64,000 nt of DNA, from the NCBI RefSeq assembly GCF_024204685.1, contig NZ_CP100350.1:620001-684000 (forward strand), written 5' to 3'. The position numbers and the translations under genes are program-made. Position 1 is the stretch's first letter; each line of letters starts with the position of its first letter. The notes under the pieces were generated by a model, which worked only from the letters and a program-made list of their open reading frames with translations, made no database searches and had not been told where the DNA came from. Shown piece after piece: positions 1 to 64,000 of the stretch. This stretch comes from Gilvimarinus sp. DA14. Its GTDB lineage: Bacteria; Pseudomonadota; Gammaproteobacteria; Pseudomonadales; Cellvibrionaceae.

Positions 1-583
1 TAAGAATCGTGATGCCACCGCGCTCGGCGTGCTCGCGAAGCAGCTGCTGTAAGCGCCCCACCCCCTCTTTATCGATGGCGGTGAAAGGCTCATCCAGAAT
101 CCATAGCGGTGAATCGCTGAGATACAACTGAGCCAGCGCCACCCGCCGCTTTTGACCGGCCGACAAACTGCCACAACTGGTATCGTGGTAGGCTTCCAGA
201 TCAACTTGCGCCAGGGCGCTGGCAAGCGCGGCCGACGTAGGGCACTGGCCGCGCAACTGGGCCAACCATTGCACATTTTCGGCCACAGTTAAGGCCGCTT
301 TTACCGGCGCCTGGTGGCCCAAATAAAACATGCTGCGGTAATAATCGCGGTTGCCGCTGATTGCCTCACCACCCCAGGTGATAGTGCCACTGCTGGGAGT
401 CATCAGCCCGGCTAGCGTGTGCAGCAAGGTGGTTTTACCCGCGCCGTTAAAACCCAGCACCTGCAACACGCTGCCAGCACAACAGTTATACTGCAACTGA
501 GTAAAAAGTACCCGGTCGTCCCGCACACAGGTCAGGTCATGTAGCCTAAGTTCGATCTGGGCTGGGTCTTGCCACTGCGACAT
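1..583 (-). CDS. ccmA: CcmA, heme-exporter ATP-binding subunit (partial)
   Basis: This is the ATP-binding subunit of the CcmABCD transporter of System I cytochrome c maturation, which works at the inner membrane and uses ATP hydrolysis to release holo-CcmE. The first 194 codons are present and the gene runs off the left edge. Walker A GFNGAGKTT is near residue 44, the ABC signature LSAGQKRR near 140 and Walker B LWILDEP near 160, with LGHQAPVK in the Q-loop region. The ATG at 583 is the only suitable start. It is divergent from the fliK-like gene; the same neighbourhood is known from pseudomonads. The missing C-terminus is the only oddity. Confidence 0.95.
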   Translation of the reverse strand, partial: MSQWQDPAQIELRLHDLTCVRDDRVLFTQLQYNCCAGSVLQVLGFNGAGKTTLLHTLAGLMTPSSGTITWGGEAISGNRDYYRSMFYLGHQAPVKAALTVAENVQWLAQLRGQCPTSAALASALAQVDLEAYHDTSCGSLSAGQKRRVALAQLYLSDSPLWILDEPFTAIDKEGVGRLQQLLREHAERGGITIL

Positions 584-730
584 CGGGACACTCAATGATT
601 ATGGCCTGCGGCCGAAAACAATTAGCCAATGGCCAAAGAAAACGTTGCGCGGCGATTATATAGCCACAAGCACTAAAAGTTTACCCAAATCCGGGTTAAA
701 TGACGTAAACAGCACCCCTACAGGACGAAT

Positions 731-2332
731 ATGCCGATAGATTTCACCCAGCTGTATACGGGAATGGGCGCAAAAACTGCCGCGCGCACTGCGGGTGCTA
801 GCCCACAAGCCAATAGTGCGCTGGCTCAGCTGCGGCTGACACCGGGAGAGGCCGTCAGCGCCGAGGTGCTGAATGTAAAATCCATTAAACCCGAGCACCA
901 GCAGTGGCTCAGCCGCGAGCAGCCGGCGAGTTTACCCCCCGCCAATACCAGGCCCGGCGACGCACGGGCCGCGTTGCGCTTAGCCACACTGCTGATAAAA
1001 GGCCAGAGTTTACCTGTCATCACACGCGAAGCTCTGCAGCCGGGGCAACAAGTTGCTGTAGCGTTAACCAGTAATCGCCAGCTCAGCCTCAGGCCAGAGA
1101 CAAGCGCAGCGACGCCCCGGCCAGAATCCACGGGCAATAACCGTCCAGCAGTGGCGGCCGAGGTATTAAACCAGGCGCTACGGGAAATACTGCCGCGCCA
1201 GGCGGGCCCAAGTGTCGAGCCGCTCGCTGCAGCACTGGCCCGCGTGTTGCAAAAGCTACCGCAGCCTCCGGGCACGCAGCCGTTAACACAGTCGCTCCAG
1301 CAGCTCGCCAAAGCGCCTGTTGCATTGCGACCCGGGGTCCCACTTGAACCTGTGCAATTAAAATCGGCGCTGGAGCAGAGCGGCAGTTTATTCGAAAGGC
1401 ATTTGGCAAACGCCAAAAGCAAAGGCCCGGAGGCGGTGCAGCAGGTAATCAGTACCGACCGCAAAGCCACCCTGCTCCATCTCGCCAAACAAGTGACTGC
1501 GCAATTACCCGCGGCGGCACAAGCAACAGCGCCTGGACTGAAAATTCCAGCGACACAGGCGGCCTTACGCCCCAGAGAAGCGGCCGACGTAGCGGCTATT
1601 GTGCGTCTGCTCTCAGCAGGCTCAAACGCTCAGGGCGTTAATAGCCATGGCGCCCAAGCGCAACTCTCCAGCCCCGTCAGTCCCACTGCAGTCAATCCCG
1701 CGCAGGGCAAAACACCAGCCGGCAGCTTACCTGCCGGCATGGATAGCTTGAGCATTAAAGGCGGCGAACTCAATTTAAGCCAGCTGTTACTAAACAGTCA
1801 GCATATCCCTCGCGAGACCTCCGAATCCAGAGCGCTGCGCACTCAATTACTGCTGCTCACCCATCAGCTGACGCTCAACAGTTTGGCCCGTATTCGCCAA
1901 CAGCAATTGCAGCCCGAGGCCAGCCGCGCAAGAACCGGCGAAGCAGCGCCGGGGATCAATGTGCATTTTGAGCTGCCAATACGCTTAGATCAGGGGGTTT
2001 ACCCGGCGAAAATCGCCATTCAGGAACAGCCCGAGCCCGGCGAAGAAAAACCATCAGCCCAAAAGGGTAAACGCTGGCAGGTGACCTTGGCGCTACAAAC
2101 TCCAGAAGCCGGTGACATATACGCGCGCCTGGCCTACATCAATGCGAGTCTGGATATCGTCATCTGGGGCGAAAACCAGCAGCTACTGAAACAGGCCAAG
2201 ACAAAATTTAGCGACTACCTAAAGCCGATGGCAGCGGCCGGACTTGAGGTGAACAGTGTACAGTTTCGCGAAGGCGTGCCAACCGCCGAAGGCAACACAC
2301 TCGCTTACAATCTGGTGGATATCAGTACATGA
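731..2332 (+). CDS. fliK: FliK-like flagellar hook-length control protein
   Basis: The protein has 533 residues. The first 400 are rich in Ala, Gln, Pro and Leu and look poorly structured, as in hook-length rulers. The last 120, from about INVHFELPIRL, resemble the FliK C-terminal (Flg_hook) domain, which contacts FlhB and switches export specificity from hook to filament subunits. The ATG is preceded by AGGACG at a usable distance. The next gene overlaps by four bases (ATGA) and encodes a FlhB-C-like protein, so the pair is translationally coupled and probably functions together. No other flagellar genes are nearby, and a second, canonical fliK may exist elsewhere, so the role in flagellar assembly is inferred from the domain. 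Confidence 0.75.
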   Translation: MPIDFTQLYTGMGAKTAARTAGASPQANSALAQLRLTPGEAVSAEVLNVKSIKPEHQQWLSREQPASLPPANTRPGDARAALRLATLLIKGQSLPVITREALQPGQQVAVALTSNRQLSLRPETSAATPRPESTGNNRPAVAAEVLNQALREILPRQAGPSVEPLAAALARVLQKLPQPPGTQPLTQSLQQLAKAPVALRPGVPLEPVQLKSALEQSGSLFERHLANAKSKGPEAVQQVISTDRKATLLHLAKQVTAQLPAAAQATAPGLKIPATQAALRPREAADVAAIVRLLSAGSNAQGVNSHGAQAQLSSPVSPTAVNPAQGKTPAGSLPAGMDSLSIKGGELNLSQLLLNSQHIPRETSESRALRTQLLLLTHQLTLNSLARIRQQQLQPEASRARTGEAAPGINVHFELPIRLDQGVYPAKIAIQEQPEPGEEKPSAQKGKRWQVTLALQTPEAGDIYARLAYINASLDIVIWGENQQLLKQAKTKFSDYLKPMAAAGLEVNSVQFREGVPTAEGNTLAYNLVDIST

Positions 2333-2610
2333 GCAATACCGCTGAGCTACAGGAACTGCAAAAGGCCGTCGCCCTCTATTACGATGGCAAAAACAGCCCG
2401 GTCATTAGCGCCAAGGGTACCGGAGATCTGGCGGCGCAAATCATCGAACTGGCGCAGGAGTATGACGTTCCTCTGTGTGACAACCCATCTCTGGTGGACT
2501 TTTTGGTCACCTTGGAGCTCGGCGATGAAATTCCGGAAAAGCTTTATCTAGCCGTGGCCTACATTATTGCTTTTGCCTACGAGCTTAAAGGAGAAGCGCC
2601 ACAGAGCTAA
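2329..2610 (+). CDS. FlhB C-terminal-domain-like protein (EscU/YscU family)
   Basis: This 93-residue protein resembles only the cytoplasmic C-terminal domain of FlhB, the export-apparatus switch. AVALYYDGKNSPVISAKG and the closing segment IPEKLYLAVAYIIAFAYEL match the core strands and last helix of that domain. The NPTH autocleavage motif and the transmembrane half of FlhB are both missing. Such stand-alone proteins (FhlB type) are known beside fliK-like genes, where they are thought to modulate or replace the cleaved FlhB-C fragment. It overlaps the preceding gene by four bases. Its stop codon abuts the stop codon of the convergent gene with no spacer, so the two transcripts must overlap. 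Confidence 0.8.
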   Translation: MSNTAELQELQKAVALYYDGKNSPVISAKGTGDLAAQIIELAQEYDVPLCDNPSLVDFLVTLELGDEIPEKLYLAVAYIIAFAYELKGEAPQS

Positions 2611-3330
2611 CTACTGGCTACTCTGCGGCGGGTAGCGATACTGAATCAGGACATCGAATGCCTGATTATCAGAGTCGGTTAAATTGGAACGCCCGGCATA
2701 GCCGGAAAGGCGCTTGTCAGAGTCAAAAGCGAGATAGATGGGGTCGAGAAACATGGCGAAAAACCGATTGTTTAACTCCATTTTCAAATACGTATAGTTT
2801 GACTGACGTTGTGTAAAGGGTGTTGCAGCAAAATCCACCGTTATCGCGCGCAGGCTAATATTTTTTAACCGACCTGGAAAGGCAAACGAAAACTCCAACC
2901 CCTGCTCCAGCTCGGTGAAATGCTGCTGAATCATGGCGACAAACCCAGCATCAATTACTTGCCTTTCGGCAAGGTCCACCCGACCGCTTTCTTGCTCTCC
3001 TGCTGCCGACTTGCTTAAAGCAATCTCACCGTCGATATTTTTAGCCTCGAGAATCAGCTCAAATCTCAGATCCTCAAAGCGAAAGTCGGGAGCCGTTTCG
3101 CTGTTGCTATAGTTCAGGGTTTTACGAGCAATGAGTTCTTGTTCGGGAGAGAAATACAACACCCTATGGTGAGCGTTGCCATCATCGTAATATTGTTCGC
3201 GATAAACAAGCTCGTCGCGATCATCCAGCTTATAGGCCTCTCCGATAGCGTAAGGATCGCTTTCACCACGAGCGAATACGCTGAGAAGAAGAGCCGTTAA
3301 AAAAGCAAGCATATGCGCGAAGCGATACAT
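2611..3330 (-). CDS. Unknown exported protein at the end of the photolyase/Cfa operon
   Basis: I do not recognise this 239-residue protein. It begins with a likely signal peptide (charged start, hydrophobic LAFLTALLLSVF, cleavage near ARG-ES), so it is probably periplasmic or outer-membrane associated. The mature part is charged and aromatic-rich, with no membrane segment, no cysteine pair and no recognisable catalytic motif. It lies nine bases after the DUF2878 gene and is probably the last gene of the operon. In related clusters this slot is often held by a DUF3833 lipoprotein, but the sequence here lacks a lipobox and I cannot place it in that family. Function unknown; a role in the lipid or light-stress pathway is inferred from position only. 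Confidence 0.75.
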   Translation of the reverse strand: MYRFAHMLAFLTALLLSVFARGESDPYAIGEAYKLDDRDELVYREQYYDDGNAHHRVLYFSPEQELIARKTLNYSNSETAPDFRFEDLRFELILEAKNIDGEIALSKSAAGEQESGRVDLAERQVIDAGFVAMIQQHFTELEQGLEFSFAFPGRLKNISLRAITVDFAATPFTQRQSNYTYLKMELNNRFFAMFLDPIYLAFDSDKRLSGYAGRSNLTDSDNQAFDVLIQYRYPPQSSQ

Positions 3331-3339
3331 ACAATGACC

Positions 3340-3849
3340 TCAGGCTTTTGCAGCAACTTTCAGAGAATCCGTAATGGCTTTGTGCAGCGGCAAGACTGTC
3401 AGCCACAAGGCAGCGATCACCAGCGCCCCCACCGGGCCTAGGTAGCCCCAGCTTACCCCGCTTAAGGCGACGCCGGCACTGTAGGACAAAGCCGCTGCGA
3501 CGGCGCCCAGCAGACTCGCCAACCAAAACCGCGAATAGATGATCCAGAGTGAGTGGCGTAGCGTCATGCCCAGCATAAACCACAGGCAAGCCAGCCATAG
3601 AGGTTGCAGCTCGGAGCTGTAGCGCAACACGTCTGCTTGCAACAGCGCAGTGTCGTGCACAAAGCCCAAAATCAAGGCGATAACTACCGCAAACATATCC
3701 TCTCGACGCTGCTTACTAAGATAAAAATGTAGCATTGCAAATACAAAGGTATAAGCTAATGCCCAGCCGAGCGGCGCGAGCAGGCAGATAAACCACCCAG
3801 CCTGAAAAGCCACCGCATTGGCGATGGTGAAACTGTAGTGATTAGCCAT
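3340..3849 (-). CDS. DUF2878 family membrane protein
   Basis: This is a 169-residue integral membrane protein with five or six hydrophobic segments and few charged loops, matching the size and pattern of DUF2878. The start is the ATG at 3849, which overlaps the end of the Cfa-like gene; the open frame extends further upstream but would then lie inside that gene. DUF2878 proteins recur beside Cfa-like methyltransferases, DUF1365 and COG2907 flavoproteins in proteobacteria, but I know of no biochemical role. Membrane location and operon position suggest handling of the modified lipid or its precursor, which is inference. Confidence 0.8.
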   Translation of the reverse strand: MANHYSFTIANAVAFQAGWFICLLAPLGWALAYTFVFAMLHFYLSKQRREDMFAVVIALILGFVHDTALLQADVLRYSSELQPLWLACLWFMLGMTLRHSLWIIYSRFWLASLLGAVAAALSYSAGVALSGVSWGYLGPVGALVIAALWLTVLPLHKAITDSLKVAAKA

Positions 3850-5110
3850 GACGATAATCGGGGCCCGCGAACAAAAACTGGCCCGTACCGATACTGCGTT
3901 CCACGAAACCACCCTCGCAATAACACAAGTAATATTCCCACAGACGAATAAAACGATCATCAAAGCCCTGCTCACGAACCTGGGGCAACTGCTGCAAGAA
4001 GCGCTCGCGCCAGCACTTCAAGGTTTTGGCGTAATCGAGGCCGATATCTTCAAAACTCAGCAGATTGAGCTTGGTCACATCGCCCATCAAGGCAAGCACT
4101 TTACTCACTGAGGGTAAACCACCGCCAGGGAAAATGTAGCGTTGAATAAAGTCCACTGAATTTTTTGCCATTTCATAACGCTGGTCGGCAATGGTAATGG
4201 CCTGGAGAAGCATCAATCCGTCGTCTTTTATTAATCCGGAGCAGACTTCGAAGTACTTGGGATAGTGCTCATAGCCCACGGCCTCGATCATCTCTACCGA
4301 CACAAGCTTGTCGTATTGCCCCTGCAGATCGCGATAGTCATCGAACAGCAAAGTAATCTTGTCGTTTAGCCCCAGTGCGGCAACTTTTTGTTTGGCATAC
4401 TCATACTGTTCCGCCGAAATGGTGGTGGTAGTCACCTTACAGCCGTAGTGCTGCGCCGCATAAATGGCCATTCCGCCCCACCCGGTGCCAATTTCCAACA
4501 AATGATCGGAAGGTTTCAGTTCGAGCTTTTCACAAATGGTGTGCAGCTTATGTTCGGCGGCTTGCTCAAGGCTCGCACTGGCATCGGGAAAAATAGCCGA
4601 CGAGTACATTAACTTTTCATCCAAAAACAAAGAGAAAAAATCGTTACCCAAGTCATAGTGGGCACTGATATTACGCCGGGCACCCTCTTTTGAATTTCGT
4701 TTGAAATAGGCAAAAAGGCGCAAGATCATTTTACTCAGGCGCGACTGCCCCTGGTCCATTGCATCCAGCGCATCCATATTGCGCACAAATATACGCACCA
4801 CACTGGTCAGATTAGGAGTCGACCAGTAGCCCGACATATAGGCCTCACCCGAGCCCACAGAGCCGGAGAAAGCCACATCGGCGTAGGCGGCTGGATCGTG
4901 AACATGAATATCCGCCACCAGCTCAGCGGATTGAGGCCGCTCACCAAAGGTGTAGCAATCATCATGTTCATGAATACGCAAACAGCCGTGCCGTAGTTTT
5001 TTCAGTGTTTTCAGCACCAGCTTCTTGGCCACCTGTTCGCGATAGCTAAAGGTCCTGGATCTGTGGGCGCTGAAGCCGGCGATACCTTTGCGTGTGGACG
5101 ATTCAGTCAC
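3842..5110 (-). CDS. Cfa-like SAM-dependent fatty-acid methyltransferase
   Basis: This 422-residue protein belongs to the cyclopropane-fatty-acid synthase family (COG2230), which transfers a methyl group from SAM to the double bond of membrane acyl chains. The SAM motif LLEIGTGWGGMAIYAAQHYG lies near residue 200, after the conserved HYDLGNDFFSLFLDEKLMYSS stretch (residues about 148-168, acyl-chain pocket). The start is a GTG preceded by GAGGAGA, overlapping the DUF1365 stop by eight bases. Members found in this DUF1365/COG2907 context differ from the housekeeping Cfa and may make other methylated lipids, such as precursors of furan fatty acids as in Rhodobacter UfaM. Which product is made cannot be read from sequence. 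Confidence 0.88.
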   Translation of the reverse strand: MTESSTRKGIAGFSAHRSRTFSYREQVAKKLVLKTLKKLRHGCLRIHEHDDCYTFGERPQSAELVADIHVHDPAAYADVAFSGSVGSGEAYMSGYWSTPNLTSVVRIFVRNMDALDAMDQGQSRLSKMILRLFAYFKRNSKEGARRNISAHYDLGNDFFSLFLDEKLMYSSAIFPDASASLEQAAEHKLHTICEKLELKPSDHLLEIGTGWGGMAIYAAQHYGCKVTTTTISAEQYEYAKQKVAALGLNDKITLLFDDYRDLQGQYDKLVSVEMIEAVGYEHYPKYFEVCSGLIKDDGLMLLQAITIADQRYEMAKNSVDFIQRYIFPGGGLPSVSKVLALMGDVTKLNLLSFEDIGLDYAKTLKCWRERFLQQLPQVREQGFDDRFIRLWEYYLCYCEGGFVERSIGTGQFLFAGPDYRHG

Positions 5111-5879
5111 AATGTTTCTCCTCTGCCAAATCCGAGCCCGGGTGGTTGTACACTGGCACCCGCTTTAACCACAGTTTTAGTGCCTGCCAGTAAATAGCGA
5201 TCGGCACTTTGATGCTATTGTAGGGTGTACGCCATAGAATGCGATTCAGATGTGCGGCACTCCATGATTCTTTGCTAAGCGTCAGGGTCGCGTCCATGTG
5301 CTTGACGCCCTGCTTGTGATTTTCCATGTGCACACTGAGCTTTTCACCCGGCCGGCTGCTAAACCAGTGATAATCCATTGCCAAGGGGTTAAACGGAGAT
5401 ACATGAAATTTCTTGGAAAATCTCACATCATTCGCTCTTTGTTTCTCATCCATTGGAACAAGATAACAATGCCGCTCATTCCAAGGGGTGTTATTCACCT
5501 CAGCAACAATCGCCATCAAACGGGAATTTTGATAAACGTAATAAAGACTGACAGGATTAAAACAAAACCCCCAGAGTCGCAAATTAGCCAACAAAAACAC
5601 TTTGCAGGGAGCGTCGGTGTCGATCACAGCTTGCGCCTTCTGCAAAACCACGTCTTTTAAGTTCTGACTGACCGGCGCCATATAGTCCTCGCGGCGAAAG
5701 CAGCCAAGATTGCTTTTATTGAACGACCAAAGACGGCTTTGCGAAAACAGCTCTGGCAGAGCATCTAAGTCCATAAAAAATAAATGCTGCCGATAACTAA
5801 ATTCATGCTTTTTAGGTGTGAAACGTCTATGCCTTACCCACCCGCTGTAAATAGCACTTTCAGGGTTTGGGGTGCTCAC
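5103..5879 (-). CDS. DUF1365 family protein
   Basis: This 258-residue protein carries the DUF1365 (COG3496) signature: an opening IYSGWVRHRRFTPKKHEF block, LWGFCFNPVSLYYVY in the middle and FHVSPFNPL later. The best start is the GTG at 5879, which overlaps the preceding TGA as GTGA; starts further upstream would lie inside the flavoprotein gene. DUF1365 proteins almost always sit with a COG2907 flavoprotein and a Cfa-like methyltransferase, suggesting three steps or partners in one lipid modification, but no activity is established to my knowledge. Coupling on both sides indicates tight stoichiometry. Confidence 0.85.
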   Translation of the reverse strand: MSTPNPESAIYSGWVRHRRFTPKKHEFSYRQHLFFMDLDALPELFSQSRLWSFNKSNLGCFRREDYMAPVSQNLKDVVLQKAQAVIDTDAPCKVFLLANLRLWGFCFNPVSLYYVYQNSRLMAIVAEVNNTPWNERHCYLVPMDEKQRANDVRFSKKFHVSPFNPLAMDYHWFSSRPGEKLSVHMENHKQGVKHMDATLTLSKESWSAAHLNRILWRTPYNSIKVPIAIYWQALKLWLKRVPVYNHPGSDLAEEKHCD

Positions 5880-7141
5880 AGGGACACTCCAAAATCTTTC
5901 GCGACTCGCAGTGCAGACACCACGCCATCTTCGTGAAATCCATTGTGCCAGTAGGCGCCACAATAATGGGTATGGTTTTGTGCGCTAATCTCCCGCCAAC
6001 GGGCTTTTGCTGCAACACTTTGCTGGGTAAAAACAGGGTGGGCGTAGTCGTACTCCCCGTATATTTTATTAGGGTCGATACGATCACCCGGGTTTACGGT
6101 AACGCAAAAGGTTTGCTCTGCCGCAAGCCTTTGCAATATGTTCATATTGTACGTCAGTAAGGTCGCATCATTATCATTCTTGGGGATACAGTAATTCCAG
6201 CTCGCCCAAGCACTATGGCGCTTTGGCAATAGCGATTGATCACTGTGCAAGACAACACGATTGTCTTTGTAGGGAATGCTGCCCAGTATCGAATTTTCTT
6301 GCGCGCTGGCATCACCTAGCATGGCGAGAGCCTGATCACTGTGGCAGGCGAACACGACTTCATCGAATTCATCGATACGGCCGTCCTGGTGCTGGATTAA
6401 AATGCGGTTGGCCTCGCGAGTAACCGTTTGAATGCGGGCATCGGTAACAATTGCGTCTTTAAACGGTTGAACTAATGGGGCCAGGTATGCGTGCGAGCCT
6501 CCCACTAAGGTATACCACTGAGGTTGATCGGTAATCGTAAGTAGACCGTGATTGTGGAAAAATCGAATAAAGAATTCCAGAGGCATTTGCGCCGCTGTTT
6601 CGGTGCCCGATGACCAAATCGCCGACACCATGGGAAACAGGTAGAAATTGATAAACTGGCTGCTGTAGCCCTCCCTTGCCACGAAATCCGCAAGCGTAAG
6701 GCTGGAATCAATCGCCTCGCGACGGAAGAGCTCGGTGCACTGGCGGTTAAATTTGACGATATCGGTAAGCATTTGCCAGTGCGTCGGCTTAAATACATTT
6801 CGCTTTTGCGCAAACAATCCCTGTATTGATGTGCCTGCATATTCATAACCGGTGGTTTCACAACTAACGCTGAAACCCATATCGGTCTTCTGCCCTGCCA
6901 CACCCAGCTCTTGCATCAATTTAATAAAGTTTGGGTAGGTTCTGTCGTTGTAGACAATAAAACCGGTATCAATCCAGTAGTCACCCTCGTCCGTTGCTAC
7001 CTTTTTGGTTGCTGTGTGACCGCCAATTTCGCTGGCTTTCTCGAACACAGTGACATTGTGATGCCGGCTGAGCAGATAAGCACAACAAAGTCCACTAACC
7101 CCCGCACCAATAACGGCGATATTCTTTTTCTGTTCACTCAT
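5876..7141 (-). CDS. COG2907 FAD-dependent amine-oxidase-fold protein
   Basis: This 421-residue flavoprotein has an N-terminal Rossmann motif (IAVIGAGVSGLCCAYLL) and an acidic ribose-binding residue in VFEKASEIGGHT, both typical of the amine oxidase/phytoene desaturase fold. The C-terminal CGAYWHNGFHEDGVVSALRVA closes the FAD site. The ATG at 7141 overlaps the stop of the upstream SDR gene by one base (TAATG). COG2907 proteins accompany DUF1365 and Cfa-like genes; in Rhodobacter homologous genes are under RpoE-ChrR control and lie near the furan fatty acid genes. A likely role is oxidation or desaturation of an acyl chain, which is inferred. Confidence 0.87.
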   Translation of the reverse strand: MSEQKKNIAVIGAGVSGLCCAYLLSRHHNVTVFEKASEIGGHTATKKVATDEGDYWIDTGFIVYNDRTYPNFIKLMQELGVAGQKTDMGFSVSCETTGYEYAGTSIQGLFAQKRNVFKPTHWQMLTDIVKFNRQCTELFRREAIDSSLTLADFVAREGYSSQFINFYLFPMVSAIWSSGTETAAQMPLEFFIRFFHNHGLLTITDQPQWYTLVGGSHAYLAPLVQPFKDAIVTDARIQTVTREANRILIQHQDGRIDEFDEVVFACHSDQALAMLGDASAQENSILGSIPYKDNRVVLHSDQSLLPKRHSAWASWNYCIPKNDNDATLLTYNMNILQRLAAEQTFCVTVNPGDRIDPNKIYGEYDYAHPVFTQQSVAAKARWREISAQNHTHYCGAYWHNGFHEDGVVSALRVAKDFGVSL

Positions 7142-7896
7142 TAAGTGCGCACCATTTTTTGCAGCAACTTTAGTTGGAGTCCGGTTGGCAAGCGGCCGAT
7201 AATGCCCAACGCGCAAGACAGCTGCCAGGGAAACTTATACAGATAACGCCGCTGTGCAATGGCTTTTAGCACATGTGCGGCCGCTTCATCAGCCTCCATT
7301 AGAAAAGGCATAGAAAAGTTATTCTGCGCGGTTAAGGGTGTCTTAATAAACCCGGGCTTAATAATGGTGACATCAATACCCCGGCGGTAAACATCGACCC
7401 TAAGGCTGGACAAGAAATAGTCGACCGCTGCCTTAGAGGCACCATAAGCCTCTGCCCTGGACAGAGGAGCCTCGGTCACTAAGCTGGAGATACCGACAAT
7501 GTGAGGAGCATTTTCTGAATCGGCCAAAAGCCCCATACAGGCATTGAGCACATTGATGGACCCTTGAAGGTTCACTTCAATGACACGCTTGCACAGCGCT
7601 GCCTCGACCTTACCCGGGTCCAGATATTCACAGGTACCCGCATTCAAAATCAGGGTATCGATTCCTTTTATCTGCGACGCGACACGCTCTACGCTTTCTA
7701 TATCAGTGATGTCGGCTTTTAACGTTGTCAACTGCAGCCCGAATTGATTTTTCAAGCTTTCCAATGGGCTGACATCTCTCGCCACGGCGTAAACATCACA
7801 GCCCTGAGCCAAAAGCTGCTTAACACAGGCCAGCCCCAGGCCTTTGCTGCCACCGGTGATCAGCACGCGACGACCGGCTAACGGATGTGAACTCAT
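7141..7896 (-). CDS. Short-chain dehydrogenase/reductase of the photolyase operon
   Basis: This is a 251-residue classical SDR. It has the cofactor motif TGGSKGLG near residue 15, NAG in LILNAGT near 86 and the YGASK active-site motif with an upstream SS near 137. It probably uses NADP(H), given the Lys after the Gly-rich loop. The substrate is unknown; the context of acyl-lipid modifying genes suggests an oxidised lipid or fatty aldehyde, which is inference. It overlaps the photolyase stop by four bases (ATGA) and abuts the flavoprotein gene, so it is clearly mid-operon. Confidence 0.88.
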   Translation of the reverse strand: MSSHPLAGRRVLITGGSKGLGLACVKQLLAQGCDVYAVARDVSPLESLKNQFGLQLTTLKADITDIESVERVASQIKGIDTLILNAGTCEYLDPGKVEAALCKRVIEVNLQGSINVLNACMGLLADSENAPHIVGISSLVTEAPLSRAEAYGASKAAVDYFLSSLRVDVYRRGIDVTIIKPGFIKTPLTAQNNFSMPFLMEADEAAAHVLKAIAQRRYLYKFPWQLSCALGIIGRLPTGLQLKLLQKMVRT

Positions 7897-9320
7897 AAAC
7901 TGACCTCTTTGTCTTTCGCCTCGGCAAACCGCTCGATAGCTTGCTTGCGGCTGAGCTTTACATCAACCAGAGGCTTCGGGTAGCCCTCTGCGCCCTCGCC
8001 TCGGTGCACACCTTTAGCTTTGACGCCATTAAATTCTGGTAATTGCGAGCAAATGAACTCCGCCTTTGGGTCATAACGTTCAGATTGGGTAATAGGGTTC
8101 ATGATGCGGAAATACGGCGCCGCATCGGTACCGGTTGAGGCACTCCACTGCCAACCACCGTTGTTCGCACAAAAGTCCGCATCAATTAACTGCTGCATAA
8201 AATAGCGTTCTCCCCAGCGCCAATCGATAGCCAGGTTTTTGCAAAGAAACATTGCCACAATCATGCGCAGACGGTTGTGCATCCAACCGGTTGTGTTTAG
8301 CTGCACCATCGCGGCATCAACAATGGGCACGCCAGTTTTTCCTTCACACCAGGCGTTGAAAACACTCTCTTTGTAACTCCAGCTGACCTGATCGGTATAG
8401 GCTTGAAGTGGCTTGTAGCGACATACCTCGGGGAACGCAGCCGCTACATGCATATAAAACTCACGCCAAATAAGCTCGTTGACCCATACGGAGATACCGG
8501 GGGCTGCACTCCAGTGCTCATCGCTGGCAAGGCTGGCAGCCGTTAGGCACTGTTTAGGGCTGAGGCTGCCAACCGCTAAGTAGGGTGAGAGGCCAGAGGT
8601 TCCGGCCATGGCGGGAAAGTCGCGGCGTTCATGATAGGTATGAATATCCTCGGCGCAGAATTTCTTCAGCTGCTTCAGCGCGGCCTGTTCACCCGGAGCC
8701 CAATAATCACTGAGTGGCTCCAGCTCAAGCCCCTTAAAACAATTCTCCAGCGCCGACTCGTCCACATTCCCCTTGCGGTTGCCCTTGGGCGGGGAATAAA
8801 CGTCGAGCCGCATCTCGGCCACCAATTTTTTCCAGGCCTTACTAAACGGTGTAAACACCTTATAGGTATCGCCCTGCTGGGTATGAAGTGCTCCTGGCGG
8901 CACCAGACATCGGTCATGGTAGCGCTTGAAATCGATATCAGCTTTTTCGCAGGCGTGCTTGGTGGCGCGGTCGCGCTGAATCTCATCCAGCGGGTATTCG
9001 GCATTGCAGGTTACCTTGCCGATATTATGCTTTTGGCAGTGGTTCACAATCGCAGTGGGAATGTCTTTCGCTTTAGCGACGCGCAGTAAATCAAGTTTGA
9101 TTCCACTGGCGGCCAGATCGATTTGCAACTCTCGTAGGGTCTCGCGCACAAACCACAACTTTCTCGCCCCCACCGGATGGGAGGTGATAAATTCGTCGCA
9201 CAGTACATAGACTGCCTGCACCTGAGGTTTTGTGGCATCCTCCTGATCTTGCAACGCATAGTGAAGTGCGGGGTTGTCGTGGACACGCAGGTCGTTGCGA
9301 AACCAAACCAGTGAGTGCAT
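7893..9320 (-). CDS. phrB: Deoxyribodipyrimidine photolyase (class I CPD family)
   Basis: This is a 475-residue photolyase that uses FADH- and a light-harvesting antenna to split UV-induced cyclobutane pyrimidine dimers. The N-terminal antenna domain begins with LVWFRNDLRVHDNPAL. The FAD/DNA-binding half contains TSGLSPYLAVGSLSPKQ, WVNELIWREFYMH, the GWMHNRLRMIVAMFLCKNL helix and the closing DAAPYFRIMNPITQSERYDP. It is coupled by one base to the SnoaL-like gene and by four bases to the SDR. Placement with a singlet-oxygen-type promoter fits induction by light or photo-oxidative stress. A cryptochrome role cannot be excluded, but all the usual photolyase motifs are present. Confidence 0.95.
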   Translation of the reverse strand: MHSLVWFRNDLRVHDNPALHYALQDQEDATKPQVQAVYVLCDEFITSHPVGARKLWFVRETLRELQIDLAASGIKLDLLRVAKAKDIPTAIVNHCQKHNIGKVTCNAEYPLDEIQRDRATKHACEKADIDFKRYHDRCLVPPGALHTQQGDTYKVFTPFSKAWKKLVAEMRLDVYSPPKGNRKGNVDESALENCFKGLELEPLSDYWAPGEQAALKQLKKFCAEDIHTYHERRDFPAMAGTSGLSPYLAVGSLSPKQCLTAASLASDEHWSAAPGISVWVNELIWREFYMHVAAAFPEVCRYKPLQAYTDQVSWSYKESVFNAWCEGKTGVPIVDAAMVQLNTTGWMHNRLRMIVAMFLCKNLAIDWRWGERYFMQQLIDADFCANNGGWQWSASTGTDAAPYFRIMNPITQSERYDPKAEFICSQLPEFNGVKAKGVHRGEGAEGYPKPLVDVKLSRKQAIERFAEAKDKEVSL

Positions 9321-9766
9321 CAGTGCTCCAAACGCTGACGAATTTTACGAACAATGGCACCGACTACAGGGACGTGTTCGTAGAGCATATTACCGAGATC
9401 GTAATAGTCGCGATGGCTAAAAATCTCGCGATTAGAATGCTGCAAATAGGAAACGCCCGGCACGCTGATTGACGCACCGGAGCTTAAGCGCGGATGAGAA
9501 AAAGTCATCACCCAAGTGAGACTGCTGTGGAATACATCGCCTTTGGGCTGGGTAACCACCTGCTCGAAGTGAAACTCACAAGCATTCAGACCTTCGGCCA
9601 TAGCAGAAAAGTAAGATTTAAGCGCATCGCGACCGTTAATTTGTGTCACCGGATCGGTGAAAACGACATTGTCATGGTATAGAGAAACGATCTCGCCGAT
9701 GCTCTCGCTGTTAAAGCTCTGATAACTGAGCATAAGGCGGTCGATCAGTGTGTTATCCGCGTTCAT
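9320..9766 (-). CDS. SnoaL/NTF2-like protein, first gene of the photolyase operon
   Basis: This 148-residue protein has the SnoaL-like (NTF2 superfamily) pattern: an N-terminal helix LIDRLMLSYQSFN, then VSLYHDNVVFTDPVTQINGRDALKSYFSAM. The fold forms a cone-shaped pocket used by many small enzymes and binding proteins; the ligand here is unknown. The ATG at 9766 is preferred over an upstream TTG because it has a GGGTAG box at a better distance. It is the promoter-proximal gene, about 30 bases after the predicted start site. NTF2-like genes also open the comparable rpoE-chrR-linked clusters of other gammaproteobacteria. Confidence 0.82.
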   Translation of the reverse strand: MNADNTLIDRLMLSYQSFNSESIGEIVSLYHDNVVFTDPVTQINGRDALKSYFSAMAEGLNACEFHFEQVVTQPKGDVFHSSLTWVMTFSHPRLSSGASISVPGVSYLQHSNREIFSHRDYYDLGNMLYEHVPVVGAIVRKIRQRLEH

Positions 9767-9802
9767 TTGCAACTACCCGATCAATAAATACTACGTAAAA
9801 GG

Positions 9803-9828
9803 TACGCTCAGAAGCCCGGTTCGGATCA
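9803..9828 (-). promoter_or_regulatory. Predicted RpoE-ChrR (ECF11) type promoter
   Basis: On the minus strand there is TGATCC, a 16-base spacer, then CGTA, ending about 36 bases before the ATG of the SnoaL-like gene. This matches the -35 TGATCC and -10 CGTA(A) reported for group IV ECF sigma factors that respond to singlet oxygen (RpoE-ChrR of Rhodobacter). The downstream genes (photolyase, Cfa, COG2907, DUF1365) belong to the known core of that regulon. The -35 begins two bases after the stop codon of the upstream gene. No cognate sigma factor lies in this window. Confidence 0.75.
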
Positions 9829-10779
9829 CTACACATTGCGTAAGCCCAGTTTCTCCGGGTGTGGTGACCAAAAGCTCTGGCGCTGTAAATAGGGGTCGTC
9901 CACTTTCAGCAAATGATGCTTTAGCAGAGTCATAGGCACCACAAGCGGTACATAGCCTAAGCGGTAGTTTTCAATCAAATCGCCCAGCTCGGCTTTTTCA
10001 CTGGTATCCAGTTGATTCTTCAAATAACCGCGCAAGTGCATTAGCGCGTTCGTGTTACCTTTGCGAGTTGCCTTGTGCCCCAGGGCGTACATAAATTCGC
10101 CGATAAAATCATTGCAAATGTCATCAATAGGCCGGCTTTTCAAATTGGCCAATAATCGACCAATGGTTTTATAGCTCTCGGGATGATGAGCCATTACTTG
10201 GTATTTGTAACGCGAGTAAAAATCAATCAGGCCTTTTGCACTGGGTGATGGCTCAACATTAACTCGCCAATCGTAATACGCGTAAACACGAGTAATAAAA
10301 TTTTCTCGCAAGCCGGCATCATTCAAGCGCCCCGCTTCTTCGACGGGCAGTAAGGGTAACTTATCAATAATTTGCTGAGCGTAAAGCCCGCGACCGTCTT
10401 TGTCTTTGGGGTAACCATTGGCGCCATAGCGTTTCATATCATACACACCGCAGCTGGGCGAGTTTTGCATGAAAATGTAGCCGCACAAATGGCTGAGTTC
10501 GCCGGCCATTTTGCGACCATAGTCTGCCAATGGCTCTGTCACATCGATACTGGGGTCGTCATTTTGTTGTACCCGTGTACCTTTATCAGTGGCCACCAGG
10601 CGGATGGGTTTACGCGGGGTACCCAACCCGATTGCCACTTCGGGGCAAACCGGGTAGTACTCGAAGTATTGGCTCAGCTGGTCGGTAATATAACGTGATC
10701 GCTTGTGCCCACCGTCGTAGCGCACTGTTTCGCCAAGCAAACACTGACTGACTCCTACGGGTATTTTTTCTAGCGCCAT
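9829..10779 (-). CDS. DUF523-DUF1722 (YbgA-like) protein
   Basis: This protein fuses an N-terminal DUF523 domain (IPVGVSQCLLGETVRYDGGH, CPEVAIGLGTPRKPIRLV) to a C-terminal DUF1722/YbgA domain (residues about 165-316, with LIDFYSRYKYQVMAHHP and HLRGYLKNQL). I start it at the ATG at 10779 (316 residues) because GGAG lies nine bases upstream and this fits the family N-terminus; an ATG at 10857 (342 residues) is possible but has no good ribosome binding site. YbgA is next to photolyase in Escherichia coli too, and the fused form occurs in light-induced gene sets of pseudomonads. The conserved cysteines suggest metal or Fe-S binding, but no function is proven. Confidence 0.87.
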   Translation of the reverse strand: MALEKIPVGVSQCLLGETVRYDGGHKRSRYITDQLSQYFEYYPVCPEVAIGLGTPRKPIRLVATDKGTRVQQNDDPSIDVTEPLADYGRKMAGELSHLCGYIFMQNSPSCGVYDMKRYGANGYPKDKDGRGLYAQQIIDKLPLLPVEEAGRLNDAGLRENFITRVYAYYDWRVNVEPSPSAKGLIDFYSRYKYQVMAHHPESYKTIGRLLANLKSRPIDDICNDFIGEFMYALGHKATRKGNTNALMHLRGYLKNQLDTSEKAELGDLIENYRLGYVPLVVPMTLLKHHLLKVDDPYLQRQSFWSPHPEKLGLRNV

Positions 10780-10880
10780 ACTTAACTGCTCCACTGCCGG
10801 CTGCGAATATTTATCGTCAAGCAAACCCCTGACTCTGGCAAGGTTATTCGCTGTCATCGAAAGTATAGATCACCGGACTA

Positions 10881-10913
10881 AAACGAAAACAGCCAGCGCT
10901 GAGGCTGGCTGTT
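10881..10913 (-). terminator. Rho-independent terminator after cysB
   Basis: A perfect ten-base stem (AACAGCCAGC with GCTGGCTGTT) and a six-base loop are followed on the minus strand by TTTTCGTTTT. It lies 22 bases after the cysB stop and separates cysB from the YbgA-like gene. Confidence 0.85.
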
Positions 10914-10934
10914 GGAGGGAGCGAGGAGAGCTTG

Positions 10935-11939
<1,005 letters not shown>

Positions 11940-12020
11940 TTATAAAAATATAGTTGATTATTCAGAGCAAGAATAGCCGAATTTCATATATCCACCAAAT
12001 TAGTGGGATAAGAATCACTT

Positions 12021-12947
12021 TTAACCAGATTTTGGCTTGAATTCGGGTGAGTTCGCCACCCCGTGAGGGACGTGCCCGCTGGCCACATGCTCACTCGCCG
12101 ATTCGATATGCGCCTCCTGGTCGTCAAAAAACACATCCGCGCCATAGGCTTTTAAGAAGGCACCTTTGGGTAAGCCACCCAAAAACAGCGATTCGTCAAT
12201 ACGAATTTTCCAGGCCCGCAGGGTGCGAATGACTCGCTCGTGGGCAGGCGCCGAGCGCGCCGTAACCAGTGCGGTGCGTATAGGGCAGTTATCGGCATCG
12301 CCAAACTCAGCCTGCAACTTGTGCAGCGCATCCAGAAAAGGCTTGAATGGGCCTCCGGGCAAGGGGGTTTTGGCCGCCGCCTTCTCACTTTCGGTAAACG
12401 CTGTGAGCCCCTGGCGCTTAAAAATCTTCTCCGCTTCATCGGAAAACAGCACCGCGTCGCCGTCAAAGGCAAAACGCAGCTCGTTGTCATTATAGTTACG
12501 GGTTTTGGGCGCAACCAAGGTGGCGGCCGCTATTCCATGGTCCAGCGCATCGCGAACATCGGACGCTTCGGTGGATAAAAATAAATGACAACCAAACGCA
12601 CTGGCATAGCGATACGGGCTTTGGCCACCGCAAAAAGCCGCGCGGGTGATGTTCAGCTGGTAATGCTCGATGGAGTTAAACACCCTGAGGCCTGTGTCGG
12701 CGCTGTTGCGCGACAACAGAATGATTTCAACCCGCGGATCGCCCTGCTGCGAATCGTTCAGGCTCAGCAGTTTTTTGACCATCGGGAAGGCATCGCCGGG
12801 CTCCAGGGGTTCTTCCTCGTGCTCAATTTGATATTGGGCGTAGGCCTCAAGCCCCTTTTCGGTAAACACTCGATGGCTGTCGTCCAGATTGAACAGTGCC
12901 CGCGACGAAATAGCGATTACCAACTTGTCTCCAAATCCGCTTGCCAT
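12021..12947 (-). CDS. Cytosolic 5'-nucleotidase (NT5C1-like)
   Basis: This 308-residue protein matches the 5'-nucleotidase family PF06189 (cytosolic type 1), which dephosphorylates nucleoside monophosphates. Typical features are LVIAISSRALFNL at the N-terminus, IILLSRNSADTGLRVFNSI, the acidic FDGDAVLFSDEAE block (residues about 158-170) and the late FLGGLPKGAFLKAYGADVFFDDQ. It begins nine bases after pepN on the same strand and is probably the last gene of the nadK-pepN series. Substrate preference (AMP, dUMP or others) cannot be read from sequence. Confidence 0.88.
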   Translation of the reverse strand: MASGFGDKLVIAISSRALFNLDDSHRVFTEKGLEAYAQYQIEHEEEPLEPGDAFPMVKKLLSLNDSQQGDPRVEIILLSRNSADTGLRVFNSIEHYQLNITRAAFCGGQSPYRYASAFGCHLFLSTEASDVRDALDHGIAAATLVAPKTRNYNDNELRFAFDGDAVLFSDEAEKIFKRQGLTAFTESEKAAAKTPLPGGPFKPFLDALHKLQAEFGDADNCPIRTALVTARSAPAHERVIRTLRAWKIRIDESLFLGGLPKGAFLKAYGADVFFDDQEAHIESASEHVASGHVPHGVANSPEFKPKSG

Positions 12948-12956
12948 AATTAGTCC

Positions 12957-15644
12957 TCAGAGGCTCTTGGTGGCAATTTCGTTGCAGTCAGGCGAGAGAC
13001 CTGGCGCGCTTTTTATGCGGCTCAACTCATCGCGCATGGCCTGCCCTCTCGTTGCGTCGAATCGACGCCAGCGAGTTAAGGGCGTCATAAGCCGTGCAGC
13101 AATTTGTGGGTTTTTCTTGTCCAGCGCAATAATCTGATCGGCTAAAAACCGATAGCCGGCGGCCGGGTCCTGGTCGGTGCCGCCATGAAAATTAACCGGA
13201 TTGGCGTTACTGAACACGCCGATTACCGAGCGAATCTTGTTCGGGTTGGTGCCATCATAGGCCGGATGGTTGAGCAGCGCCTGCACCCGTGCCAGGCCAC
13301 CCGGGCTGGCGTTACGTGCCTGCAGCGCCAACCAACTGTTAATGACCAAGGGCTCGTGCTGCCATTTTTGATAAAAGGCTTCCAGCTGCCGTTCGGCGAG
13401 TATTTTTACCCCGCTGGCATCGCAGTTGACGAGCGCGGTCAAGGCTGCAAGCTCATCGGTCATATTATTGGCCTGCTCTAACTGCTTCAGGCAAATATCC
13501 AGAACCTCTTGATTGGGATTAATCATCAGATAATCCAAGGCCGTGTTGCGAATCAGGCGCGCAGCGATATCTGCAGCCACCGGCCGGTAATCAAGGCTAG
13601 GGTCGAACGATTGCGCCCGCTGTAAAAGCTCTGCTTGTAAGTTATCGGCCACGAAAGCGGCTAAAAATCGCCTGGCAGCGTGAATCGCTAGCGGGTCGAC
13701 CACCTGTTGCTGCTCGGCAATATAACCCTCACTGGGCAGGGTCAGCATATAGCCGAGCATCGCCTGGTCGAGCCCAGACTCTTGCAGCAATTCGCGATAA
13801 ACCTGCAGCAGCCTTGTATCTGGAGAAAAGTCTTGCAGGTCGCCGCAGTGGTAGGCCTTAAGTGCATCTTCAATCACTGCCAGCGCCAGCTTTTGGCTGG
13901 CCTCGTAACGATTAAAGCCGTCGCTGTCATGCAGCGCCAACTTGACCAAATCGTCGCGACTGTACTGATAATTCAGCTTTACCGGCGCAGAAAAACCGCG
14001 CAATAGCGAGGGTACCGGTTTCTCGGGTAGGTCGGTAAAGACAAATTGCTGCTCGGCCTGGGTCAGCTCCAATACCCGATGGGTATTGTCAGCGGGCAAG
14101 TCCTCAGGTGTTTCATCTTTCAGCTTTAACGCCAGTTCGCCGGCATCGCCCAGCAAGCCCATCGCAATCGGAATATGAAACGGCTGTTTATCACTGCACT
14201 CCGGCGTGGGCGGAGTGTACTGGGAAATGCTCAGGGTGTATTCACGGGTATTCTCATCGTAACTATCGCTTACGCTAAGCTCGGGTGTACCCGCCTGGTT
14301 GTACCAGTTTTGGAACAGACTGAAATCGCGACCCGAGACATCGGCCAGCGCCTGCACGAAGTCCTCGGTTGTGACCGCCTGCCCGTCGTGGCGCTCGAAG
14401 TATAAATCGGTACCTTTGCGGAACAGCGCCGGGCCCAGCAAATTGGCCAGCATGCGCACCACTTCGCAGCCTTTTTCATACACGGTTAAGGTGTAAAAAT
14501 TGGAGATCTCCATGTAGCTTGCGGGGCGAATGGGGTGCGCCATGGGGCCGGCATCTTCGGCGAACTGGTGCGTACGCAAAATAGCAACGTCCTCAACCCT
14601 TTTTACCGTGGGTGAGCCCATGTCCGCCGAGAACTCAGCGTCGCGGTAAACCGTGAACCCTTCTTTCAGGCTCAACTGAAACCAATCCCGGCAGGTGACG
14701 CGGTTGCCGGACCAGTTGTGAAAATATTCGTGCGCTACGACCCCTTCTACTCGTTGAAAGCCAGCGTCTGTGGTGGTTTCACGTTTGGCCAGTACGCAAG
14801 AGGTGTTAAAGATATTCAACCCCTTGTTTTCCATGGCGCCCATATTGAAGTCGTCCACCGCGACAATCATAAAAATATCCAGATCATACTCGCGGCCATA
14901 AACCTCTTCGTCCCAGCGCATGGCGTTTTTCAGCGAGGTCATGGCGTGATCGCACTTATCCAGATCTTTTGCTTCAACGTAGATTTTAAGCTCTACAGCA
15001 CGGCCACTGGCGGTGGTAAAAGTATCTTCCACGGCACTTAAATTACCCGCAACCAGAGCAAATAGGTAACAAGGTTTTTTATGCGGATCGTGCCACAGCG
15101 CAAAGTGTCGTCCGCCCTCTAGTTCGCCGCTGTCGAGAAGGTTGCCGTTGGAGAGCAGCACCGGGCACTCGGTTTTGTCGGCACTGATACGAGTGGTGAA
15201 ATCACTCATTACATCGGGCCGATCCAGATAATAGGTGATCTTGCGAAACCCCTCGGCCTCGCATTGGGTGCAGTAAATGGTGCGGGAGCGATAAAGCCCT
15301 TCTAATGACGAATTTTGCTCGGGACAAATACGCACCCGTGTTTGCAGCTGAAAGCGCGCCTCTGGATTCAGTAAGACCAGCCCGCCCTCTTCCACACGAT
15401 ACTGCGACGGATCGAGCGGCACGCCATCGACGGCGATATCGAGCAGCTCGAGCTGCTCGCCCGCCAACGCCAGCTCAGCGACCGCTGTGGTACCTGCGCG
15501 CACTAAATCGAGCTCTGCCTTTACAAAGGTTTCGCCCCGAAAGATTTCCACATCGAGATAGGTTTTTTCGATCTCGTAGGCCGGCGGTTGGTAATCTTTT
15601 AAATACACCGTACCGGGTTGCTGCAAAGATTCAGACATATTCAT
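12957..15644 (-). CDS. pepN: Aminopeptidase N (M1 family)
   Basis: This 895-residue zinc aminopeptidase removes N-terminal residues from peptides in the cytoplasm. The M1 exopeptidase motif GAMENKGLNIF (near residue 270) and zinc site HEYFHNWSGNRVTCRDWFQL followed by KEGFTVYRD are complete, and the length matches Escherichia coli PepN (about 870) with the DUF3458 C-terminal region. The ATG is preceded by GAGG eight bases upstream. It lies 11 bases after the yeaC-like gene and nine before the 5'-nucleotidase gene, so it is within an operon. Confidence 0.97.
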   Translation of the reverse strand: MNMSESLQQPGTVYLKDYQPPAYEIEKTYLDVEIFRGETFVKAELDLVRAGTTAVAELALAGEQLELLDIAVDGVPLDPSQYRVEEGGLVLLNPEARFQLQTRVRICPEQNSSLEGLYRSRTIYCTQCEAEGFRKITYYLDRPDVMSDFTTRISADKTECPVLLSNGNLLDSGELEGGRHFALWHDPHKKPCYLFALVAGNLSAVEDTFTTASGRAVELKIYVEAKDLDKCDHAMTSLKNAMRWDEEVYGREYDLDIFMIVAVDDFNMGAMENKGLNIFNTSCVLAKRETTTDAGFQRVEGVVAHEYFHNWSGNRVTCRDWFQLSLKEGFTVYRDAEFSADMGSPTVKRVEDVAILRTHQFAEDAGPMAHPIRPASYMEISNFYTLTVYEKGCEVVRMLANLLGPALFRKGTDLYFERHDGQAVTTEDFVQALADVSGRDFSLFQNWYNQAGTPELSVSDSYDENTREYTLSISQYTPPTPECSDKQPFHIPIAMGLLGDAGELALKLKDETPEDLPADNTHRVLELTQAEQQFVFTDLPEKPVPSLLRGFSAPVKLNYQYSRDDLVKLALHDSDGFNRYEASQKLALAVIEDALKAYHCGDLQDFSPDTRLLQVYRELLQESGLDQAMLGYMLTLPSEGYIAEQQQVVDPLAIHAARRFLAAFVADNLQAELLQRAQSFDPSLDYRPVAADIAARLIRNTALDYLMINPNQEVLDICLKQLEQANNMTDELAALTALVNCDASGVKILAERQLEAFYQKWQHEPLVINSWLALQARNASPGGLARVQALLNHPAYDGTNPNKIRSVIGVFSNANPVNFHGGTDQDPAAGYRFLADQIIALDKKNPQIAARLMTPLTRWRRFDATRGQAMRDELSRIKSAPGLSPDCNEIATKSL

Positions 15645-15654
15645 TGCGGTTACC

Positions 15655-15918
15655 TCACTGCCACTTCAGTGGCGTTTCAATATCTGAGTCATCGTCGGAG
15701 CTGCCACAATGACTGTGGGGCTGGGGTGGGATATAACCCGTGTGCTGCTCGGCCGGCAGGTGCTGATGCTCGTAGGCAATTACCGCCTGCATGCAAAGCT
15801 CTCGCTGCTCGCTCGTCAGTACGCGGCCGTCGGGCCATTTACCCAGCTCTACCGCTCGCTTCATGTTGGCGTATATTTCCGGCGTCAGACTCGCCAACAG
15901 TTGATTAAAATCACTCAT
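15655..15918 (-). CDS. YeaC-like DUF1315 protein
   Basis: This 87-residue protein contains the DUF1315 block ASLTPEIYANMKRAVELGKW followed by PDGRVLTSEQRELCMQAVIAY, matching E. coli YeaC. The C-terminal 25 residues are His, Pro and Asp rich and specific to this branch. Function is unknown. It overlaps the rhomboid protease stop by four bases (ATGA) and is 11 bases before pepN, so it is co-transcribed with both. Confidence 0.88.
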   Translation of the reverse strand: MSDFNQLLASLTPEIYANMKRAVELGKWPDGRVLTSEQRELCMQAVIAYEHQHLPAEQHTGYIPPQPHSHCGSSDDDSDIETPLKWQ

Positions 15919-16805
15919 AATACATTCTCAGTTTTACCGGCAAGCCCAAGTTTGCCCAACGCAAATACAGCGCCGCTGATCAAACCACCGAGGTGAGCAC
16001 CATTGGCCACCCCGCCGGCCATAAAAAAATCCACCACGCCGAGCATACAAATACCCAGCCAGGCGAGCATAAAAATCAGAATACCTTTGGGCACGGCCAG
16101 CAGGGGCTCGGGCTTCAACCATTGGCATATACCGATATAGCCGACCATGGCATAAATTACGCCCGACATACCACCAAAAAGGCTTTGCGGTCCGGGCCAG
16201 AAATACTGCGCAAGATTACTGGCAACACCGGTTATCACAAAAAATACAACATAGAGGCCAGGCCCCATGCTCCATTCCAGCCGGCGCCCCAGCTCCCAGG
16301 TCCACAGTGCATTGAATACAATGTGAAATATTGAAAAATGCAGCAATGCCGGACTCAACAGGCGCCAGAACTGCTGGCTTTGGATTGTATCCTGCAGAGA
16401 ACCCAGTATTAGCCCCTGCTGGGTCGGAATCACCGGTACAAAGGTGAGTTGCGCGACAAAGGCGCGCAGTGGCGCGAATTCAACACAGGCAAAGCCAAAG
16501 ATACTGGCGAGAATCAATGCCACCGTAACGGGAGCGCGCACTAGGCTTTGCCAAAACTCCTGCCGCTCGGGGGGCGTCTGTGCCACCGATGCTGAGTCAG
16601 AACTTGGTTTGGACGGAACCCGCCCCTCCTCCCAGGCCTGGATAAATTCACTCACAGGCTCCACCAGCTCTGCTTGCGGTACTTGCAAAACTTGCGCGCC
16701 AGACAATTCGACAATTCGGTGAGGAATTCCCCGCTCGGCCAAAGCCGCATTCAGGGGGGCTAAATCATGCTGCAGGGAAAACTGCTTGACGTTACTCCAG
16801 GACAC
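15915..16805 (-). CDS. Rhomboid intramembrane serine protease (GlpG-like)
   Basis: This 296-residue membrane protease has a soluble N-terminal region of about 95 residues and six hydrophobic segments. The catalytic serine lies in GGMSGVIYA and the catalytic histidine in NGAHLGGL; LLHFSIFHIVFNALWTWELG is the usual second transmembrane segment. Rhomboids cut helix-breaking transmembrane segments of membrane proteins. The start is GTG with GGAG five bases upstream. It overlaps yeaC by four bases and follows the metallophosphatase gene by 44 bases. The natural substrate is unknown. Confidence 0.93.
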   Translation of the reverse strand: MSWSNVKQFSLQHDLAPLNAALAERGIPHRIVELSGAQVLQVPQAELVEPVSEFIQAWEEGRVPSKPSSDSASVAQTPPERQEFWQSLVRAPVTVALILASIFGFACVEFAPLRAFVAQLTFVPVIPTQQGLILGSLQDTIQSQQFWRLLSPALLHFSIFHIVFNALWTWELGRRLEWSMGPGLYVVFFVITGVASNLAQYFWPGPQSLFGGMSGVIYAMVGYIGICQWLKPEPLLAVPKGILIFMLAWLGICMLGVVDFFMAGGVANGAHLGGLISGAVFALGKLGLAGKTENVL

Positions 16806-16849
16806 TCAGGCTCCAGCATCAATAATCTATACATCCAGGGCTTGGCGCC

Positions 16850-17815
16850 CTAGGGATCGACATACACCCAGACAAAGTTATCTGGACTAAGGCGTGGCTT
16901 GCCGTCGTGACGGTAGGCGACCAACCGGCCAAACCTCACGGCGCCGTAATCCAGACAAGCGATATTGGGGGCGACTGGAGAGGGCTTGCCACTCAGCCAA
17001 TAGTGCCCCAAAAACAGCGGCGGCTGGCGGCTATCATACACCACCAATCGCGGGTTTAGGGCCGGATCGAGCGGCAAGCTGCCAAGATCGGGGGGAAGCG
17101 GATCGGGCTGAAACGCCAAGTCGGCATAAGACTCAGGCACAGGAGGCCAGAATCGTGCACGAAAACTGGTCCGCTGACAGCCATCGGCTGACAGCATGCT
17201 CGCTTGATTAGGCAGCGGCAGATCGATTCCGGAGGTGAGGCGCTTGATAGCCCGCGCCTCATCACTGCCGGGATCAGCCAGGGCCCGCCACTGATCGGTG
17301 GAAATCCAATCGCTATCACGCTTCTCAATAATCTGTGCATCCCAGCAGGCGTGTACCACCCGCATATGCTCATTCGCCAAATATAGCGGTAGCCGCGATA
17401 TCCATTGCAAATGATCGCGCCAGTCGTCGCTGTGGTTGGCAAACTGCTCCAGGGTTTCAGCCACAATGGCGGTGTTGCGAGGCGTGTGGGGCCGCAGATA
17501 ATTGCCGGGGGCCGTCGGATGCGCAGTGCAATAACAGTAGGCATGCACCTCGTGATTGCCCAGGATCAGGTAGGCAGCCCCCGCTTCTACCATGTCCCGC
17601 ACCAGCGCCAGGGCTTCGCGGATACGAGGGCCGCGATCGACGATATCGCCGACGAAAACGACTTTGCGGCTTCGGTGGCGGTAGACACCCTGCTGCTTGC
17701 TGTAGCCCAACTTTATTAACAAGCGCTCGAGCGTTAGCGCACAGCCGTGAATATCGCCAATGATATCAACCCTGGCGGCATCATGATCGAGGTTGTACAA
17801 CACCTGTTGAGTCAT
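16850..17815 (-). CDS. Calcineurin-type metallophosphoesterase
   Basis: This 321-residue protein has the full metallophosphoesterase motif set: DIHG near residue 21, GDIVDRGP near 56, GNHE near 86, then the histidines in RVVHACWD and FLGHYW. It resembles bacterial PrpE/PphA-type serine/threonine phosphatases and diadenosine tetraphosphatases, and the sequence alone does not decide between them. It overlaps nadK by four bases (ATGA), so it is coupled to NAD kinase; whether this reflects a role in nucleotide metabolism is inference. Confidence 0.87.
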   Translation of the reverse strand: MTQQVLYNLDHDAARVDIIGDIHGCALTLERLLIKLGYSKQQGVYRHRSRKVVFVGDIVDRGPRIREALALVRDMVEAGAAYLILGNHEVHAYCYCTAHPTAPGNYLRPHTPRNTAIVAETLEQFANHSDDWRDHLQWISRLPLYLANEHMRVVHACWDAQIIEKRDSDWISTDQWRALADPGSDEARAIKRLTSGIDLPLPNQASMLSADGCQRTSFRARFWPPVPESYADLAFQPDPLPPDLGSLPLDPALNPRLVVYDSRQPPLFLGHYWLSGKPSPVAPNIACLDYGAVRFGRLVAYRHDGKPRLSPDNFVWVYVDP

Positions 17816-18711
17816 GACTTATCCAGCAGGTGTCCTCCCCAACCGAGCTTAGAGCGGCAGCGCTCGTAAAAATTATGGTTCAAAGGGTGGATCAATTGCA
17901 GACGCTGGGGTTTCTTACGGATGATAATCTGGTCGCCGCCGCACACCGAATCGTGAGTCTGACCATCACAGGTAACCTGGGGCACGGCGTTATTGCCCTC
18001 ACCCACAAATATGCGAACCACGCTGTCACCGGCTACCACCATCGGACGACTGCTGAGGGTATGCGGATTCATAGGGACCAGCACCAGGGCATCGAGCTTG
18101 GGGTGCATAATCGGGCCGCCGCCACTCAGCGCGTAGGCCGTCGAGCCCGTGGGGGTGGAGACGATCATGCCGTCAGAGCGCTGTGAGGTTACAAAATGAT
18201 CGTCCACATAGAGCTCAAACTCCAACATGCGGATAAACTCACCTGGATGCAGCACAACATCATTCAGGGCGTCACCGGTGCAGACGATCTCACCGTCTCG
18301 CTCTACACTCATATCCAGCAAAAAACGGCTCTCGCTGGTGAACTCGCCCGCCAGTACTTCAGCGACCTTTTGCTCGATGTCCTCTGGCACAATGTCGGTG
18401 AGAAACCCGAGCCTGCCGCGATTGATACCGAGCAGCGGCACATTGTAGTGCACCAGGTCACGAGCGCCGCTAAGCAAGCTACCGTCGCCGCCAATCACAA
18501 TAGCCAGGTCACACCCGGTGCCCAGCTTATCCATGGTCGCGATAACGGCCTGCGGATAGCGCCGCGCAGCGTCGATGATCTCGGCGGTGCGCGCCTCAAT
18601 TACAATTTGAAGCTGGCGCGAGCTGAGAAAACCAATCAACCGGTCGACACTGTACTTGGCCCGCTCGTTGTCCAGCCGGCCGATCAGGCCGATGGTGGCA
18701 AACTGTGTCAT
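17812..18711 (-). CDS. nadK: NAD kinase
   Basis: This 299-residue enzyme phosphorylates NAD to NADP with ATP. The catalytic GGDGSLLSGARD (near residue 73), the following GINRGRLGFLTDI and the conserved LSGGGPIMHPKLDALVLVPM are all present. I use the ATG at 18711 (MTQFATIGLIG) because it fits the family N-terminus and leaves a 58-base divergent gap to the DUF1853 gene; the open frame extends 25 codons further. It is the first gene of the series running down to the 5'-nucleotidase. Confidence 0.96.
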   Translation of the reverse strand: MTQFATIGLIGRLDNERAKYSVDRLIGFLSSRQLQIVIEARTAEIIDAARRYPQAVIATMDKLGTGCDLAIVIGGDGSLLSGARDLVHYNVPLLGINRGRLGFLTDIVPEDIEQKVAEVLAGEFTSESRFLLDMSVERDGEIVCTGDALNDVVLHPGEFIRMLEFELYVDDHFVTSQRSDGMIVSTPTGSTAYALSGGGPIMHPKLDALVLVPMNPHTLSSRPMVVAGDSVVRIFVGEGNNAVPQVTCDGQTHDSVCGGDQIIIRKKPQRLQLIHPLNHNFYERCRSKLGWGGHLLDKS

Positions 18712-18769
18712 GATGGTCCTTTCGCAATGCAACAGGCCGCCATTATGCCTAACAGCCAGGCAAACGCCA

Positions 18770-19726
18770 ATGACACCCGCTAACAATTGCGCACTGCAGT
18801 CGCTGCTGCCTCAACTGCGCTGTCGCCAGGTGCGCGAGCTGGCCTACGCCTGCTTTGGGCCGTCCCTTATGAGCTCACTAGGCGATGCTTCGGGCTGCTA
18901 CGAGGCGGTGCTTGATAAATGTGCTGTCGAGAAGCTACTGGCGCTCGATCGCGACCCAAAGCCACTGCTGCACTTTATTGCCCAGGTGAGCAGCACCCGC
19001 CTCGGTGTATATTTTGAAACCCTGTGGCGTTTTTACTGGCTCACGTTTAGCGATGAACGGCTACTCGGTCACAATATTCAAGTAACTCGCACTGGCAAAA
19101 CCCTGGGGGCGTTTGATTTTATTGTGCGCGCGAATCAGCAGCTGTCGCATATTGAAGCAGCGCTTAAGTTCTATCTTGGGTTCGGCTCAGATTTAACTCT
19201 GGCAGAGCAATGGCTGGGGCCGAACGCCAGCGATAACCTGGGCAAAAAGCTTCATCACATGCGCACCCACCAACTGCGCCTGGGCGAGAGCAACGAGGGG
19301 AAAGCATCCGTACAACTGCTGGCAAATTCGAGTATCAGCAGAACGCAATTTTTGCTAAAGGGATATTTATTTGCCCCCGCCCATGGCGCACCAGAGCTAC
19401 CCCCGGGGGTCAGCTCTGAAGCGGTCCAGGGCCGCTGGTATTATTTAGATCAGTTGACTTACCACGTCACCCCAACGTTACCAACCGCTTACACAATTGT
19501 GCCTCGCAATCACTGGGTGGCACCTGTAATTCACCACAGGGCCCTGCAGCCTTTGAACAATCTTCAACTGTTGCGGGCGCTTAAAAGCCAGCTCACGCGC
19601 TTAGGCAAACCAAAAATGGTGGCCAAACTTGTTCAAATGGAAAATGGGGTATGGTACGAGTGGGAAAGATTTTTTGTAGTACCCGATCAATGGCCAGGCA
19701 CCGCAAGTCCATCCCTTAACACATAG
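18770..19726 (+). CDS. DUF1853 family protein
   Basis: This 318-residue protein matches DUF1853: RQVRELAYACFGPSL at the start, VYFETLWRFYWL in the first third and LGAFDFIVRANQQLSHIEAALKFYLGF in the middle. The last motif, with spaced Asp and Glu plus Lys, recalls PD-(D/E)XK nuclease folds, but that is only a resemblance. The ATG at 18770 is the best start. Its 3' end overlaps the convergent cyclic-nucleotide-binding gene by 40 bases, so the two mRNAs are antisense to each other there. Function unknown. Confidence 0.85.
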   Translation: MTPANNCALQSLLPQLRCRQVRELAYACFGPSLMSSLGDASGCYEAVLDKCAVEKLLALDRDPKPLLHFIAQVSSTRLGVYFETLWRFYWLTFSDERLLGHNIQVTRTGKTLGAFDFIVRANQQLSHIEAALKFYLGFGSDLTLAEQWLGPNASDNLGKKLHHMRTHQLRLGESNEGKASVQLLANSSISRTQFLLKGYLFAPAHGAPELPPGVSSEAVQGRWYYLDQLTYHVTPTLPTAYTIVPRNHWVAPVIHHRALQPLNNLQLLRALKSQLTRLGKPKMVAKLVQMENGVWYEWERFFVVPDQWPGTASPSLNT

Positions 19727-20820
19727 TTCTTATCCGTTTCCAAATAGCGATCGAAATCGGCGCGGTTAAAAAGCTCACTGCCATCGGCGAGCACTTTCAC
19801 GTTAAAACCCTGTTCTCGCAGTAAGTGAGTGGCGGCGGTACTGCGCCGCCCGGTATCGCAATAACATATATAATCGACCCCCAAACGCAGCAGGCGCGAT
19901 TTAATACCCAACAAGTGCAAGGGAATGTTAACCGCACCGGGTAAATGCCCCAGGGCATATTCTTCATCGGAGCGTACATCGACAATACTGGAGCTGGTCA
20001 AATCTCTTTGCTGTAGATGACTCAAGGTCGTAGACGGCACCTGCGCGCTGCGCAGCAAGCGAAAAAATCCCTGCTTGGGTAAACTCATTAAAACGCCATC
20101 GGTGAGCATACTGACCGTGGCGTTGCGTGGTGCATCGTTAACGAGCGCATCTTCGCCAAAGCACCGACCCGCCTCTATGAGCGCCACCTGCTCAATACCG
20201 GTTGCCCCTTGGCGGGTTACCTCGGCGCGTCCCTCTTTAATAAAAAAACACTTATCGCCTATTTCACCCTGGCGAATAATCACCTCACCAGCATCGACAA
20301 CCTGAGCTGTCATTTCAGAGAAAATTTCCTCCACATTGAGCGGTGGCACTTTGTAAAACAAATTCGAATGCAATACCTGCATCATCCACTGCACGTCCTC
20401 ATCCATATCGCGGTCGCGGGCAATAACACTGTGCAGATAATCTGCCACTTGACTCCAGGTAAGCAGCTTGTCCAGCTCTTCGCTGCGCAGCCGTAAAATG
20501 GCGCAATCGGTTGCCGCTGTGGCTTGAAAGCGCCGCGGCTTGTGATGCTTAAGCGGCATTATTTCGGATCGCCCTTTGAGCAGGGTTTCTCTGCCCTCGG
20601 CGTCCTCCAGTAATAAATCCCCGTAAAGTAGGTACAAGTGGCACTGATCGACCGAGCCACGATTAAACAGTACCTGCCCAGGGTATAGATACTCAGCCTT
20701 TGCCGATTGCAACAGGACATCCAGATGCTCTGGACTCATATCTTTGAGAGGCACCAACGATTTGGCTTGTTGCAAATCGATAGACACATCCAGATGTGGT
20801 GGTTTTATTATTTGCTCCAT
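19687..20820 (-). CDS. Tandem cyclic-nucleotide-binding and rhodanese fusion protein
   Basis: This 377-residue protein has two Crp-like cyclic-nucleotide-binding domains (residues about 20-130 and 155-265) and a C-terminal rhodanese domain (about 275-365). The second CNB domain has the clearer phosphate-binding cassette (ALIEAGRCFGEDALVNDAPRNATV). The rhodanese active loop CDTGRRS keeps its cysteine. There is no DNA-binding or membrane segment, so it may be a cytosolic protein that couples a nucleotide signal to sulfur transfer or scaffolding. The ATG at 20820 is chosen over an upstream GTG. It follows the PLP enzyme gene by nine bases and is the last gene of a three-gene operon. Confidence 0.85.
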   Translation of the reverse strand: MEQIIKPPHLDVSIDLQQAKSLVPLKDMSPEHLDVLLQSAKAEYLYPGQVLFNRGSVDQCHLYLLYGDLLLEDAEGRETLLKGRSEIMPLKHHKPRRFQATAATDCAILRLRSEELDKLLTWSQVADYLHSVIARDRDMDEDVQWMMQVLHSNLFYKVPPLNVEEIFSEMTAQVVDAGEVIIRQGEIGDKCFFIKEGRAEVTRQGATGIEQVALIEAGRCFGEDALVNDAPRNATVSMLTDGVLMSLPKQGFFRLLRSAQVPSTTLSHLQQRDLTSSSIVDVRSDEEYALGHLPGAVNIPLHLLGIKSRLLRLGVDYICYCDTGRRSTAATHLLREQGFNVKVLADGSELFNRADFDRYLETDKNYVLRDGLAVPGH

Positions 20821-20829
20821 GATCACTAC

Positions 20830-21777
20830 TCAACAACAAAGAGAATAGGTTGGCTCGGGCCACTTTATTTGCGCAGCAAAGCCACGCCGCCCCTGCAGAC
20901 CGCCGCTGTGCACAACAATAATTCGCGAATTGCGTGGCCAGTAGCCCTGCGCTGCCAGCGACTCCACAGCGTAAAGCGCTTTTACCGTGTACACCGGGTC
21001 TAAGGGAATCTGGTGTTTTAGCTCAAAATCTCGCCAAAACTTCACCATTGGCTCGGGCAGCGCGCGACCATAGCCATTGCCAGCAAAACCCCACAGCAAA
21101 CGCCAGTTACCCGCACCCATCGCCCTGCCTATGGCACTCGACCCAGCTGGCGCCTTTAATACGCTGACGCCCACACAACTAATACTGGGCGGCAGCGCCT
21201 GTGCAACACCTTTTAAAGTGCCCCCGGTGCCGACCGCCATACAGACAAACTCAGGCCTGGACGAGCCAAGCTTGGCGCCAATGGCTTGGCCAAGCACCGC
21301 GGCACCTTTCTCGCCGGCGCCGTTAGCGCCACCTTCAGGAATATAGTAATCGCCAGCGCCAAGATCATTCGGGCCCTGCTGACAAATACTCCGGTAATGA
21401 TCGCGACTGACAAAAACCAGCTCCATCCCCACGCGCTCAGCATCCTGCAGGGTTTGACTAAGCTTACCGGGGCGCTCACCCCGAACCAGCGCTCGCGACA
21501 AGAAGCCGGCGTTACGCGCGGTGTGAGCCAGCGCGTAGAGGTGATTAGACCAGGCGCCGCCCGCCGTTACCAGTCGGGTAGCACCCGCTCGCTGAGCGGC
21601 TTTGAGGTTGTAAAACAGCTTGTAGAATTTATTGCCGCTGGCGTGTGGGTCGATTAAGTCATCGCGCCTGAGCAACACCTCTACCCCGCCTTTATCGCAG
21701 GCGGGTAACTCCAGGCGATGGTAGGGAACCTGCAGGGCGCGCCGCAGCAATTCTGTTTCGCTCTCGCAGGCACCCAT
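20830..21777 (-). CDS. ACC deaminase/D-cysteine desulfhydrase family PLP enzyme
   Basis: This 315-residue protein is a fold-type II PLP enzyme. The Schiff-base lysine is in HASGNKFYKL (near residue 51), followed by TAGGAWSNHLYALAHTA and the phosphate-binding GTGGTLKG. Such proteins act as D-cysteine desulfhydrases or, more rarely, ACC deaminases; D-cysteine or a related amino acid is the likelier substrate. It overlaps the coiled-coil gene by one base and precedes the rhodanese fusion by nine, so a sulfide-releasing enzyme next to a sulfurtransferase domain is plausible. That link is inference. Confidence 0.87.
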   Translation of the reverse strand: MGACESETELLRRALQVPYHRLELPACDKGGVEVLLRRDDLIDPHASGNKFYKLFYNLKAAQRAGATRLVTAGGAWSNHLYALAHTARNAGFLSRALVRGERPGKLSQTLQDAERVGMELVFVSRDHYRSICQQGPNDLGAGDYYIPEGGANGAGEKGAAVLGQAIGAKLGSSRPEFVCMAVGTGGTLKGVAQALPPSISCVGVSVLKAPAGSSAIGRAMGAGNWRLLWGFAGNGYGRALPEPMVKFWRDFELKHQIPLDPVYTVKALYAVESLAAQGYWPRNSRIIVVHSGGLQGRRGFAAQIKWPEPTYSLCC

Positions 21778-23108
21778 CAGCTGCGTCCCGCCACGTAATT
21801 TGAGTTCTGGCTGCGGTGGTGTTCGCAGCGGTTGCTTTCACCGTCGTGAAAATCGGCCGGCTCAAGCACACGTTTCACGCCCTGACCACACTCTTCACCA
21901 TCGCTGTTCACCGCCGTGCAGTATGGCGAATGGTGATGATCCAGCCAGAGCTTGTACGACTGCAAACTCAGGCCAGTGCGCTCGGCGGCAAACGCCACGG
22001 GGTCTGCCATATAATCCGGCACTTCGTCGGCGCTCAGAGTGAGTTGCCCGCAACCAGGGGCAAACACCACAAAGCTGATACCCGCCTTTTTCATCGGCGC
22101 TAACAACTGTACTGCGCCATGATTGAGCAGAGAGTCCCGCTCGCGCTGCAACACAGCCAGCTCTTCGCGCAAACTTTCCTCTTGCTGTTGGCGGTAGAAT
22201 AGCTCCATTTCACGCATATCCAGCAGTTGCTGCATGTGCTCGGTTGACTCTTCCAGTTTCGCTTGCAGCTGTTCGGCAAATCCCGCCTCGAGCGCTTCAA
22301 TTTCGGCGCCGCCATCTTGTTGCAGCGCGCGCAGTTTGTGTTCGTAGTATTCCCGCAACCCTTCTATCTTACCGTCTTTTAACGCCAGCTCGTGCTCGAG
22401 CTCTTGAATCCGGCTGCTGGCGTGTTTGACAGCTTCATCGGCATGATCAAGTCTTTGCTGATAGTTATCGAGGCGTATTTGATGCTCGCGTTTAAGGCCG
22501 TCGAGCTTTAATGCCATGCGATTTTTGAGCGTATTAATGCGCAGCCGCTGTTCTTTTAAGGTATGCGCCAGCCGGGTGCGCATGGTGGTAGCAAACTCCC
22601 GCTCCAGGTTAGCGCGTAAATTTTGCTGATCTGGCGCCGACTCTGTCTCTGCTTCGCGTTCACTGCGGGGAAAAACCAGCCCCAGGCGGTTAGCGGCAAT
22701 GGCTTTTTTCATCAGCACAAAGCTGTTACGACCAGGCTCCATCACAGGATCCCAGAGCTTGGTTTTTTGCCAATCTATCGGGCATTGGCTGTAACAGGCT
22801 AGCGCAATCGGGCCGGCGCCCAGGTCGGGGCCTCGCGCGGCATTGTCCGCCAATGCCTGGAGCGGGACATTCCAGCGTTTGGCGATCATGCCTCCAGCTT
22901 CAAATTCAGCGAGAAAAAACACACACGCGGTAATGCGCAGAGACGGGTTAATACGCAGGTAAACCGCCGACATTTGGCGGTGGGCGAACTCCGGAATGGG
23001 TACAAAGCCATCCATAATGGCTTCAAACTCCGGGTACTGTAACTCACGGTCTATTTTGCCTTCATCGAAAACGATAACGGCTTCGACATTGATTGCCTGG
23101 CTGGACAT
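21777..23108 (-). CDS. Long coiled-coil protein of unknown function
   Basis: I do not recognise the function of this 443-residue protein. The N-terminal 150 residues look globular (VEAVIVFDEGKIDRELQYP at the start). A long charged region from about 165 to 330 has heptad-like Leu spacing and should form a coiled coil. The C-terminal 110 residues are globular and end in a Cys/His-rich patch (PYC, EECGQG, RCEHH) that may bind a metal. There is no P-loop, so a ParA-type ATPase label would be wrong. It is the first gene of the operon with the PLP enzyme and the rhodanese fusion. Confidence 0.75.
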   Translation of the reverse strand: MSSQAINVEAVIVFDEGKIDRELQYPEFEAIMDGFVPIPEFAHRQMSAVYLRINPSLRITACVFFLAEFEAGGMIAKRWNVPLQALADNAARGPDLGAGPIALACYSQCPIDWQKTKLWDPVMEPGRNSFVLMKKAIAANRLGLVFPRSEREAETESAPDQQNLRANLEREFATTMRTRLAHTLKEQRLRINTLKNRMALKLDGLKREHQIRLDNYQQRLDHADEAVKHASSRIQELEHELALKDGKIEGLREYYEHKLRALQQDGGAEIEALEAGFAEQLQAKLEESTEHMQQLLDMREMELFYRQQQEESLREELAVLQRERDSLLNHGAVQLLAPMKKAGISFVVFAPGCGQLTLSADEVPDYMADPVAFAAERTGLSLQSYKLWLDHHHSPYCTAVNSDGEECGQGVKRVLEPADFHDGESNRCEHHRSQNSNYVAGRS

Positions 23109-23272
23109 GGCCGCCCCTTAGCTCTTATCCGTAATTCTGGCATTGCTATAGCGAAGCCAAAGTATAGGGATTTAGCGGTATGAAATCAGCAACTTGCGTA
23201 GTGGGGAGGGAAAGATCGATAAAATGTGGGAATCAGTTCAGCTTTTTCGGGATGGGGTTATAACCGTAAGGA

Positions 23273-23356
23273 CTACACCTCTGCGTAGTCCTCACCGGTT
23301 TCATCATCTATTTCGTCAAAAGACACATCTAATAGCTCTTCCAGATAATCTTGCAT
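23273..23356 (-). CDS. Acidic 27-residue small ORF
   Basis: This ORF encodes a very acidic peptide (MQDYLEELLDVSFDEIDDET, then seven more residues ending in V) with about eleven Asp/Glu and no Lys or Arg. An excellent ribosome binding site, AAGGAG, lies eight bases before the ATG. The stop codon sits inside an eight-base inverted repeat (AGGACTAC, eight-base loop, GTAGTCCT). I recognise no family. It lies alone between the coiled-coil gene and the tRNA operon. It could be a small regulatory protein, a toxin-neutralising peptide or chance; the ribosome binding site is the main support. Confidence 0.45.
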   Translation of the reverse strand: MQDYLEELLDVSFDEIDDETGEDYAEV

Positions 23357-23613
23357 ACTCGTTCTCCTTGTTTATATCGCAAGTGGCGCTTTGCCTCTTG
23401 CCAGCGTTGTGGAGCGCTGAGTCCAGAATTCCACACCTGTGTGACAGTAATGTGATAATCGGGTTCGCCTAAAGCGCGGATTTTGTGAAGGCAGGCAAGG
23501 TTTAGGTACAAAGGGGGTTAGCGACTCGCGCCCGGAAAGAACAACGCACCCTTGGGGCGCCCCCAGGCCATATTGGCACCCCCTCCGAGGGCAAGTAGAA
23601 GATCGCTCAAAAA

Positions 23614-23712
23614 TTCATCGCCCCGTCCGTGACCGACTTGGACATTTAAACGGGCATAAAAAAAGGCCCCACAGTGTGGAGCCTTTTCGTAATAGTGGCG
23701 GACCGGACGGGA
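23614..23712. repeat. Direct repeat copy A (tRNA-Asp 3' end plus terminator)
   Basis: These 99 bases are nearly identical to a second copy 195 bases away. The copy contains a terminator-like hairpin and ends with 17 bases identical to the 3' end of the tRNA-Asp gene including CCA, after which similarity stops. This looks like a scar of tandem duplication or of an element that once used the tRNA end. Confidence 0.85.
23656..23687 (-). terminator. Duplicate copy of the tRNA-operon terminator
   Basis: On the minus strand GGCTCCACA and TGTGGGGCC form a stem followed by seven T. It lies in repeat copy A, with no intact gene directly upstream except the tRNA operon beyond the first terminator. Confidence 0.6.
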
Positions 23713-23746
23713 AACACTCGGGCCGTCCTTGGCCCTCGCCCTGCGG

Positions 23747-23788
23747 ACAGCGCATGCGCGCTGTGCAAAATGGCTATCCTGCCATTTT
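23747..23788. repeat. Two hairpins between the tRNA-Asp repeats
   Basis: Two perfect inverted repeats lie three bases apart: ACAGCGC and GCGCTGT around a four-base loop, then AAAATGGC and GCCATTTT around a six-base loop. They occupy the segment between the two 99-base copies. No gene is visible here. Confidence 0.7.
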
Positions 23789-23808
23789 GTCGAACACCGC
23801 TTCGCGGG

Positions 23809-23907
23809 TTCATCGTCCCGTCCGTGACCGACATGGACATTTTAAACAGACATAAAAAAAGCCCCACATTGTGGAGCCTTTTCTGAATAGTGGCGGACCG
23901 GACGGGA
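23809..23907. repeat. Direct repeat copy B (overlaps tRNA-Asp 3' end)
   Basis: This is the second 99-base copy, which runs from CATCGTCCCG through the functional terminator into the first 17 bases (3' end) of the tRNA-Asp gene on the minus strand. Differences from copy A are scattered single bases and one-base indels, so the duplication is not very recent. Confidence 0.85.
23853..23882 (-). terminator. Terminator of the tRNA-Val/tRNA-Asp operon
   Basis: On the minus strand AGGCTCCACA pairs with TGTGGGGCTT (two G-U pairs), followed by a run of seven T. It begins eight bases after the CCA of tRNA-Asp. Confidence 0.85.
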
Positions 23908-23967
23908 CTCGAACCCGCGACCTCCGGCGTGACAGGCCGGCATTCTAACCAGCTGAACTACCGGTCC
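23891..23967 (-). tRNA. tRNA-Asp (GTC)
   Basis: The 77-base gene reads GGACCGGTAGTTCAGCTGG at the 5' end, has anticodon loop CTGTCAC (GTC), T loop GGTTCGAGTCC and an encoded CCA. The acceptor arms pair fully. It is the second gene of a two-tRNA operon, 12 bases after tRNA-Val. Confidence 0.97.
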
Positions 23968-23979
23968 GCATTCCTGATT

Positions 23980-24055
23980 TGGTGGGTGGTACAGGGATCG
24001 AACCTGTGACCCTCGCCTTGTAAGGGCGATGCTCTCCCAGCTGAGCTAACCACCC
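23980..24055 (-). tRNA. tRNA-Val (TAC)
   Basis: The 76-base gene begins GGGTGGTTAGCTCAGCTGGG, has anticodon loop CTTACAA (TAC), T loop GGTTCGATCCC and an encoded CCA. It is the first gene of the tRNA operon. Confidence 0.97.
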
Positions 24056-24073
24056 CCCGATCAGGTGGAACGC

Positions 24074-24101
24074 ATTCTACCCAAAAGCTTTCCACTGTCA
24101 A
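24074..24101 (-). promoter_or_regulatory. Sigma-70 promoter of the tRNA operon
   Basis: On the minus strand a perfect -35 TTGACA is followed by 16 bases and -10 TAGAAT. The tRNA-Val gene starts 18 bases after the -10. The same intergenic space also holds the leader of the divergent sensor kinase gene. Confidence 0.85.
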
Positions 24102-24279
24102 ACACTATTTCAAAAAAATTTAGCTAAGTGTTTAACTTATATACATTTATTGCGAATGTTGGGCAGTTTGTACAGCTTCTGATCCACCTCTCTTTATCTG
24201 CCATATTGCCACCGGTTATCGACGGGCTCAGTTCGGTGCTAGACTTTGACGCTTTGACGATATTCAGCGTAATTACGAA

Positions 24280-25749
24280 ATGCAGTTAATCGCAGCTCTA
24301 ACTTCAATTTTAATCCTGCTGGCGCAGCCTGTGTGGGCCGACACCACCGCGGTGTCTGAGCGAGATTGGCTGTGGGTTACCATTATTATTCTGCTGTTAC
24401 TGCAGTCAGGGCTGATTATCGGTATGCAACGCAGCCGCCTGAAGCTCAAGCACGCGCGCCAGGCACTGTTTGAATCGCAAAAAGAGCTGGAGGCCAAGGT
24501 GAGCGACCGCACCGAGTCTCTGCACCGTACTAATGATCAGCTCTACGAGGAAATTGGACGCCACGAAGCCACCGAGCTGCTGCTACGTGAAACCCAGGAA
24601 TACTTGCACAGTATTATTAACTCTATGCCCTCGGTCATTATCGGGGTCACCCACCGCGGGTTTATCACCCATTGGAACGCTGCGGCGAGCGAAAAGACCG
24701 GTATCGAGTCAGCCGATGCGCTCAATAAACACCTGCGTGATGTCTACCCCAGTCTGCCAGTGGACGGCGATATTATCAGCGACACCATTGAGGCGGGCAT
24801 TCCCTACACCAGTCAAAACATCCAGGAAACTTACGCCGGCGAGCTGCACTACAGTGATCTGACCATCTACCCGCTGATTGCGGTTCAGGCTATTGGGGCC
24901 GTTATCCGCATCGACGACGTCACCATGCGGGTAAGGGTAGAAAACATGATGATTCAGAACGAGAAAATGCTGTCTCTGGGGGAGCTTGCCGCCGGTATGG
25001 CGCACGAGATCAACAACCCCCTAAGCACCATTTTGCACGGTGTACAAAATATCTACCGCCGAATTTCTCCATCTTTAGCTGCAAATAAAGAGGCGGCACA
25101 AAACCATAACCTCTCGCTCGAACAACTGATGGCGTACTTGGACGAGCGAAAAATATCCCAGTTTTTAGAAGATATTCGCGAAGCCGGCGAGCGCTCTGCA
25201 GATATTGTTACCAATATGCTGGATTTTTCGCGCTCCAGCGGGCAATCTCAAAGGCTCTTTGATCTCACCCACGTTATCCGCCACGGTGTAGAGCTGCTGG
25301 CAGCCGAGCGCGCGCAGCTGCCCGATATTCGCTTAGCGCTGGATAGCGCAGTACCACAAATAATGGGCAGCGCCGCCGAAATCCAGCAAGTGCTCCTTAA
25401 TTTGGTGCGCAATGCCGCCCAGGCCATAGGCGATGACTTCGATAATTCAGACTGGATCAAAATCACCTTGCGGCAAACCGACGTCGACGCCATCTTGGAA
25501 GTCGAAGACAGTGGCCCGGGTATGGCCGAGGAAGTAGCACGACACATATTTGAGCCTTTTTTCACAACCAAAGAGATTGGTCAGGGCACAGGCCTTGGAC
25601 TTTCGGTATCATATTTTATAGTGACGGAACACCATGGGGGCAGCATTGAAGTATCATCCACCCCCGGTGAAGGAACACGGTTTACGGTGAAACTGCCCAA
25701 GCAATCAGCCTCGGCAGGTTCAATTTCTCCACCTCCATTACTTCACTGA
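24280..25749 (+). CDS. PAS-containing sensor histidine kinase
   Basis: This 489-residue kinase has a signal-peptide-like N-terminus, a transmembrane segment near residues 31-48, a short coiled coil (about 55-105), a PAS domain (about 110-225), the H-box GMAHEINNPLS (near 243) and an HATPase domain with NLVRNAAQAI, EDSGPGM and GQGTGLGLS. There is almost no periplasmic sensing domain, so the signal is probably cytosolic and read by the PAS domain. No response regulator is adjacent, so the partner is encoded elsewhere. It is followed 20 bases later by a lipoprotein gene and then trmA. No strong ribosome binding site precedes the ATG. Confidence 0.92.
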   Translation: MQLIAALTSILILLAQPVWADTTAVSERDWLWVTIIILLLLQSGLIIGMQRSRLKLKHARQALFESQKELEAKVSDRTESLHRTNDQLYEEIGRHEATELLLRETQEYLHSIINSMPSVIIGVTHRGFITHWNAAASEKTGIESADALNKHLRDVYPSLPVDGDIISDTIEAGIPYTSQNIQETYAGELHYSDLTIYPLIAVQAIGAVIRIDDVTMRVRVENMMIQNEKMLSLGELAAGMAHEINNPLSTILHGVQNIYRRISPSLAANKEAAQNHNLSLEQLMAYLDERKISQFLEDIREAGERSADIVTNMLDFSRSSGQSQRLFDLTHVIRHGVELLAAERAQLPDIRLALDSAVPQIMGSAAEIQQVLLNLVRNAAQAIGDDFDNSDWIKITLRQTDVDAILEVEDSGPGMAEEVARHIFEPFFTTKEIGQGTGLGLSVSYFIVTEHHGGSIEVSSTPGEGTRFTVKLPKQSASAGSISPPPLLH

Positions 25750-25769
25750 GTCGATAAGGGTTCTCTGGC

Positions 25770-26525
25770 ATGTCACTATTTACTCCCCTGCGCCTTGGCG
25801 CTTTTTATTTCGCCGCTTGCACCTTGCTTAGCGCCTGCCAAACCAAACCGGTAGTGCCGCCGACCCAGTCCGAATTAGAAAACTATGCGGCCCAGGTTCA
25901 GCGCACTGCGGTAAACGATTTAACTGTGATACAGCAATGCGAAAACTTAGGTGGCAGTATTGGCATGCTCGCAGTCACTGCCCGAGACACCTGGGAGTTC
26001 AGCAATAGTCATTTACTAGCGGCGGCCGAGTCGCTCCAGGCGCACCAAAGCAAGGACATCGTTCACTGGCAAGACCAAGCCTACTCCCTGCAAACCCTGG
26101 CAATGGTGAAAGAGGCAAGTCAAAGCCGCGCCCAAAGCCTGAATCTTTCCCAGCGAGTTCCCAGCGCGCAAAAAGCGACCTGCGAGCGGGAACTGCGGCG
26201 TATTGAAACCACCTCCTACGCGGACATTGGCGCTGACCCAAGGCTAAGTCAGGCACTGTTGGCCAGCACCAGCAATACAACAGCAGACTTCGCCGGCGTT
26301 ACCCAGATAGCCGATCAATTCAGCCCTTGGCCCGAGCCTGGACGCACCTACTTCACCCTCAAACAGTCGATTGATAAGGAATGCGAGGCCAATTCGCGTA
26401 TAATGCCGCTGGTTAATCGTTGGCCCGACGAGGTCTATGCCTATTTTTGTGGCGACAAACCCATCTCCCTGATCGAGTGCCACTGGGTTGAATGCACCAG
26501 CCAGGCAGCCGGTCGCGCTAATTGA
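25770..26525 (+). CDS. Lipoprotein of unknown function
   Basis: This 251-residue protein starts with a lipoprotein signal peptide whose lipobox is LLSAC (Cys near residue 23), so it should be membrane-anchored in the envelope. The mature part has several scattered cysteines and a helical middle section with no family I recognise. It lies between the sensor kinase (20 bases) and trmA (eight bases) and is probably co-transcribed with both. A link to signalling through the kinase is possible but rests on position only. Confidence 0.8.
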   Translation: MSLFTPLRLGAFYFAACTLLSACQTKPVVPPTQSELENYAAQVQRTAVNDLTVIQQCENLGGSIGMLAVTARDTWEFSNSHLLAAAESLQAHQSKDIVHWQDQAYSLQTLAMVKEASQSRAQSLNLSQRVPSAQKATCERELRRIETTSYADIGADPRLSQALLASTSNTTADFAGVTQIADQFSPWPEPGRTYFTLKQSIDKECEANSRIMPLVNRWPDEVYAYFCGDKPISLIECHWVECTSQAAGRAN

Positions 26526-26533
26526 GACATTGA

Positions 26534-27619
26534 ATGACACAGGCTTTAAACTCCGAAGCTTACGCAGAGCAGCTGCAGCAAAAAATCCAATATATTGAAT
26601 CTCTGTTTGCGCAGTTTGCTCTGCCCGCACTCGAGGTGTTCGACTCTCCCGCTAGTGGTTTTCGCATGCGTGCCGAATTTAAAATTTGGCACGAAGGGAC
26701 GCGCGCCGATTACGCCATGTACCGTCAGGGAGAATACAAAAAGCCCTACACCATTAAGGAGTTTCCACAGGGCTACGCTACCATCGGTAGGTTAATGCCA
26801 CCGCTGCTAGAGGCAATTAACAACAGCGAACTGCTGCGCCGCAAATTATTCCAAGTGGAGTTTCTCACCACCTTGAGTGGCGAGGCGTTGGTCACTTTGA
26901 TATACCACAAAAAGCTGGATGAGCAGTGGCGCCTGCAGGCCGAGAGACTACAGCAGCAACTTAACATCAAATTAATAGGACGCAGCCGCAAACAAAAATT
27001 GGTATTGAGCGAAGATTTTGTCACAGAAACGCTGAGCGTTAACGACCGCCTGTACCACTACCAACAAATTGAAAGCAGTTTTACACAGCCCAATGCCCGT
27101 GTGTGTGAAAAAATGCTCAGCTGGGCGGTAGGAAAAAGCGAAAACCTCGGCGGCGACTTACTAGAACTGTACTGCGGCAACGGCAACTTTACCCTGCCGC
27201 TATCGCAAAACTTCAACCGTGTTGTAGCGACTGAACTGGCGAAAAGCTCGGTCAATTCAGCCCAATACAATCTGGCACTTAACCAGATAGACAATGTATC
27301 CCTGGCTCGCATGTCCAGTGAAGAATTTTCCCAAGCTCTGGACAAAGTCCGCCCCTTTCGTCGCCTAAGCCACATTGATCTGGATGCCCACAACTTCAGC
27401 ACCATTTTTGTCGATCCGCCGCGAGCGGGGCTAGATCCGCACACCACTGAAATATGCCAAAGGTTTGAGAACATCCTGTATATATCGTGCAACCCGGATA
27501 CTCTCAAACGTGACCTCCAGGAGCTGACAAAAAGTCATTCGATTCAGGCTTTTGCACTGTTCGATCAGTTCCCGTTTACCCATCACATTGAATGCGGCGC
27601 ACTACTGCAACGGCGATAA
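26534..27619 (+). CDS. trmA: tRNA (uracil-54-C5)-methyltransferase
   Basis: This 361-residue SAM-dependent enzyme makes ribothymidine at position 54 of the tRNA T loop. The SAM motif LLELYCGNGNFTLPLS (near residue 214), the DPPRAGLDP motif and the catalytic Cys in ILYISCNPDTL (near 316) are present, followed by FDQFPFTHHIE. The length and the lack of an N-terminal TRAM domain and Fe-S cysteines fit TrmA rather than RlmD. It converges with the DUF2489 gene across 24 bases. Confidence 0.96.
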   Translation: MTQALNSEAYAEQLQQKIQYIESLFAQFALPALEVFDSPASGFRMRAEFKIWHEGTRADYAMYRQGEYKKPYTIKEFPQGYATIGRLMPPLLEAINNSELLRRKLFQVEFLTTLSGEALVTLIYHKKLDEQWRLQAERLQQQLNIKLIGRSRKQKLVLSEDFVTETLSVNDRLYHYQQIESSFTQPNARVCEKMLSWAVGKSENLGGDLLELYCGNGNFTLPLSQNFNRVVATELAKSSVNSAQYNLALNQIDNVSLARMSSEEFSQALDKVRPFRRLSHIDLDAHNFSTIFVDPPRAGLDPHTTEICQRFENILYISCNPDTLKRDLQELTKSHSIQAFALFDQFPFTHHIECGALLQRR

Positions 27620-27643
27620 TGTAAAGTTGGGAATAGAGTAAAA

Positions 27644-28108
27644 CTAAAAGCGACGCCCTTTGATTCGCTGTGCAGCATCGAGGACAAACTCACTGTACTT
27701 ACCCTCGTGCTGCTCGCGTTCTTTATCCAGGGCCAGCTTTTGCTTGGTAGGCAATTTTTTCCAGGCATCCAAAATTGGAATGTGCGCGGTAGCGTCACGC
27801 AGCTGATAAAACGCCGAAAACTCCTCGCGCACAGAGTCCTCTACCCCCAAGCTATCGAGCAGAACAGAAACTCGGATACTGGCCTCGGTCAGACTTATCT
27901 CATCCGTAACGACGGCCGCGGCAATCACCTGAATACTGTTATTCACCCGCTCGCGCTGTGCTCGCCCCTGCTCTTCCAGTTGTTCGAGCTGACTTTGTTG
28001 TCGCCGGCGCAGTTCGCGTAACTTAAGCAGATAGTAGAGAGCCACTACGCTCAGGATAAGCACGATAGCCAGAGCTACTAGCGAAATTACTAACATCAAA
28101 TTACTCAT
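27644..28108 (-). CDS. DUF2489 family membrane-anchored protein
   Basis: This 154-residue protein has one N-terminal transmembrane segment (residues about 5-28), a basic coiled stretch and the DUF2489 cytosolic domain (NNSIQVIAAAVVTDEISLTEA, then IPILDAWKKLPTKQKLALD). Function is unknown. It overlaps the end of rmuC by eight bases, which indicates coupled expression and perhaps a shared role at the membrane. Confidence 0.85.
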   Translation of the reverse strand: MSNLMLVISLVALAIVLILSVVALYYLLKLRELRRRQQSQLEQLEEQGRAQRERVNNSIQVIAAAVVTDEISLTEASIRVSVLLDSLGVEDSVREEFSAFYQLRDATAHIPILDAWKKLPTKQKLALDKEREQHEGKYSEFVLDAAQRIKGRRF

Positions 28109-29612
28109 CGGAAGTATCCACCTCGCTTTGCTCTTCGCCGCCCATATCCAACAGCGCTGGATCTATGGTCTTTTTGGTTTTGGCACCCAGGCGGCGAATG
28201 GTGTCCACCCGGCGCAGTAAGTTGCCGCGCCCAGAATGCAGCCGCTTGTGGGTTTTATCATAGGCATCGCGGGTTTTATCCAGTTGTTGGCCCAGCTGAT
28301 CCAGCGCTTCAAGCACACCCACAAACTGATCGTGCAAACCACCCGCGTCTTTGGCGATCCGCTCAGCGTTGCGGTTTTGCTTTTCATAGCGCCAAATGTT
28401 TTCCACTGTACGCAAAATCGCCAGCAAGGTTGTTGGACTGGCGAGGATAATCTGGCGGTCGTACGCATCTTTGTACAGATTGGCATCGTGCTGCAGCGCA
28501 AGCATAAAAGCAGCTTCAATAGGAACAAAAATAAAGACAAAATCTAAGGCGCGCAGGCCAGGAAGATTCTCATAGTCCTTCGCACTTAAGCCTTTAATAT
28601 GGTTGCGCACCGACTGGATATGAGCCTGCAAATATTTTTGTCGCTCACCTTCATCATCGCTGCTGCAGTAGCGCTCGTAATCAGTCAACGATACTTTGGC
28701 ATCAATAACAATGTCCTTACCCTCGGGGAGTCTCACCACCACATCTGGCATCCGCCTAGCGCCGGTTTCACTGGTAAAGCTCAGCTGGGTTTCGTATTCG
28801 CGCCCTTTTTGTAATCCAGATTGTTCCAGCAAACGCTCTAGCACGATTTCACCCCAGCCACCCTGAGCCTTACTATTGCCCTTCAGTGCCTGGGCTAAAT
28901 TGACGGCATCTTCGCCAATTTTATGGGCCTGTTTTTGCAACTCTTGAATCTGTCCGGACAGGCGGTTGCGCTCGGCATTTTCCTTCTCGTATACATCTTC
29001 AACCTTTTTGCGAAAGTCGGACAGTTGCGCTTTGAAGGGTGAGAGCGCGCCCTCCAATAGACTTTGGCTTGTGCTATTAAACTGTGCGCTTTTTTGTTCA
29101 AACAGTTTGTTGGCGGTAAGCTCAAACTCTTTCTTTAGCTCTTGCCGGGTCTGCTCCAGCAAGCTTTCCTGAGCTTTTAGTTTATCTCTTTCCGCCTCAA
29201 GCTGAGTGCTCAACTGCGAGCGCTGTTCACTCAAGCGAACAACCTGCGATTCCAACGCCTGCTGTTCTGACTTTAATGTTTCAAAATGGGTCAAGCGCTC
29301 CTTGAGACCAGAATTGAGCGACATCTGCTCGGATAGTTTGCGATTGAGCTCGTCCCGACTTTGCTCTAGCCGGGTAATATTCAGCTTTTGCTCCTGTAGC
29401 TCTGTCTCAGAGTGATCCAGCTGCGCTTCAAGCTGAGTTTTTTGCAGCTTGTGTTGATGCGCTTGATCCGTCAGCGCAGTATTCATTTCTGTCTCGCGCG
29501 CTCGCAGTTTGAATGCCGCATACACGGACACAACCAGTGCGCCCAACAAAGCGCTTGCCGCCGCTATCGATAACAGCGCAAGTGTCGATAGCGCTAATAA
29601 CTCTTGAATCAT
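28101..29612 (-). CDS. rmuC: RmuC family DNA recombination protein
   Basis: This 503-residue protein has an N-terminal membrane segment (residues about 8-32), a coiled coil to about residue 195 and the RmuC domain after it (AQGGWGEIVLERLLEQSGL, VIDAKVSLTDYERY, VFIFVPIEAAF, ASPTTLLAILRTV). The GGWGE and DAK residues fit the predicted restriction-endonuclease-like fold. RmuC limits inversions at short inverted repeats in E. coli. The ATG at 29612 is chosen because GGA lies eight bases upstream; a GTG at 29624 has no such support. Confidence 0.93.
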   Translation of the reverse strand: MIQELLALSTLALLSIAAASALLGALVVSVYAAFKLRARETEMNTALTDQAHQHKLQKTQLEAQLDHSETELQEQKLNITRLEQSRDELNRKLSEQMSLNSGLKERLTHFETLKSEQQALESQVVRLSEQRSQLSTQLEAERDKLKAQESLLEQTRQELKKEFELTANKLFEQKSAQFNSTSQSLLEGALSPFKAQLSDFRKKVEDVYEKENAERNRLSGQIQELQKQAHKIGEDAVNLAQALKGNSKAQGGWGEIVLERLLEQSGLQKGREYETQLSFTSETGARRMPDVVVRLPEGKDIVIDAKVSLTDYERYCSSDDEGERQKYLQAHIQSVRNHIKGLSAKDYENLPGLRALDFVFIFVPIEAAFMLALQHDANLYKDAYDRQIILASPTTLLAILRTVENIWRYEKQNRNAERIAKDAGGLHDQFVGVLEALDQLGQQLDKTRDAYDKTHKRLHSGRGNLLRRVDTIRRLGAKTKKTIDPALLDMGGEEQSEVDTSDE

Positions 29613-29749
29613 TTTATTGTCCACTTGTGTGAGGCTTCACTTGGCTGTCGCCTCATCGATATACTAGAATCAGGCCTTGGGTGTGCCGCAGGCCAATGGT
29701 CTGTATGAGGCCTTGGCTAATATCCAACCATTAGAGACATAACAGCAGC

Positions 29750-30172
29750 ATGGGCAAACCAGATCTGACGCTACAGGTTCGCCGTCTTTGTGCCGACGGC
29801 TACCGTTTGTACGATAGCAAAGAGTATCGATTGGCGTTGCGCTCATTCTACCAAGCCTGGCTTTTGATTCCCAAGCCCCAAAGCGAATACGCCGAAGCCG
29901 GCTGGGTGCTCACAGCCATTGGCGACACCTACTTCAAGCTGCAGCAATTTGAGCAAGGTGCCGAATCTCTCACTTCAGCTCTCTATTGCCCCGATGCCGA
30001 CAAAAGTCCATTTCTACAATTAAGGTTAGGCCAGTGCCTGTTTGAGTTGGGACGCATCCCGGAGGCACGCAAGTATTTGCTTCATGCATATCACGCTAGC
30101 TCCAGTCTTTTTGATAATGAACCACCAAGCTACAGTGCAGCCATCGCTGATTTGATCCCGCAACATGACTAA
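29750..30172 (+). CDS. Small TPR-repeat protein
   Basis: This 140-residue protein contains about three tetratricopeptide-like helical pairs (SKEYRLALRSFYQAWLLIP, VLTAIGDTYFKLQQFEQGAE, LRLGQCLFELGRIPEARKYL). It has no signal peptide, so it is probably a cytosolic protein-binding adaptor. It overlaps the start of murI by eight bases, so the two are coupled, but there is no evidence for a role in peptidoglycan synthesis beyond that. It is divergent from rmuC across about 140 bases. Confidence 0.82.
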   Translation: MGKPDLTLQVRRLCADGYRLYDSKEYRLALRSFYQAWLLIPKPQSEYAEAGWVLTAIGDTYFKLQQFEQGAESLTSALYCPDADKSPFLQLRLGQCLFELGRIPEARKYLLHAYHASSSLFDNEPPSYSAAIADLIPQHD

Positions 30173-31028
30173 GCAAGCAAATGTTCCTCATGTACTGGTG
30201 TTTGACTCCGGTGTTGGCGGGCTGAGTGTTTATCAGCATATACAACAGTTGATTCCAGCGGCCAGCCTGAGCTATTTATCAGACAACGGCGGGTTTCCCT
30301 ACGGCGAGAAAAGCGATCAAGTTTTAATCTGCCGCTGTTTACATGTTATTGAGCACTACTTGCAAAACGCCGTAACCCAGCCCGACGTTATTGTAATTGC
30401 CTGCAACACAGCCAGTACGCTCGCGTTACCACAACTACGCCAGCGTTTACGCCAGCCTATTGTGGGCGTTGTTCCGGCCGTTAAGCCAGCGGCAGCGCTC
30501 TCTGCGAATAATTACATTGGGTTACTAGCGACACCTGGCACCATATACCGAGACTACACCCGAAATCTGATTCGTGAGTTCGCTAGGCATTGCCATGTAG
30601 TCACCAGCGGCTCGACCCAACTGGTTCATCTGGCGGAGAAAAAACTGTGCGGCGAGGCGGTATCCGAAGCGCAATTGGCAGCCTGCCTGGAAAAATTTAT
30701 CGCCGCAAGCCCCGCCAACCCACACCCTGACGCTATGGACTGTCTGGTCCTGGCCTGTACCCATTTTCCGTTACTGAGTGAGGAGATTTCACGCCTGTTG
30801 GGGCCGGAGGTAAAATTATTGGACTCTGGCGAAGCGATTGCACGTCGCGTCGCCTATTGGCTGGACGAGCTTGGGTTTAATCTAAGCGATGTCGATCAAA
30901 CCCCATCGGCGCACGCCTACTTTACTCAGAGCTCGAAAAGGCTCGACAAACTAGAAGCCGGGCTGCGCCACTATGGACTGCTCAGCTACTCGGTTCTAAC
31001 CTCGCTTTTGCCGGTCGGCAAACAATAG
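30165..31028 (+). CDS. murI: Glutamate racemase
   Basis: This 287-residue enzyme converts L- to D-glutamate for peptidoglycan. Both catalytic cysteines are visible, in VIACNTASTLA (near residue 75) and LACTHFPLL (near 192), and VFDSGVGGLSVYQHI opens the protein. DNGGFPYGEKS replaces the more usual DxxRFPYG form. The last 33 bases overlap the convergent GGDEF/EAL gene, so transcripts are antisense there. Confidence 0.95.
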   Translation: MTKQANVPHVLVFDSGVGGLSVYQHIQQLIPAASLSYLSDNGGFPYGEKSDQVLICRCLHVIEHYLQNAVTQPDVIVIACNTASTLALPQLRQRLRQPIVGVVPAVKPAAALSANNYIGLLATPGTIYRDYTRNLIREFARHCHVVTSGSTQLVHLAEKKLCGEAVSEAQLAACLEKFIAASPANPHPDAMDCLVLACTHFPLLSEEISRLLGPEVKLLDSGEAIARRVAYWLDELGFNLSDVDQTPSAHAYFTQSSKRLDKLEAGLRHYGLLSYSVLTSLLPVGKQ

Positions 31029-33989
31029 TGCCATAAAGTCATCCACCGGCAGAGGTTTACTGTAGTAGTAACCCTGCCCAAAGTGACAACCGCAATTAGA
31101 CAAAAAGGCGTGTTGCTCGGGCGTTTCCACCCCTTCGACCACCACTTTGTAATGCAGGCTTTTGGCCATGGCAACCACCAAGGAAGTAATCGCCCTATCC
31201 TCTTCGTCATCGGGCAAGTCCTGCACAAAGCTGCGATCCACCTTAAGGCTGTTAATCGGTAGGCGCTTAAGATAGCTGAGCGAAGAATAACCTGTACCAA
31301 AGTCATCAATCGCCAGACCGCAGCCTTTTTGCCGCAATTGCTCCAACATAGGAATAACATTAGCCACATCTTCCAGCAGCGTGCTTTCGGTTACCTCCAG
31401 CTCCAGCGACCCCGGAGATAAACCAGACTCCTGCAAGACCGCCTCTAGCATCTGTAAAAAACCAGCTTCACTGAGCTGACGCGCCGAGATATTCACTGAC
31501 AATTTAAACTCCCGACCCAGCGCCTTTTGAATACCGCGCGCCTGATAGCAAGCAGTTTTAAGAACCCACTTACCAATAGGCACAATCAGCCCGGATTCCT
31601 CTGCTGCGGGAATAAAATCAGCGGGTGACACTAATCCCCGAGTGGGATGCTGCCAGCGAATTAATGCTTCGGCACCCACTATGCGACCACTGCCAAGATC
31701 CACCAAAGGCTGATAGTAGAGCATAAACTGGCCAAATTTCAGTGCCTGACGCATATCCCGCTCGATAGCCAAACGCTGTTCCACCGCCGCGTTCATGTCG
31801 GCGGTGTAAAACTGAAATACATTGCGCCCCTTATCCTTGGCCCGGTACATAGCAAGGTCGGCATTTTTCATTAATACATCCAGATTATCGCTATCATCCG
31901 GCGCCATGGTTATGCCAATACTCACCCCTGCAACAACCTCCTTGCCTTCCAACTCCAGCGGCTGGTTAAGTGCACGAATTAATTTGGTAGCCACCACATA
32001 GGCATATTGGGGGCTCTCTACTTCGTCCAGAAGCACCGCAAACTCATCCCCCCCGAGACGCGCAACACAGTCTTCTTCGCGTAGGTGGCTGCGCAGCCTG
32101 CCGCTTACCTCGATTAATAATTGATCGCCAGCCTCATGACCGAAGGTATCGTTAATTCTCTTAAAGTGGTCGAGATCGAGATAGAACAGAGCGATATGAC
32201 TGCCGCTGCGCAAGCTGCGATTGAGCGCCGTGTGCAACTGCTTTTTAAACAGAATGCGGTTAGCAAGACCCGTTAAATGGTCGTAATAGGCGAGTTTTTC
32301 AACTTCACGTTGCTTTTCTTTTAAATCGCTAATGTCCTGACCGACGCAGACATAGTATTCAGGCTCTTGTTGGGTGCTGAGAATTGCCGTAACGGTTTGC
32401 ATCAACCAGAAACTGCGACCGTCGGCTGTGCGAGCCAGATACTCGGCCTGCCACCGGGCCGACTCTTCAACATCTTGCCCCCGCTGCAGCTGCTCACGTA
32501 AGCGGCTGTTAATAGTCTCGGGACTAAGGCTGGCGCTATCGCTCAACAACAACGGGTTATCGGCTTGATATTCAGGACCGGCAACCTGCCAGTACTGCGA
32601 ATTGGCATACACAATTTCCCAGCTCTTGTTGAGAATGACAACCAAGCTTGCGCTGTTTTCAATGGCCGCCATAAGTTGGCGCGACTCAGCACTGGCTTTA
32701 TCCAGCAGCAATATCTTATCGTCTAAGCCGCGAATCAGATGGCGAATCTGATCCAGCATGTCATTAATCGCATTACTTAAACGACCTATTTCATCGCGCC
32801 CCATAGAGGGCAGACTGGTCTGCCAGTTGTCGCGGCTGACCTGGCCCGTTGCTTCGGCCAGCACGCTTATTCGCCGCACCACAAAGAGCCGGATACTGAA
32901 ATACAACACCACAAACAAAAACACGCCCAGCATGGCGATATTGGCGTAGACACTCATCATTGACGAGCGAAAACTGGATGTAATCAACGACTGCGGGTAG
33001 TAAAAACTGATGTACCAGTCCATGTCTTTCAAGCGGGTAGCAACAATATTGACTCGCTCACCGTCGATACTGCGCGACTCAACATGCCCCAGCGGCACCT
33101 TGCGCTCTATTACCTCGCGCAAATATATTGAGTTGGAAGCCGGTAGAGATTCATTCTCATTGAGTATGGGATAGGAATCATCCCGGGTGTTGACACTCGC
33201 CTGCAGACGCGGCGCCTGCCTGCTGTGTAACACGACCTCCCCTTCAAGATTAAACAAGAACGCCTGAATGAGGTCGTTATCGGTATCCAGTGCACGCAGC
33301 TTGCCCATCAGATAACTGACATCAATATCACCGCCCATCACACCAATAAAACGCTCCTGCCAGTAAATAGGTATCACCAGTGAGGTCATCCAACGGTCCG
33401 TGTATGTGTCGAAATAGATGGGCGTCCACTCCGCACTGCGATCGGGGTTGTTAGCTGGTGTGGCAACGGTGTAAAAAATCTCTGTGGTCACATCGTGATC
33501 AGCGCGGTGGTTTTCAACAATCGTTTTCGGCCAGACGCGGCTTAAGCGCTGCTCACTGATAAAATAAAAAGCACTGAACAAGCTGGCCATGACCGGGCTG
33601 GTTTGCTCCCATGTTTCTTCCGAGGCCAGCAATAAACGCAAGGTATCTTCGCTCGGTGGAAAATCCTTGTGTATAAAAGCCCCGGAGTGAGGGGAAAGCA
33701 CCCTGTAAGCCCCATCAGGAGCCGGGGCAAGCCTAGGTTGCGCGCTATAGTCGTGAGTGTTCAGTTGATAGGCAAACGCTTCTGCCGCCGCCTTCAGAGC
33801 ATTTAAGCGGCCGCTCAGCTCGTCTTCCAAGTAACGGCTATAGCGACTGGAGAGCGCCTGTAAGCGCGAATCGTATAAGGTCTGAATACGGCGAGATTCA
33901 GAGTACCCCACCCGCACAGCGCCAAGGATGCCACTTAAAATGACAAACCCGATCACAATAATCAGCAACTTTGCATTGAGGGAACGCAT
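30996..33989 (-). CDS. Cache-HAMP-PAS-GGDEF-EAL c-di-GMP protein
   Basis: This 997-residue membrane protein has a first transmembrane helix (residues about 8-28), a periplasmic double-Cache-like sensor (about 35-330), a second helix near 345-365, then HAMP (about 370-420), PAS (about 440-555), GGDEF (about 565-730) and EAL (about 740-990). The cyclase motif GGDEF is intact, with an RxxD inhibitory site (REED) five residues before it. The phosphodiesterase motifs EALIR, DDFGTGYSS and KVDRSF are also intact. It could therefore make or break c-di-GMP, with net direction set by the sensed ligand. It is a single-gene unit. Confidence 0.93.
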   Translation of the reverse strand: MRSLNAKLLIIVIGFVILSGILGAVRVGYSESRRIQTLYDSRLQALSSRYSRYLEDELSGRLNALKAAAEAFAYQLNTHDYSAQPRLAPAPDGAYRVLSPHSGAFIHKDFPPSEDTLRLLLASEETWEQTSPVMASLFSAFYFISEQRLSRVWPKTIVENHRADHDVTTEIFYTVATPANNPDRSAEWTPIYFDTYTDRWMTSLVIPIYWQERFIGVMGGDIDVSYLMGKLRALDTDNDLIQAFLFNLEGEVVLHSRQAPRLQASVNTRDDSYPILNENESLPASNSIYLREVIERKVPLGHVESRSIDGERVNIVATRLKDMDWYISFYYPQSLITSSFRSSMMSVYANIAMLGVFLFVVLYFSIRLFVVRRISVLAEATGQVSRDNWQTSLPSMGRDEIGRLSNAINDMLDQIRHLIRGLDDKILLLDKASAESRQLMAAIENSASLVVILNKSWEIVYANSQYWQVAGPEYQADNPLLLSDSASLSPETINSRLREQLQRGQDVEESARWQAEYLARTADGRSFWLMQTVTAILSTQQEPEYYVCVGQDISDLKEKQREVEKLAYYDHLTGLANRILFKKQLHTALNRSLRSGSHIALFYLDLDHFKRINDTFGHEAGDQLLIEVSGRLRSHLREEDCVARLGGDEFAVLLDEVESPQYAYVVATKLIRALNQPLELEGKEVVAGVSIGITMAPDDSDNLDVLMKNADLAMYRAKDKGRNVFQFYTADMNAAVEQRLAIERDMRQALKFGQFMLYYQPLVDLGSGRIVGAEALIRWQHPTRGLVSPADFIPAAEESGLIVPIGKWVLKTACYQARGIQKALGREFKLSVNISARQLSEAGFLQMLEAVLQESGLSPGSLELEVTESTLLEDVANVIPMLEQLRQKGCGLAIDDFGTGYSSLSYLKRLPINSLKVDRSFVQDLPDDEEDRAITSLVVAMAKSLHYKVVVEGVETPEQHAFLSNCGCHFGQGYYYSKPLPVDDFMALLFADRQKRG

Positions 33990-34118
33990 ATCCGCGCAGC
34001 TTCACTCCGTGTTATTTACACTTCACTATACACCAGATTCACGGATTACAGGCCTCGCTAGCTTGCCCCATTCCCGTGCAAAACCGTAAACTGCGGCGCT
34101 TACTTGAAGGAGTTGTGT

Positions 34119-36815
34119 ATGTCGGCGGTGTTATTTGCAATTGAGCCTCTGGTAGATCGTCTAAGTGGCGGCCAATTACTGCTTACCGCCAACAATCGTC
34201 AGCGCAATCAGATATTACGTGCTTACCACCAATATCAGCACCGCCAGGCAAAACTGAACAGCTGGCCCGAGCCGCGAGTGTACGCGCTCAATCAGTGGCT
34301 GGAACGTCAGTGGGAGCGGTTTCAATTCCAACACTCAGACTCCCCTAAAGCCCTGTTAAACCGCTGGCAAACCAGCCTGCTATGGGAGCAGGTAATCACC
34401 GACAGCCTCGGTGCCGAGCAACTTATGCAGGCGCGTCAGCTTGCCAGCAAAGCAGAAACAGCCCGGGTGGCGCTGCAAGCGTGGCGTTGCCCGCTGACTC
34501 AGCTCGAGCAATGGCCCACCGCCGAGCCCCGATTCATCGAATGGTACCAGGCATTCCATCAGCAACTCGATAAGCACCTGCTCATTACCCGCGAAGGTGT
34601 ACAAGAGAGGCTTTTAAGTGCGCTGCAAAGTGGCGAACTAAAACCGACTGCCAACGCCAGTGTGTATGGCTTTGACGATATTCCGCCATTGACTCAAGCC
34701 CTACTGGAACTTGCTCTGCCAAATGCAGAAACTGTAGCCGACCCGAGTAGCGATAACATACAAACGCTCACCAGCGAAGCCGACAGCGAAAGCGAGATTC
34801 GCCGCGCGGCACTCTGGGCGGACGACATTTTGGCAAAGGAGCCAGAAGCGGTTATTGGCATTATCGTGCCCGAGCTCGGCCGCGAGCGCGAATTGGTAGA
34901 ACGCATTTTTACCGAGGTCTTTAATCCACTGACACCCCAACCAAGCCAGCCCCGTCAGGTAGCCCCCTTTAACTTTTCTGCCGGCACGCCGCTGGGGCAG
35001 GCTCCAGTTATCAAAGCGGCGCTGGAGCTGGTGGCGCTGCACTGTCGCCCCATCACCACAGATGCGGCTGCAAGGCTGCTGGACTCGCTATTTTGGGGCA
35101 ATTACCAAGAGGAAAAGCCCATACGGGCTAAGGCGATCGCAAGCTTGCGACGCCTTGCTAAGCGCGAACTGAAAAGCTCAGAAATTCGCAAAGTGTGCCG
35201 AGGTTTAATCGAGCGCAGCGAGAGCGACGTGCAATTGGCAAAGCGCCTGGAAATGGCCATGGATATCGAGCGTCAGGCCCGCTTTAAATTAACGATCAGT
35301 GATTGGGTGGAGAAAATCACCCACCTGCTAGAACAACTCGGCTGGCCCGGCGAACGACGTCTGGATAGTGTTGAATATCAACAGGTCGCACTTTGGCACG
35401 AGACACTGTTTGAGCAGACCAAGTTGGCGCAGCTACAAGCACCTTTGAGCTTAAGCGAAGCTCTAAGCTTACTGCAAAGACAGTTGGAGCAAACGCCTTT
35501 TCAACCGCAAACGCCCGACTCGCCAATTCAGATACTAGGTTTGCTGGAAGCCTCCGGTCTACAATTTACCCACGCCTGGGTTATGGGCATGCATCAGCAG
35601 GCCTGGCCGCCCGCGGCCAAACCTAACCCTCTGTTGCCGGTGGGCCTGCAGCGCGATTGGCAGATGCCGCGCGCCAGCGCAGAACGCGAGTTGCTTTACG
35701 CCGAGCGCTTAACCAAACGACTACGCCAATGCGCCGCCACAGTTGTGTTTAGCTACCCCAAGGCCGATGGCGATCGCCATTTACTATCCAGCGCGCTAAT
35801 ACAGGATATACCCGCCGTAAGCCCGCAGCAGCTAAGTCATGGCTCACAATCACTGACGCAAGATAACTACCAACGGCTGTGCGAGAGCACCTCTCTCGAA
35901 TGGCTCGACTGCGAATTTGGCCCCCCACTCGATAGCAGTAAACTGCCCGGCGGCAGCGGCATGTTTAGCGCCCAGGCCAAGTGCCCTTTCTCAGCCTTTG
36001 CCCGTTACAGGCTGGGCGCCTACGCCTTTGACCCGCCTAGGTTTGGTTTTTCTGCGGCAGATAGAGGCAATTTGTTGCATCTCATTCTCGCCGAGCTGTG
36101 GCAAGGCCTAAACAACCAGGCCGAACTCGTAGCCTTGGATGCAAATCACCTCAACCAGCGCGTTAATCAACTTGCACAAGAGTGCGTCAGCCACGCGGCA
36201 CGCAAACGCCCCGAGATCTCCCCAGCCCTGCAGGCTTTGGAAAGCGAGAGACTAAGCGCACAAATTACTCAGTGGCTAGAATTCGAAAAGCTCAGGCCGG
36301 ACTTTGCCATTGCCTGGCTGGAGCAACAAGTAACTGCCGAGTTTGCGGGCCTGCAATTCGATGTGCGCATTGACAGGATGGACACCCTGGACAGTGGCGA
36401 GCACCTGTTGATTGATTACAAAACCGGCAGCGCCAGCACCAACGCATGGAAGGAATTGCGCTTTACCGATCCGCAGCTGCCACTGTACGTCTGTGCCCTT
36501 ACCGAACATAACATTACTGCCATCGCGCTCGTGAGCATCAACGCCAAAAACACGCAATTATCCGGCTGGGGCGATCAAACAGCACTGAATATTACCGGTA
36601 TAGAGCCTCCGGAAAAGCAAAGCTGGCAACACCAATTGGATGCTTGGCAAAGTGCTTTACAGCAACTGGCCGCAGAGATTCGCCAGGGTTACGCCAGCAC
36701 CCTGTATCGCAGCGTCGATGCGCAGCGCTACGACAACTGGTTAGCCCCGCTATCGCGAGTTGACGACGAGGCGCAGGTGCAGCGCTGGTTGAATCAGCCG
36801 GAGGCCGCAAAATGA
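34119..36815 (+). CDS. AddB-like inactivated helicase/PD-(D/E)XK nuclease
   Basis: This 898-residue protein resembles the proteobacterial AddB-like family, partner of an AddA/RecB-like helicase in double-strand-break end processing. The C-terminal nuclease domain has VRIDRMD and LLIDYKTGS, giving the Asp, Asp and Lys of a PD-(D/E)XK site. The N-terminal helicase half lacks a Walker A motif. The four-cysteine Fe-S site of Bacillus AddB is not evident; only CPFSAFARYRLG remains. The ATG at 34119 has AAGGAG seven bases upstream. It overlaps the helicase gene by four bases (ATGA). Confidence 0.85.
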   Translation: MSAVLFAIEPLVDRLSGGQLLLTANNRQRNQILRAYHQYQHRQAKLNSWPEPRVYALNQWLERQWERFQFQHSDSPKALLNRWQTSLLWEQVITDSLGAEQLMQARQLASKAETARVALQAWRCPLTQLEQWPTAEPRFIEWYQAFHQQLDKHLLITREGVQERLLSALQSGELKPTANASVYGFDDIPPLTQALLELALPNAETVADPSSDNIQTLTSEADSESEIRRAALWADDILAKEPEAVIGIIVPELGRERELVERIFTEVFNPLTPQPSQPRQVAPFNFSAGTPLGQAPVIKAALELVALHCRPITTDAAARLLDSLFWGNYQEEKPIRAKAIASLRRLAKRELKSSEIRKVCRGLIERSESDVQLAKRLEMAMDIERQARFKLTISDWVEKITHLLEQLGWPGERRLDSVEYQQVALWHETLFEQTKLAQLQAPLSLSEALSLLQRQLEQTPFQPQTPDSPIQILGLLEASGLQFTHAWVMGMHQQAWPPAAKPNPLLPVGLQRDWQMPRASAERELLYAERLTKRLRQCAATVVFSYPKADGDRHLLSSALIQDIPAVSPQQLSHGSQSLTQDNYQRLCESTSLEWLDCEFGPPLDSSKLPGGSGMFSAQAKCPFSAFARYRLGAYAFDPPRFGFSAADRGNLLHLILAELWQGLNNQAELVALDANHLNQRVNQLAQECVSHAARKRPEISPALQALESERLSAQITQWLEFEKLRPDFAIAWLEQQVTAEFAGLQFDVRIDRMDTLDSGEHLLIDYKTGSASTNAWKELRFTDPQLPLYVCALTEHNITAIALVSINAKNTQLSGWGDQTALNITGIEPPEKQSWQHQLDAWQSALQQLAAEIRQGYASTLYRSVDAQRYDNWLAPLSRVDDEAQVQRWLNQPEAAK

Positions 36816-39800
36816 GTCAGCTGCAACCTGTCGACAGCTCAGCGCGCGCGCAGGCCTTAAACCCAGAGCAATCTTTTGCCGTTAGTGCTCCGGCGGGCTC
36901 GGGCAAGACCGGGCTACTGACCCACCGCGTGCTTAAACTATTGCTTAACGTGGAAGCGCCCGAACAGGTATTGGCGATCACTTTCACCAATAAAGCCGCC
37001 AGTGAAATGCGCGAGCGTATTATCACTGCCTTGGAACATGCCGCCCACTGCCCAGAGCCAGAGGCTGGACACGAAAAAGCGCTGTGGCAGACGGCCTCCG
37101 CGCTGCTCGCCCACGACCGTAAACACAACTGGCAGCTGCTGAAGAATCCCAGCCGCCTGCGGGTTTTAACTATCGATGGATTATGCCGCGCCATTACGGC
37201 GCAACTGCCTTTTCACAGCGGCCTGGGGGAACTCCCAGACACCTTAGAAGATCCCCAAGCGGTGTATCGCGAGGCCGCCTACCGGCTGCTGCAAGCTGCA
37301 GGCGATGACACACCTCACGGTCAGGCTTTGATTCAGCTATGCCGCCATTTGGATAACCGCCTGGAAGCTCTGGCAGATTTGTTTGTGGACTTACTCAGCA
37401 AACGCGAACAGTGGTTAAGCCTGATTTTATCGGCATCGGACGCCGAAGCGCGGGATTATTTTGAAGCCGTGCTGGGCTCGATTATCCGCGAGCATTTAAG
37501 CCAGATTCGCTCCCACCTGCAGCCAGTTGCCAGTGATTTATGTCTGCTGTTAGACAGAGCCGGTACATTCTTGCGCGAACAGCAGCCCGACAACCCCTTT
37601 GCCGCATTTGCCGGTATAACCGAATTGCCCGCTCCCGAGCCTGAGCAGATAGAAAACTGGAACTTGCTGGCGAGCTTTTTACTGACCAATACCGGCAGCT
37701 TTCGCAAAAGCTTAAACGTAAAACAAGGCGTCCCCGCTGGAGCAGCCGGCAAAGAGAGCAAAGTACTCTACGGTGAAATAACAGCATTACTGCAAACCGA
37801 GAATTCGCAAGTCGCAACCACCCTTGATGAAATTCGTTCACTACCCAGCATCGGCTACAGTGACAGTGAGTGGGATATTTTGCAGTGCTTAACCCGCAGC
37901 TTGCCCCGCCTTGCCGCTGAGCTGTGGCTATGTTTTGCCGAACGCGGTGCCACCGACTTTACCGAAATCACCCTTGCCGCCCTGCAAGCGCTGGGCGAAG
38001 ACGATGCCCCGAGCGAGATTGCGCTAAAGCTGGACTATCAAATCCGTCATATACTGGTCGATGAGTTTCAAGATACCTCACAACCTCAACTGCAACTGCT
38101 GGAAAAACTTACCGCGGGCTGGGAGCCCGGCGATGGCCGGACGTTGTTTATCGTTGGCGATGGCATGCAGTCCTGTTATGGCTTTCGTAACGCCAATGTA
38201 GGCCTGTTTTTACAGGCCCGAGCCAGCGGCATTGGCTCGGTGGACCTGACCCCGCTAGACTTGGAGGTGAATTTCCGCTCCCGCGCTACCGTTGTGGACT
38301 GGGTAAACAGCACCTTTCAACAGGCCTTTCCAACGCGGGACGATATATCTCGCGGCGCTGTCAGCTACAGCCCTTCGCAGGCCTTTAAACCGGCATCAGA
38401 GCACAGCGATGTACAGTTACTTGTTTGCGCCTACGACGAGCAACAAGAGCAAACTATTGATGACGCCCGCGCCAGCGAGGCGAATGCTATTGTCGAGATT
38501 ATTAGAGAGGCGCTTGCGCAAAAACCCGACGACACAATTGCTGTGCTGGGACGAAACCGCGGCCACTTGAGCCTTATTATCGAAACCTTAAACCGCGAAG
38601 GTATCGCCTTTCAGGCGCAAGACATGGATTCGCTGGCAAGCCGCATGGTGATTGCTGACCTCTTCAGCCTGACCCGCGCCCTACTGCGCCCAGAGGACCG
38701 CACTGCCTGGCTCGCGGTACTGCGCGCCCCATGGACCGGGCTGGATTTACACGATCTGAGCGCACTGGTAGGCAACAGCGATTCCGAAAACCCCCTCAGC
38801 GAATATCGCGGTTTTGATTTTGTTTGGGCAAGGCTCTTCAACCCGAAAGCACTATCCGATCTCAGCACTGCAGGCCAAAAGCGCTGCGAGCGCCTTGCCG
38901 AGGTTTTTCAACAAGCGTTTGCGCACCGGCAGCGCAAGAGCCTGCGCACCTGGGTTTACGGTATTTGGTGTGCACTCGGCGCCCCGGCGGCCCTGTTAGC
39001 CGAGGACGACCACACGGTCGCCTGCCAATTTTTTGATCTGCTGGATAAATACGAAAAAGCCGGCACTCTGGAAGACTGGGACGGGTTTAGCCGCGCGATT
39101 GAATCTCTGTATGCCGCCTCTAACAATGCCGATGCCCGAGTGCAGGTGATGACCATGCACAAATCTAAGGGTCTGGAATTCGACACGGTGATAATTCCCG
39201 GCCTCGATCGGCGCTCGCGTGGCGATGATAAATCTCTCTTATTGTGGCGCGAAAGGCTCTCTGCTATCGGTGAGCCGCAACTGCTGCTGGGGCCGCTCGC
39301 GCCCGAAGGACAGAACCAAGGGCCAATTTATAATTACCTGCGCGCCGAGCAGAAAAAGCAATCCGCGTTTGAGGCGATCCGCCTGCTTTACGTGGGCTGT
39401 ACTCGCGCCATCAGCAACCTCTACCTGACCGCCTGCATCAAGCAGGACCCTGAGCAATCAGCGGATGCCTTGCGCCCCGCCGGTCAGCTGAGCTCACTCT
39501 GGCCGTACTTGTATCAACAGGCGAAATTTTTAGCGACTAAACCAACGGCCAAATCATCCAGCCAAGCGTCTATGGCACAACCATTAAGGCGCCTCCCCGA
39601 CGCTTGGCGCCCCCCCGAAGCCATGGATAACCCGCGCCTGGCGATGCTAAGAGGCAAAGAGTTTGCCGACGACGATGACAACTTACCCGACGCGGAAACT
39701 ACTGAAGCTCGTCTGGCAAGGCTCACCGGCACAGTCATCCATCGGGTTTTTGAAGCCCTCGCCAGTGGCAAATTACCACCGGATACGGAGAGCTACATCA

Positions 39801-40243
39801 GCTCACAGCAGCCGCTGTGGCGCAGCCAGTTAATGACCATCGGTGTTGCGCCGCAGCAACATGCCGCTGCAATCGCAAGAATAAAACAGTGTGTTAGCAA
39901 TGCGCTTAATTCTAATCGGGGTCGCTGGATCCTCGACTGCGGTCATCAAGACGCTGCGGTGGAGGCCTGCTATATCAGCCCGGCACCCGGCTCCAGCAAG
40001 GGGTACCGGCGCCACGTAATTGATCGCACTTTTATCCACCAAGGTGAGCGTTGGATTATTGATTACAAAACCACAGAAATACTTGCAGACGAGACTGAGC
40101 AGGCGCTGGTCGCGCGCCTGCGCGAGCAATACAGTGCGCAACTGCAGCGCTACGCAGGCTTATTTGCCGACCATATCTACCCGATAAAACTCGCGATCTA
40201 TTGCCCGCTGTTATCGGCACCGCTGGACTTTCTGGAGTTTTAA
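36812..40243 (+). CDS. AddA/RecB-like UvrD helicase-nuclease
   Basis: This 1143-residue protein is a superfamily 1A helicase with a C-terminal nuclease. Visible motifs are I (SAPAGSGKTGLLTHR), Ia (AITFTNKAASEM), II (HILVDEFQDTS), III (FIVGDGMQSCYGFRNANV), IV (LEVNFRS), V (MTMHKSKGLEFDTVIIPG) and VI (LLYVGCTRA). The nuclease site is WIIDYKT near residue 1085. With the upstream AddB-like protein it should form an AddAB-type exonuclease for recombination repair. It resembles the second helicase-nuclease set seen in some gammaproteobacteria; whether RecBCD also exists cannot be told here. Confidence 0.9.
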   Translation: MSQLQPVDSSARAQALNPEQSFAVSAPAGSGKTGLLTHRVLKLLLNVEAPEQVLAITFTNKAASEMRERIITALEHAAHCPEPEAGHEKALWQTASALLAHDRKHNWQLLKNPSRLRVLTIDGLCRAITAQLPFHSGLGELPDTLEDPQAVYREAAYRLLQAAGDDTPHGQALIQLCRHLDNRLEALADLFVDLLSKREQWLSLILSASDAEARDYFEAVLGSIIREHLSQIRSHLQPVASDLCLLLDRAGTFLREQQPDNPFAAFAGITELPAPEPEQIENWNLLASFLLTNTGSFRKSLNVKQGVPAGAAGKESKVLYGEITALLQTENSQVATTLDEIRSLPSIGYSDSEWDILQCLTRSLPRLAAELWLCFAERGATDFTEITLAALQALGEDDAPSEIALKLDYQIRHILVDEFQDTSQPQLQLLEKLTAGWEPGDGRTLFIVGDGMQSCYGFRNANVGLFLQARASGIGSVDLTPLDLEVNFRSRATVVDWVNSTFQQAFPTRDDISRGAVSYSPSQAFKPASEHSDVQLLVCAYDEQQEQTIDDARASEANAIVEIIREALAQKPDDTIAVLGRNRGHLSLIIETLNREGIAFQAQDMDSLASRMVIADLFSLTRALLRPEDRTAWLAVLRAPWTGLDLHDLSALVGNSDSENPLSEYRGFDFVWARLFNPKALSDLSTAGQKRCERLAEVFQQAFAHRQRKSLRTWVYGIWCALGAPAALLAEDDHTVACQFFDLLDKYEKAGTLEDWDGFSRAIESLYAASNNADARVQVMTMHKSKGLEFDTVIIPGLDRRSRGDDKSLLLWRERLSAIGEPQLLLGPLAPEGQNQGPIYNYLRAEQKKQSAFEAIRLLYVGCTRAISNLYLTACIKQDPEQSADALRPAGQLSSLWPYLYQQAKFLATKPTAKSSSQASMAQPLRRLPDAWRPPEAMDNPRLAMLRGKEFADDDDNLPDAETTEARLARLTGTVIHRVFEALASGKLPPDTESYISSQQPLWRSQLMTIGVAPQQHAAAIARIKQCVSNALNSNRGRWILDCGHQDAAVEACYISPAPGSSKGYRRHVIDRTFIHQGERWIIDYKTTEILADETEQALVARLREQYSAQLQRYAGLFADHIYPIKLAIYCPLLSAPLDFLEF

Positions 40244-40328
40244 TTAATCTTACTCAACCCATAGATTCCTGATATATCTGCAATTGGCAAAATCATCACC
40301 AAAAAGCTATTGAAATTCAGTAGAATGG

Positions 40329-40354
40329 GCGCGTCTGATGATTTTCAGACGCGC
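40329..40354. promoter_or_regulatory. Perfect ten-base inverted repeat in the DAHP synthase leader
   Basis: GCGCGTCTGA and TCAGACGCGC flank a six-base loop, ending 32 bases before the ATG. There is no T-run, so it is not a terminator. It may be an operator dyad or an mRNA-stabilising hairpin. Confidence 0.6.
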
Positions 40355-40386
40355 AACTACGACAACATAGGAAATCTGCAAAGACA

Positions 40387-41472
40387 ATGTCACACGATAC
40401 TCAAGATGCAGCGGTAGACGACATCAACGTCGTTTCACAAGAGCTGCTCATATCTCCGGCAGAGCTAAAACGCGAACTGCCGCTGAGCGATAGCGCGCGC
40501 AAGGTTATTACCGAAGGCCGCGCTACCATTCGCAATATTCTCGATCGCAAAGATCCCCGTATTTTTGTTGTGATAGGCCCCTGCTCTATTCACGACGTCG
40601 AGGCGGCCAAGGATTATGCTGCCCGACTGAAAAAGCTGGCGGAAGAAGTCAGCGACACCATCTATGTTGTAATGCGCGTTTATTTTGAAAAACCCCGTAC
40701 CACCGTGGGTTGGAAAGGCCTGATTAACGACCCTTATCTGAATGACTCATTCAAAATTCAGGAAGGGCTGCACATTGGCCGTAAACTCCTGCTGGACATT
40801 GCCGAATTGGGCTTACCCACTGCCACCGAGGCATTGGACCCGATTTCGCCGCAGTACTTGCAAGATTTGATCAGCTGGTCAGCCATTGGTGCGCGTACCA
40901 CTGAATCGCAAACGCACCGCGAGATGGCGAGCGGCCTGTCCTCTGCGGTGGGTTTTAAAAATGGCACTGACGGTAGCTTGACCGTGGCCATCAATGCCCT
41001 GCAATCGGTCTCTAAGCCACATCGTTTTCTGGGTATTAACTCTGACGGTCAGGTGTCGATTATCCATACCCGCGGCAATGGCTACGGCCATGTGGTTCTG
41101 CGCGGCGGCAACGGCAAACCCAACTACGACTCTGTCAGCGTTGCCATGTGTGAAGACGAGCTGGAAAAGGCGAAAGTGCTGCCCAATATCATGGTGGACT
41201 GCAGCCACGCCAACTCCAACAAAGACCACAACCTGCAGCCGCTGGTAATGGATAACGTTGCCAACCAGATTATGGAAGGCAATAAATCCATTATCGGCCT
41301 GATGGTGGAGAGCAACATTGGTGCTGGTAATCAGAAAATTCCGGACGATTTAAGTCAGCTGGAATACGGTGTCTCGGTTACCGATGCCTGTATTGATTGG
41401 AGCGCTACCGAAAAAGCGCTGCGCTCAATGCGCGAGAAAATCAAACCCATGTTGGAAAAACGCTACCCCTAG
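40387..41472 (+). CDS. aroF: 3-deoxy-7-phosphoheptulonate (DAHP) synthase, class I
   Basis: This 361-residue enzyme condenses PEP and erythrose 4-phosphate in the first step of aromatic amino acid synthesis. VVIGPCSIHD, YFEKPRTTVGWKGLINDP, GARTTESQTHRE and VDCSHANSNKD are the active-site and metal-binding blocks of AroF/G/H. Details such as SVTDACIDW and GFKNGTDGSL are closer to the Tyr- or Trp-sensitive forms than to AroG, but the feedback type is not certain. The gene stands alone, with an inverted repeat in its leader and its own terminator. Confidence 0.93.
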   Translation: MSHDTQDAAVDDINVVSQELLISPAELKRELPLSDSARKVITEGRATIRNILDRKDPRIFVVIGPCSIHDVEAAKDYAARLKKLAEEVSDTIYVVMRVYFEKPRTTVGWKGLINDPYLNDSFKIQEGLHIGRKLLLDIAELGLPTATEALDPISPQYLQDLISWSAIGARTTESQTHREMASGLSSAVGFKNGTDGSLTVAINALQSVSKPHRFLGINSDGQVSIIHTRGNGYGHVVLRGGNGKPNYDSVSVAMCEDELEKAKVLPNIMVDCSHANSNKDHNLQPLVMDNVANQIMEGNKSIIGLMVESNIGAGNQKIPDDLSQLEYGVSVTDACIDWSATEKALRSMREKIKPMLEKRYP

Positions 41473-41475
41473 CGC

Positions 41476-41509
41476 AAAAGGCCTGCCGGCATTGCTGGCA
41501 GGCCTTTTT
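41476..41509 (+). terminator. Rho-independent terminator after DAHP synthase
   Basis: AAAAGGCCTGCC pairs with GGCAGGCCTTTTT around a nine-base loop, four bases after the stop codon. The A-run on the other side lets it serve the convergent DUF481 gene too. Confidence 0.9.
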
Positions 41510-41523
41510 CATGCCCCGCCAGT

Positions 41524-42612
41524 TTAATAATTCCAAGTTACCCCGACCGACATAGTGTAATCGTCTTTTTCCGGTAGCAACCCATCCTCATCCACTTGAG
41601 GTTTCTCAGTTCTATCCCACGTGTAGGTAAAGTCCACGGCCAGCTTGTCGGTAACATCCAGCTTCAGGCCACTTTCTAAATAATGCTTATAGCGCCCCGT
41701 TTCTTCGTTGGTAAACTGTGGCTGGTAGGTCAGCTCATAGGTAATATCGTCGGTGATATCCCACTTTAAATTCGATTCGGCCAGAAAGGCGGGAGTCTCT
41801 TGGGTCAAATCCTGTCCCACAGGCGCAGTGGTAAATTCTTGATATTGATAGCCAGGGCCGCCACTCACGCTCCAGGTAAAAGTTTTATTATCCGCGATGT
41901 AGTAACCGATAAAAACACCATAGGTAACGCGCGTATCGATATTCTGGAAACGATCTCGGAAGTATTCAATATATGCAGGCGTCCAATACAATGAAGTACC
42001 AATAAAGCGGTCAAAACGTCCGTTAGCACGGTGACTTTCCTGTGTTTGCACGCCGCTGGTTTCGTCGAAGCTGCCACGATAATCAATGCTCAAGCGGGAT
42101 AAGGCAGTACGCCGGGCCACTTCAAAATCAAGGCTGTAGCCTTTCTCGTCGACATTTCCTCCTTTCAAAGTGCCACTAAAGCCGAGCTCCGTTCGCCAAA
42201 GATCCAGCTCCCGATCGCCTTTTACCGTCATAGCTATGATGGAGGAGCGAGGATATTGAGCCTGCACTGGAGAGGAGAAATTAAGGAACTCTTCATCGAT
42301 AACCACGGGACCGTAAACAGTCTCGCCTGTACTGAGCCTGACGCTCATGCTGCGGGCAGACAATACCCGAGTGACGTCATCATCCCAGTCGAGAGTCATC
42401 TCATCGAAGTGATCGGAATCAAAGGTGAGCGTATTATCGTAGAGGCCGATAATTTCACCTTTGACCCACTCGCCGGAGTCCAATTGCAGCCAATCCCAAC
42501 CGGCCAATCTTTCGGGGGGGGCGGGCCATGCGGAGCCGGACGACTCCGTGCCCGTCTGGGCCAAGGCAGTGGCCGGGCCGAGTAACAAACCCAGCGCAAG
42601 AGTTTTTAACAC
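41524..42612 (-). CDS. DUF481 family outer-membrane protein
   Basis: This 362-residue protein has a signal peptide (LKTLALGLLLGPATALAQ). An N-terminal region of about 120 residues (LDSGEWVKGEIIGLYDNTLTFD and similar short strands) is followed by a DUF481 beta-barrel-like domain ending in VGVTWNY, with alternating aromatic strands and a terminal aromatic residue typical of outer-membrane barrels. I place the start at the GTG at 42612, which has AAGG seven bases upstream; a longer TTG start would spoil the signal peptide. Function unknown. It lies downstream of nfuA on the same strand. Confidence 0.8.
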   Translation of the reverse strand: MLKTLALGLLLGPATALAQTGTESSGSAWPAPPERLAGWDWLQLDSGEWVKGEIIGLYDNTLTFDSDHFDEMTLDWDDDVTRVLSARSMSVRLSTGETVYGPVVIDEEFLNFSSPVQAQYPRSSIIAMTVKGDRELDLWRTELGFSGTLKGGNVDEKGYSLDFEVARRTALSRLSIDYRGSFDETSGVQTQESHRANGRFDRFIGTSLYWTPAYIEYFRDRFQNIDTRVTYGVFIGYYIADNKTFTWSVSGGPGYQYQEFTTAPVGQDLTQETPAFLAESNLKWDITDDITYELTYQPQFTNEETGRYKHYLESGLKLDVTDKLAVDFTYTWDRTEKPQVDEDGLLPEKDDYTMSVGVTWNY

Positions 42613-42674
42613 TGTTAACCTTGTATTCAACCGGCTTTCCAAATCCTTGTGATAAGCCTGTCTGTCACAGGCTC

Positions 42675-43262
42675 TTAGTAGTAAGCTTGGGTGCGATCCG
42701 TATGGTCCGTAATGTCGCGGATGCCTTTAAGCTCCGGCAGCTTATCCATCAAAGCCACTTCCACCCCGTTTTTCAGGGTTAAGTCTACCGCGCTGCAGCC
42801 CTGGCAACCACCTCCGAAACGAAGAATCGCGTAGTTATCGTCGGTAACCTCCACCAGACTTACATCCCCGCCATGGGACGCCAACCCCGGGTTTACTTCA
42901 TTGAACAATACATAGTTAATGCGATCTTCCAGCGGGCTGTCGTCGGTAACCTGAGGCATTTTGGAATTGGGCGCGCGGATGGTCAGCTGCCCGCCCATAC
43001 GGTCAGCGGAGTAATCAACCTTGGCATCCTTTAAAAATGGCAGACTGCGCTCTTCAAAGTAGGCATTAAACCCCTCTAGCTCCATAGTCACATCGCCCTC
43101 TTTGACTTCGTCGGGGCGACAGTAAGCGATACAGGTCTCGGCCTGCGCCGTGCCCGGGTTGGCGACAAACATACGAATGCCGATGCCCTCGTTGTTGTCC
43201 TGTTTGTCCAGCAAGCCTTTAAGGTAGGTTTGTGCGGATGGGGTAATGTCGACGCTGAGCAT
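42675..43262 (-). CDS. nfuA: Fe-S biogenesis protein NfuA
   Basis: This 195-residue protein has a degenerate A-type N-terminal domain and a C-terminal Nfu domain with the cluster-binding CxxC in [16 protein letters not shown] (near residue 153). NfuA carries [4Fe-4S] clusters to client enzymes such as aconitase, especially under oxidative stress or iron limitation. An IscR-type site lies 22-46 bases before the ATG, in line with IscR control of nfuA in E. coli. Aconitase B is encoded 7 kb away in this window. Confidence 0.96.
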
Positions 43263-43283
43263 AACCGAAAGTATCTAACCTCT

Positions 43284-43308
43284 ATACCTGATTAATTTAG
43301 TCAGGTAT
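43284..43308 (-). promoter_or_regulatory. IscR type 1 binding site upstream of nfuA
   Basis: The minus strand reads ATACCTGACTAAAT then TAATCAGGTAT, a 25-base dyad with one mismatch to the published type 1 IscR consensus (ATASYYGACT and AGTCRRSTAT half sites). Type 1 sites are bound by [2Fe-2S]-IscR, usually as a repressor. Its place just before the nfuA start fits control by Fe-S status. IscR itself is not in the window. Confidence 0.75.
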
Positions 43309-43401
43309 TTTACGCTAGTTTCCGCAGAATTAAAATTGTCTCGCCAGAGCGGCCTTGGAATCGATGCTTACAAGCTTATAACCCAGTTCAAATACCGCTG
43401 G

Positions 43402-44211
43402 TTATTTAATGATTTTATTGTGCTTTGTATGGGTCACAATCTCATCCCGCCCGCGGCGCATGGCATCGCTGAAAGCAGAAGCCAGAATACCTGTTGGCAT
43501 GGCAATCAAGCCGATACTCGATAGCGCGGTTAGCGCGGCAAACACCCTGCCCCATTGAGTAATCGGATAGACATCTCCGTAACCCACGGTAGTAAACGTA
43601 ATAATGGCCCACCACATAGCACGTGGAATACTGCCAAAAGCTTCAGGCTGAACCTCGCGCTCAGCAAAATACAGCAATGTGGATGAGGCTAATATCATAC
43701 CGACCGCAATAATAATGCTGACAGTGAGCTCGTAGCGACGCAGCATAATCGCTTTAAATACATGCTGTACCGCGCGCGCTAATTGACCATAGCGGGCCAG
43801 TCGGAGAACCCGAAACAGGCGTACAAACCGCAGCAGCAGTGATTCAGAGCTGGACACTCCCAACAGCAGCGGCAAACAGGCGATTAAGTCGAGTAGCGCA
43901 GCCGGGGTAAACGCGTATTTAGCCCGCCCCAAGAAAGGTTGGCGATAGCGACGATCTTCGACACAAACCCAAAGCCTTGCCAGATATTCACAGAAAAATA
44001 ACCCACTGAAAAAAACTTCCAGAGCGCGAATTAGACGCTCATGCCCCCGACTAATACTGGGTTCAGTCTCCACAATAGCGCCAACCATGGACAACAGGAT
44101 TAATCCGCAAATGGCGAGATTCACCGGTGAGATCCCGAAGGGCCAGGCACGAGGCTCGAGAGAAATATAAACCTTGCGCCTCGGCGTCATGCTACGGGAC
44201 CGCTTAACCAC
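43402..44211 (-). CDS. Voltage-gated potassium-type ion channel
   Basis: This 269-residue protein has six hydrophobic segments and the K+ selectivity filter TVGYGD in ITFTTVGYGDVYPIT (near residue 202). The fourth segment LLLRFVRLFRVLRLARYG carries regularly spaced arginines, as in voltage sensors. The GTG at 44211 is supported by GGAG nine bases upstream; an ATG at 44190 is an alternative. It follows the pseudouridine synthase gene by 27 bases. The physiological role is probably K+ flux and membrane potential control. Confidence 0.9.
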   Translation of the reverse strand: MVKRSRSMTPRRKVYISLEPRAWPFGISPVNLAICGLILLSMVGAIVETEPSISRGHERLIRALEVFFSGLFFCEYLARLWVCVEDRRYRQPFLGRAKYAFTPAALLDLIACLPLLLGVSSSESLLLRFVRLFRVLRLARYGQLARAVQHVFKAIMLRRYELTVSIIIAVGMILASSTLLYFAEREVQPEAFGSIPRAMWWAIITFTTVGYGDVYPITQWGRVFAALTALSSIGLIAMPTGILASAFSDAMRRGRDEIVTHTKHNKIIK

Positions 44212-44238
44212 AGCGTGATTCTCCCCGGACTGCTCGCG

Positions 44239-44928
44239 TTAAAACGGACACGCACACTCCCCCTCAATCACTTCGCCACTACCCGGCGCCTTAAAACGCA
44301 ACCGCGTAGCATGCAGCAACAACCTGGGAGATAAGGCCGCAATGGCTGGCTCGGCGTAAAAGCCACACCCCAGAATGGGGTGCCCCAAAGCCGCCATATG
44401 CAATCTCAGCTGATGGGAGCGACCGGTTAGAGGCTCGAGTAACACACGACTGCTGTTACTCGACGCATCAAAAGCTTGCGCTCGATACCGGGTAACTGAT
44501 GGCTTGCCGGTGTCGGCGTCAATCTTATATTTGGGGCGATTTTGTTTGTCCGCAGAGATGGGTAAATCGACCTCGCCTTCGGGTTCGGCCAACCGCCCCG
44601 CGACCACAGCAGTATAAAGCTTGTACGTTTCGCGCTCCTGAAATTGTCTCGCGATATATCCGTGGGCCGCCTTGTTGAGCGCCACAACCATAATACCGGA
44701 GGTATCAAAGTCGAGCCGGTGCACAATACTGCAGCCGGGGTGGAGTTTTAGCAGACGCGTGTGAACACAGTCGTGATTGTCCGGGTGTCGCCCTGGAACA
44801 CTCAGCAGGCCAGCGGGCTTGCTGATCAGCAAAAAATCGGACTCTTGCCGCAAAATGCCGATCTCTTCAGAGCAAGGCGGCAAAATCGCCAGCTCGTTGA
44901 CGGGGGTCTTCCCTGCTGGTGTATTCAT
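44239..44928 (-). CDS. RluA family pseudouridine synthase
   Basis: This 229-residue enzyme has the catalytic motif HRLDFDTSGIMV (Asp near residue 73) and the later LLEPLTGRSHQLRLHMAALGHPI. It lacks an S4 domain, as in RluA, which modifies 23S rRNA U746 and tRNA U32. RluA is the closest fit, but related short members have other targets, so the exact RNA site is uncertain. It is upstream of the ion channel gene on the same strand and divergent from the DUF2970 gene. Confidence 0.88.
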   Translation of the reverse strand: MNTPAGKTPVNELAILPPCSEEIGILRQESDFLLISKPAGLLSVPGRHPDNHDCVHTRLLKLHPGCSIVHRLDFDTSGIMVVALNKAAHGYIARQFQERETYKLYTAVVAGRLAEPEGEVDLPISADKQNRPKYKIDADTGKPSVTRYRAQAFDASSNSSRVLLEPLTGRSHQLRLHMAALGHPILGCGFYAEPAIAALSPRLLLHATRLRFKAPGSGEVIEGECACPF

Positions 44929-45004
44929 GGAAATGAGCTGTTATCCTCAAAACTTGCCATTTTAGCGGATAACAACATAAACCAAAAACAAGAGTCGAAA
45001 AGAC

Positions 45005-45274
45005 ATGATTGAGAAGCAAAAGCCGCAGCAACCAGAGACAGCGGTGGACGACCGTTCACAGCAGAAGGCCAACAAACGGGCCCCCAGTTTATGGCAAATA
45101 GTAGTTAGTACCCTGGCGGCTGCCGTGGGGGTGCAAAGCAACAAAAACCGCGAACGCGACTTTACCCAGGGCAACCTTATAGCCTACGTAGTGGCTGGAA
45201 TTGTTTTTACCGGTCTTTTTATTGGCGGGCTTATCTTTCTGGTTAACCGGCTGCTAGCGGGCTCGCTTGCCTGA
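45005..45274 (+). CDS. DUF2970 small membrane protein
   Basis: This 89-residue protein has a polar N-terminus, then the DUF2970 pattern SLWQIVVSTLAAAVGVQSNK, RERDFTQGN and one strong membrane segment (about 60-82). Function is unknown. It ends at a shared bidirectional terminator, across which lies a second very small membrane protein gene. Confidence 0.85.
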   Translation: MIEKQKPQQPETAVDDRSQQKANKRAPSLWQIVVSTLAAAVGVQSNKNRERDFTQGNLIAYVVAGIVFTGLFIGGLIFLVNRLLAGSLA

Positions 45275-45301
45275 CGGGGACTTTTTTTGCTGGGCCAGAC
45301 A

Positions 45302-45331
45302 CACAAAAGCCGCCAGCTGGCGGCTTTTGTG
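45302..45331. terminator. Bidirectional terminator, 30-base perfect palindrome
   Basis: CACAAAAGCCGCCAG is followed directly by its reverse complement. Runs of A and T flank the GC core on both strands, so it can end both the DUF2970 gene and the convergent 38-residue ORF. Confidence 0.88.
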
Positions 45332-45351
45332 GCTTTAGGATCGAGGGCCGG

Positions 45352-45468
45352 TTATTGACCGCTGATCCAAAAAATACAGGTCACGACAAAGATGGCGATC
45401 AGGGACACGGCCGCAATGGCATCTGCCACACTGTCGCCCTGCTCTTGCATTTCAATCTGTTCGTTCAT
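45352..45468 (-). CDS. 38-residue single-span membrane protein
   Basis: The ORF begins MNEQIEMQEQGDSVADAI, continues with a hydrophobic helix (AAVSLIAIFVVTCIFWI) and ends SGQ. GGGGAA lies about nine bases before the ATG. The acidic N-terminus and single helix fit a small inner-membrane protein. The shared terminator directly after it supports real transcription. No known family is claimed; function unknown. Confidence 0.6.
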   Translation of the reverse strand: MNEQIEMQEQGDSVADAIAAVSLIAIFVVTCIFWISGQ

Positions 45469-45673
45469 TATTTTTATTCCCCAGTCTTGAAGATTTAAAG
45501 TAGGTTCAATTGCATCCTATGCCGTTTCATCCTAAGTAGAGCTTCTTATATACCACCCGAGCCAAGCATTCAACCCTATTACGCTATTTATAACTACAAG
45601 ATTTAAAGATAGTAAAATATATTCGTTCAAACCCGGGTTCTAACTTGATACCTTGCCGCTCTCCGGGCCTCGC

Positions 45674-45730
45674 GGCAGGGCGCGTTTTGCTGTATCCTTG
45701 CGCGCCTGCGACGCCCTGCCCGGGCTTTTT
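45674..45730 (+). promoter_or_regulatory. Attenuator-like hairpin in the sulfite reductase leader
   Basis: GGCAGGGCG and CGCCCTGCC form a perfect nine-base stem around a 29-base loop, followed by CGGGC and five T, ending 19 bases before the start codon. It resembles an intrinsic terminator placed in a leader. No known sulfur riboswitch is evident, so it may be attenuation or simply the end of an upstream transcript. Confidence 0.45.
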
Positions 45731-45749
45731 CAGCTATGGTAAATGATTT

Positions 45750-47414
45750 ATGTATATTTACGACCAGTATGACCACGAGATTCTGCGCCAGCGTGTGGCA
45801 CAGTTCCGCGATCAAACCGAGCGCTACCTGGCCGGCGATTTAAGCGAAGCCGAGTTCCTGCCGCTGCGCCTGCAAAACGGCCTTTACGTACAGCGATTGG
45901 CCCCTATGTTGCGGATTAACGTGCCTTACGGCATGCTCAACAGCACTCAGCTGCGTCGGCTGGCGCGCATCGCCCGGGACTATGACAAAGGTTACTGCCA
46001 CGTCAGCACCCGGCAGAACATTCAATATAACTGGCCCGCCCTGGAGCAGGTGCCGGATATTCTCGCCGAGCTGGCCGAAGTAGAAATGCACGGCACCCAG
46101 TCCAGCGGCAACTGTATTCGCAACGTCACCTCAGACCAATTCGCCGGCGTTGCGCCGGACGAGGTGGTGGACCCGCGCCCTTACTGCGAAATTATTCGCC
46201 AGTGGTCCAGCTTCCACCCAGAGTTCGCCTTCTTACCGCGCAAATTCAAGATCGCGGTATCTGGCTCGCAAATGGATCGCGCCGCAATTCAGGTACACGA
46301 CATAGGCTTGCAGCTGGTTAAAAATGGCGCCGGCGCCATTGGCTTTAAAGTGCTGGTGGGCGGCGGCTTGGGCCGCACCCCGGTAATCGGCAGCGTTATT
46401 CGCGAATACCTGCCCCAGGAGCACATTCTTACCTACCTCGAGGCAATTTTGCGGGTCTACAACTTGCACGGTCGTCGCGACAATAAGTACAAGGCCCGTA
46501 TCAAAATTCTGGTCCGCGCCATGGGCCCCGAGAATTTCGCCGAGGCGGTAGAAAAAGAATGGGAGCACTTAAAAGACGCCCCCAGCACCTTGCGCGATGA
46601 AGATATTGTGCGTGCCAAGTCGTACTTTACCGAACCGGACTACGCCACACTGGATGATGCCAGCGCCCAGGCGCAGCTGGATCAGCAGGCCGGCGAGAAC
46701 GTACCTTTCTCGAAATGGTTAATGCGCAACGTGCGTCAGCACCGTGTTGCGGGTTATGCGTCTGTTACCCTGTCGCTTAAGCCCACCGGCATCGCCCCCG
46801 GCGATTTAACTGACGCGCAACTGGAACGCATCGCCGATTTAGCGGAGCGCTTCAGCTTTGGCGAGGTGCGCACCACCCACGAGCAAAACGTGGTGCTGGC
46901 CGATGTGCGCAAAACAGACTTGCTGGAGCTGTGGCAAGCGGCAAAAGAAGCCGGTTTTGCCACACCCAACATTGGCACACTCACCGACATTATCTGCTGC
47001 CCCGGTGGCGATTTCTGCTCGCTGGCCAACGCCAAGTCCATTCCTATCGCCGAGGCCATCCAGCGCCAGTTCACCGACTTGGACTATGTATACGACCTGG
47101 GCGATCTGGACTTGAACATATCCGGCTGTATGAACGCTTGCGGCCATCACCATGTGGGTCATATCGGCGTGCTCGGTGTAGACAAAAAAGGGCAAGAGTT
47201 TTACCAGGTGATGCTGGGCGGCAACGCGGGCAACGAAGCCTCACTGGCCAAGGTGTTAGGCCCTGCTTTCGAAGCTGAGCAAATGCCTGGCGTGGTACAA
47301 AACCTGGTGAATGTGTACCTGGAAAACCGTACCGAAGAAGAACTGTTTATCGATACCTACAACCGTATTGGTATCGCCCCATTTAAGGAGCGCGTTTATG
47401 CCAAAGCTAGTTAA
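45750..47414 (+). CDS. cysI: Sulfite reductase hemoprotein (CysI-type)
   Basis: This 554-residue protein belongs to the nitrite/sulfite reductase family with a siroheme and a [4Fe-4S] cluster. The cluster cysteines are in CCPGGDFCSLANAK (near residue 413) and ISGCMNACGHHHVGH (near 455). It reduces sulfite to sulfide for cysteine synthesis; a nitrite role is less likely because DUF934 follows, a partner typical of assimilatory sulfite reductase in proteobacteria. No cysJ flavoprotein is adjacent, so electrons probably come from ferredoxin or another reductase. The leader holds a terminator-like hairpin, and CysB control is expected but no site is assigned. Confidence 0.92.
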   Translation: MYIYDQYDHEILRQRVAQFRDQTERYLAGDLSEAEFLPLRLQNGLYVQRLAPMLRINVPYGMLNSTQLRRLARIARDYDKGYCHVSTRQNIQYNWPALEQVPDILAELAEVEMHGTQSSGNCIRNVTSDQFAGVAPDEVVDPRPYCEIIRQWSSFHPEFAFLPRKFKIAVSGSQMDRAAIQVHDIGLQLVKNGAGAIGFKVLVGGGLGRTPVIGSVIREYLPQEHILTYLEAILRVYNLHGRRDNKYKARIKILVRAMGPENFAEAVEKEWEHLKDAPSTLRDEDIVRAKSYFTEPDYATLDDASAQAQLDQQAGENVPFSKWLMRNVRQHRVAGYASVTLSLKPTGIAPGDLTDAQLERIADLAERFSFGEVRTTHEQNVVLADVRKTDLLELWQAAKEAGFATPNIGTLTDIICCPGGDFCSLANAKSIPIAEAIQRQFTDLDYVYDLGDLDLNISGCMNACGHHHVGHIGVLGVDKKGQEFYQVMLGGNAGNEASLAKVLGPAFEAEQMPGVVQNLVNVYLENRTEEELFIDTYNRIGIAPFKERVYAKAS

Positions 47415-47901
47415 AGACGGCGCCATTATTGACGACACCTGGACGCGCCTGGACAAACCCGAGGGCGATGCCGCTGAGGTAAACGTACCGGCGGGCCAAG
47501 TGATCGTTCCACTAAGCGTCTGGCAAGCACAACGCGAACAATTGCAAGCACGCGATGATATCGGCGTGTGGCTCGACAGCGATGAAAGTGCGTTCGACCT
47601 GGGCGACGATGCCAAACAGCTGCCGCTGGTAGCGGTGAACCTCCCCGCCTTTATGGACGGCCGCGCTTTCTCTACCGCGCGCCTGGTTCGCGAGCGCTTT
47701 GGCTTTAGCGGCGAGCTGCGCGCCGTTGGGAGCTTTATTCGCGACCAAATGTGCTATTTATCGCGCTGCGGAGTCAACGCCTTTCGTTTTGACGACGAAA
47801 CCATCGACTTGGAAAAAGCTAAGCAATCACTGCAGGACTTTACCGAGTTCTATCAAGCCGGTGTAGACCAGCAGCAACCGCTGTTTCGCCGTCGCGCCTA
47901 A
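47398..47901 (+). CDS. DUF934 protein, sulfite reductase partner
   Basis: This 167-residue protein matches DUF934: VPAGQVIVPLSVW, VNLPAFMDGRAFSTARLVRERFGF and FIRDQMCYLSRCGVNAF. Such proteins nearly always follow a CysI-like gene and are thought to aid or regulate sulfite reduction, with no proven activity. The ATG at 47398 overlaps the cysI end by 17 bases and lies in a GGAG-containing stretch, so translation is coupled. Confidence 0.88.
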   Translation: MPKLVKDGAIIDDTWTRLDKPEGDAAEVNVPAGQVIVPLSVWQAQREQLQARDDIGVWLDSDESAFDLGDDAKQLPLVAVNLPAFMDGRAFSTARLVRERFGFSGELRAVGSFIRDQMCYLSRCGVNAFRFDDETIDLEKAKQSLQDFTEFYQAGVDQQQPLFRRRA

Positions 47902-47907
47902 GCTGCA

Positions 47908-47937
47908 AGGCTAACGGCACTAGCCGTTAGCCTGTTT
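47908..47937 (+). terminator. Terminator between DUF934 and miaE
   Basis: AGGCTAACGGC and GCCGTTAGCCT form a perfect 11-base stem around a four-base loop, followed by GTTTT on the plus strand. The miaE stop codon lies in the loop, so it may serve both convergent genes. Confidence 0.75.
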
Positions 47938-48543
47938 TCCCGCAACCGGACCGCTGTGAAAGCGAAACTCGGAATCCCCACCCTCAACCAGTTGACGCTC
48001 CAGCGTTAGAAACTCATTCACCCTGTCTTCAATGGAATCACTCCCGGCCGCCTTTTGCGCCAGGGTTAGATAATCCTTAAAGTGTCGCGCTTCAGACTTT
48101 AACAGCGAAACGTAAAAACTTTGCAGTTCGTCATCCAAATGCGGCGCGAGCTTGGCAAAACGCTCGCACGAGCGCGCCTCGATAATGGCGCCCACAATCA
48201 GGGTGTCAATTAACCGGCCCGGCTCATGGGTGCGCACCGGCTTACGCAATTCGGCGGCATAGCGCGAGGCGGTAATTTGCTCATAAGCTATGCCCCGCTT
48301 CTCCATAATCGCAATTACCTGCTCGAAATGACGCAGCTCTTCGCGGGCCAAACGCGACATTTTGTTTAGCAGCTCAAAGTCGGAAACATAGCGATACATT
48401 AAATGAATCGCTGTAGAGGCGGCTTTTTTCTCGCAGTTGGCATGGTCCAGCAGCATCAGCGCGGGATGCTGCAGTGCATTGTCGACCCAGCTGTCCGGAG
48501 TTTCGCAGCGTAAAAAGGCTTTAATTTCAGATAAATCAATCAT
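47920..48543 (-). CDS. miaE: tRNA-(ms2io6A)-hydroxylase
   Basis: This 207-residue diiron enzyme hydroxylates the isopentenyl group of 2-methylthio-N6-isopentenyladenosine at tRNA position 37. The ligand pattern is visible in MLLDHANCEKKAASTAIHLM, REELRHFEQV, IEARSCERFA and SEARHFKDYL. The ATG at 48543 is chosen over a TTG six codons earlier, which would overlap the upstream gene. It follows the DUF1289 gene directly. Confidence 0.95.
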   Translation of the reverse strand: MIDLSEIKAFLRCETPDSWVDNALQHPALMLLDHANCEKKAASTAIHLMYRYVSDFELLNKMSRLAREELRHFEQVIAIMEKRGIAYEQITASRYAAELRKPVRTHEPGRLIDTLIVGAIIEARSCERFAKLAPHLDDELQSFYVSLLKSEARHFKDYLTLAQKAAGSDSIEDRVNEFLTLERQLVEGGDSEFRFHSGPVAGKQANG

Positions 48544-48544
48544 A

Positions 48545-49012
48545 TTAGGCGTCGGAGGCAATAAGCCCTGGGGCTATGTATCGGTCGTAGTAGGCGCACG
48601 ACAGAGCATAAAAATCTTTGTCGATATCGTCGCGAATCGTCACCAGCGACGTCCCACGCCACGCGGGCATCAGCTCAAGGCCATAGGGCTGCAGGTCGTC
48701 TATCTGGCTTGCGCCTGCGCGCAGCAAATCAAACACCCAACATTCGGGACTTTGTTCTGGCTTGAACTGAATTTGTTGGTGACGTATCTGCGTTAACAGC
48801 AATGTCTCGTCGAGCACACGAATACGATTGGCCACCACTTGAGTAAGATACGATTCCAGGCGATTGGCAATAATTCGCCGCTGCTCCTGACTGTAGGCAT
48901 TCCAGTGGATAACCTCGTGAGAAAAACGCTTGCAGCCGCGGCAGACGCTATCGCCAATACCGGTCGAGCAGATACCAACACAAGGTGTTTTTACGGGTTT
49001 AAATACGGGCAT
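48545..49012 (-). CDS. DUF1289 domain protein
   Basis: This 155-residue protein begins with a DUF1289 zinc-ribbon-like motif (TPCVGICSTGIGDSVCRGCKRFSHEVIHWN), in which four cysteines should bind a metal. The remaining 100 residues are a less conserved helical region. DUF1289 proteins are small and of unknown role. The ATG at 49012 is preferred to an upstream TTG. Its stop is one base from the miaE start, so the two are probably co-transcribed. Confidence 0.85.
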   Translation of the reverse strand: MPVFKPVKTPCVGICSTGIGDSVCRGCKRFSHEVIHWNAYSQEQRRIIANRLESYLTQVVANRIRVLDETLLLTQIRHQQIQFKPEQSPECWVFDLLRAGASQIDDLQPYGLELMPAWRGTSLVTIRDDIDKDFYALSCAYYDRYIAPGLIASDA

Positions 49013-49061
49013 AACTGTACAGCGGTGCGGCAAGTGAGCCAGTATTCTACATCAGCAGCGG

Positions 49062-50018
49062 CTAGTAAGGCAGGCCTTTGACCGCCAAATCTACCTGCCA
49101 CAGCGAACCGGCGCCGGTGATATACAAAGTTTTCCCATCCGGTCCACCGAAGGCGGCATTGGTGACATTGGCATCCAGAGCAATAGTGGCGATAACTTCA
49201 CCTTCAGGGTTTACCACCCGAACACGCTGCGCAACATGCTCAGTGACATAGACATTGCCCAGACAATCGACTGCCATGCCATCGGGCACCTCTACATCAT
49301 CCAGCAAATGTCCGGCTGCTTTTGGCTCCTGCGCTGTGAGGTCGTAGCGACGCACAAATCCATCTTTACCGCCTCCAGCGACGTAAAGAGTTTTTTCATC
49401 CGGCGAAAGCGAAATGCCGTTGGGGTTTTGGATGCTGCTGTCTATCAGCGTAACCTCCCCGTCTTTTACCCGATAAACACCGGTTAAAGTCTGGCCTCCC
49501 GGGGCAGCGGCGCGCTGAAAATCCGGATCGGTAAAATACAAGGTGCCATCTTGCGCCTGGGTTAAATCATTGGGGGAGTTAAATACCTCTTGCGCGTACT
49601 GCGAGGCGACATCACTGCGCTGCCAGGTTTCACGGTCGTAGCGCGACACGGCTTTATATTTGTGCGTACCCGCCAGGATATTACCCTGCCGATCCCGCGC
49701 CAACCCATTGGAGCCGGAATCTTCTAGGGCTACCGAAAGTGTTTCGCCATCATAGGCTAGGATTTTAGAGGGGAAGCCTTCGCTAAACAGAAAATGAGAA
49801 AAATACAGGGCGTCGTCAATCCACACCGGCCCTTCATAGAGACCCGCAGCGGCATTATCCGCTATATCAATTCGCCGGGCACTGAGCGCTCCGGCAGGCG
49901 CCATGCCTAAATCCCCCTCACAGACTGGACTGATCTGGGTTCTGGCTTCTTCAGGTCGATCCGCAAAGCTACACGCTGCAGTCATCAACATTACAGTAAC
50001 CGGGAAGCATCTCTTCAT
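49062..50018 (-). CDS. SMP-30/gluconolactonase-like lipoprotein
   Basis: This 318-residue protein has a lipoprotein signal peptide (lipobox LMTAAC, Cys near residue 16) and a six-bladed beta-propeller of the SMP-30 family. Metal-site motifs include YEGPVWID, FNSPNDLTQ, NPNGISLSPDE and PDGMAVDCLGNVYV. Family members are lactonases for sugar lactones or organophosphates. Here the enzyme would sit in the envelope, perhaps on sugar acids; the substrate is unknown. It is divergent from acnB. Confidence 0.87.
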   Translation of the reverse strand: MKRCFPVTVMLMTAACSFADRPEEARTQISPVCEGDLGMAPAGALSARRIDIADNAAAGLYEGPVWIDDALYFSHFLFSEGFPSKILAYDGETLSVALEDSGSNGLARDRQGNILAGTHKYKAVSRYDRETWQRSDVASQYAQEVFNSPNDLTQAQDGTLYFTDPDFQRAAAPGGQTLTGVYRVKDGEVTLIDSSIQNPNGISLSPDEKTLYVAGGGKDGFVRRYDLTAQEPKAAGHLLDDVEVPDGMAVDCLGNVYVTEHVAQRVRVVNPEGEVIATIALDANVTNAAFGGPDGKTLYITGAGSLWQVDLAVKGLPY

Positions 50019-50099
50019 TTTTTATCTCTCTTAGTCGCGTGGCCAGGCGCGCCATTCTAGCAGAGAATGTTTGCGCTACCAGCAGAAAAACCACACAAG

Positions 50100-50128
50100 T
50101 TAACAGGGAGGGCCCGATAAGGTATAAT
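50100..50128 (+). promoter_or_regulatory. Sigma-70 promoter of acnB
   Basis: TTAACA, 17 bases, then a perfect TATAAT. The predicted transcript has a leader of about 120 bases that contains a small hairpin (ATCCATG with CATGGAT around a five-base loop). Confidence 0.8.
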
Positions 50129-50253
50129 TCGCGCCCGATTAGCCCGCAGGGCCGAGTGACAGGCCCGGGTATCATCCATGTGGGTCATGGATAGCCTCCA
50201 AAGCAGCGATCCTGCCGACGGAGTAATTCAAATACAATCAGAGGATCACAATC

Positions 50254-52872
50254 GTGCTTGAAGCCTACCGCAACCATGTTGCCGAACGCGCTGCCCAAGG
50301 CGTGCCCGCAAAACCTTTATCCGCAGAACAGGTCGCCGACCTGGTTGAACTGTTAAAAAACCCTCCCGCTGGAGAAGAACAGTTTCTGTTAGAGCTGATC
50401 AGCGAACGTGTGCCACCGGGCGTTGACGAGGCAGCCTATGTAAAAGCGGCGTTTTTAAGCGCACTAATCAAAGGCGAAGCCCAATCCCCCCTGATTGATA
50501 AACCCAAAGCCGTTGAACTGCTGGGCCTGATGCACGGTGGTTACAACATCGAAACTCTCGTAGAGCTGCTGGACGACGAGACCCTGGCACCACTGGCTGC
50601 CACCGAGCTGAAACACACCCTGCTGATGTTCGACGCCTTCCACGACGTTGAAGACAAGGCCAAGGCCGGTAACAAACACGCTCAAGAAGTTTTACAGTCC
50701 TGGGCCGATGCCGAGTGGTTTACCTCGCGCAAAAAAGTGCCAGAAAGCACCAAACTGACCGTATTCAAAGTCACCGGTGAAACCAACACCGATGATCTGT
50801 CACCGGCGCAGGACGCCTGGTCCCGCCCCGACATCCCACTGCACGCGCTGGCCATGTACAAAAACAGCCGCGACGGCATCACTCCAGATGATGAAGGCAA
50901 CATCGGCCCCATCAAACAGATCGACGAACTGAAAGCCAAAGGCCATCCGCTAGCCTTCGTGGGTGACGTTGTGGGCACCGGCTCTTCGCGTAAGTCAGCC
51001 ACCAACTCGGTACTGTGGTACATCGGCGAAGATATTCCCGGCGTTCCCAACAAGCGCACCGGCGGCGTATGCATTGGCGGTAAAGTCGCGCCGATTTTCT
51101 ACAACACTATGGAAGACGCTGGCGCACTGGTGTTTGAAGCCCCCGTTGATGACTTAAATACTGGCGATGTGATCGATGTTCGCCCTTACGAGGGCAAAAT
51201 CCTCAACGCCGAAACCGGCGATGTCATTTGCGAATTTGACTTGAAATCGCAAGTCCTGCTGGATGAAGTGCAAGCCGGCGGCCGTATTCCCCTGATCGTT
51301 GGTCGCGGCCTCACGGCTAAAGCTCGCGCCTCTCTCAACTTGCCCGCTACCGATGTCTTCCGTCTGCCTGAGCAGCCCGCCGACACCGGCAAAGGCTACA
51401 CCCTGGCGCAGAAGATGGTAGGCCGCGCCTGCGGTACCGAAGGCATCCGCCCCGGCACCTACTGCGAGCCCAAAATGACCACCGTGGGCTCACAGGACAC
51501 CACCGGCCCAATGACTCGCGATGAGCTGAAAGATCTGGCTTGCCTCGGCTTCTCAGCCGACCTGACCATGCAGTCTTTCTGTCACACAGCCGCCTACCCC
51601 AAGCCCGTTGACATCGACACTCAGCACACCCTGCCCGACTTCATCATGAATCGTGGCGGTGTTTCTCTGCGTCCGGCCGACGGTATTATCCACAGCTGGC
51701 TGAACCGTATGTTGCTGCCCGACACCGTGGGCACCGGTGGCGACTCGCACACCCGCTTCCCGCTGGGCATTTCCTTCCCCGCCGGCTCTGGTCTGGTAGC
51801 TTTTGCCGCCGCCACTGGCGTAATGCCGCTGGATATGCCCGAATCGGTATTGGTTCGCTTTAAAGGCGAGATGCAGCCCGGCATCACCCTGCGTGACCTG
51901 GTGAACGCCATCCCCTACTACGCCATCAAGCAAGACCTGCTCACCGTTGAGAAAAAAGGCAAGAAGAACATCTTCTCTGGCCGCATTCTTGAAGTAGAAG
52001 GTCTACCCAAGCTAAAAGTAGAGCAGGCTTTCGAAATCTCTGATGCCTCGGCCGAGCGCTCTGCGGCTGGCTGTACCATTAAGCTGGACCAAGAGCCAAT
52101 CATCGAGTATCTGAAGTCCAACATTGTGATGCTGCGCTGGATGATCGAACAAGGCTACGGCGATGTTCGCACTCTGGAGCGCCGCGCCCAGAAAATGGAA
52201 GAATGGCTGGAAAACCCGGAACTGATGGAAGCGGACGCCGACGCCGAATACGCCGCTGTAATCGAGATCGACCTGGCAGAAATCAAAGAGCCTATTCTGG
52301 CTTGCCCGAACGATCCCGATGATGTGAAAACCCTGTCGGATGTGCAGAACACCAAGATCGACGAAGTATTTATCGGTTCGTGCATGACCAACATCGGTCA
52401 CTTCCGCGCCGCTGGTAAGCTGCTGGATGCCGCCAAAGAAGAACTGTCCACCCGTCTGTGGATTGCGCCACCCACCAAAATGGATGCGCACCAGTTAATG
52501 GAAGAAGGCTACTACAACATCTACGGCCGCAAAGGTGCCCGCACCGAGATGCCGGGTTGTTCGCTGTGCATGGGTAACCAGGCTCGCGTTGCACCTAACT
52601 CTACCGTGGTATCCACCTCTACCCGCAACTTCCCCAACCGTTTAGGCCAGGGCGCCGGGGTGTATCTGGGCTCTGCTGAGCTGGCTGCCGTTGCGGCAAT
52701 TTTGGGTAAGATTCCAACGCCGGAAGAGTATTTAAGCTACGCCAGCAAGCTCGACAGCATGAGCGCCGATATCTACCGCTACCTCAACTTCAACGAGATT
52801 GAGGAATACCAAAAATCAGCGGATGAAGGTAAGCGCATCGCTGCCGTTGAAATTCAAAATGTAGCCGTGTAA
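50254..52872 (+). CDS. acnB: Aconitate hydratase B
   Basis: This 872-residue TCA-cycle enzyme interconverts citrate and isocitrate. The start [13 protein letters not shown] is typical of AcnB, followed by the HEAT-like domain, the swivel domain and the Fe-S domain. Cluster cysteines are in [12 protein letters not shown] and [12 protein letters not shown] (late third). The start codon is GTG with GAGG upstream. It has its own promoter and terminator. Fe-S supply by NfuA, encoded nearby, is a plausible link. Confidence 0.97.
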
Positions 52873-52893
52873 TTTACCGGTTAACTTGAATTT

Positions 52894-52921
52894 AAAAGCC
52901 CACCCGTCGGTGGGCTTTTTT
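52894..52921 (+). terminator. Rho-independent terminator after acnB
   Basis: AAAAGCCCACC and GGTGGGCTTTT form an 11-base stem around a four-base loop, continuing into more T. It ends only about 14 bases before the next start codon. Confidence 0.92.
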
Positions 52922-52935
52922 ATAGGCCAAATAAA

Positions 52936-53775
52936 ATGAGCAGCGAATCGAAGAGTATTTTAATTACCGGCGCCTCGACAGGTATCGGCTACTACTGTGC
53001 CAAGGCGCTTGCCCGAGATGGCTGGCAGGTCATTGCCAGCTGTCGCAATCCAACCGATGTAAGCCGCCTGCAAGCCGAAGGGTTCACCTGCATTCAGCTA
53101 GATGTATCGAGCAGCGAGAGCATTCTGTCAGCACTACGGAAAACCCTGAGTATCACTGGCGGCACGTTAGACGCACTATTTAATAACGGCGCTTACGGTC
53201 AGCCAGGTGCGGTAGAAGATTTAAGTCGCGACACCTTGCGCAAACAATTTGAAACCAACTTTTTCGGCTGGTGTGAACTGACCAACGAAGTCATTAAGGT
53301 CATGCACCAGCAAGGTCACGGTAGAATCGTTCACAACAGCTCCGTACTCGGCTTTGCCGCCATGCCTTTTCGCGGCGCCTACAACGCCAGCAAATTTGCT
53401 TTGGAAGGCATTACCGACACTTTACGACTGGAATTGGCCGATACGAATATTCACGTGAGTCTGATAGAGCCCGGCCCCATTTTAAGCGACTTTCGTAAAA
53501 ACGCCCTTAAAGCACTGGAGCAGAACATTGACTTTAATAGCAGCAGGCATGGCTTTAAATACGCCGCCGCGGTAAACCGCCTATCCAAGCCGGGCCCGGC
53601 CTCCAAATTCACCCTGGGGCCAGAAGCGGTTTACAAAAAACTCAGCCACGCCTTGCACGCGAAACGCCCCAAACCGCGCTATTACGTGACCTTCCCCACC
53701 TACCTCATGGGTTACTTAAAACGCATCCTGACAACCCGGATGATGGACAATATACTGGGACGCATCTCCAGTTAA
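52936..53775 (+). CDS. YbbO-like short-chain dehydrogenase
   Basis: This 279-residue SDR resembles E. coli YbbO, an NADP-dependent aldehyde reductase. It has ILITGASTGIGYYCAKALA at the start, LDALFNNGAYG in place of NNAG, an active-site serine in HNSSVLGFAAM and Tyr/Lys in YNASKFALEG. It lies 14 apparent bases after the acnB terminator, so it must use read-through or a promoter inside the 3' end of acnB. It is followed 13 bases later by mgsA; an aldehyde reductase next to a methylglyoxal-producing enzyme is a sensible pair (inferred). Confidence 0.87.
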   Translation: MSSESKSILITGASTGIGYYCAKALARDGWQVIASCRNPTDVSRLQAEGFTCIQLDVSSSESILSALRKTLSITGGTLDALFNNGAYGQPGAVEDLSRDTLRKQFETNFFGWCELTNEVIKVMHQQGHGRIVHNSSVLGFAAMPFRGAYNASKFALEGITDTLRLELADTNIHVSLIEPGPILSDFRKNALKALEQNIDFNSSRHGFKYAAAVNRLSKPGPASKFTLGPEAVYKKLSHALHAKRPKPRYYVTFPTYLMGYLKRILTTRMMDNILGRISS

Positions 53776-53788
53776 TACGGATCTGATT

Positions 53789-54244
53789 ATGCAATATAAA
53801 AACATTACCCTGCCCAGCAGCAAAACAATTGCCCTGGTGGCACACGACAACAAAAAACCCGACATTGTGCGCTGGTGTGAAACCCATGCCGAAGAACTTA
53901 GCAAGCATACTCTGTATGCGACCGGAACCACCGGTACAGTGATTAATAAGGCAACCGGGCTTGAGATTAACAAGCTGATTAGCGGGCCTTTGGGCGGCGA
54001 TCAGCAGGTCGGCTCTCTCATCACTGAGGGCAAGGTTAATTTTCTGATTTTTTTCTGGGACCCTTTTGAGCCTATGCCCCACGACCCGGATGTAAAAGCT
54101 TTGCTCAGAATCGCGGCGGTGTGGAATGTTCCGGTCGCTTGCAATATTATCAGCGCCGACTTTATGGTGGCCTCGCCACTGTTTAAGCAGGAATTTGAGC
54201 GCGCCGTACCCGACTATGAAGGGTACATGAAAAGCCGTGCATAA
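53789..54244 (+). CDS. mgsA: Methylglyoxal synthase
   Basis: This 151-residue enzyme converts dihydroxyacetone phosphate to methylglyoxal and phosphate, a glycolysis bypass when phosphate is short. ALVAHDNKKPDIVRWCETH, YATGTTGTVI, SGPLGGDQQVG and DPFEPMPHDPDVKALLRIA match the family, including the conserved His and Asp residues of the active site. It follows the SDR gene and ends at a strong palindromic terminator. Confidence 0.96.
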   Translation: MQYKNITLPSSKTIALVAHDNKKPDIVRWCETHAEELSKHTLYATGTTGTVINKATGLEINKLISGPLGGDQQVGSLITEGKVNFLIFFWDPFEPMPHDPDVKALLRIAAVWNVPVACNIISADFMVASPLFKQEFERAVPDYEGYMKSRA

Positions 54245-54253
54245 AAAGCCGCA

Positions 54254-54289
54254 CATAAAAAAGCCGGGCAGTTGCCCGGCTTTTTTATG
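54254..54289. terminator. Bidirectional terminator between mgsA and htpG
   Basis: A perfect 17-base stem (CATAAAAAAGCCGGGCA and its complement) with a two-base loop. It has T-runs on both strands and serves both convergent genes. Confidence 0.93.
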
Positions 54290-54294
54290 TTTGG

Positions 54295-56202
54295 TTAACC
54301 GTTACTTAATTCAAGTAACAATTTATTTAAACGCTGTACGTAAGCGGCAGGGTCCGCCAGATGAGCGCCCTCAGCGAGGTTGGCCTGATCGAATAACACT
54401 TCGGTCAGATCCGCAAAGCGGTCTTCATCCTGTTCCAGATCAAGCTTTTGCACCAGTGGATGCTCGGGGTTCAGCTCGAAGATTGGCTTGGACTCGGGAA
54501 CTGCCTGGCCAGCAGACTCCAGCAAGCGGCGCATTTGCGCTCCCATCTCATGCTCGGGTACCACTACGCATGCAGGAGACTCTGTAAGGCGGTGTGTAAC
54601 GCGCACCTCGGCCACCTTATCACCCAGAGCTTTTTGCGCACGCTCGATTAAAGGCTTCATGGCTTCGGCGGTCTTTTCTTTCGCTTCTTTGTCCTCTTCG
54701 TTATCCAGCTCGCCCAGGTCAAGTTCGCCTTTACCGACATCCTGCAGGGTCTTACCGTCAAACTCGGCCAAATGACTCATTAACCACTCATCGACGCGGT
54801 CTGACAACAGCAGCACTTCAATACCCTTTTTGCGAAAAACCTCGAGATGGGGGCTATTCTTGGCGGTATTGTGATTTTCGGCAGCGATATAGTAAATCTT
54901 ATCCTGCCCCTCTTTCATACGGCCGAGATAATCATCCAGCGACTGAGATTGCTCTGCGGTATCGGTATGGGTGCTGGCAAAGCGCAGCAGCTTGGCAATT
55001 TTTTCGCGGTTGGCAAAATCTTCTGCCGGCCCTTCTTTCAATACCTCGCCAAACTCTTTCCAGAACTCGGCATACTTTTCTGGCTCATTCTTGGCGAGCT
55101 TGGCCAACATATCCAATACGCGCTTGGTGAGCGCTGAACGCATGGAGTCGATGTTTGGATCTTTTTGCAGAATTTCCCGCGACACGTTCAGCGAGAGGTC
55201 ATTGGAGTCCACCACACCTTTTACAAAACGCAGATACAACGGCAAAAATTGCTCGGCGTCGTCCATGATAAAGGTGCGCTGTACGTAGAGCTTTAAGCCG
55301 CGCGCGCCGTCGCGATTGTACAAATCAAAAGGCGCCTTAGCGGGAATGTACAACAAGCTGGTGTAATCGAGTTTACCCTCAACCCGGTTATGACTCCAGG
55401 TAAGCGGCTCGGCATAATCGTGGCTGACATGCTTATAAAACTCTTTATACTCTTCATCGGAAATTTCCGAGCGCGAGCGCGTCCACATGGCGGTAGCGGT
55501 ATTGACCACCTCTTCTTCGCGGGAGGGCTCTTCGCCCTCCTCTTGCGCGGGCACTTCTTTTTCCATCACGATCGGGATGGCAATGTGATCTGAGTACTTT
55601 TTGATGATCGAACGCAATCGCCAATCGTCGGCAAACTCGTGAGCGTCGCTTTTCAGGTGCAGCTCAATGGTAGTGCCGCGAGAGGCCTTTTCGATATTTT
55701 CGATGACGAATTCGGCTTCTCCATCACACTCCCAGCGGACGCCCTGAGAGGCATCTTCACCGGCTTTACGAGTGGTTACCACCACCTTGTCTGCTACAAT
55801 AAATGAGGAGTAAAAACCGACCCCGAACTGACCGATCAACTGCGCGTCTTTTTTATCGTCCCCGGTGAGATTTTGCATAAAAGCCGCCGTACCGGACTTC
55901 GCGATCGTACCGAGATTTTCAATCACATCTTCACGGTTCATGCCGATACCATTGTCGCTGATAGTAATCAACTTGGCATCCTTATCAACATCAACACGCA
56001 CTTTCAAATCGCTGTCGCCTTCGTAGAGGCTGTCATCTTTAACCGCCGCAAAACGCAGCTTATCGGCCGCATCCGAGGCGTTAGAAACCAGCTCGCGCAA
56101 AAAAATCTCTCGATTGGAGTAAAGCGAGTGGATCATCAAGTGTAAAAGCTGTTTGGCCTCTGTTTGAAAGCCACGGGTTTCTTTTTGCGCTTCTACCGTC
56201 AT
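54295..56202 (-). CDS. htpG: HtpG (Hsp90 chaperone)
   Basis: This 635-residue ATP-dependent chaperone has the Hsp90 N-terminal ATPase domain ([49 protein letters not shown]), a middle domain and a C-terminal dimer domain. The length fits HtpG. The ATG at 56202 has AGGAG six bases upstream; the open frame extends eight codons further. A sigma-32-type promoter lies about 60 bases upstream, which supports heat-shock induction. Confidence 0.97.
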
Positions 56203-56261
56203 TTTGAGACTCCTGTACACAAACACAATGCCGCCTGGCGGCTATTCATATCCGGTTCAGT

Positions 56262-56290
56262 AGATGGGGGGCAAGATGGCAAAATTCAAG
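56262..56290 (-). promoter_or_regulatory. Sigma-32 (RpoH) promoter of htpG
   Basis: The minus strand has CTTGAAT, 14 bases, then CCCCATCT. This is one base from the -35 consensus CTTGAAA and a full match to the -10 consensus CCCCATNT. Confidence 0.88.
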
Positions 56291-56364
56291 CGCTCAGGAG
56301 TAAAAATCTGGACTTTAGGCAAAGTCTAGATAACAAGCGTAAGACAATGAAATAAAAAGAGAAT

Positions 56365-56441
56365 TGGTACGACCGAGTGGACTCGAACCACCGACCCCCA
56401 CCATGTCAAGGTGGTGCTCTAACCAGCTGAGCTACGGTCGT
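56365..56441 (-). tRNA. tRNA-Val (GAC)
   Basis: The 77-base gene begins ACGACCGTAGCTCAGCTGG, has anticodon loop TTGACAT (GAC), T loop GGTTCGAGTCC and an encoded CCA. It stands alone upstream of htpG on the same strand. Confidence 0.95.
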
Positions 56442-56493
56442 ACAGAGAGACAGATCACCCGCACTGAAAACACGCTCGGGCAACTGGGCGCGA

Positions 56494-56522
56494 ACTTTAC
56501 CAAGCATTTTCAGGCCAGGCAA
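56494..56522 (-). promoter_or_regulatory. Sigma-70 promoter of tRNA-Val(GAC)
   Basis: On the minus strand TTGCCT, 17 bases, then TAAAGT. It lies about 50 bases before the tRNA. Confidence 0.6.
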
Positions 56523-56631
56523 GTGTTAATTTGGCTCCGACTGGTAACAATTTAAAACAGCTTTAAAAGATAAGCCGTTGAATAATAGTAAAAACTGAAA
56601 ACTCGATCTCACTCTCTGAGCGTGAATACCG

Positions 56632-56637
56632 TATAAT
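56632..56637 (+). promoter_or_regulatory. -10 element upstream of the wbpM-like gene
   Basis: A perfect TATAAT lies 23 bases before the GTG start. No good -35 is seen at the usual distance, so it may need an activator. Confidence 0.5.
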
Positions 56638-56660
56638 GCAGCTTGTAAGGAAACAGTCGC

Positions 56661-58607
56661 GTGATACCCACATCAAGGCTAATCGGCATGCTGAAAACCC
56701 TTTTCGAGTCCTCCCGCACGACTAAGCGATTAATTTCATTAGCTTACGACTCTCTGGCCATTACGCTGTCGCTTTATGTCGCCATCTGCCTGCGCCTTGG
56801 CAGCTTTAATATCCCCATTACCGAGCGCGAACTGGCAACCCTTGCCATTACCATCGTGTTTACTTTGGGGGCCTTTATTAAGATGGGTATGTATCGCGCC
56901 ATCTTGCGCTACATGACCCCCCAGGCCTTGAACACCGTATTTCTTGGCACCTGCTTCTCAGCCCTTATTCTCGCAGTCGGCAGCTTTTTTACACACTCTT
57001 TCATACCCCGTTCGGTGCCCTTTATATACTTGACCGTGGCACTTATTTTATTGGGGGGGCCTCGACTGCTCGTTCACCACATTGTAATGGTACTCAATGG
57101 GCAAAAACTAGGCAGTAAAGAACCCGTAATCGTCTACGGTGCCGGCTATACAGGCCACCAGTTGCGCTTAGCCTTGAAAGCGACCAATTACAAAGTTGTA
57201 GCCTTTGTCGACGATGATTTATCCCGGCAGGGCTCGGTATTTGCCAACATACGCGTGCAAAGCCCCGCCGAACTGCCCCAGATCATCCGCAAATACAGTG
57301 CAACCCGTGTTCTCTTGGCACTGGGTAATACCCCTCATTCGCGCCGCGCCGAGATTATTAAAGGTCTTGAACCGCTCGGTGTCACTGTACAAACCGCGCC
57401 CGCGATACCCGATTTAATCAGCGGCCGCGCCCGTATTGAGCATATTCGCGACGTGGATATCGAGGATTTGCTGGGCCGCGACCCAGTTAAAGCGAACAGC
57501 GAGCTTCTCAGTGCCTGTATTACCGGCAAGGTAGTAATGGTAACCGGCGCTGGAGGCTCTATCGGCAGCGAGCTATGCCGCCAGATTGTTCGCCAGAAAC
57601 CGCGCCGTATCGTGCTTTTTGAACTGAACGAATTCAGCTTGTACCGGCTCGAAGCAGAGCTGCAGCAAATTATTACGCAGGCAAATTTAACAGTAGAAGT
57701 TACCCCCCTGCTCGGCTCAGTGCAAAAAGAGCACAGGGTCGAGACCATCATGAAAACCTTCTCGGTCCAGACGGTTTATCACGCCGCCGCTTACAAACAT
57801 GTACCACTGGTAGAGCACAATATCGTCGAAGGCGTGCGCAACAATGTTTACGGCACTTGGTACACGGCCGAAGCTGCCATTCGAGCCGGAGTGGAATCCT
57901 TTGTGCTGGTATCGACGGACAAGGCTGTCCGGCCCACAAATATTATGGGGGCATCCAAACGAATGGCAGAGCTTGTACTGCAGGGCCTTTCACTGCGGCA
58001 AACCAATACCCGTTTTACTATGGTTCGTTTTGGCAATGTATTGGGCTCCTCAGGCTCTGTTGTGCCACTTTTTCGCCAGCAAATAAAAGTCGGCGGACCA
58101 GTTACCGTCACCCACCCAGAAATCATCCGCTACTTTATGACCATCCCAGAGGCGGCAGAGCTTGTTATTCAGGCGGGCTCAATGGGTACCGGGGGTGACG
58201 TACTGGTTCTGGACATGGGCGAGCCGGTACGTATCGTGGATCTTGCCAAACGAATGATTCACCTCTCCGGGCTCAGCGTGAAAACAGACACCCATCCGGA
58301 TGGCGATATAGAAATTACCTACACCGGTCTGCGCCCCGGAGAAAAGCTATATGAAGAGCTGCTGATCGGCAACAATGTCTCGGGCACGATGCACGATCGA
58401 ATTATGCGGGCCGAGGAATACGCCATGCCCTGGCTAGAAACCAAAGCGGTACTGGATGAGCTGGATAAAGCCTGCCATGAATACTCATGCGATAAAGTGC
58501 GCGATTTACTCATGCTGGCCCCGACCGGCTACACCTCAGAGGAGGAGCTGGGGGATGCTGTTTGGCTGCATAAGACCAATACCGCGAAATTACGGGTGAT
58601 CAAATAG
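56661..58607 (+). CDS. wbpM: WbpM/FlaA1-like UDP-sugar 4,6-dehydratase
   Basis: This 648-residue protein has four N-terminal membrane helices (to about residue 135), a Rossmann-like CoA-binding segment (VIVYGAGYTGHQLRLAL) and a C-terminal dehydratase domain with VMVTGAGGSIGSELCRQI (near residue 292) and VSTDKAVRPTNIMGASKRMAE. WbpM-type enzymes convert UDP-GlcNAc to a 4-keto-6-deoxy sugar for O-antigen. The GTG start has AAGGAA upstream. It is convergent with the WbpL-like gene, with a foldback element between them. Confidence 0.92.
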   Translation: MIPTSRLIGMLKTLFESSRTTKRLISLAYDSLAITLSLYVAICLRLGSFNIPITERELATLAITIVFTLGAFIKMGMYRAILRYMTPQALNTVFLGTCFSALILAVGSFFTHSFIPRSVPFIYLTVALILLGGPRLLVHHIVMVLNGQKLGSKEPVIVYGAGYTGHQLRLALKATNYKVVAFVDDDLSRQGSVFANIRVQSPAELPQIIRKYSATRVLLALGNTPHSRRAEIIKGLEPLGVTVQTAPAIPDLISGRARIEHIRDVDIEDLLGRDPVKANSELLSACITGKVVMVTGAGGSIGSELCRQIVRQKPRRIVLFELNEFSLYRLEAELQQIITQANLTVEVTPLLGSVQKEHRVETIMKTFSVQTVYHAAAYKHVPLVEHNIVEGVRNNVYGTWYTAEAAIRAGVESFVLVSTDKAVRPTNIMGASKRMAELVLQGLSLRQTNTRFTMVRFGNVLGSSGSVVPLFRQQIKVGGPVTVTHPEIIRYFMTIPEAAELVIQAGSMGTGGDVLVLDMGEPVRIVDLAKRMIHLSGLSVKTDTHPDGDIEITYTGLRPGEKLYEELLIGNNVSGTMHDRIMRAEEYAMPWLETKAVLDELDKACHEYSCDKVRDLLMLAPTGYTSEEELGDAVWLHKTNTAKLRVIK

Positions 58608-58927
58608 CCTAGGGCCTGTTAACACTAATTAAATGCGCCTGCTGGAAGCCAGTTTTGTCTCCAGCTAGGCGTCGTGAGCGCAGTTTGGTATTCCAAATAA
58701 GCGATCGGCAACAACGCTGGGGGCAAAACTGGCTCCAGCCCTTCGGGTTGCGGCTAAAAATCCGCCACTCTGCGTCGCCTGCATGGACGCAGGTGAGGCG
58801 CGAGAGCAGGATGCGGTAAGCTTTGCTCGTCGTTCATTTGGAATAACCAAACCACTCTCCTCGCGCCTTGATTGGCAAATTTTTAGTCGCAACAGGCTGC
58901 GTTTAATTAGTGTTAACAGGCCCTAGG
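58608..58927. mobile_element. MITE-like foldback element with 26-base terminal inverted repeats
   Basis: The ends are perfect 26-base inverted repeats beginning CCTAGGGCCTGTTAACACTA. If CTAG is a four-base target duplication, the element proper is 58613-58922 (310 bases). It encodes no transposase. Three nested imperfect inverted repeats lie inside: 58641-58665 with 58716-58739, 58683-58700 with 58836-58852, and 58747-58766 with 58874-58893. It fills the whole space between two convergent genes. A four-base CTAG-type duplication recalls IS5-family elements, but the mobilising enzyme is not known. Confidence 0.85.
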
Positions 58928-58929
58928 TG

Positions 58930-59949
58930 CTAAGCCGTTTTAATACCCGCTTTAAAGCAAAGCGCCAAACCCAGCGGCGCAAGGTAAGCCAGCGGCAATC
59001 CGAGCCAGCCCGGGACAACCGAGAGAGCTACCAACAGCGCCCAGGGCGCAAGCCAAAAAAAGTTCAACGCTGCAACACCCAGAGTGACCTTGGTATGACT
59101 ATCAAAATACCTAGACGCTTTTTGGTAAGCGTGATCTCGATGGGCGCTTTGTACTTGCTCACCCGTAAACAAGCGGACTAAAAGCGTAGCAGTCGCATCG
59201 ATAATAAACACCCCGTGCAGAATAAGCCCGGCAACAAACAGCCTTTGCGATATACACAGCAAGTCTATCAACCCCAACGCCACCATCAACCCTAAAAAAC
59301 CGCTGCAGCAGTCCCCCATAAAAATTTTCGCCACAGGGAAATTCCACAGTAGAAAACCCACACAGGCTGCTGCCAATAGCAGCCAATAACCGGGAGATAT
59401 ATTAGCCTCCGGCGCCGCAGTCGCCACCAATATTGCAAACCCAAGAAAAACAAAGACAGCTTGCAGCGAAGCAATGCCGTTTATGCCATCCATAAAATTA
59501 AACAGATTGACGGACCAAACAACCGCAATCAACGCGAGACAGCTAACCAACAATGGAGGCAAAATTATGCCAGGCAAGGCCAGCTCGGGCAGCGGAAAAA
59601 AATAAACAATAAATGCAGCGGCAAGCAATTGCACACACAGACGCTTAAAAGCGGACACATTTTTTATATCGTCGACAAGCCCCACCACCGCAATTAGCAC
59701 TAGGGGCACCAGTAAGACCCCAGGAAAAGTGACACGGTCCGCCCAGAAGCCCGCGCCACAGGCTGCTAACGCCACTGCAACTATAGACGCCCCACCAGCG
59801 CGCGGAGTGGTTTGTATATGGGAGCTGCGACTGCCGGGCACATCGATAATATCTCTAGCCAGTGCGTAACGACGAATGACGCCCGTCAAGCCATAGGCGG
59901 ACAAAAAGGCGACTAACAGCGCAACAAAATCCAGCAAGTCAAACATCAT
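58930..59949 (-). CDS. WbpL/WecA-like polyprenyl-phosphate sugar-1-phosphate transferase
   Basis: This 339-residue membrane protein of the glycosyltransferase 4 (MraY/WecA) family has about ten hydrophobic segments. Metal and substrate motifs are VGLVDDIKN, NLFNFMDGINGIA, FPVAKIFMGDCCSGFLG and the HRDHAYQKAS loop. It starts polysaccharide synthesis by moving a HexNAc-1-phosphate to undecaprenyl phosphate. Pairing with an epimerase gene (ATGA overlap) matches wbpK-wbpL of Pseudomonas, so FucNAc or QuiNAc-type sugars are likelier than GlcNAc; this is inferred. Confidence 0.9.
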   Translation of the reverse strand: MMFDLLDFVALLVAFLSAYGLTGVIRRYALARDIIDVPGSRSSHIQTTPRAGGASIVAVALAACGAGFWADRVTFPGVLLVPLVLIAVVGLVDDIKNVSAFKRLCVQLLAAAFIVYFFPLPELALPGIILPPLLVSCLALIAVVWSVNLFNFMDGINGIASLQAVFVFLGFAILVATAAPEANISPGYWLLLAAACVGFLLWNFPVAKIFMGDCCSGFLGLMVALGLIDLLCISQRLFVAGLILHGVFIIDATATLLVRLFTGEQVQSAHRDHAYQKASRYFDSHTKVTLGVAALNFFWLAPWALLVALSVVPGWLGLPLAYLAPLGLALCFKAGIKTA

Positions 59950-60914
59950 GACCAACCGCCATCAGCGTTAAATTCCCGTGCCATGGCGATCAGCTCATCC
60001 CTGGCGCACAATGGCGGCTGCCATTGAAACACGCGTGTTAAATTGCCAGTATCGACTGTCAAAGACCCACAGAGCTTATGATACACGCTCGCCCGTCCGC
60101 TCAACGCCAGCACACCTTGCAAAAAACTTTGCGGAAAAGGAAACAGTCGAGGCTTGCACTGCAAGCCACTCGCGAGGCACCGTAAAATCTCAGGTGTAGC
60201 CAAAGACTCTGGGTCTGCCAAGTTAAAATGCCCCGACTCAGTAATCATTGAAGTTAAGGCATGATCGATAAACGCCGTTAGGTTATTAACACTTAGCATT
60301 GTGCGACGGTTATGCACATTCGCCAACGGCAATGGATAGCCACGACTCACAAGTCGTAACAGACGCCGCATATTGCCTTTCGCACCGACGCCGTAAACGA
60401 GTGGCATACGCAAAATTATGTATTGAATACTGCAAGGATCTAGAGTTTTTTGCAGGACTTTTTCGGCGGCTAGCTTTGAACGACCATACTCAGTGCTTGG
60501 GTTGAGGCTGCAACTTTCGGTCAACTCCGAGAGCGGGTCCACTGCGTAAACGCTAACTGAGCTTAGCTGAATAAATCTTTTCACCCCGGCGTTAACCGCT
60601 GCTTGAGCAAGCTTTTCAGTGAAAACAACGTTGGCGTCATGAAAAGTAGCAGCATCCTCACCGGGCGAACCAAACACATGGGCTTTGCCCGCAGCGTGAA
60701 CAATGGCATCACAGCCTGCCAGCCTCTCGGACCACTCTGCAACCGAGGATATACTCGACAAGCCGTATGCGTCGGTGGTCAGTGGATCGTCACCGTGCTG
60801 ATTGCGCGAGGCTGCGATCACAGCATAACCCGACTTACGAAGTCGTTTGACAATGTGGTTACCGGCGAAGCCATCGGCCCCGGTAACGAGAACTTTCACT
60901 GGCTTACTGGCCAT
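59946..60914 (-). CDS. WbpK-like NAD-dependent sugar epimerase/reductase
   Basis: This 322-residue extended SDR has VLVTGADGFAGNHIVKRL at the start, an SSVSVYA serine motif and the catalytic YGRSK (near residue 144). It resembles WbpK/FnlB-type enzymes that finish 4-keto-6-deoxy sugars made by WbpM. It overlaps the WbpL-like gene by four bases and begins directly after the manC stop codon, so manC, this gene and the WbpL-like gene form one operon. Confidence 0.85.
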   Translation of the reverse strand: MASKPVKVLVTGADGFAGNHIVKRLRKSGYAVIAASRNQHGDDPLTTDAYGLSSISSVAEWSERLAGCDAIVHAAGKAHVFGSPGEDAATFHDANVVFTEKLAQAAVNAGVKRFIQLSSVSVYAVDPLSELTESCSLNPSTEYGRSKLAAEKVLQKTLDPCSIQYIILRMPLVYGVGAKGNMRRLLRLVSRGYPLPLANVHNRRTMLSVNNLTAFIDHALTSMITESGHFNLADPESLATPEILRCLASGLQCKPRLFPFPQSFLQGVLALSGRASVYHKLCGSLTVDTGNLTRVFQWQPPLCARDELIAMAREFNADGGWS

Positions 60915-62312
60915 CTACGTCAGGTAATTGTTAGTAAAGCGCACAACATCGGCCTCATCGATAAATGTGCCTGTCTGAACCTCAATGATCTCTAACACAT
61001 CAGAACCAATATTCTTAATTGAGTGCACATCCCCCGAGCGGATATGCACTGAATCATTTTCAGAAAAAGTACACACTTCACCTGCCAAGTTAACCTCGGC
61101 CGTGCCACTTACGATCACCCAGTGTTCAGAGCGATATTGATGTACCTGTAGTGCGATAACTCCGCCAGGCTTTATCATTACATGCTTAATTTGATATTGC
61201 TTGCCCAGATTGACCGTTTCTACGCTGCCCCAGGGTCGATAGCTATGCTGGGGTATTCGATGCTCTGTGCGGCCCAATTGCTTTAACTGCTGAACAATAC
61301 TTTTGACGTCTTGAGAGTGAGTGCGATTCATCACCAAAAGTGCATCTGGCGTATCAATAACCGCAAGGTTATCTACGCCAACCGCAGCCACCAGTCGATT
61401 GGATGTGTTGATGTATGAATTATGAGTTTGCTCCAACAGAACATCGCCAATACAAACATTGCCATCGTCATCCTGTGGCTGCGTTTGGTGCACTGAGTCC
61501 CAGCTTCCCACATCACTCCAATCGCCAACATAAGGCATAACCATACCACGCTGGGTACGCTCCATCACCGCGACATCGACAGAGATATTCTTTGCGCGCT
61601 TAAATGCCTCCTCCCCCGCACGAATAAAATCCAGATCCGTATATCTCGCCTCATAGGACTCGCGGACAGCGATATACAGCGAAGGCTCCAGCGAATTCAA
61701 CTCACGTAAAAACAGCTGCGCGGGGAACAAATACATACCACTATTCCAGTAGTAATTACCCGCCTCCAGATACTCCTGTGCTCGATCTAAAGAAGGCTTT
61801 TCATGAAAGGCCGATATAGCGGAAAGTTCACCGTAAGAACTCGCTTCAATATAGCCGTATCCTGTCTCCGCATATTTGGGGACCACACCAAAAGCCAGAA
61901 GCTGATCATTGAGCGACTTATTGGCCGCTATCACAGCCTCGGTAAAGCTGCCTTTATCGCTGATAAGGTGATCAGCAGGGAGAACCAAAAGACGCGCATC
62001 GGGGTTGCGAGATAAAGCGGCAAACGCCGCAAGAGCGATTGCCGGCGCGGTATTACGTGCGGCGGGCTCCAGTAAAATATCCGCTTCTACATCAAGTTCT
62101 TGTATTTGTTGTGCGATCAGGAATCGGTGTTCGTTATTACACACAATAATAGGCGGCTCTGTGAAGCCGCTGTGCTTAACGCGCAGTAAGGTATCCTGGA
62201 TGAGGGTAAAATCAGAGTTGGTTAACTTGATACACTGTTTGGGGCACAGCTCTCGGGACAATGGCCAAAGCCTATTCCCCGAGCCTCCAGCAAGCAGCAC
62301 TGGTATGATCAT
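60915..62312 (-). CDS. manC: Mannose-1-phosphate guanylyltransferase/mannose-6-phosphate isomerase
   Basis: This 465-residue bifunctional enzyme makes GDP-mannose. The N-terminal nucleotidyltransferase has VLLAGGSGNRLWPLSRELCPKQ and EPAARNTAPAIALAA. The C-terminal cupin isomerase domain has RPWGSVETVNLG and VIALQVHQYRSEHW. It is the AlgA/WbpW type. Two palindromes lie 21-50 bases before the start codon. Confidence 0.93.
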   Translation of the reverse strand: MIIPVLLAGGSGNRLWPLSRELCPKQCIKLTNSDFTLIQDTLLRVKHSGFTEPPIIVCNNEHRFLIAQQIQELDVEADILLEPAARNTAPAIALAAFAALSRNPDARLLVLPADHLISDKGSFTEAVIAANKSLNDQLLAFGVVPKYAETGYGYIEASSYGELSAISAFHEKPSLDRAQEYLEAGNYYWNSGMYLFPAQLFLRELNSLEPSLYIAVRESYEARYTDLDFIRAGEEAFKRAKNISVDVAVMERTQRGMVMPYVGDWSDVGSWDSVHQTQPQDDDGNVCIGDVLLEQTHNSYINTSNRLVAAVGVDNLAVIDTPDALLVMNRTHSQDVKSIVQQLKQLGRTEHRIPQHSYRPWGSVETVNLGKQYQIKHVMIKPGGVIALQVHQYRSEHWVIVSGTAEVNLAGEVCTFSENDSVHIRSGDVHSIKNIGSDVLEIIEVQTGTFIDEADVVRFTNNYLT

Positions 62313-62332
62313 ACGGGCTCATTTCTCACGCC

Positions 62333-62362
62333 ACTCGCGAGTCCAAACGGCTACTCGCGAGA
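62333..62362. promoter_or_regulatory. Twin palindromes upstream of manC
   Basis: ACTCGCGAGT occurs once perfectly and once with the last base changed, with centres 20 bases apart, or two helical turns. Such spacing suits two protein dimers on one DNA face. No matching regulator is known to me. Confidence 0.45.
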
Positions 62363-62450
62363 TGTTTGTTAGATTACTCAGAGCCCGCCATTTTGACACA
62401 TAGCCGATAATTAGCAAATCAGCCTGGTGCCTTAAAATGTAACAGGGATG

Positions 62451-63836
62451 TTAACCCAACAGCCTTTCAGCGCTTATTACCGGCGCGATTGCCTGGCGCA
62501 CCGGCGGAGCCACCGGCATCCGACCAACAGAGTGATAAGTAAAGCCTCGCTTAACCATTCGCTGCGGTTGATAGACATTTCGGCCATCAAAAATCAGCGG
62601 CTCGACCAACTGGCCGGCGATAACATCAAAATCAGGCGCCCGAAATGCCTGCCACTCGGTCATCACCACCAGAGCATTGGCGCCTTGTAGAGCCTGCTCT
62701 TTAGTGTCACACAAAATCAAATCGTCACGCTCGCCATAAATCCGTGCGGTTTCAGCCATCGCCTCAGGGTCGTAAGCCTGCACTGTCGCGCCCGCCTGCC
62801 ACAACGCCTCCATCAGACAACGAGACGGCGCCTCGCGCATGTCATCGGTATTTGGTTTAAATGACAACCCCCAAAGGGCAAAAACTTTGCCCTGCAGGTC
62901 ATTTTGATAGTAAGCAGAAATTTTCTTAAACAGTACCTGCTTCTGCGCCGCATTGCGCTCTTCCACTGCACGCAAAACTTCGGGGGCAAACCCCTGAGCC
63001 TGGGCCGTATTTATCAGGGCTTTTACATCTTTAGGAAAACATGAACCGCCGTAACCGACGCCGGGATAAATAAAGTGATAACCAATCCTCGGGTCACTGC
63101 CTATACCACGACGCACGGATTCAATATCGGCCCCCAAACACTCCGCCAGATTGGCCATTTCATTCATAAAGCTGATTTTTGTAGCCAGCATACAGTTAGC
63201 GGCGTACTTGGTAAGCTCGGCACTGCGCACATCCATCACCATGATCTTTTCATGGTTGCGGTTAAAGGGCGCGTAGAGCTCGCGCATCAACTCTTCGGCC
63301 CAATCCTCTGCGGTGCCGATGATAATACGGTCTGGCTTCATACAGTCTGCAACTGCAGATCCCTCTTTGAGGAATTCGGGGTTAGACACAACGGCAAAAT
63401 TCAATGAACTCGCTCGCGCAGATAAGCAATTGGCTATGGTTTGCGATACCGCATCTGCGGTACCGACGGGAACGGTTGATTTGTTCACGACAACCGCGTC
63501 TTTAGACAGGAATTCGCCTATTGACCGAGCCACCGCCAGCACATACTGCACATCTGCCGCCCCGCTCTCATCAGGCGGGGTACCGACGGCAATAAACTGC
63601 ACTTCACCATGCTCCACCCCCTGACGGGTGCTATCGGTAAACTCGAGCCGACCGGCGGCATAATTATCAATTACCAGGGCTGACAATCCGGGCTCAAAGA
63701 TAGGAATTTGGCCGAGCTTTAACGCAGAGATCTTGTCGCTATCGATATCGACACACACCACATGGTGCCCTACTTCAGCCAATACGGCGGCCTGTACCAG
63801 CCCTACGTAGCCCACCCCAAACACTGTTACCTTCAT
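62451..63836 (-). CDS. ugd: UDP-glucose 6-dehydrogenase
   Basis: This 461-residue enzyme oxidises UDP-glucose to UDP-glucuronate with two [22 protein letters not shown] is the Rossmann motif, and the catalytic cysteine is in [12 protein letters not shown] (near residue 263). [20 protein letters not shown] marks the C-terminal domain. UDP-glucuronate can feed capsule, O-antigen or lipid A sugars. It lies 138 bases upstream of manC on the same strand. Confidence 0.95.
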
Positions 63837-63916
63837 AAGAACCCGGCCTATGCTGACGAATTAACATGGCCAGTTAAGCAACAGAAGTTTACAGTTTCGT
63901 TAAAGCTTGCCTTCGG

Positions 63917-64000
63917 CTACTCTCCCGCAACACCCCGAATTGGCTTGATGCTGCCCCAGGTTTTACAGCCAGGACACAACCAATGCAGGCTGTTGCCGGT
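63917..64000 (-). CDS. lapB: LapB (YciM) C-terminal end (partial)
   Basis: The last 27 codons are present and the gene runs off the right edge. SLHWLCPGCKTWGSIKPIRG matches the C-terminal rubredoxin-type metal-binding end of LapB, which regulates LpxC turnover and lipopolysaccharide assembly. In pseudomonads and relatives lapB lies at one edge of the O-antigen region, as here. Confidence 0.88.
   Translation of the reverse strand, partial: TGNSLHWLCPGCKTWGSIKPIRGVAGE

Follow-up and report, generated by a model that had tools for sequence, protein, structure and literature searches.

A candidate ChrR-dependent sigma factor promoter before a photolyase and lipid-enzyme operon in Gilvimarinus sp. 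DA14

The operon and its two promoter-like elements

The DNA analysed here, a 64-kb stretch referred to as the window, covers positions 620001-684000 of the single-contig, 3.96-Mb genome of Gilvimarinus sp. DA14. It contains a rudS-type gene followed by a run of eight genes on one strand, mostly joined by end-to-start overlaps, which would form a single transcript (Table 1). The gene ahead of the run encodes a TudS-DUF1722 fusion of the RudS type (PMC11417400). For its start we took the ATG that opens MALEKIPVG, following the related genome G007; the mechanical open reading frame extends to 10857 and overlaps the upstream element P1 described below. The run includes photolyase, cyclopropane-fatty-acid (CFA)-type, FAD and dehydrogenase families, in agreement with an earlier note, made from the sequence alone, that had placed known core targets of the regulator behind the site studied here. 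A CFA-type methyltransferase, an FAD oxidoreductase and a DUF1365 protein, the ufaM, ufaD and ufaO families, are clustered within it; these assignments are at family level and the enzyme activities are predicted. UfaM, UfaD and UfaO are a methyltransferase, an FAD protein and a DUF1365 protein that have been tied to furan-fatty-acid synthesis (PMC7380195), and the three enzymes of the run resemble those of that pathway. The consensus scan that located the terminator-like stem-loop gave four hits in the region, with 1.9 expected.

Table 1. Coordinates of the features at the locus, in window positions.
Feature	Positions	Strand	Remarks
Terminator-like stem-loop	10888..10913	minus	between upstream LysR-type gene and P1; consensus scan
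P1, TGATCT-N16-CGAATA	10845..10872	minus	promoter-like element before rudS, related to P2
rudS-type gene	9829..10779	minus	2-thiouracil desulfurase domain + DUF1722; name from PMC11417400
P2, TGATCC-N16-CGTA	9803..9828	minus	sigmaE (ECF11)-type promoter by motif
SnoaL-like protein (SnoaL_2)	9320..9766	minus	first gene behind P2
DNA photolyase	7893..9320	minus
Short-chain dehydrogenase	7141..7896	minus
FAD amine-oxidase-type protein, UfaD-like	5876..7144	minus	by family and synteny, PMC7380195
DUF1365 protein, UfaO-like	5103..5900	minus	start provisional; by family, PMC7380195
CFA-synthase-type methyltransferase, UfaM-like	3842..5110	minus	by family and synteny
DUF2878 protein	3340..3975	minus	mechanical start, probably over-extended
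Final ORF of run	2611..3330	minus	no Pfam match

The candidate promoter P2, TGATCCGAACCGGGCTTCTGAGCGTA, lies directly after the rudS stop in the 62-nt gap 9767-9828, and its CGTA is separated by 36 bases from the ATG of the SnoaL-like gene at 9766. Position and strand are thus as the earlier note had claimed; the interval it had marked, 9766-9830, spans the gap and reaches one base into the ATG and two bases into the rudS stop codon. P2 is the only exact TGATCC-N16-CGTA in the window. Dinucleotide shuffles of the window contained a mean of 0.02 exact matches (2 of 100 shuffles had one), so that the rarity asserted in the note holds, while its figure of about 0.1 chance matches was too high. 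When both strands were scored with a matrix built from 40 ChrR-adjacent sites of relatives, P2 ranked second and P1 third; the top match, at 39050, runs antisense within a helicase-like 1143-aa ORF and was dropped. Between 9700 and 11100 no sigma-70-type promoter was detected, where shuffles gave an expectation of 1.9.

P1 carries CGAA where the consensus has CGTA, and A occupies that position in 1 of the 40 training sites. The pattern TGATC[CT]-N16-CGAA[TC]A nonetheless precedes rudS in every one of the six operon-bearing genus members (G000, G001, G003, G004, G006 and G007). Across these six, 5 of 6 columns are invariant in the first hexamer, 5 of 6 in the second and 1 of 16 in the spacer, and in G001, G006 and G007 the pattern is unique genome-wide. 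The sigma factor that would read P2 may also recognise P1.

A regulator pair in trans and the motif across the genome

A search of the genome for rpoE-chrR returned a single match to the ChrR model TIGR02451, at 2970131-2970757 (180.5 bits, cut-off 124.5), together with an ECF sigma factor gene that overlaps the beginning of chrR. The pair lies on the same contig, 2.3 Mb from the window, in an operon of its own with the same motif; control in trans, as the earlier note had proposed, is therefore provided for. Compared with PDB chains by phmmer, the sigma factor matched 2q1z_A (Rhodobacter RpoE) first, at 3.4e-35, with the next hit at 2.3e-14, and ChrR matched 2z2s_B first, at 9.2e-26. In the alignment with 2z2s_B, the N-terminal H, the HxxxCxxC motif, the cupin HxHxxxE and the later His are all aligned; we take these residues to be metal-binding, as zinc motif and cupin ligands. 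Among the NCBIfam matches listed for the sigma factor (25 of 76), the general sigma70-ECF model alone was above cut-off. An exact TGATCC-N16-CGTA precedes rpoE-chrR itself (L048 6926-6951, minus strand), as would suit autoregulation. Another copy, TGATCT-N16-CGTA, is found about 110 nt farther upstream of rpoE (L048 7037-7062, minus strand).

A gapped search for exact matches at spacings of 12 to 20 found 27 places in the genome (2, 2, 2, 2, 7, 1, 3, 6 and 2). The 16-nt spacing is highest at seven, N19 comes close at six, and the eight spacings other than N16 total 20, a mean of 2.5. Four of the seven N16 sites stand shortly before rpoE, a fasciclin gene, a lipocalin gene and the SnoaL-like gene. 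The remaining three are at 2328741, inside a 349-aa ORF; at 2085977, 99 nt upstream of a sulfatase ORF; and at 1597831, before a PAS/chemoreceptor-like ORF. Exact matches do arise by chance, since one of them is inside the 349-aa ORF and N19 gives six. The degenerate form TSATCY-N16-CGTW occurs in 43 places, most of them inside long ORFs, and these were not counted as sites; 38 were classified, and the other five, the window site and four near rpoE, were read directly.

Two of the motif-bearing genes can be followed through the genus. A lipoprotein with four fasciclin stretches is encoded divergently from rpoE (L048 7177-9015, plus strand) behind an exact motif (7111-7136, plus strand). Relatives of this protein in G007, G001, G004 and G003 are 79-94% identical and each is preceded by TGATC[CT]-N16-CGTA; the ORF divergent from rpoE in G006 has neither similarity to the fasciclin protein nor the motif. 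The lipocalin motif (L051 3693-3718, plus strand) lies 34 nt upstream of its gene and persists, with no more than one mismatch, in 4/4 genus members having the gene. The lipocalin and the fasciclin lipoprotein are testable further regulon members.

We also observed TGATCT-N16-CGTA 41 nt upstream of a DCC1-like thiol-disulfide oxidoreductase gene (L184 1501-1526, minus strand), which is divergent from a ferrochelatase-like ORF. TGATC-N16-CGTA is kept before this gene in 5/6 genus members.

The sigma factor, the anti-sigma factor, the motif and the core targets are already established (PMC6852236, PMC5507510, PMC4336711). In Rhodobacter sphaeroides the core regulon comprises rpoE-chrR and furan-fatty-acid genes (PMC6852236, PMC7380195), together with photolyase, CFA-type synthase, FAD oxidoreductase and dehydrogenase (PMC5507510). 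The window genome likewise has the sigma/anti-sigma pair of this RpoE-ChrR (ECF11) system and the core target families; unlike in R. sphaeroides, its targets form one run with SnoaL in front, and its lipocalin and fasciclin lipoprotein also carry the motif. For Pseudomonas syringae DC3000, work on PSPTO_1043/1042 with ChIP-seq and a reporter gave the consensus TGATCC-N16-CGTA, and the phrB-to-cfa locus is controlled in trans; the sigma factor binds within the gene next to phrB, immediately ahead of phrB itself (PMC5507510). That organism shares with the window the consensus motif and a photolyase-cfa locus apart from the regulator genes, but the DC3000 site reported there is aGATCC within PSPTO_1122, whereas the window site is exact and lies in the gap that a MerR gene occupies in relatives. 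In Shewanella oneidensis the rpoE2-chrR motif is given before ybgA (ybgA-phrB-cfa), rpoE2 and pgpD-hemH2 (PMC4336711); the listed operon site there precedes ybgA, whereas the window has a rudS-proximal element with CGAATA and an internal consensus site.

The P2 motif in relatives and its interpretation

We examined 97 genomes, in which the SnoaL protein is present in 65 (window genome included) and ChrR is above cut-off in 68. With N16 spacing and one mismatch allowed, the motif precedes SnoaL within 150 nt in 37 of 64 loci, the window among them and G086 left out at a contig edge. At spacings 10-15 and 17-23 it was found at 0-2 SnoaL loci, and 200 scrambled motifs gave a mean of 0.17 loci and at most two. 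Sorted by SnoaL neighbourhood, the motif is present in 34/44 ChrR-adjacent loci, 1/10 MerR-adjacent loci and 2/10 loci with neither, where MerR presence means about 60 bits or more (our own choice) among the matches listed. Four ChrR-adjacent loci (G021, G037, G046 and G055) were counted negative with the motif just past 150 nt, and six more negatives of this class carry it with two mismatches. The sole MerR-adjacent positive is G004, where the terminal part of the MerR gene contains TAATCC-N16-CGTA.

The two positives with neither regulator adjacent are the window genome and G007, which are also the only ones of the six genus members with the operon to have P2 in the rudS-SnoaL gap. G007 retains TGATCT-N16-CGTA at the P2 distance with a changed spacer sequence. 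G003 and G006 carry this operon and an rpoE-chrR pair but no P2; P2 is therefore not essential to the operon.

We consider it highly probable that P2 is a promoter read by a ChrR-restrained RpoE-type sigma factor (ECF11 group) encoded in trans. The site and its spacing, the gene order, the regulator genes, the conservation and the absence of a LitR gene and operator are read directly from the genomes; from these we infer that the sigma factor reads P2 in vivo. In the proposed mechanism, a ChrR-family anti-sigma factor would hold the RpoE-type ECF sigma factor inactive until ChrR was removed under photo-oxidative stress, which by analogy would mean singlet oxygen or organic peroxides. The freed sigma factor would then transcribe the eight-gene run from P2, producing the SnoaL-like protein, photolyase, dehydrogenase, furan-type enzymes and two more, while rudS ahead of the run would have its own related element in P1. 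Singlet oxygen as the inducing signal is suggested by the known systems. The model would place the photolyase and probable furan-fatty-acid genes of a non-model bacterium under a singlet-oxygen-type alarm.

An operon driven mainly from P1 or another upstream start, with P2 adding little, would account for the retention of P1 in all six genus members with the operon and of P2 in two, and a rudS-SnoaL distance of 62 nt on one strand would allow it. Yet P2 fits the trained matrix better than P1 (17.9 versus 16.0) and was retained in G007 despite the spacer change, and we regard this alternative as possible but doubtful. It is very unlikely that a different ECF sigma factor of the genome reads P2: there are alternative sigma factors to choose from, with 13 sigma-70 region 2 matches in the genome, but the motif is that of the published RpoE-ChrR systems (as given in the reports cited above) and also precedes the rpoE-chrR operon here. 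Chance as the origin of P2 was rejected on the shuffles, the spacing profile and the conservation. The genome has roughly two to three exact matches at any one spacing, the other spacings do yield one to six, and G003 and G006 lack P2; the site nevertheless sits in a 62-nt gap before a kind of operon that has the motif in most ChrR-adjacent relatives, and its retention in G007 speaks against chance, which makes a fortuitous match highly implausible.

A LitR-type regulator in relatives and the history of operon control

In Pseudomonas, the cluster controlled by class II LitR proteins (PplR/PmlR) is light-inducible and runs from phrB to ufaM, with the operator T(G/A)TACA-N12-TGTA(C/T)A (PMC9758184). 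Like the window, the cluster described there brings photolyase, dehydrogenase, FAD oxidoreductase and UfaM together; unlike it, the window has no LitR-type gene or operator; both occur in G001 and G004 of the same genus. Control of the window operon by a LitR/CarH-type light-responsive repressor, as in Pseudomonas, is extremely improbable. Relatives that possess this kind of operon do carry a MerR gene in the rudS-SnoaL interval, and their rudS is preceded by LitR operators; in the window genome the MerR profile reaches 36 bits at best (over its N-terminal third, in a 124-aa frame), and no operator with at most one mismatch occurs within 300 nt before its rudS or on either window strand.

The MerR gene between rudS and SnoaL is found in G001, G004 and several other genera. 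Three of the MerR proteins were scanned and matched MerR models only, with no match to a B12-domain model at E 0.001; we call them LitR-like by operator and gene neighbourhood. The operator spacing N12 was taken from PMC9758184, and N13 was added by us after the N12-only output had been inspected. Sixteen loci were scored in a first batch (10 of 17 fetched, plus six genus members) and the remaining seven later. T(G/A)TACA-N12/N13-TGTA(C/T)A, with at most one mismatch, was present in 11 of 12 MerR loci of the first batch, the exception being G076; in two of those 12, G031 and G056, the rudS-MerR pair is away from SnoaL. Among the seven further MerR loci, G062, G095 and G093 have the operator and G020, G089, G030 and G081 do not; in two of these, G093 (with operator) and G020 (without), rudS is beside MerR. 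Overall, the operator precedes rudS in 12 of 14 loci with rudS beside the MerR gene, is absent in 5/19 MerR loci, and was found before rudS in 0/4 MerR-less genus members, the window included. Exact operators occurred in 1 of 3200 shuffled regions; allowing up to one mismatch raised the number to 23. A spacing of 18 is also seen in 5/16 loci, each time sharing a half-site with an N12/N13 operator. The earlier note had recognized P2 and missed both the second element before rudS and this LitR-type regulator of relatives.

In G001 and G004 the LitR operator starts directly after the second hexamer of P1. A combined gate is therefore possible there, in which sigmaE may transcribe the operon and LitR repress it in the dark. 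In Vibrio cholerae, both ChrR and a MerR-type protein mediate the response to blue light (PMC5241685).

Relationships were taken from a SnoaL tree of 62 rows (G086, G096 and G057 excluded; bootstrap not fully settled). The window genome and G007 are paired at 100/96 and joined by G003 at 100/90, G006 and G004 are paired at 100/91, and the six genus members are united at 100/98; a deeper node linking them to other LitR-bearing loci is weak (78/88). By our reading, this topology would require one gain of P2 and two losses of the LitR-type gene. Control of the operon appears to have shifted from a LitR-type repressor to sigmaE: in this evolutionary reading the operon would originally have been of the rudS-LitR-SnoaL-photolyase type, with LitR and its operator lost later, and the internal sigmaE promoter would have a single origin, in the common ancestor of G007 and the window genome. 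We lean slightly towards the view that one genus displays successive stages of regulator exchange, namely LitR gene, operator and P1 (G001, G004), P1 alone (G003, G006), and a new P2 at the gene's former place (the window genome and G007). A ChrR-adjacent operon is present in G002 and G005; their operon is not the direct parent, because there is no photolyase ORF in the G002 run and the SnoaL proteins of both fall in the other half of the tree. Among the listed titles and abstract openings of the open-licence literature, we found no exchange of LitR for sigmaE at such an operon. The added interest of the locus lies in the second element P1 and in this apparent exchange within one genus, whose close set of genomes allows a direct comparison of LitR-type repression and sigma factor control at the same operon. 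As a separate observation, one locus of G025 (L223) has TGATCC about 94 nt before the rudS core and TGTACA, a LitR half-site, at the -10 position.
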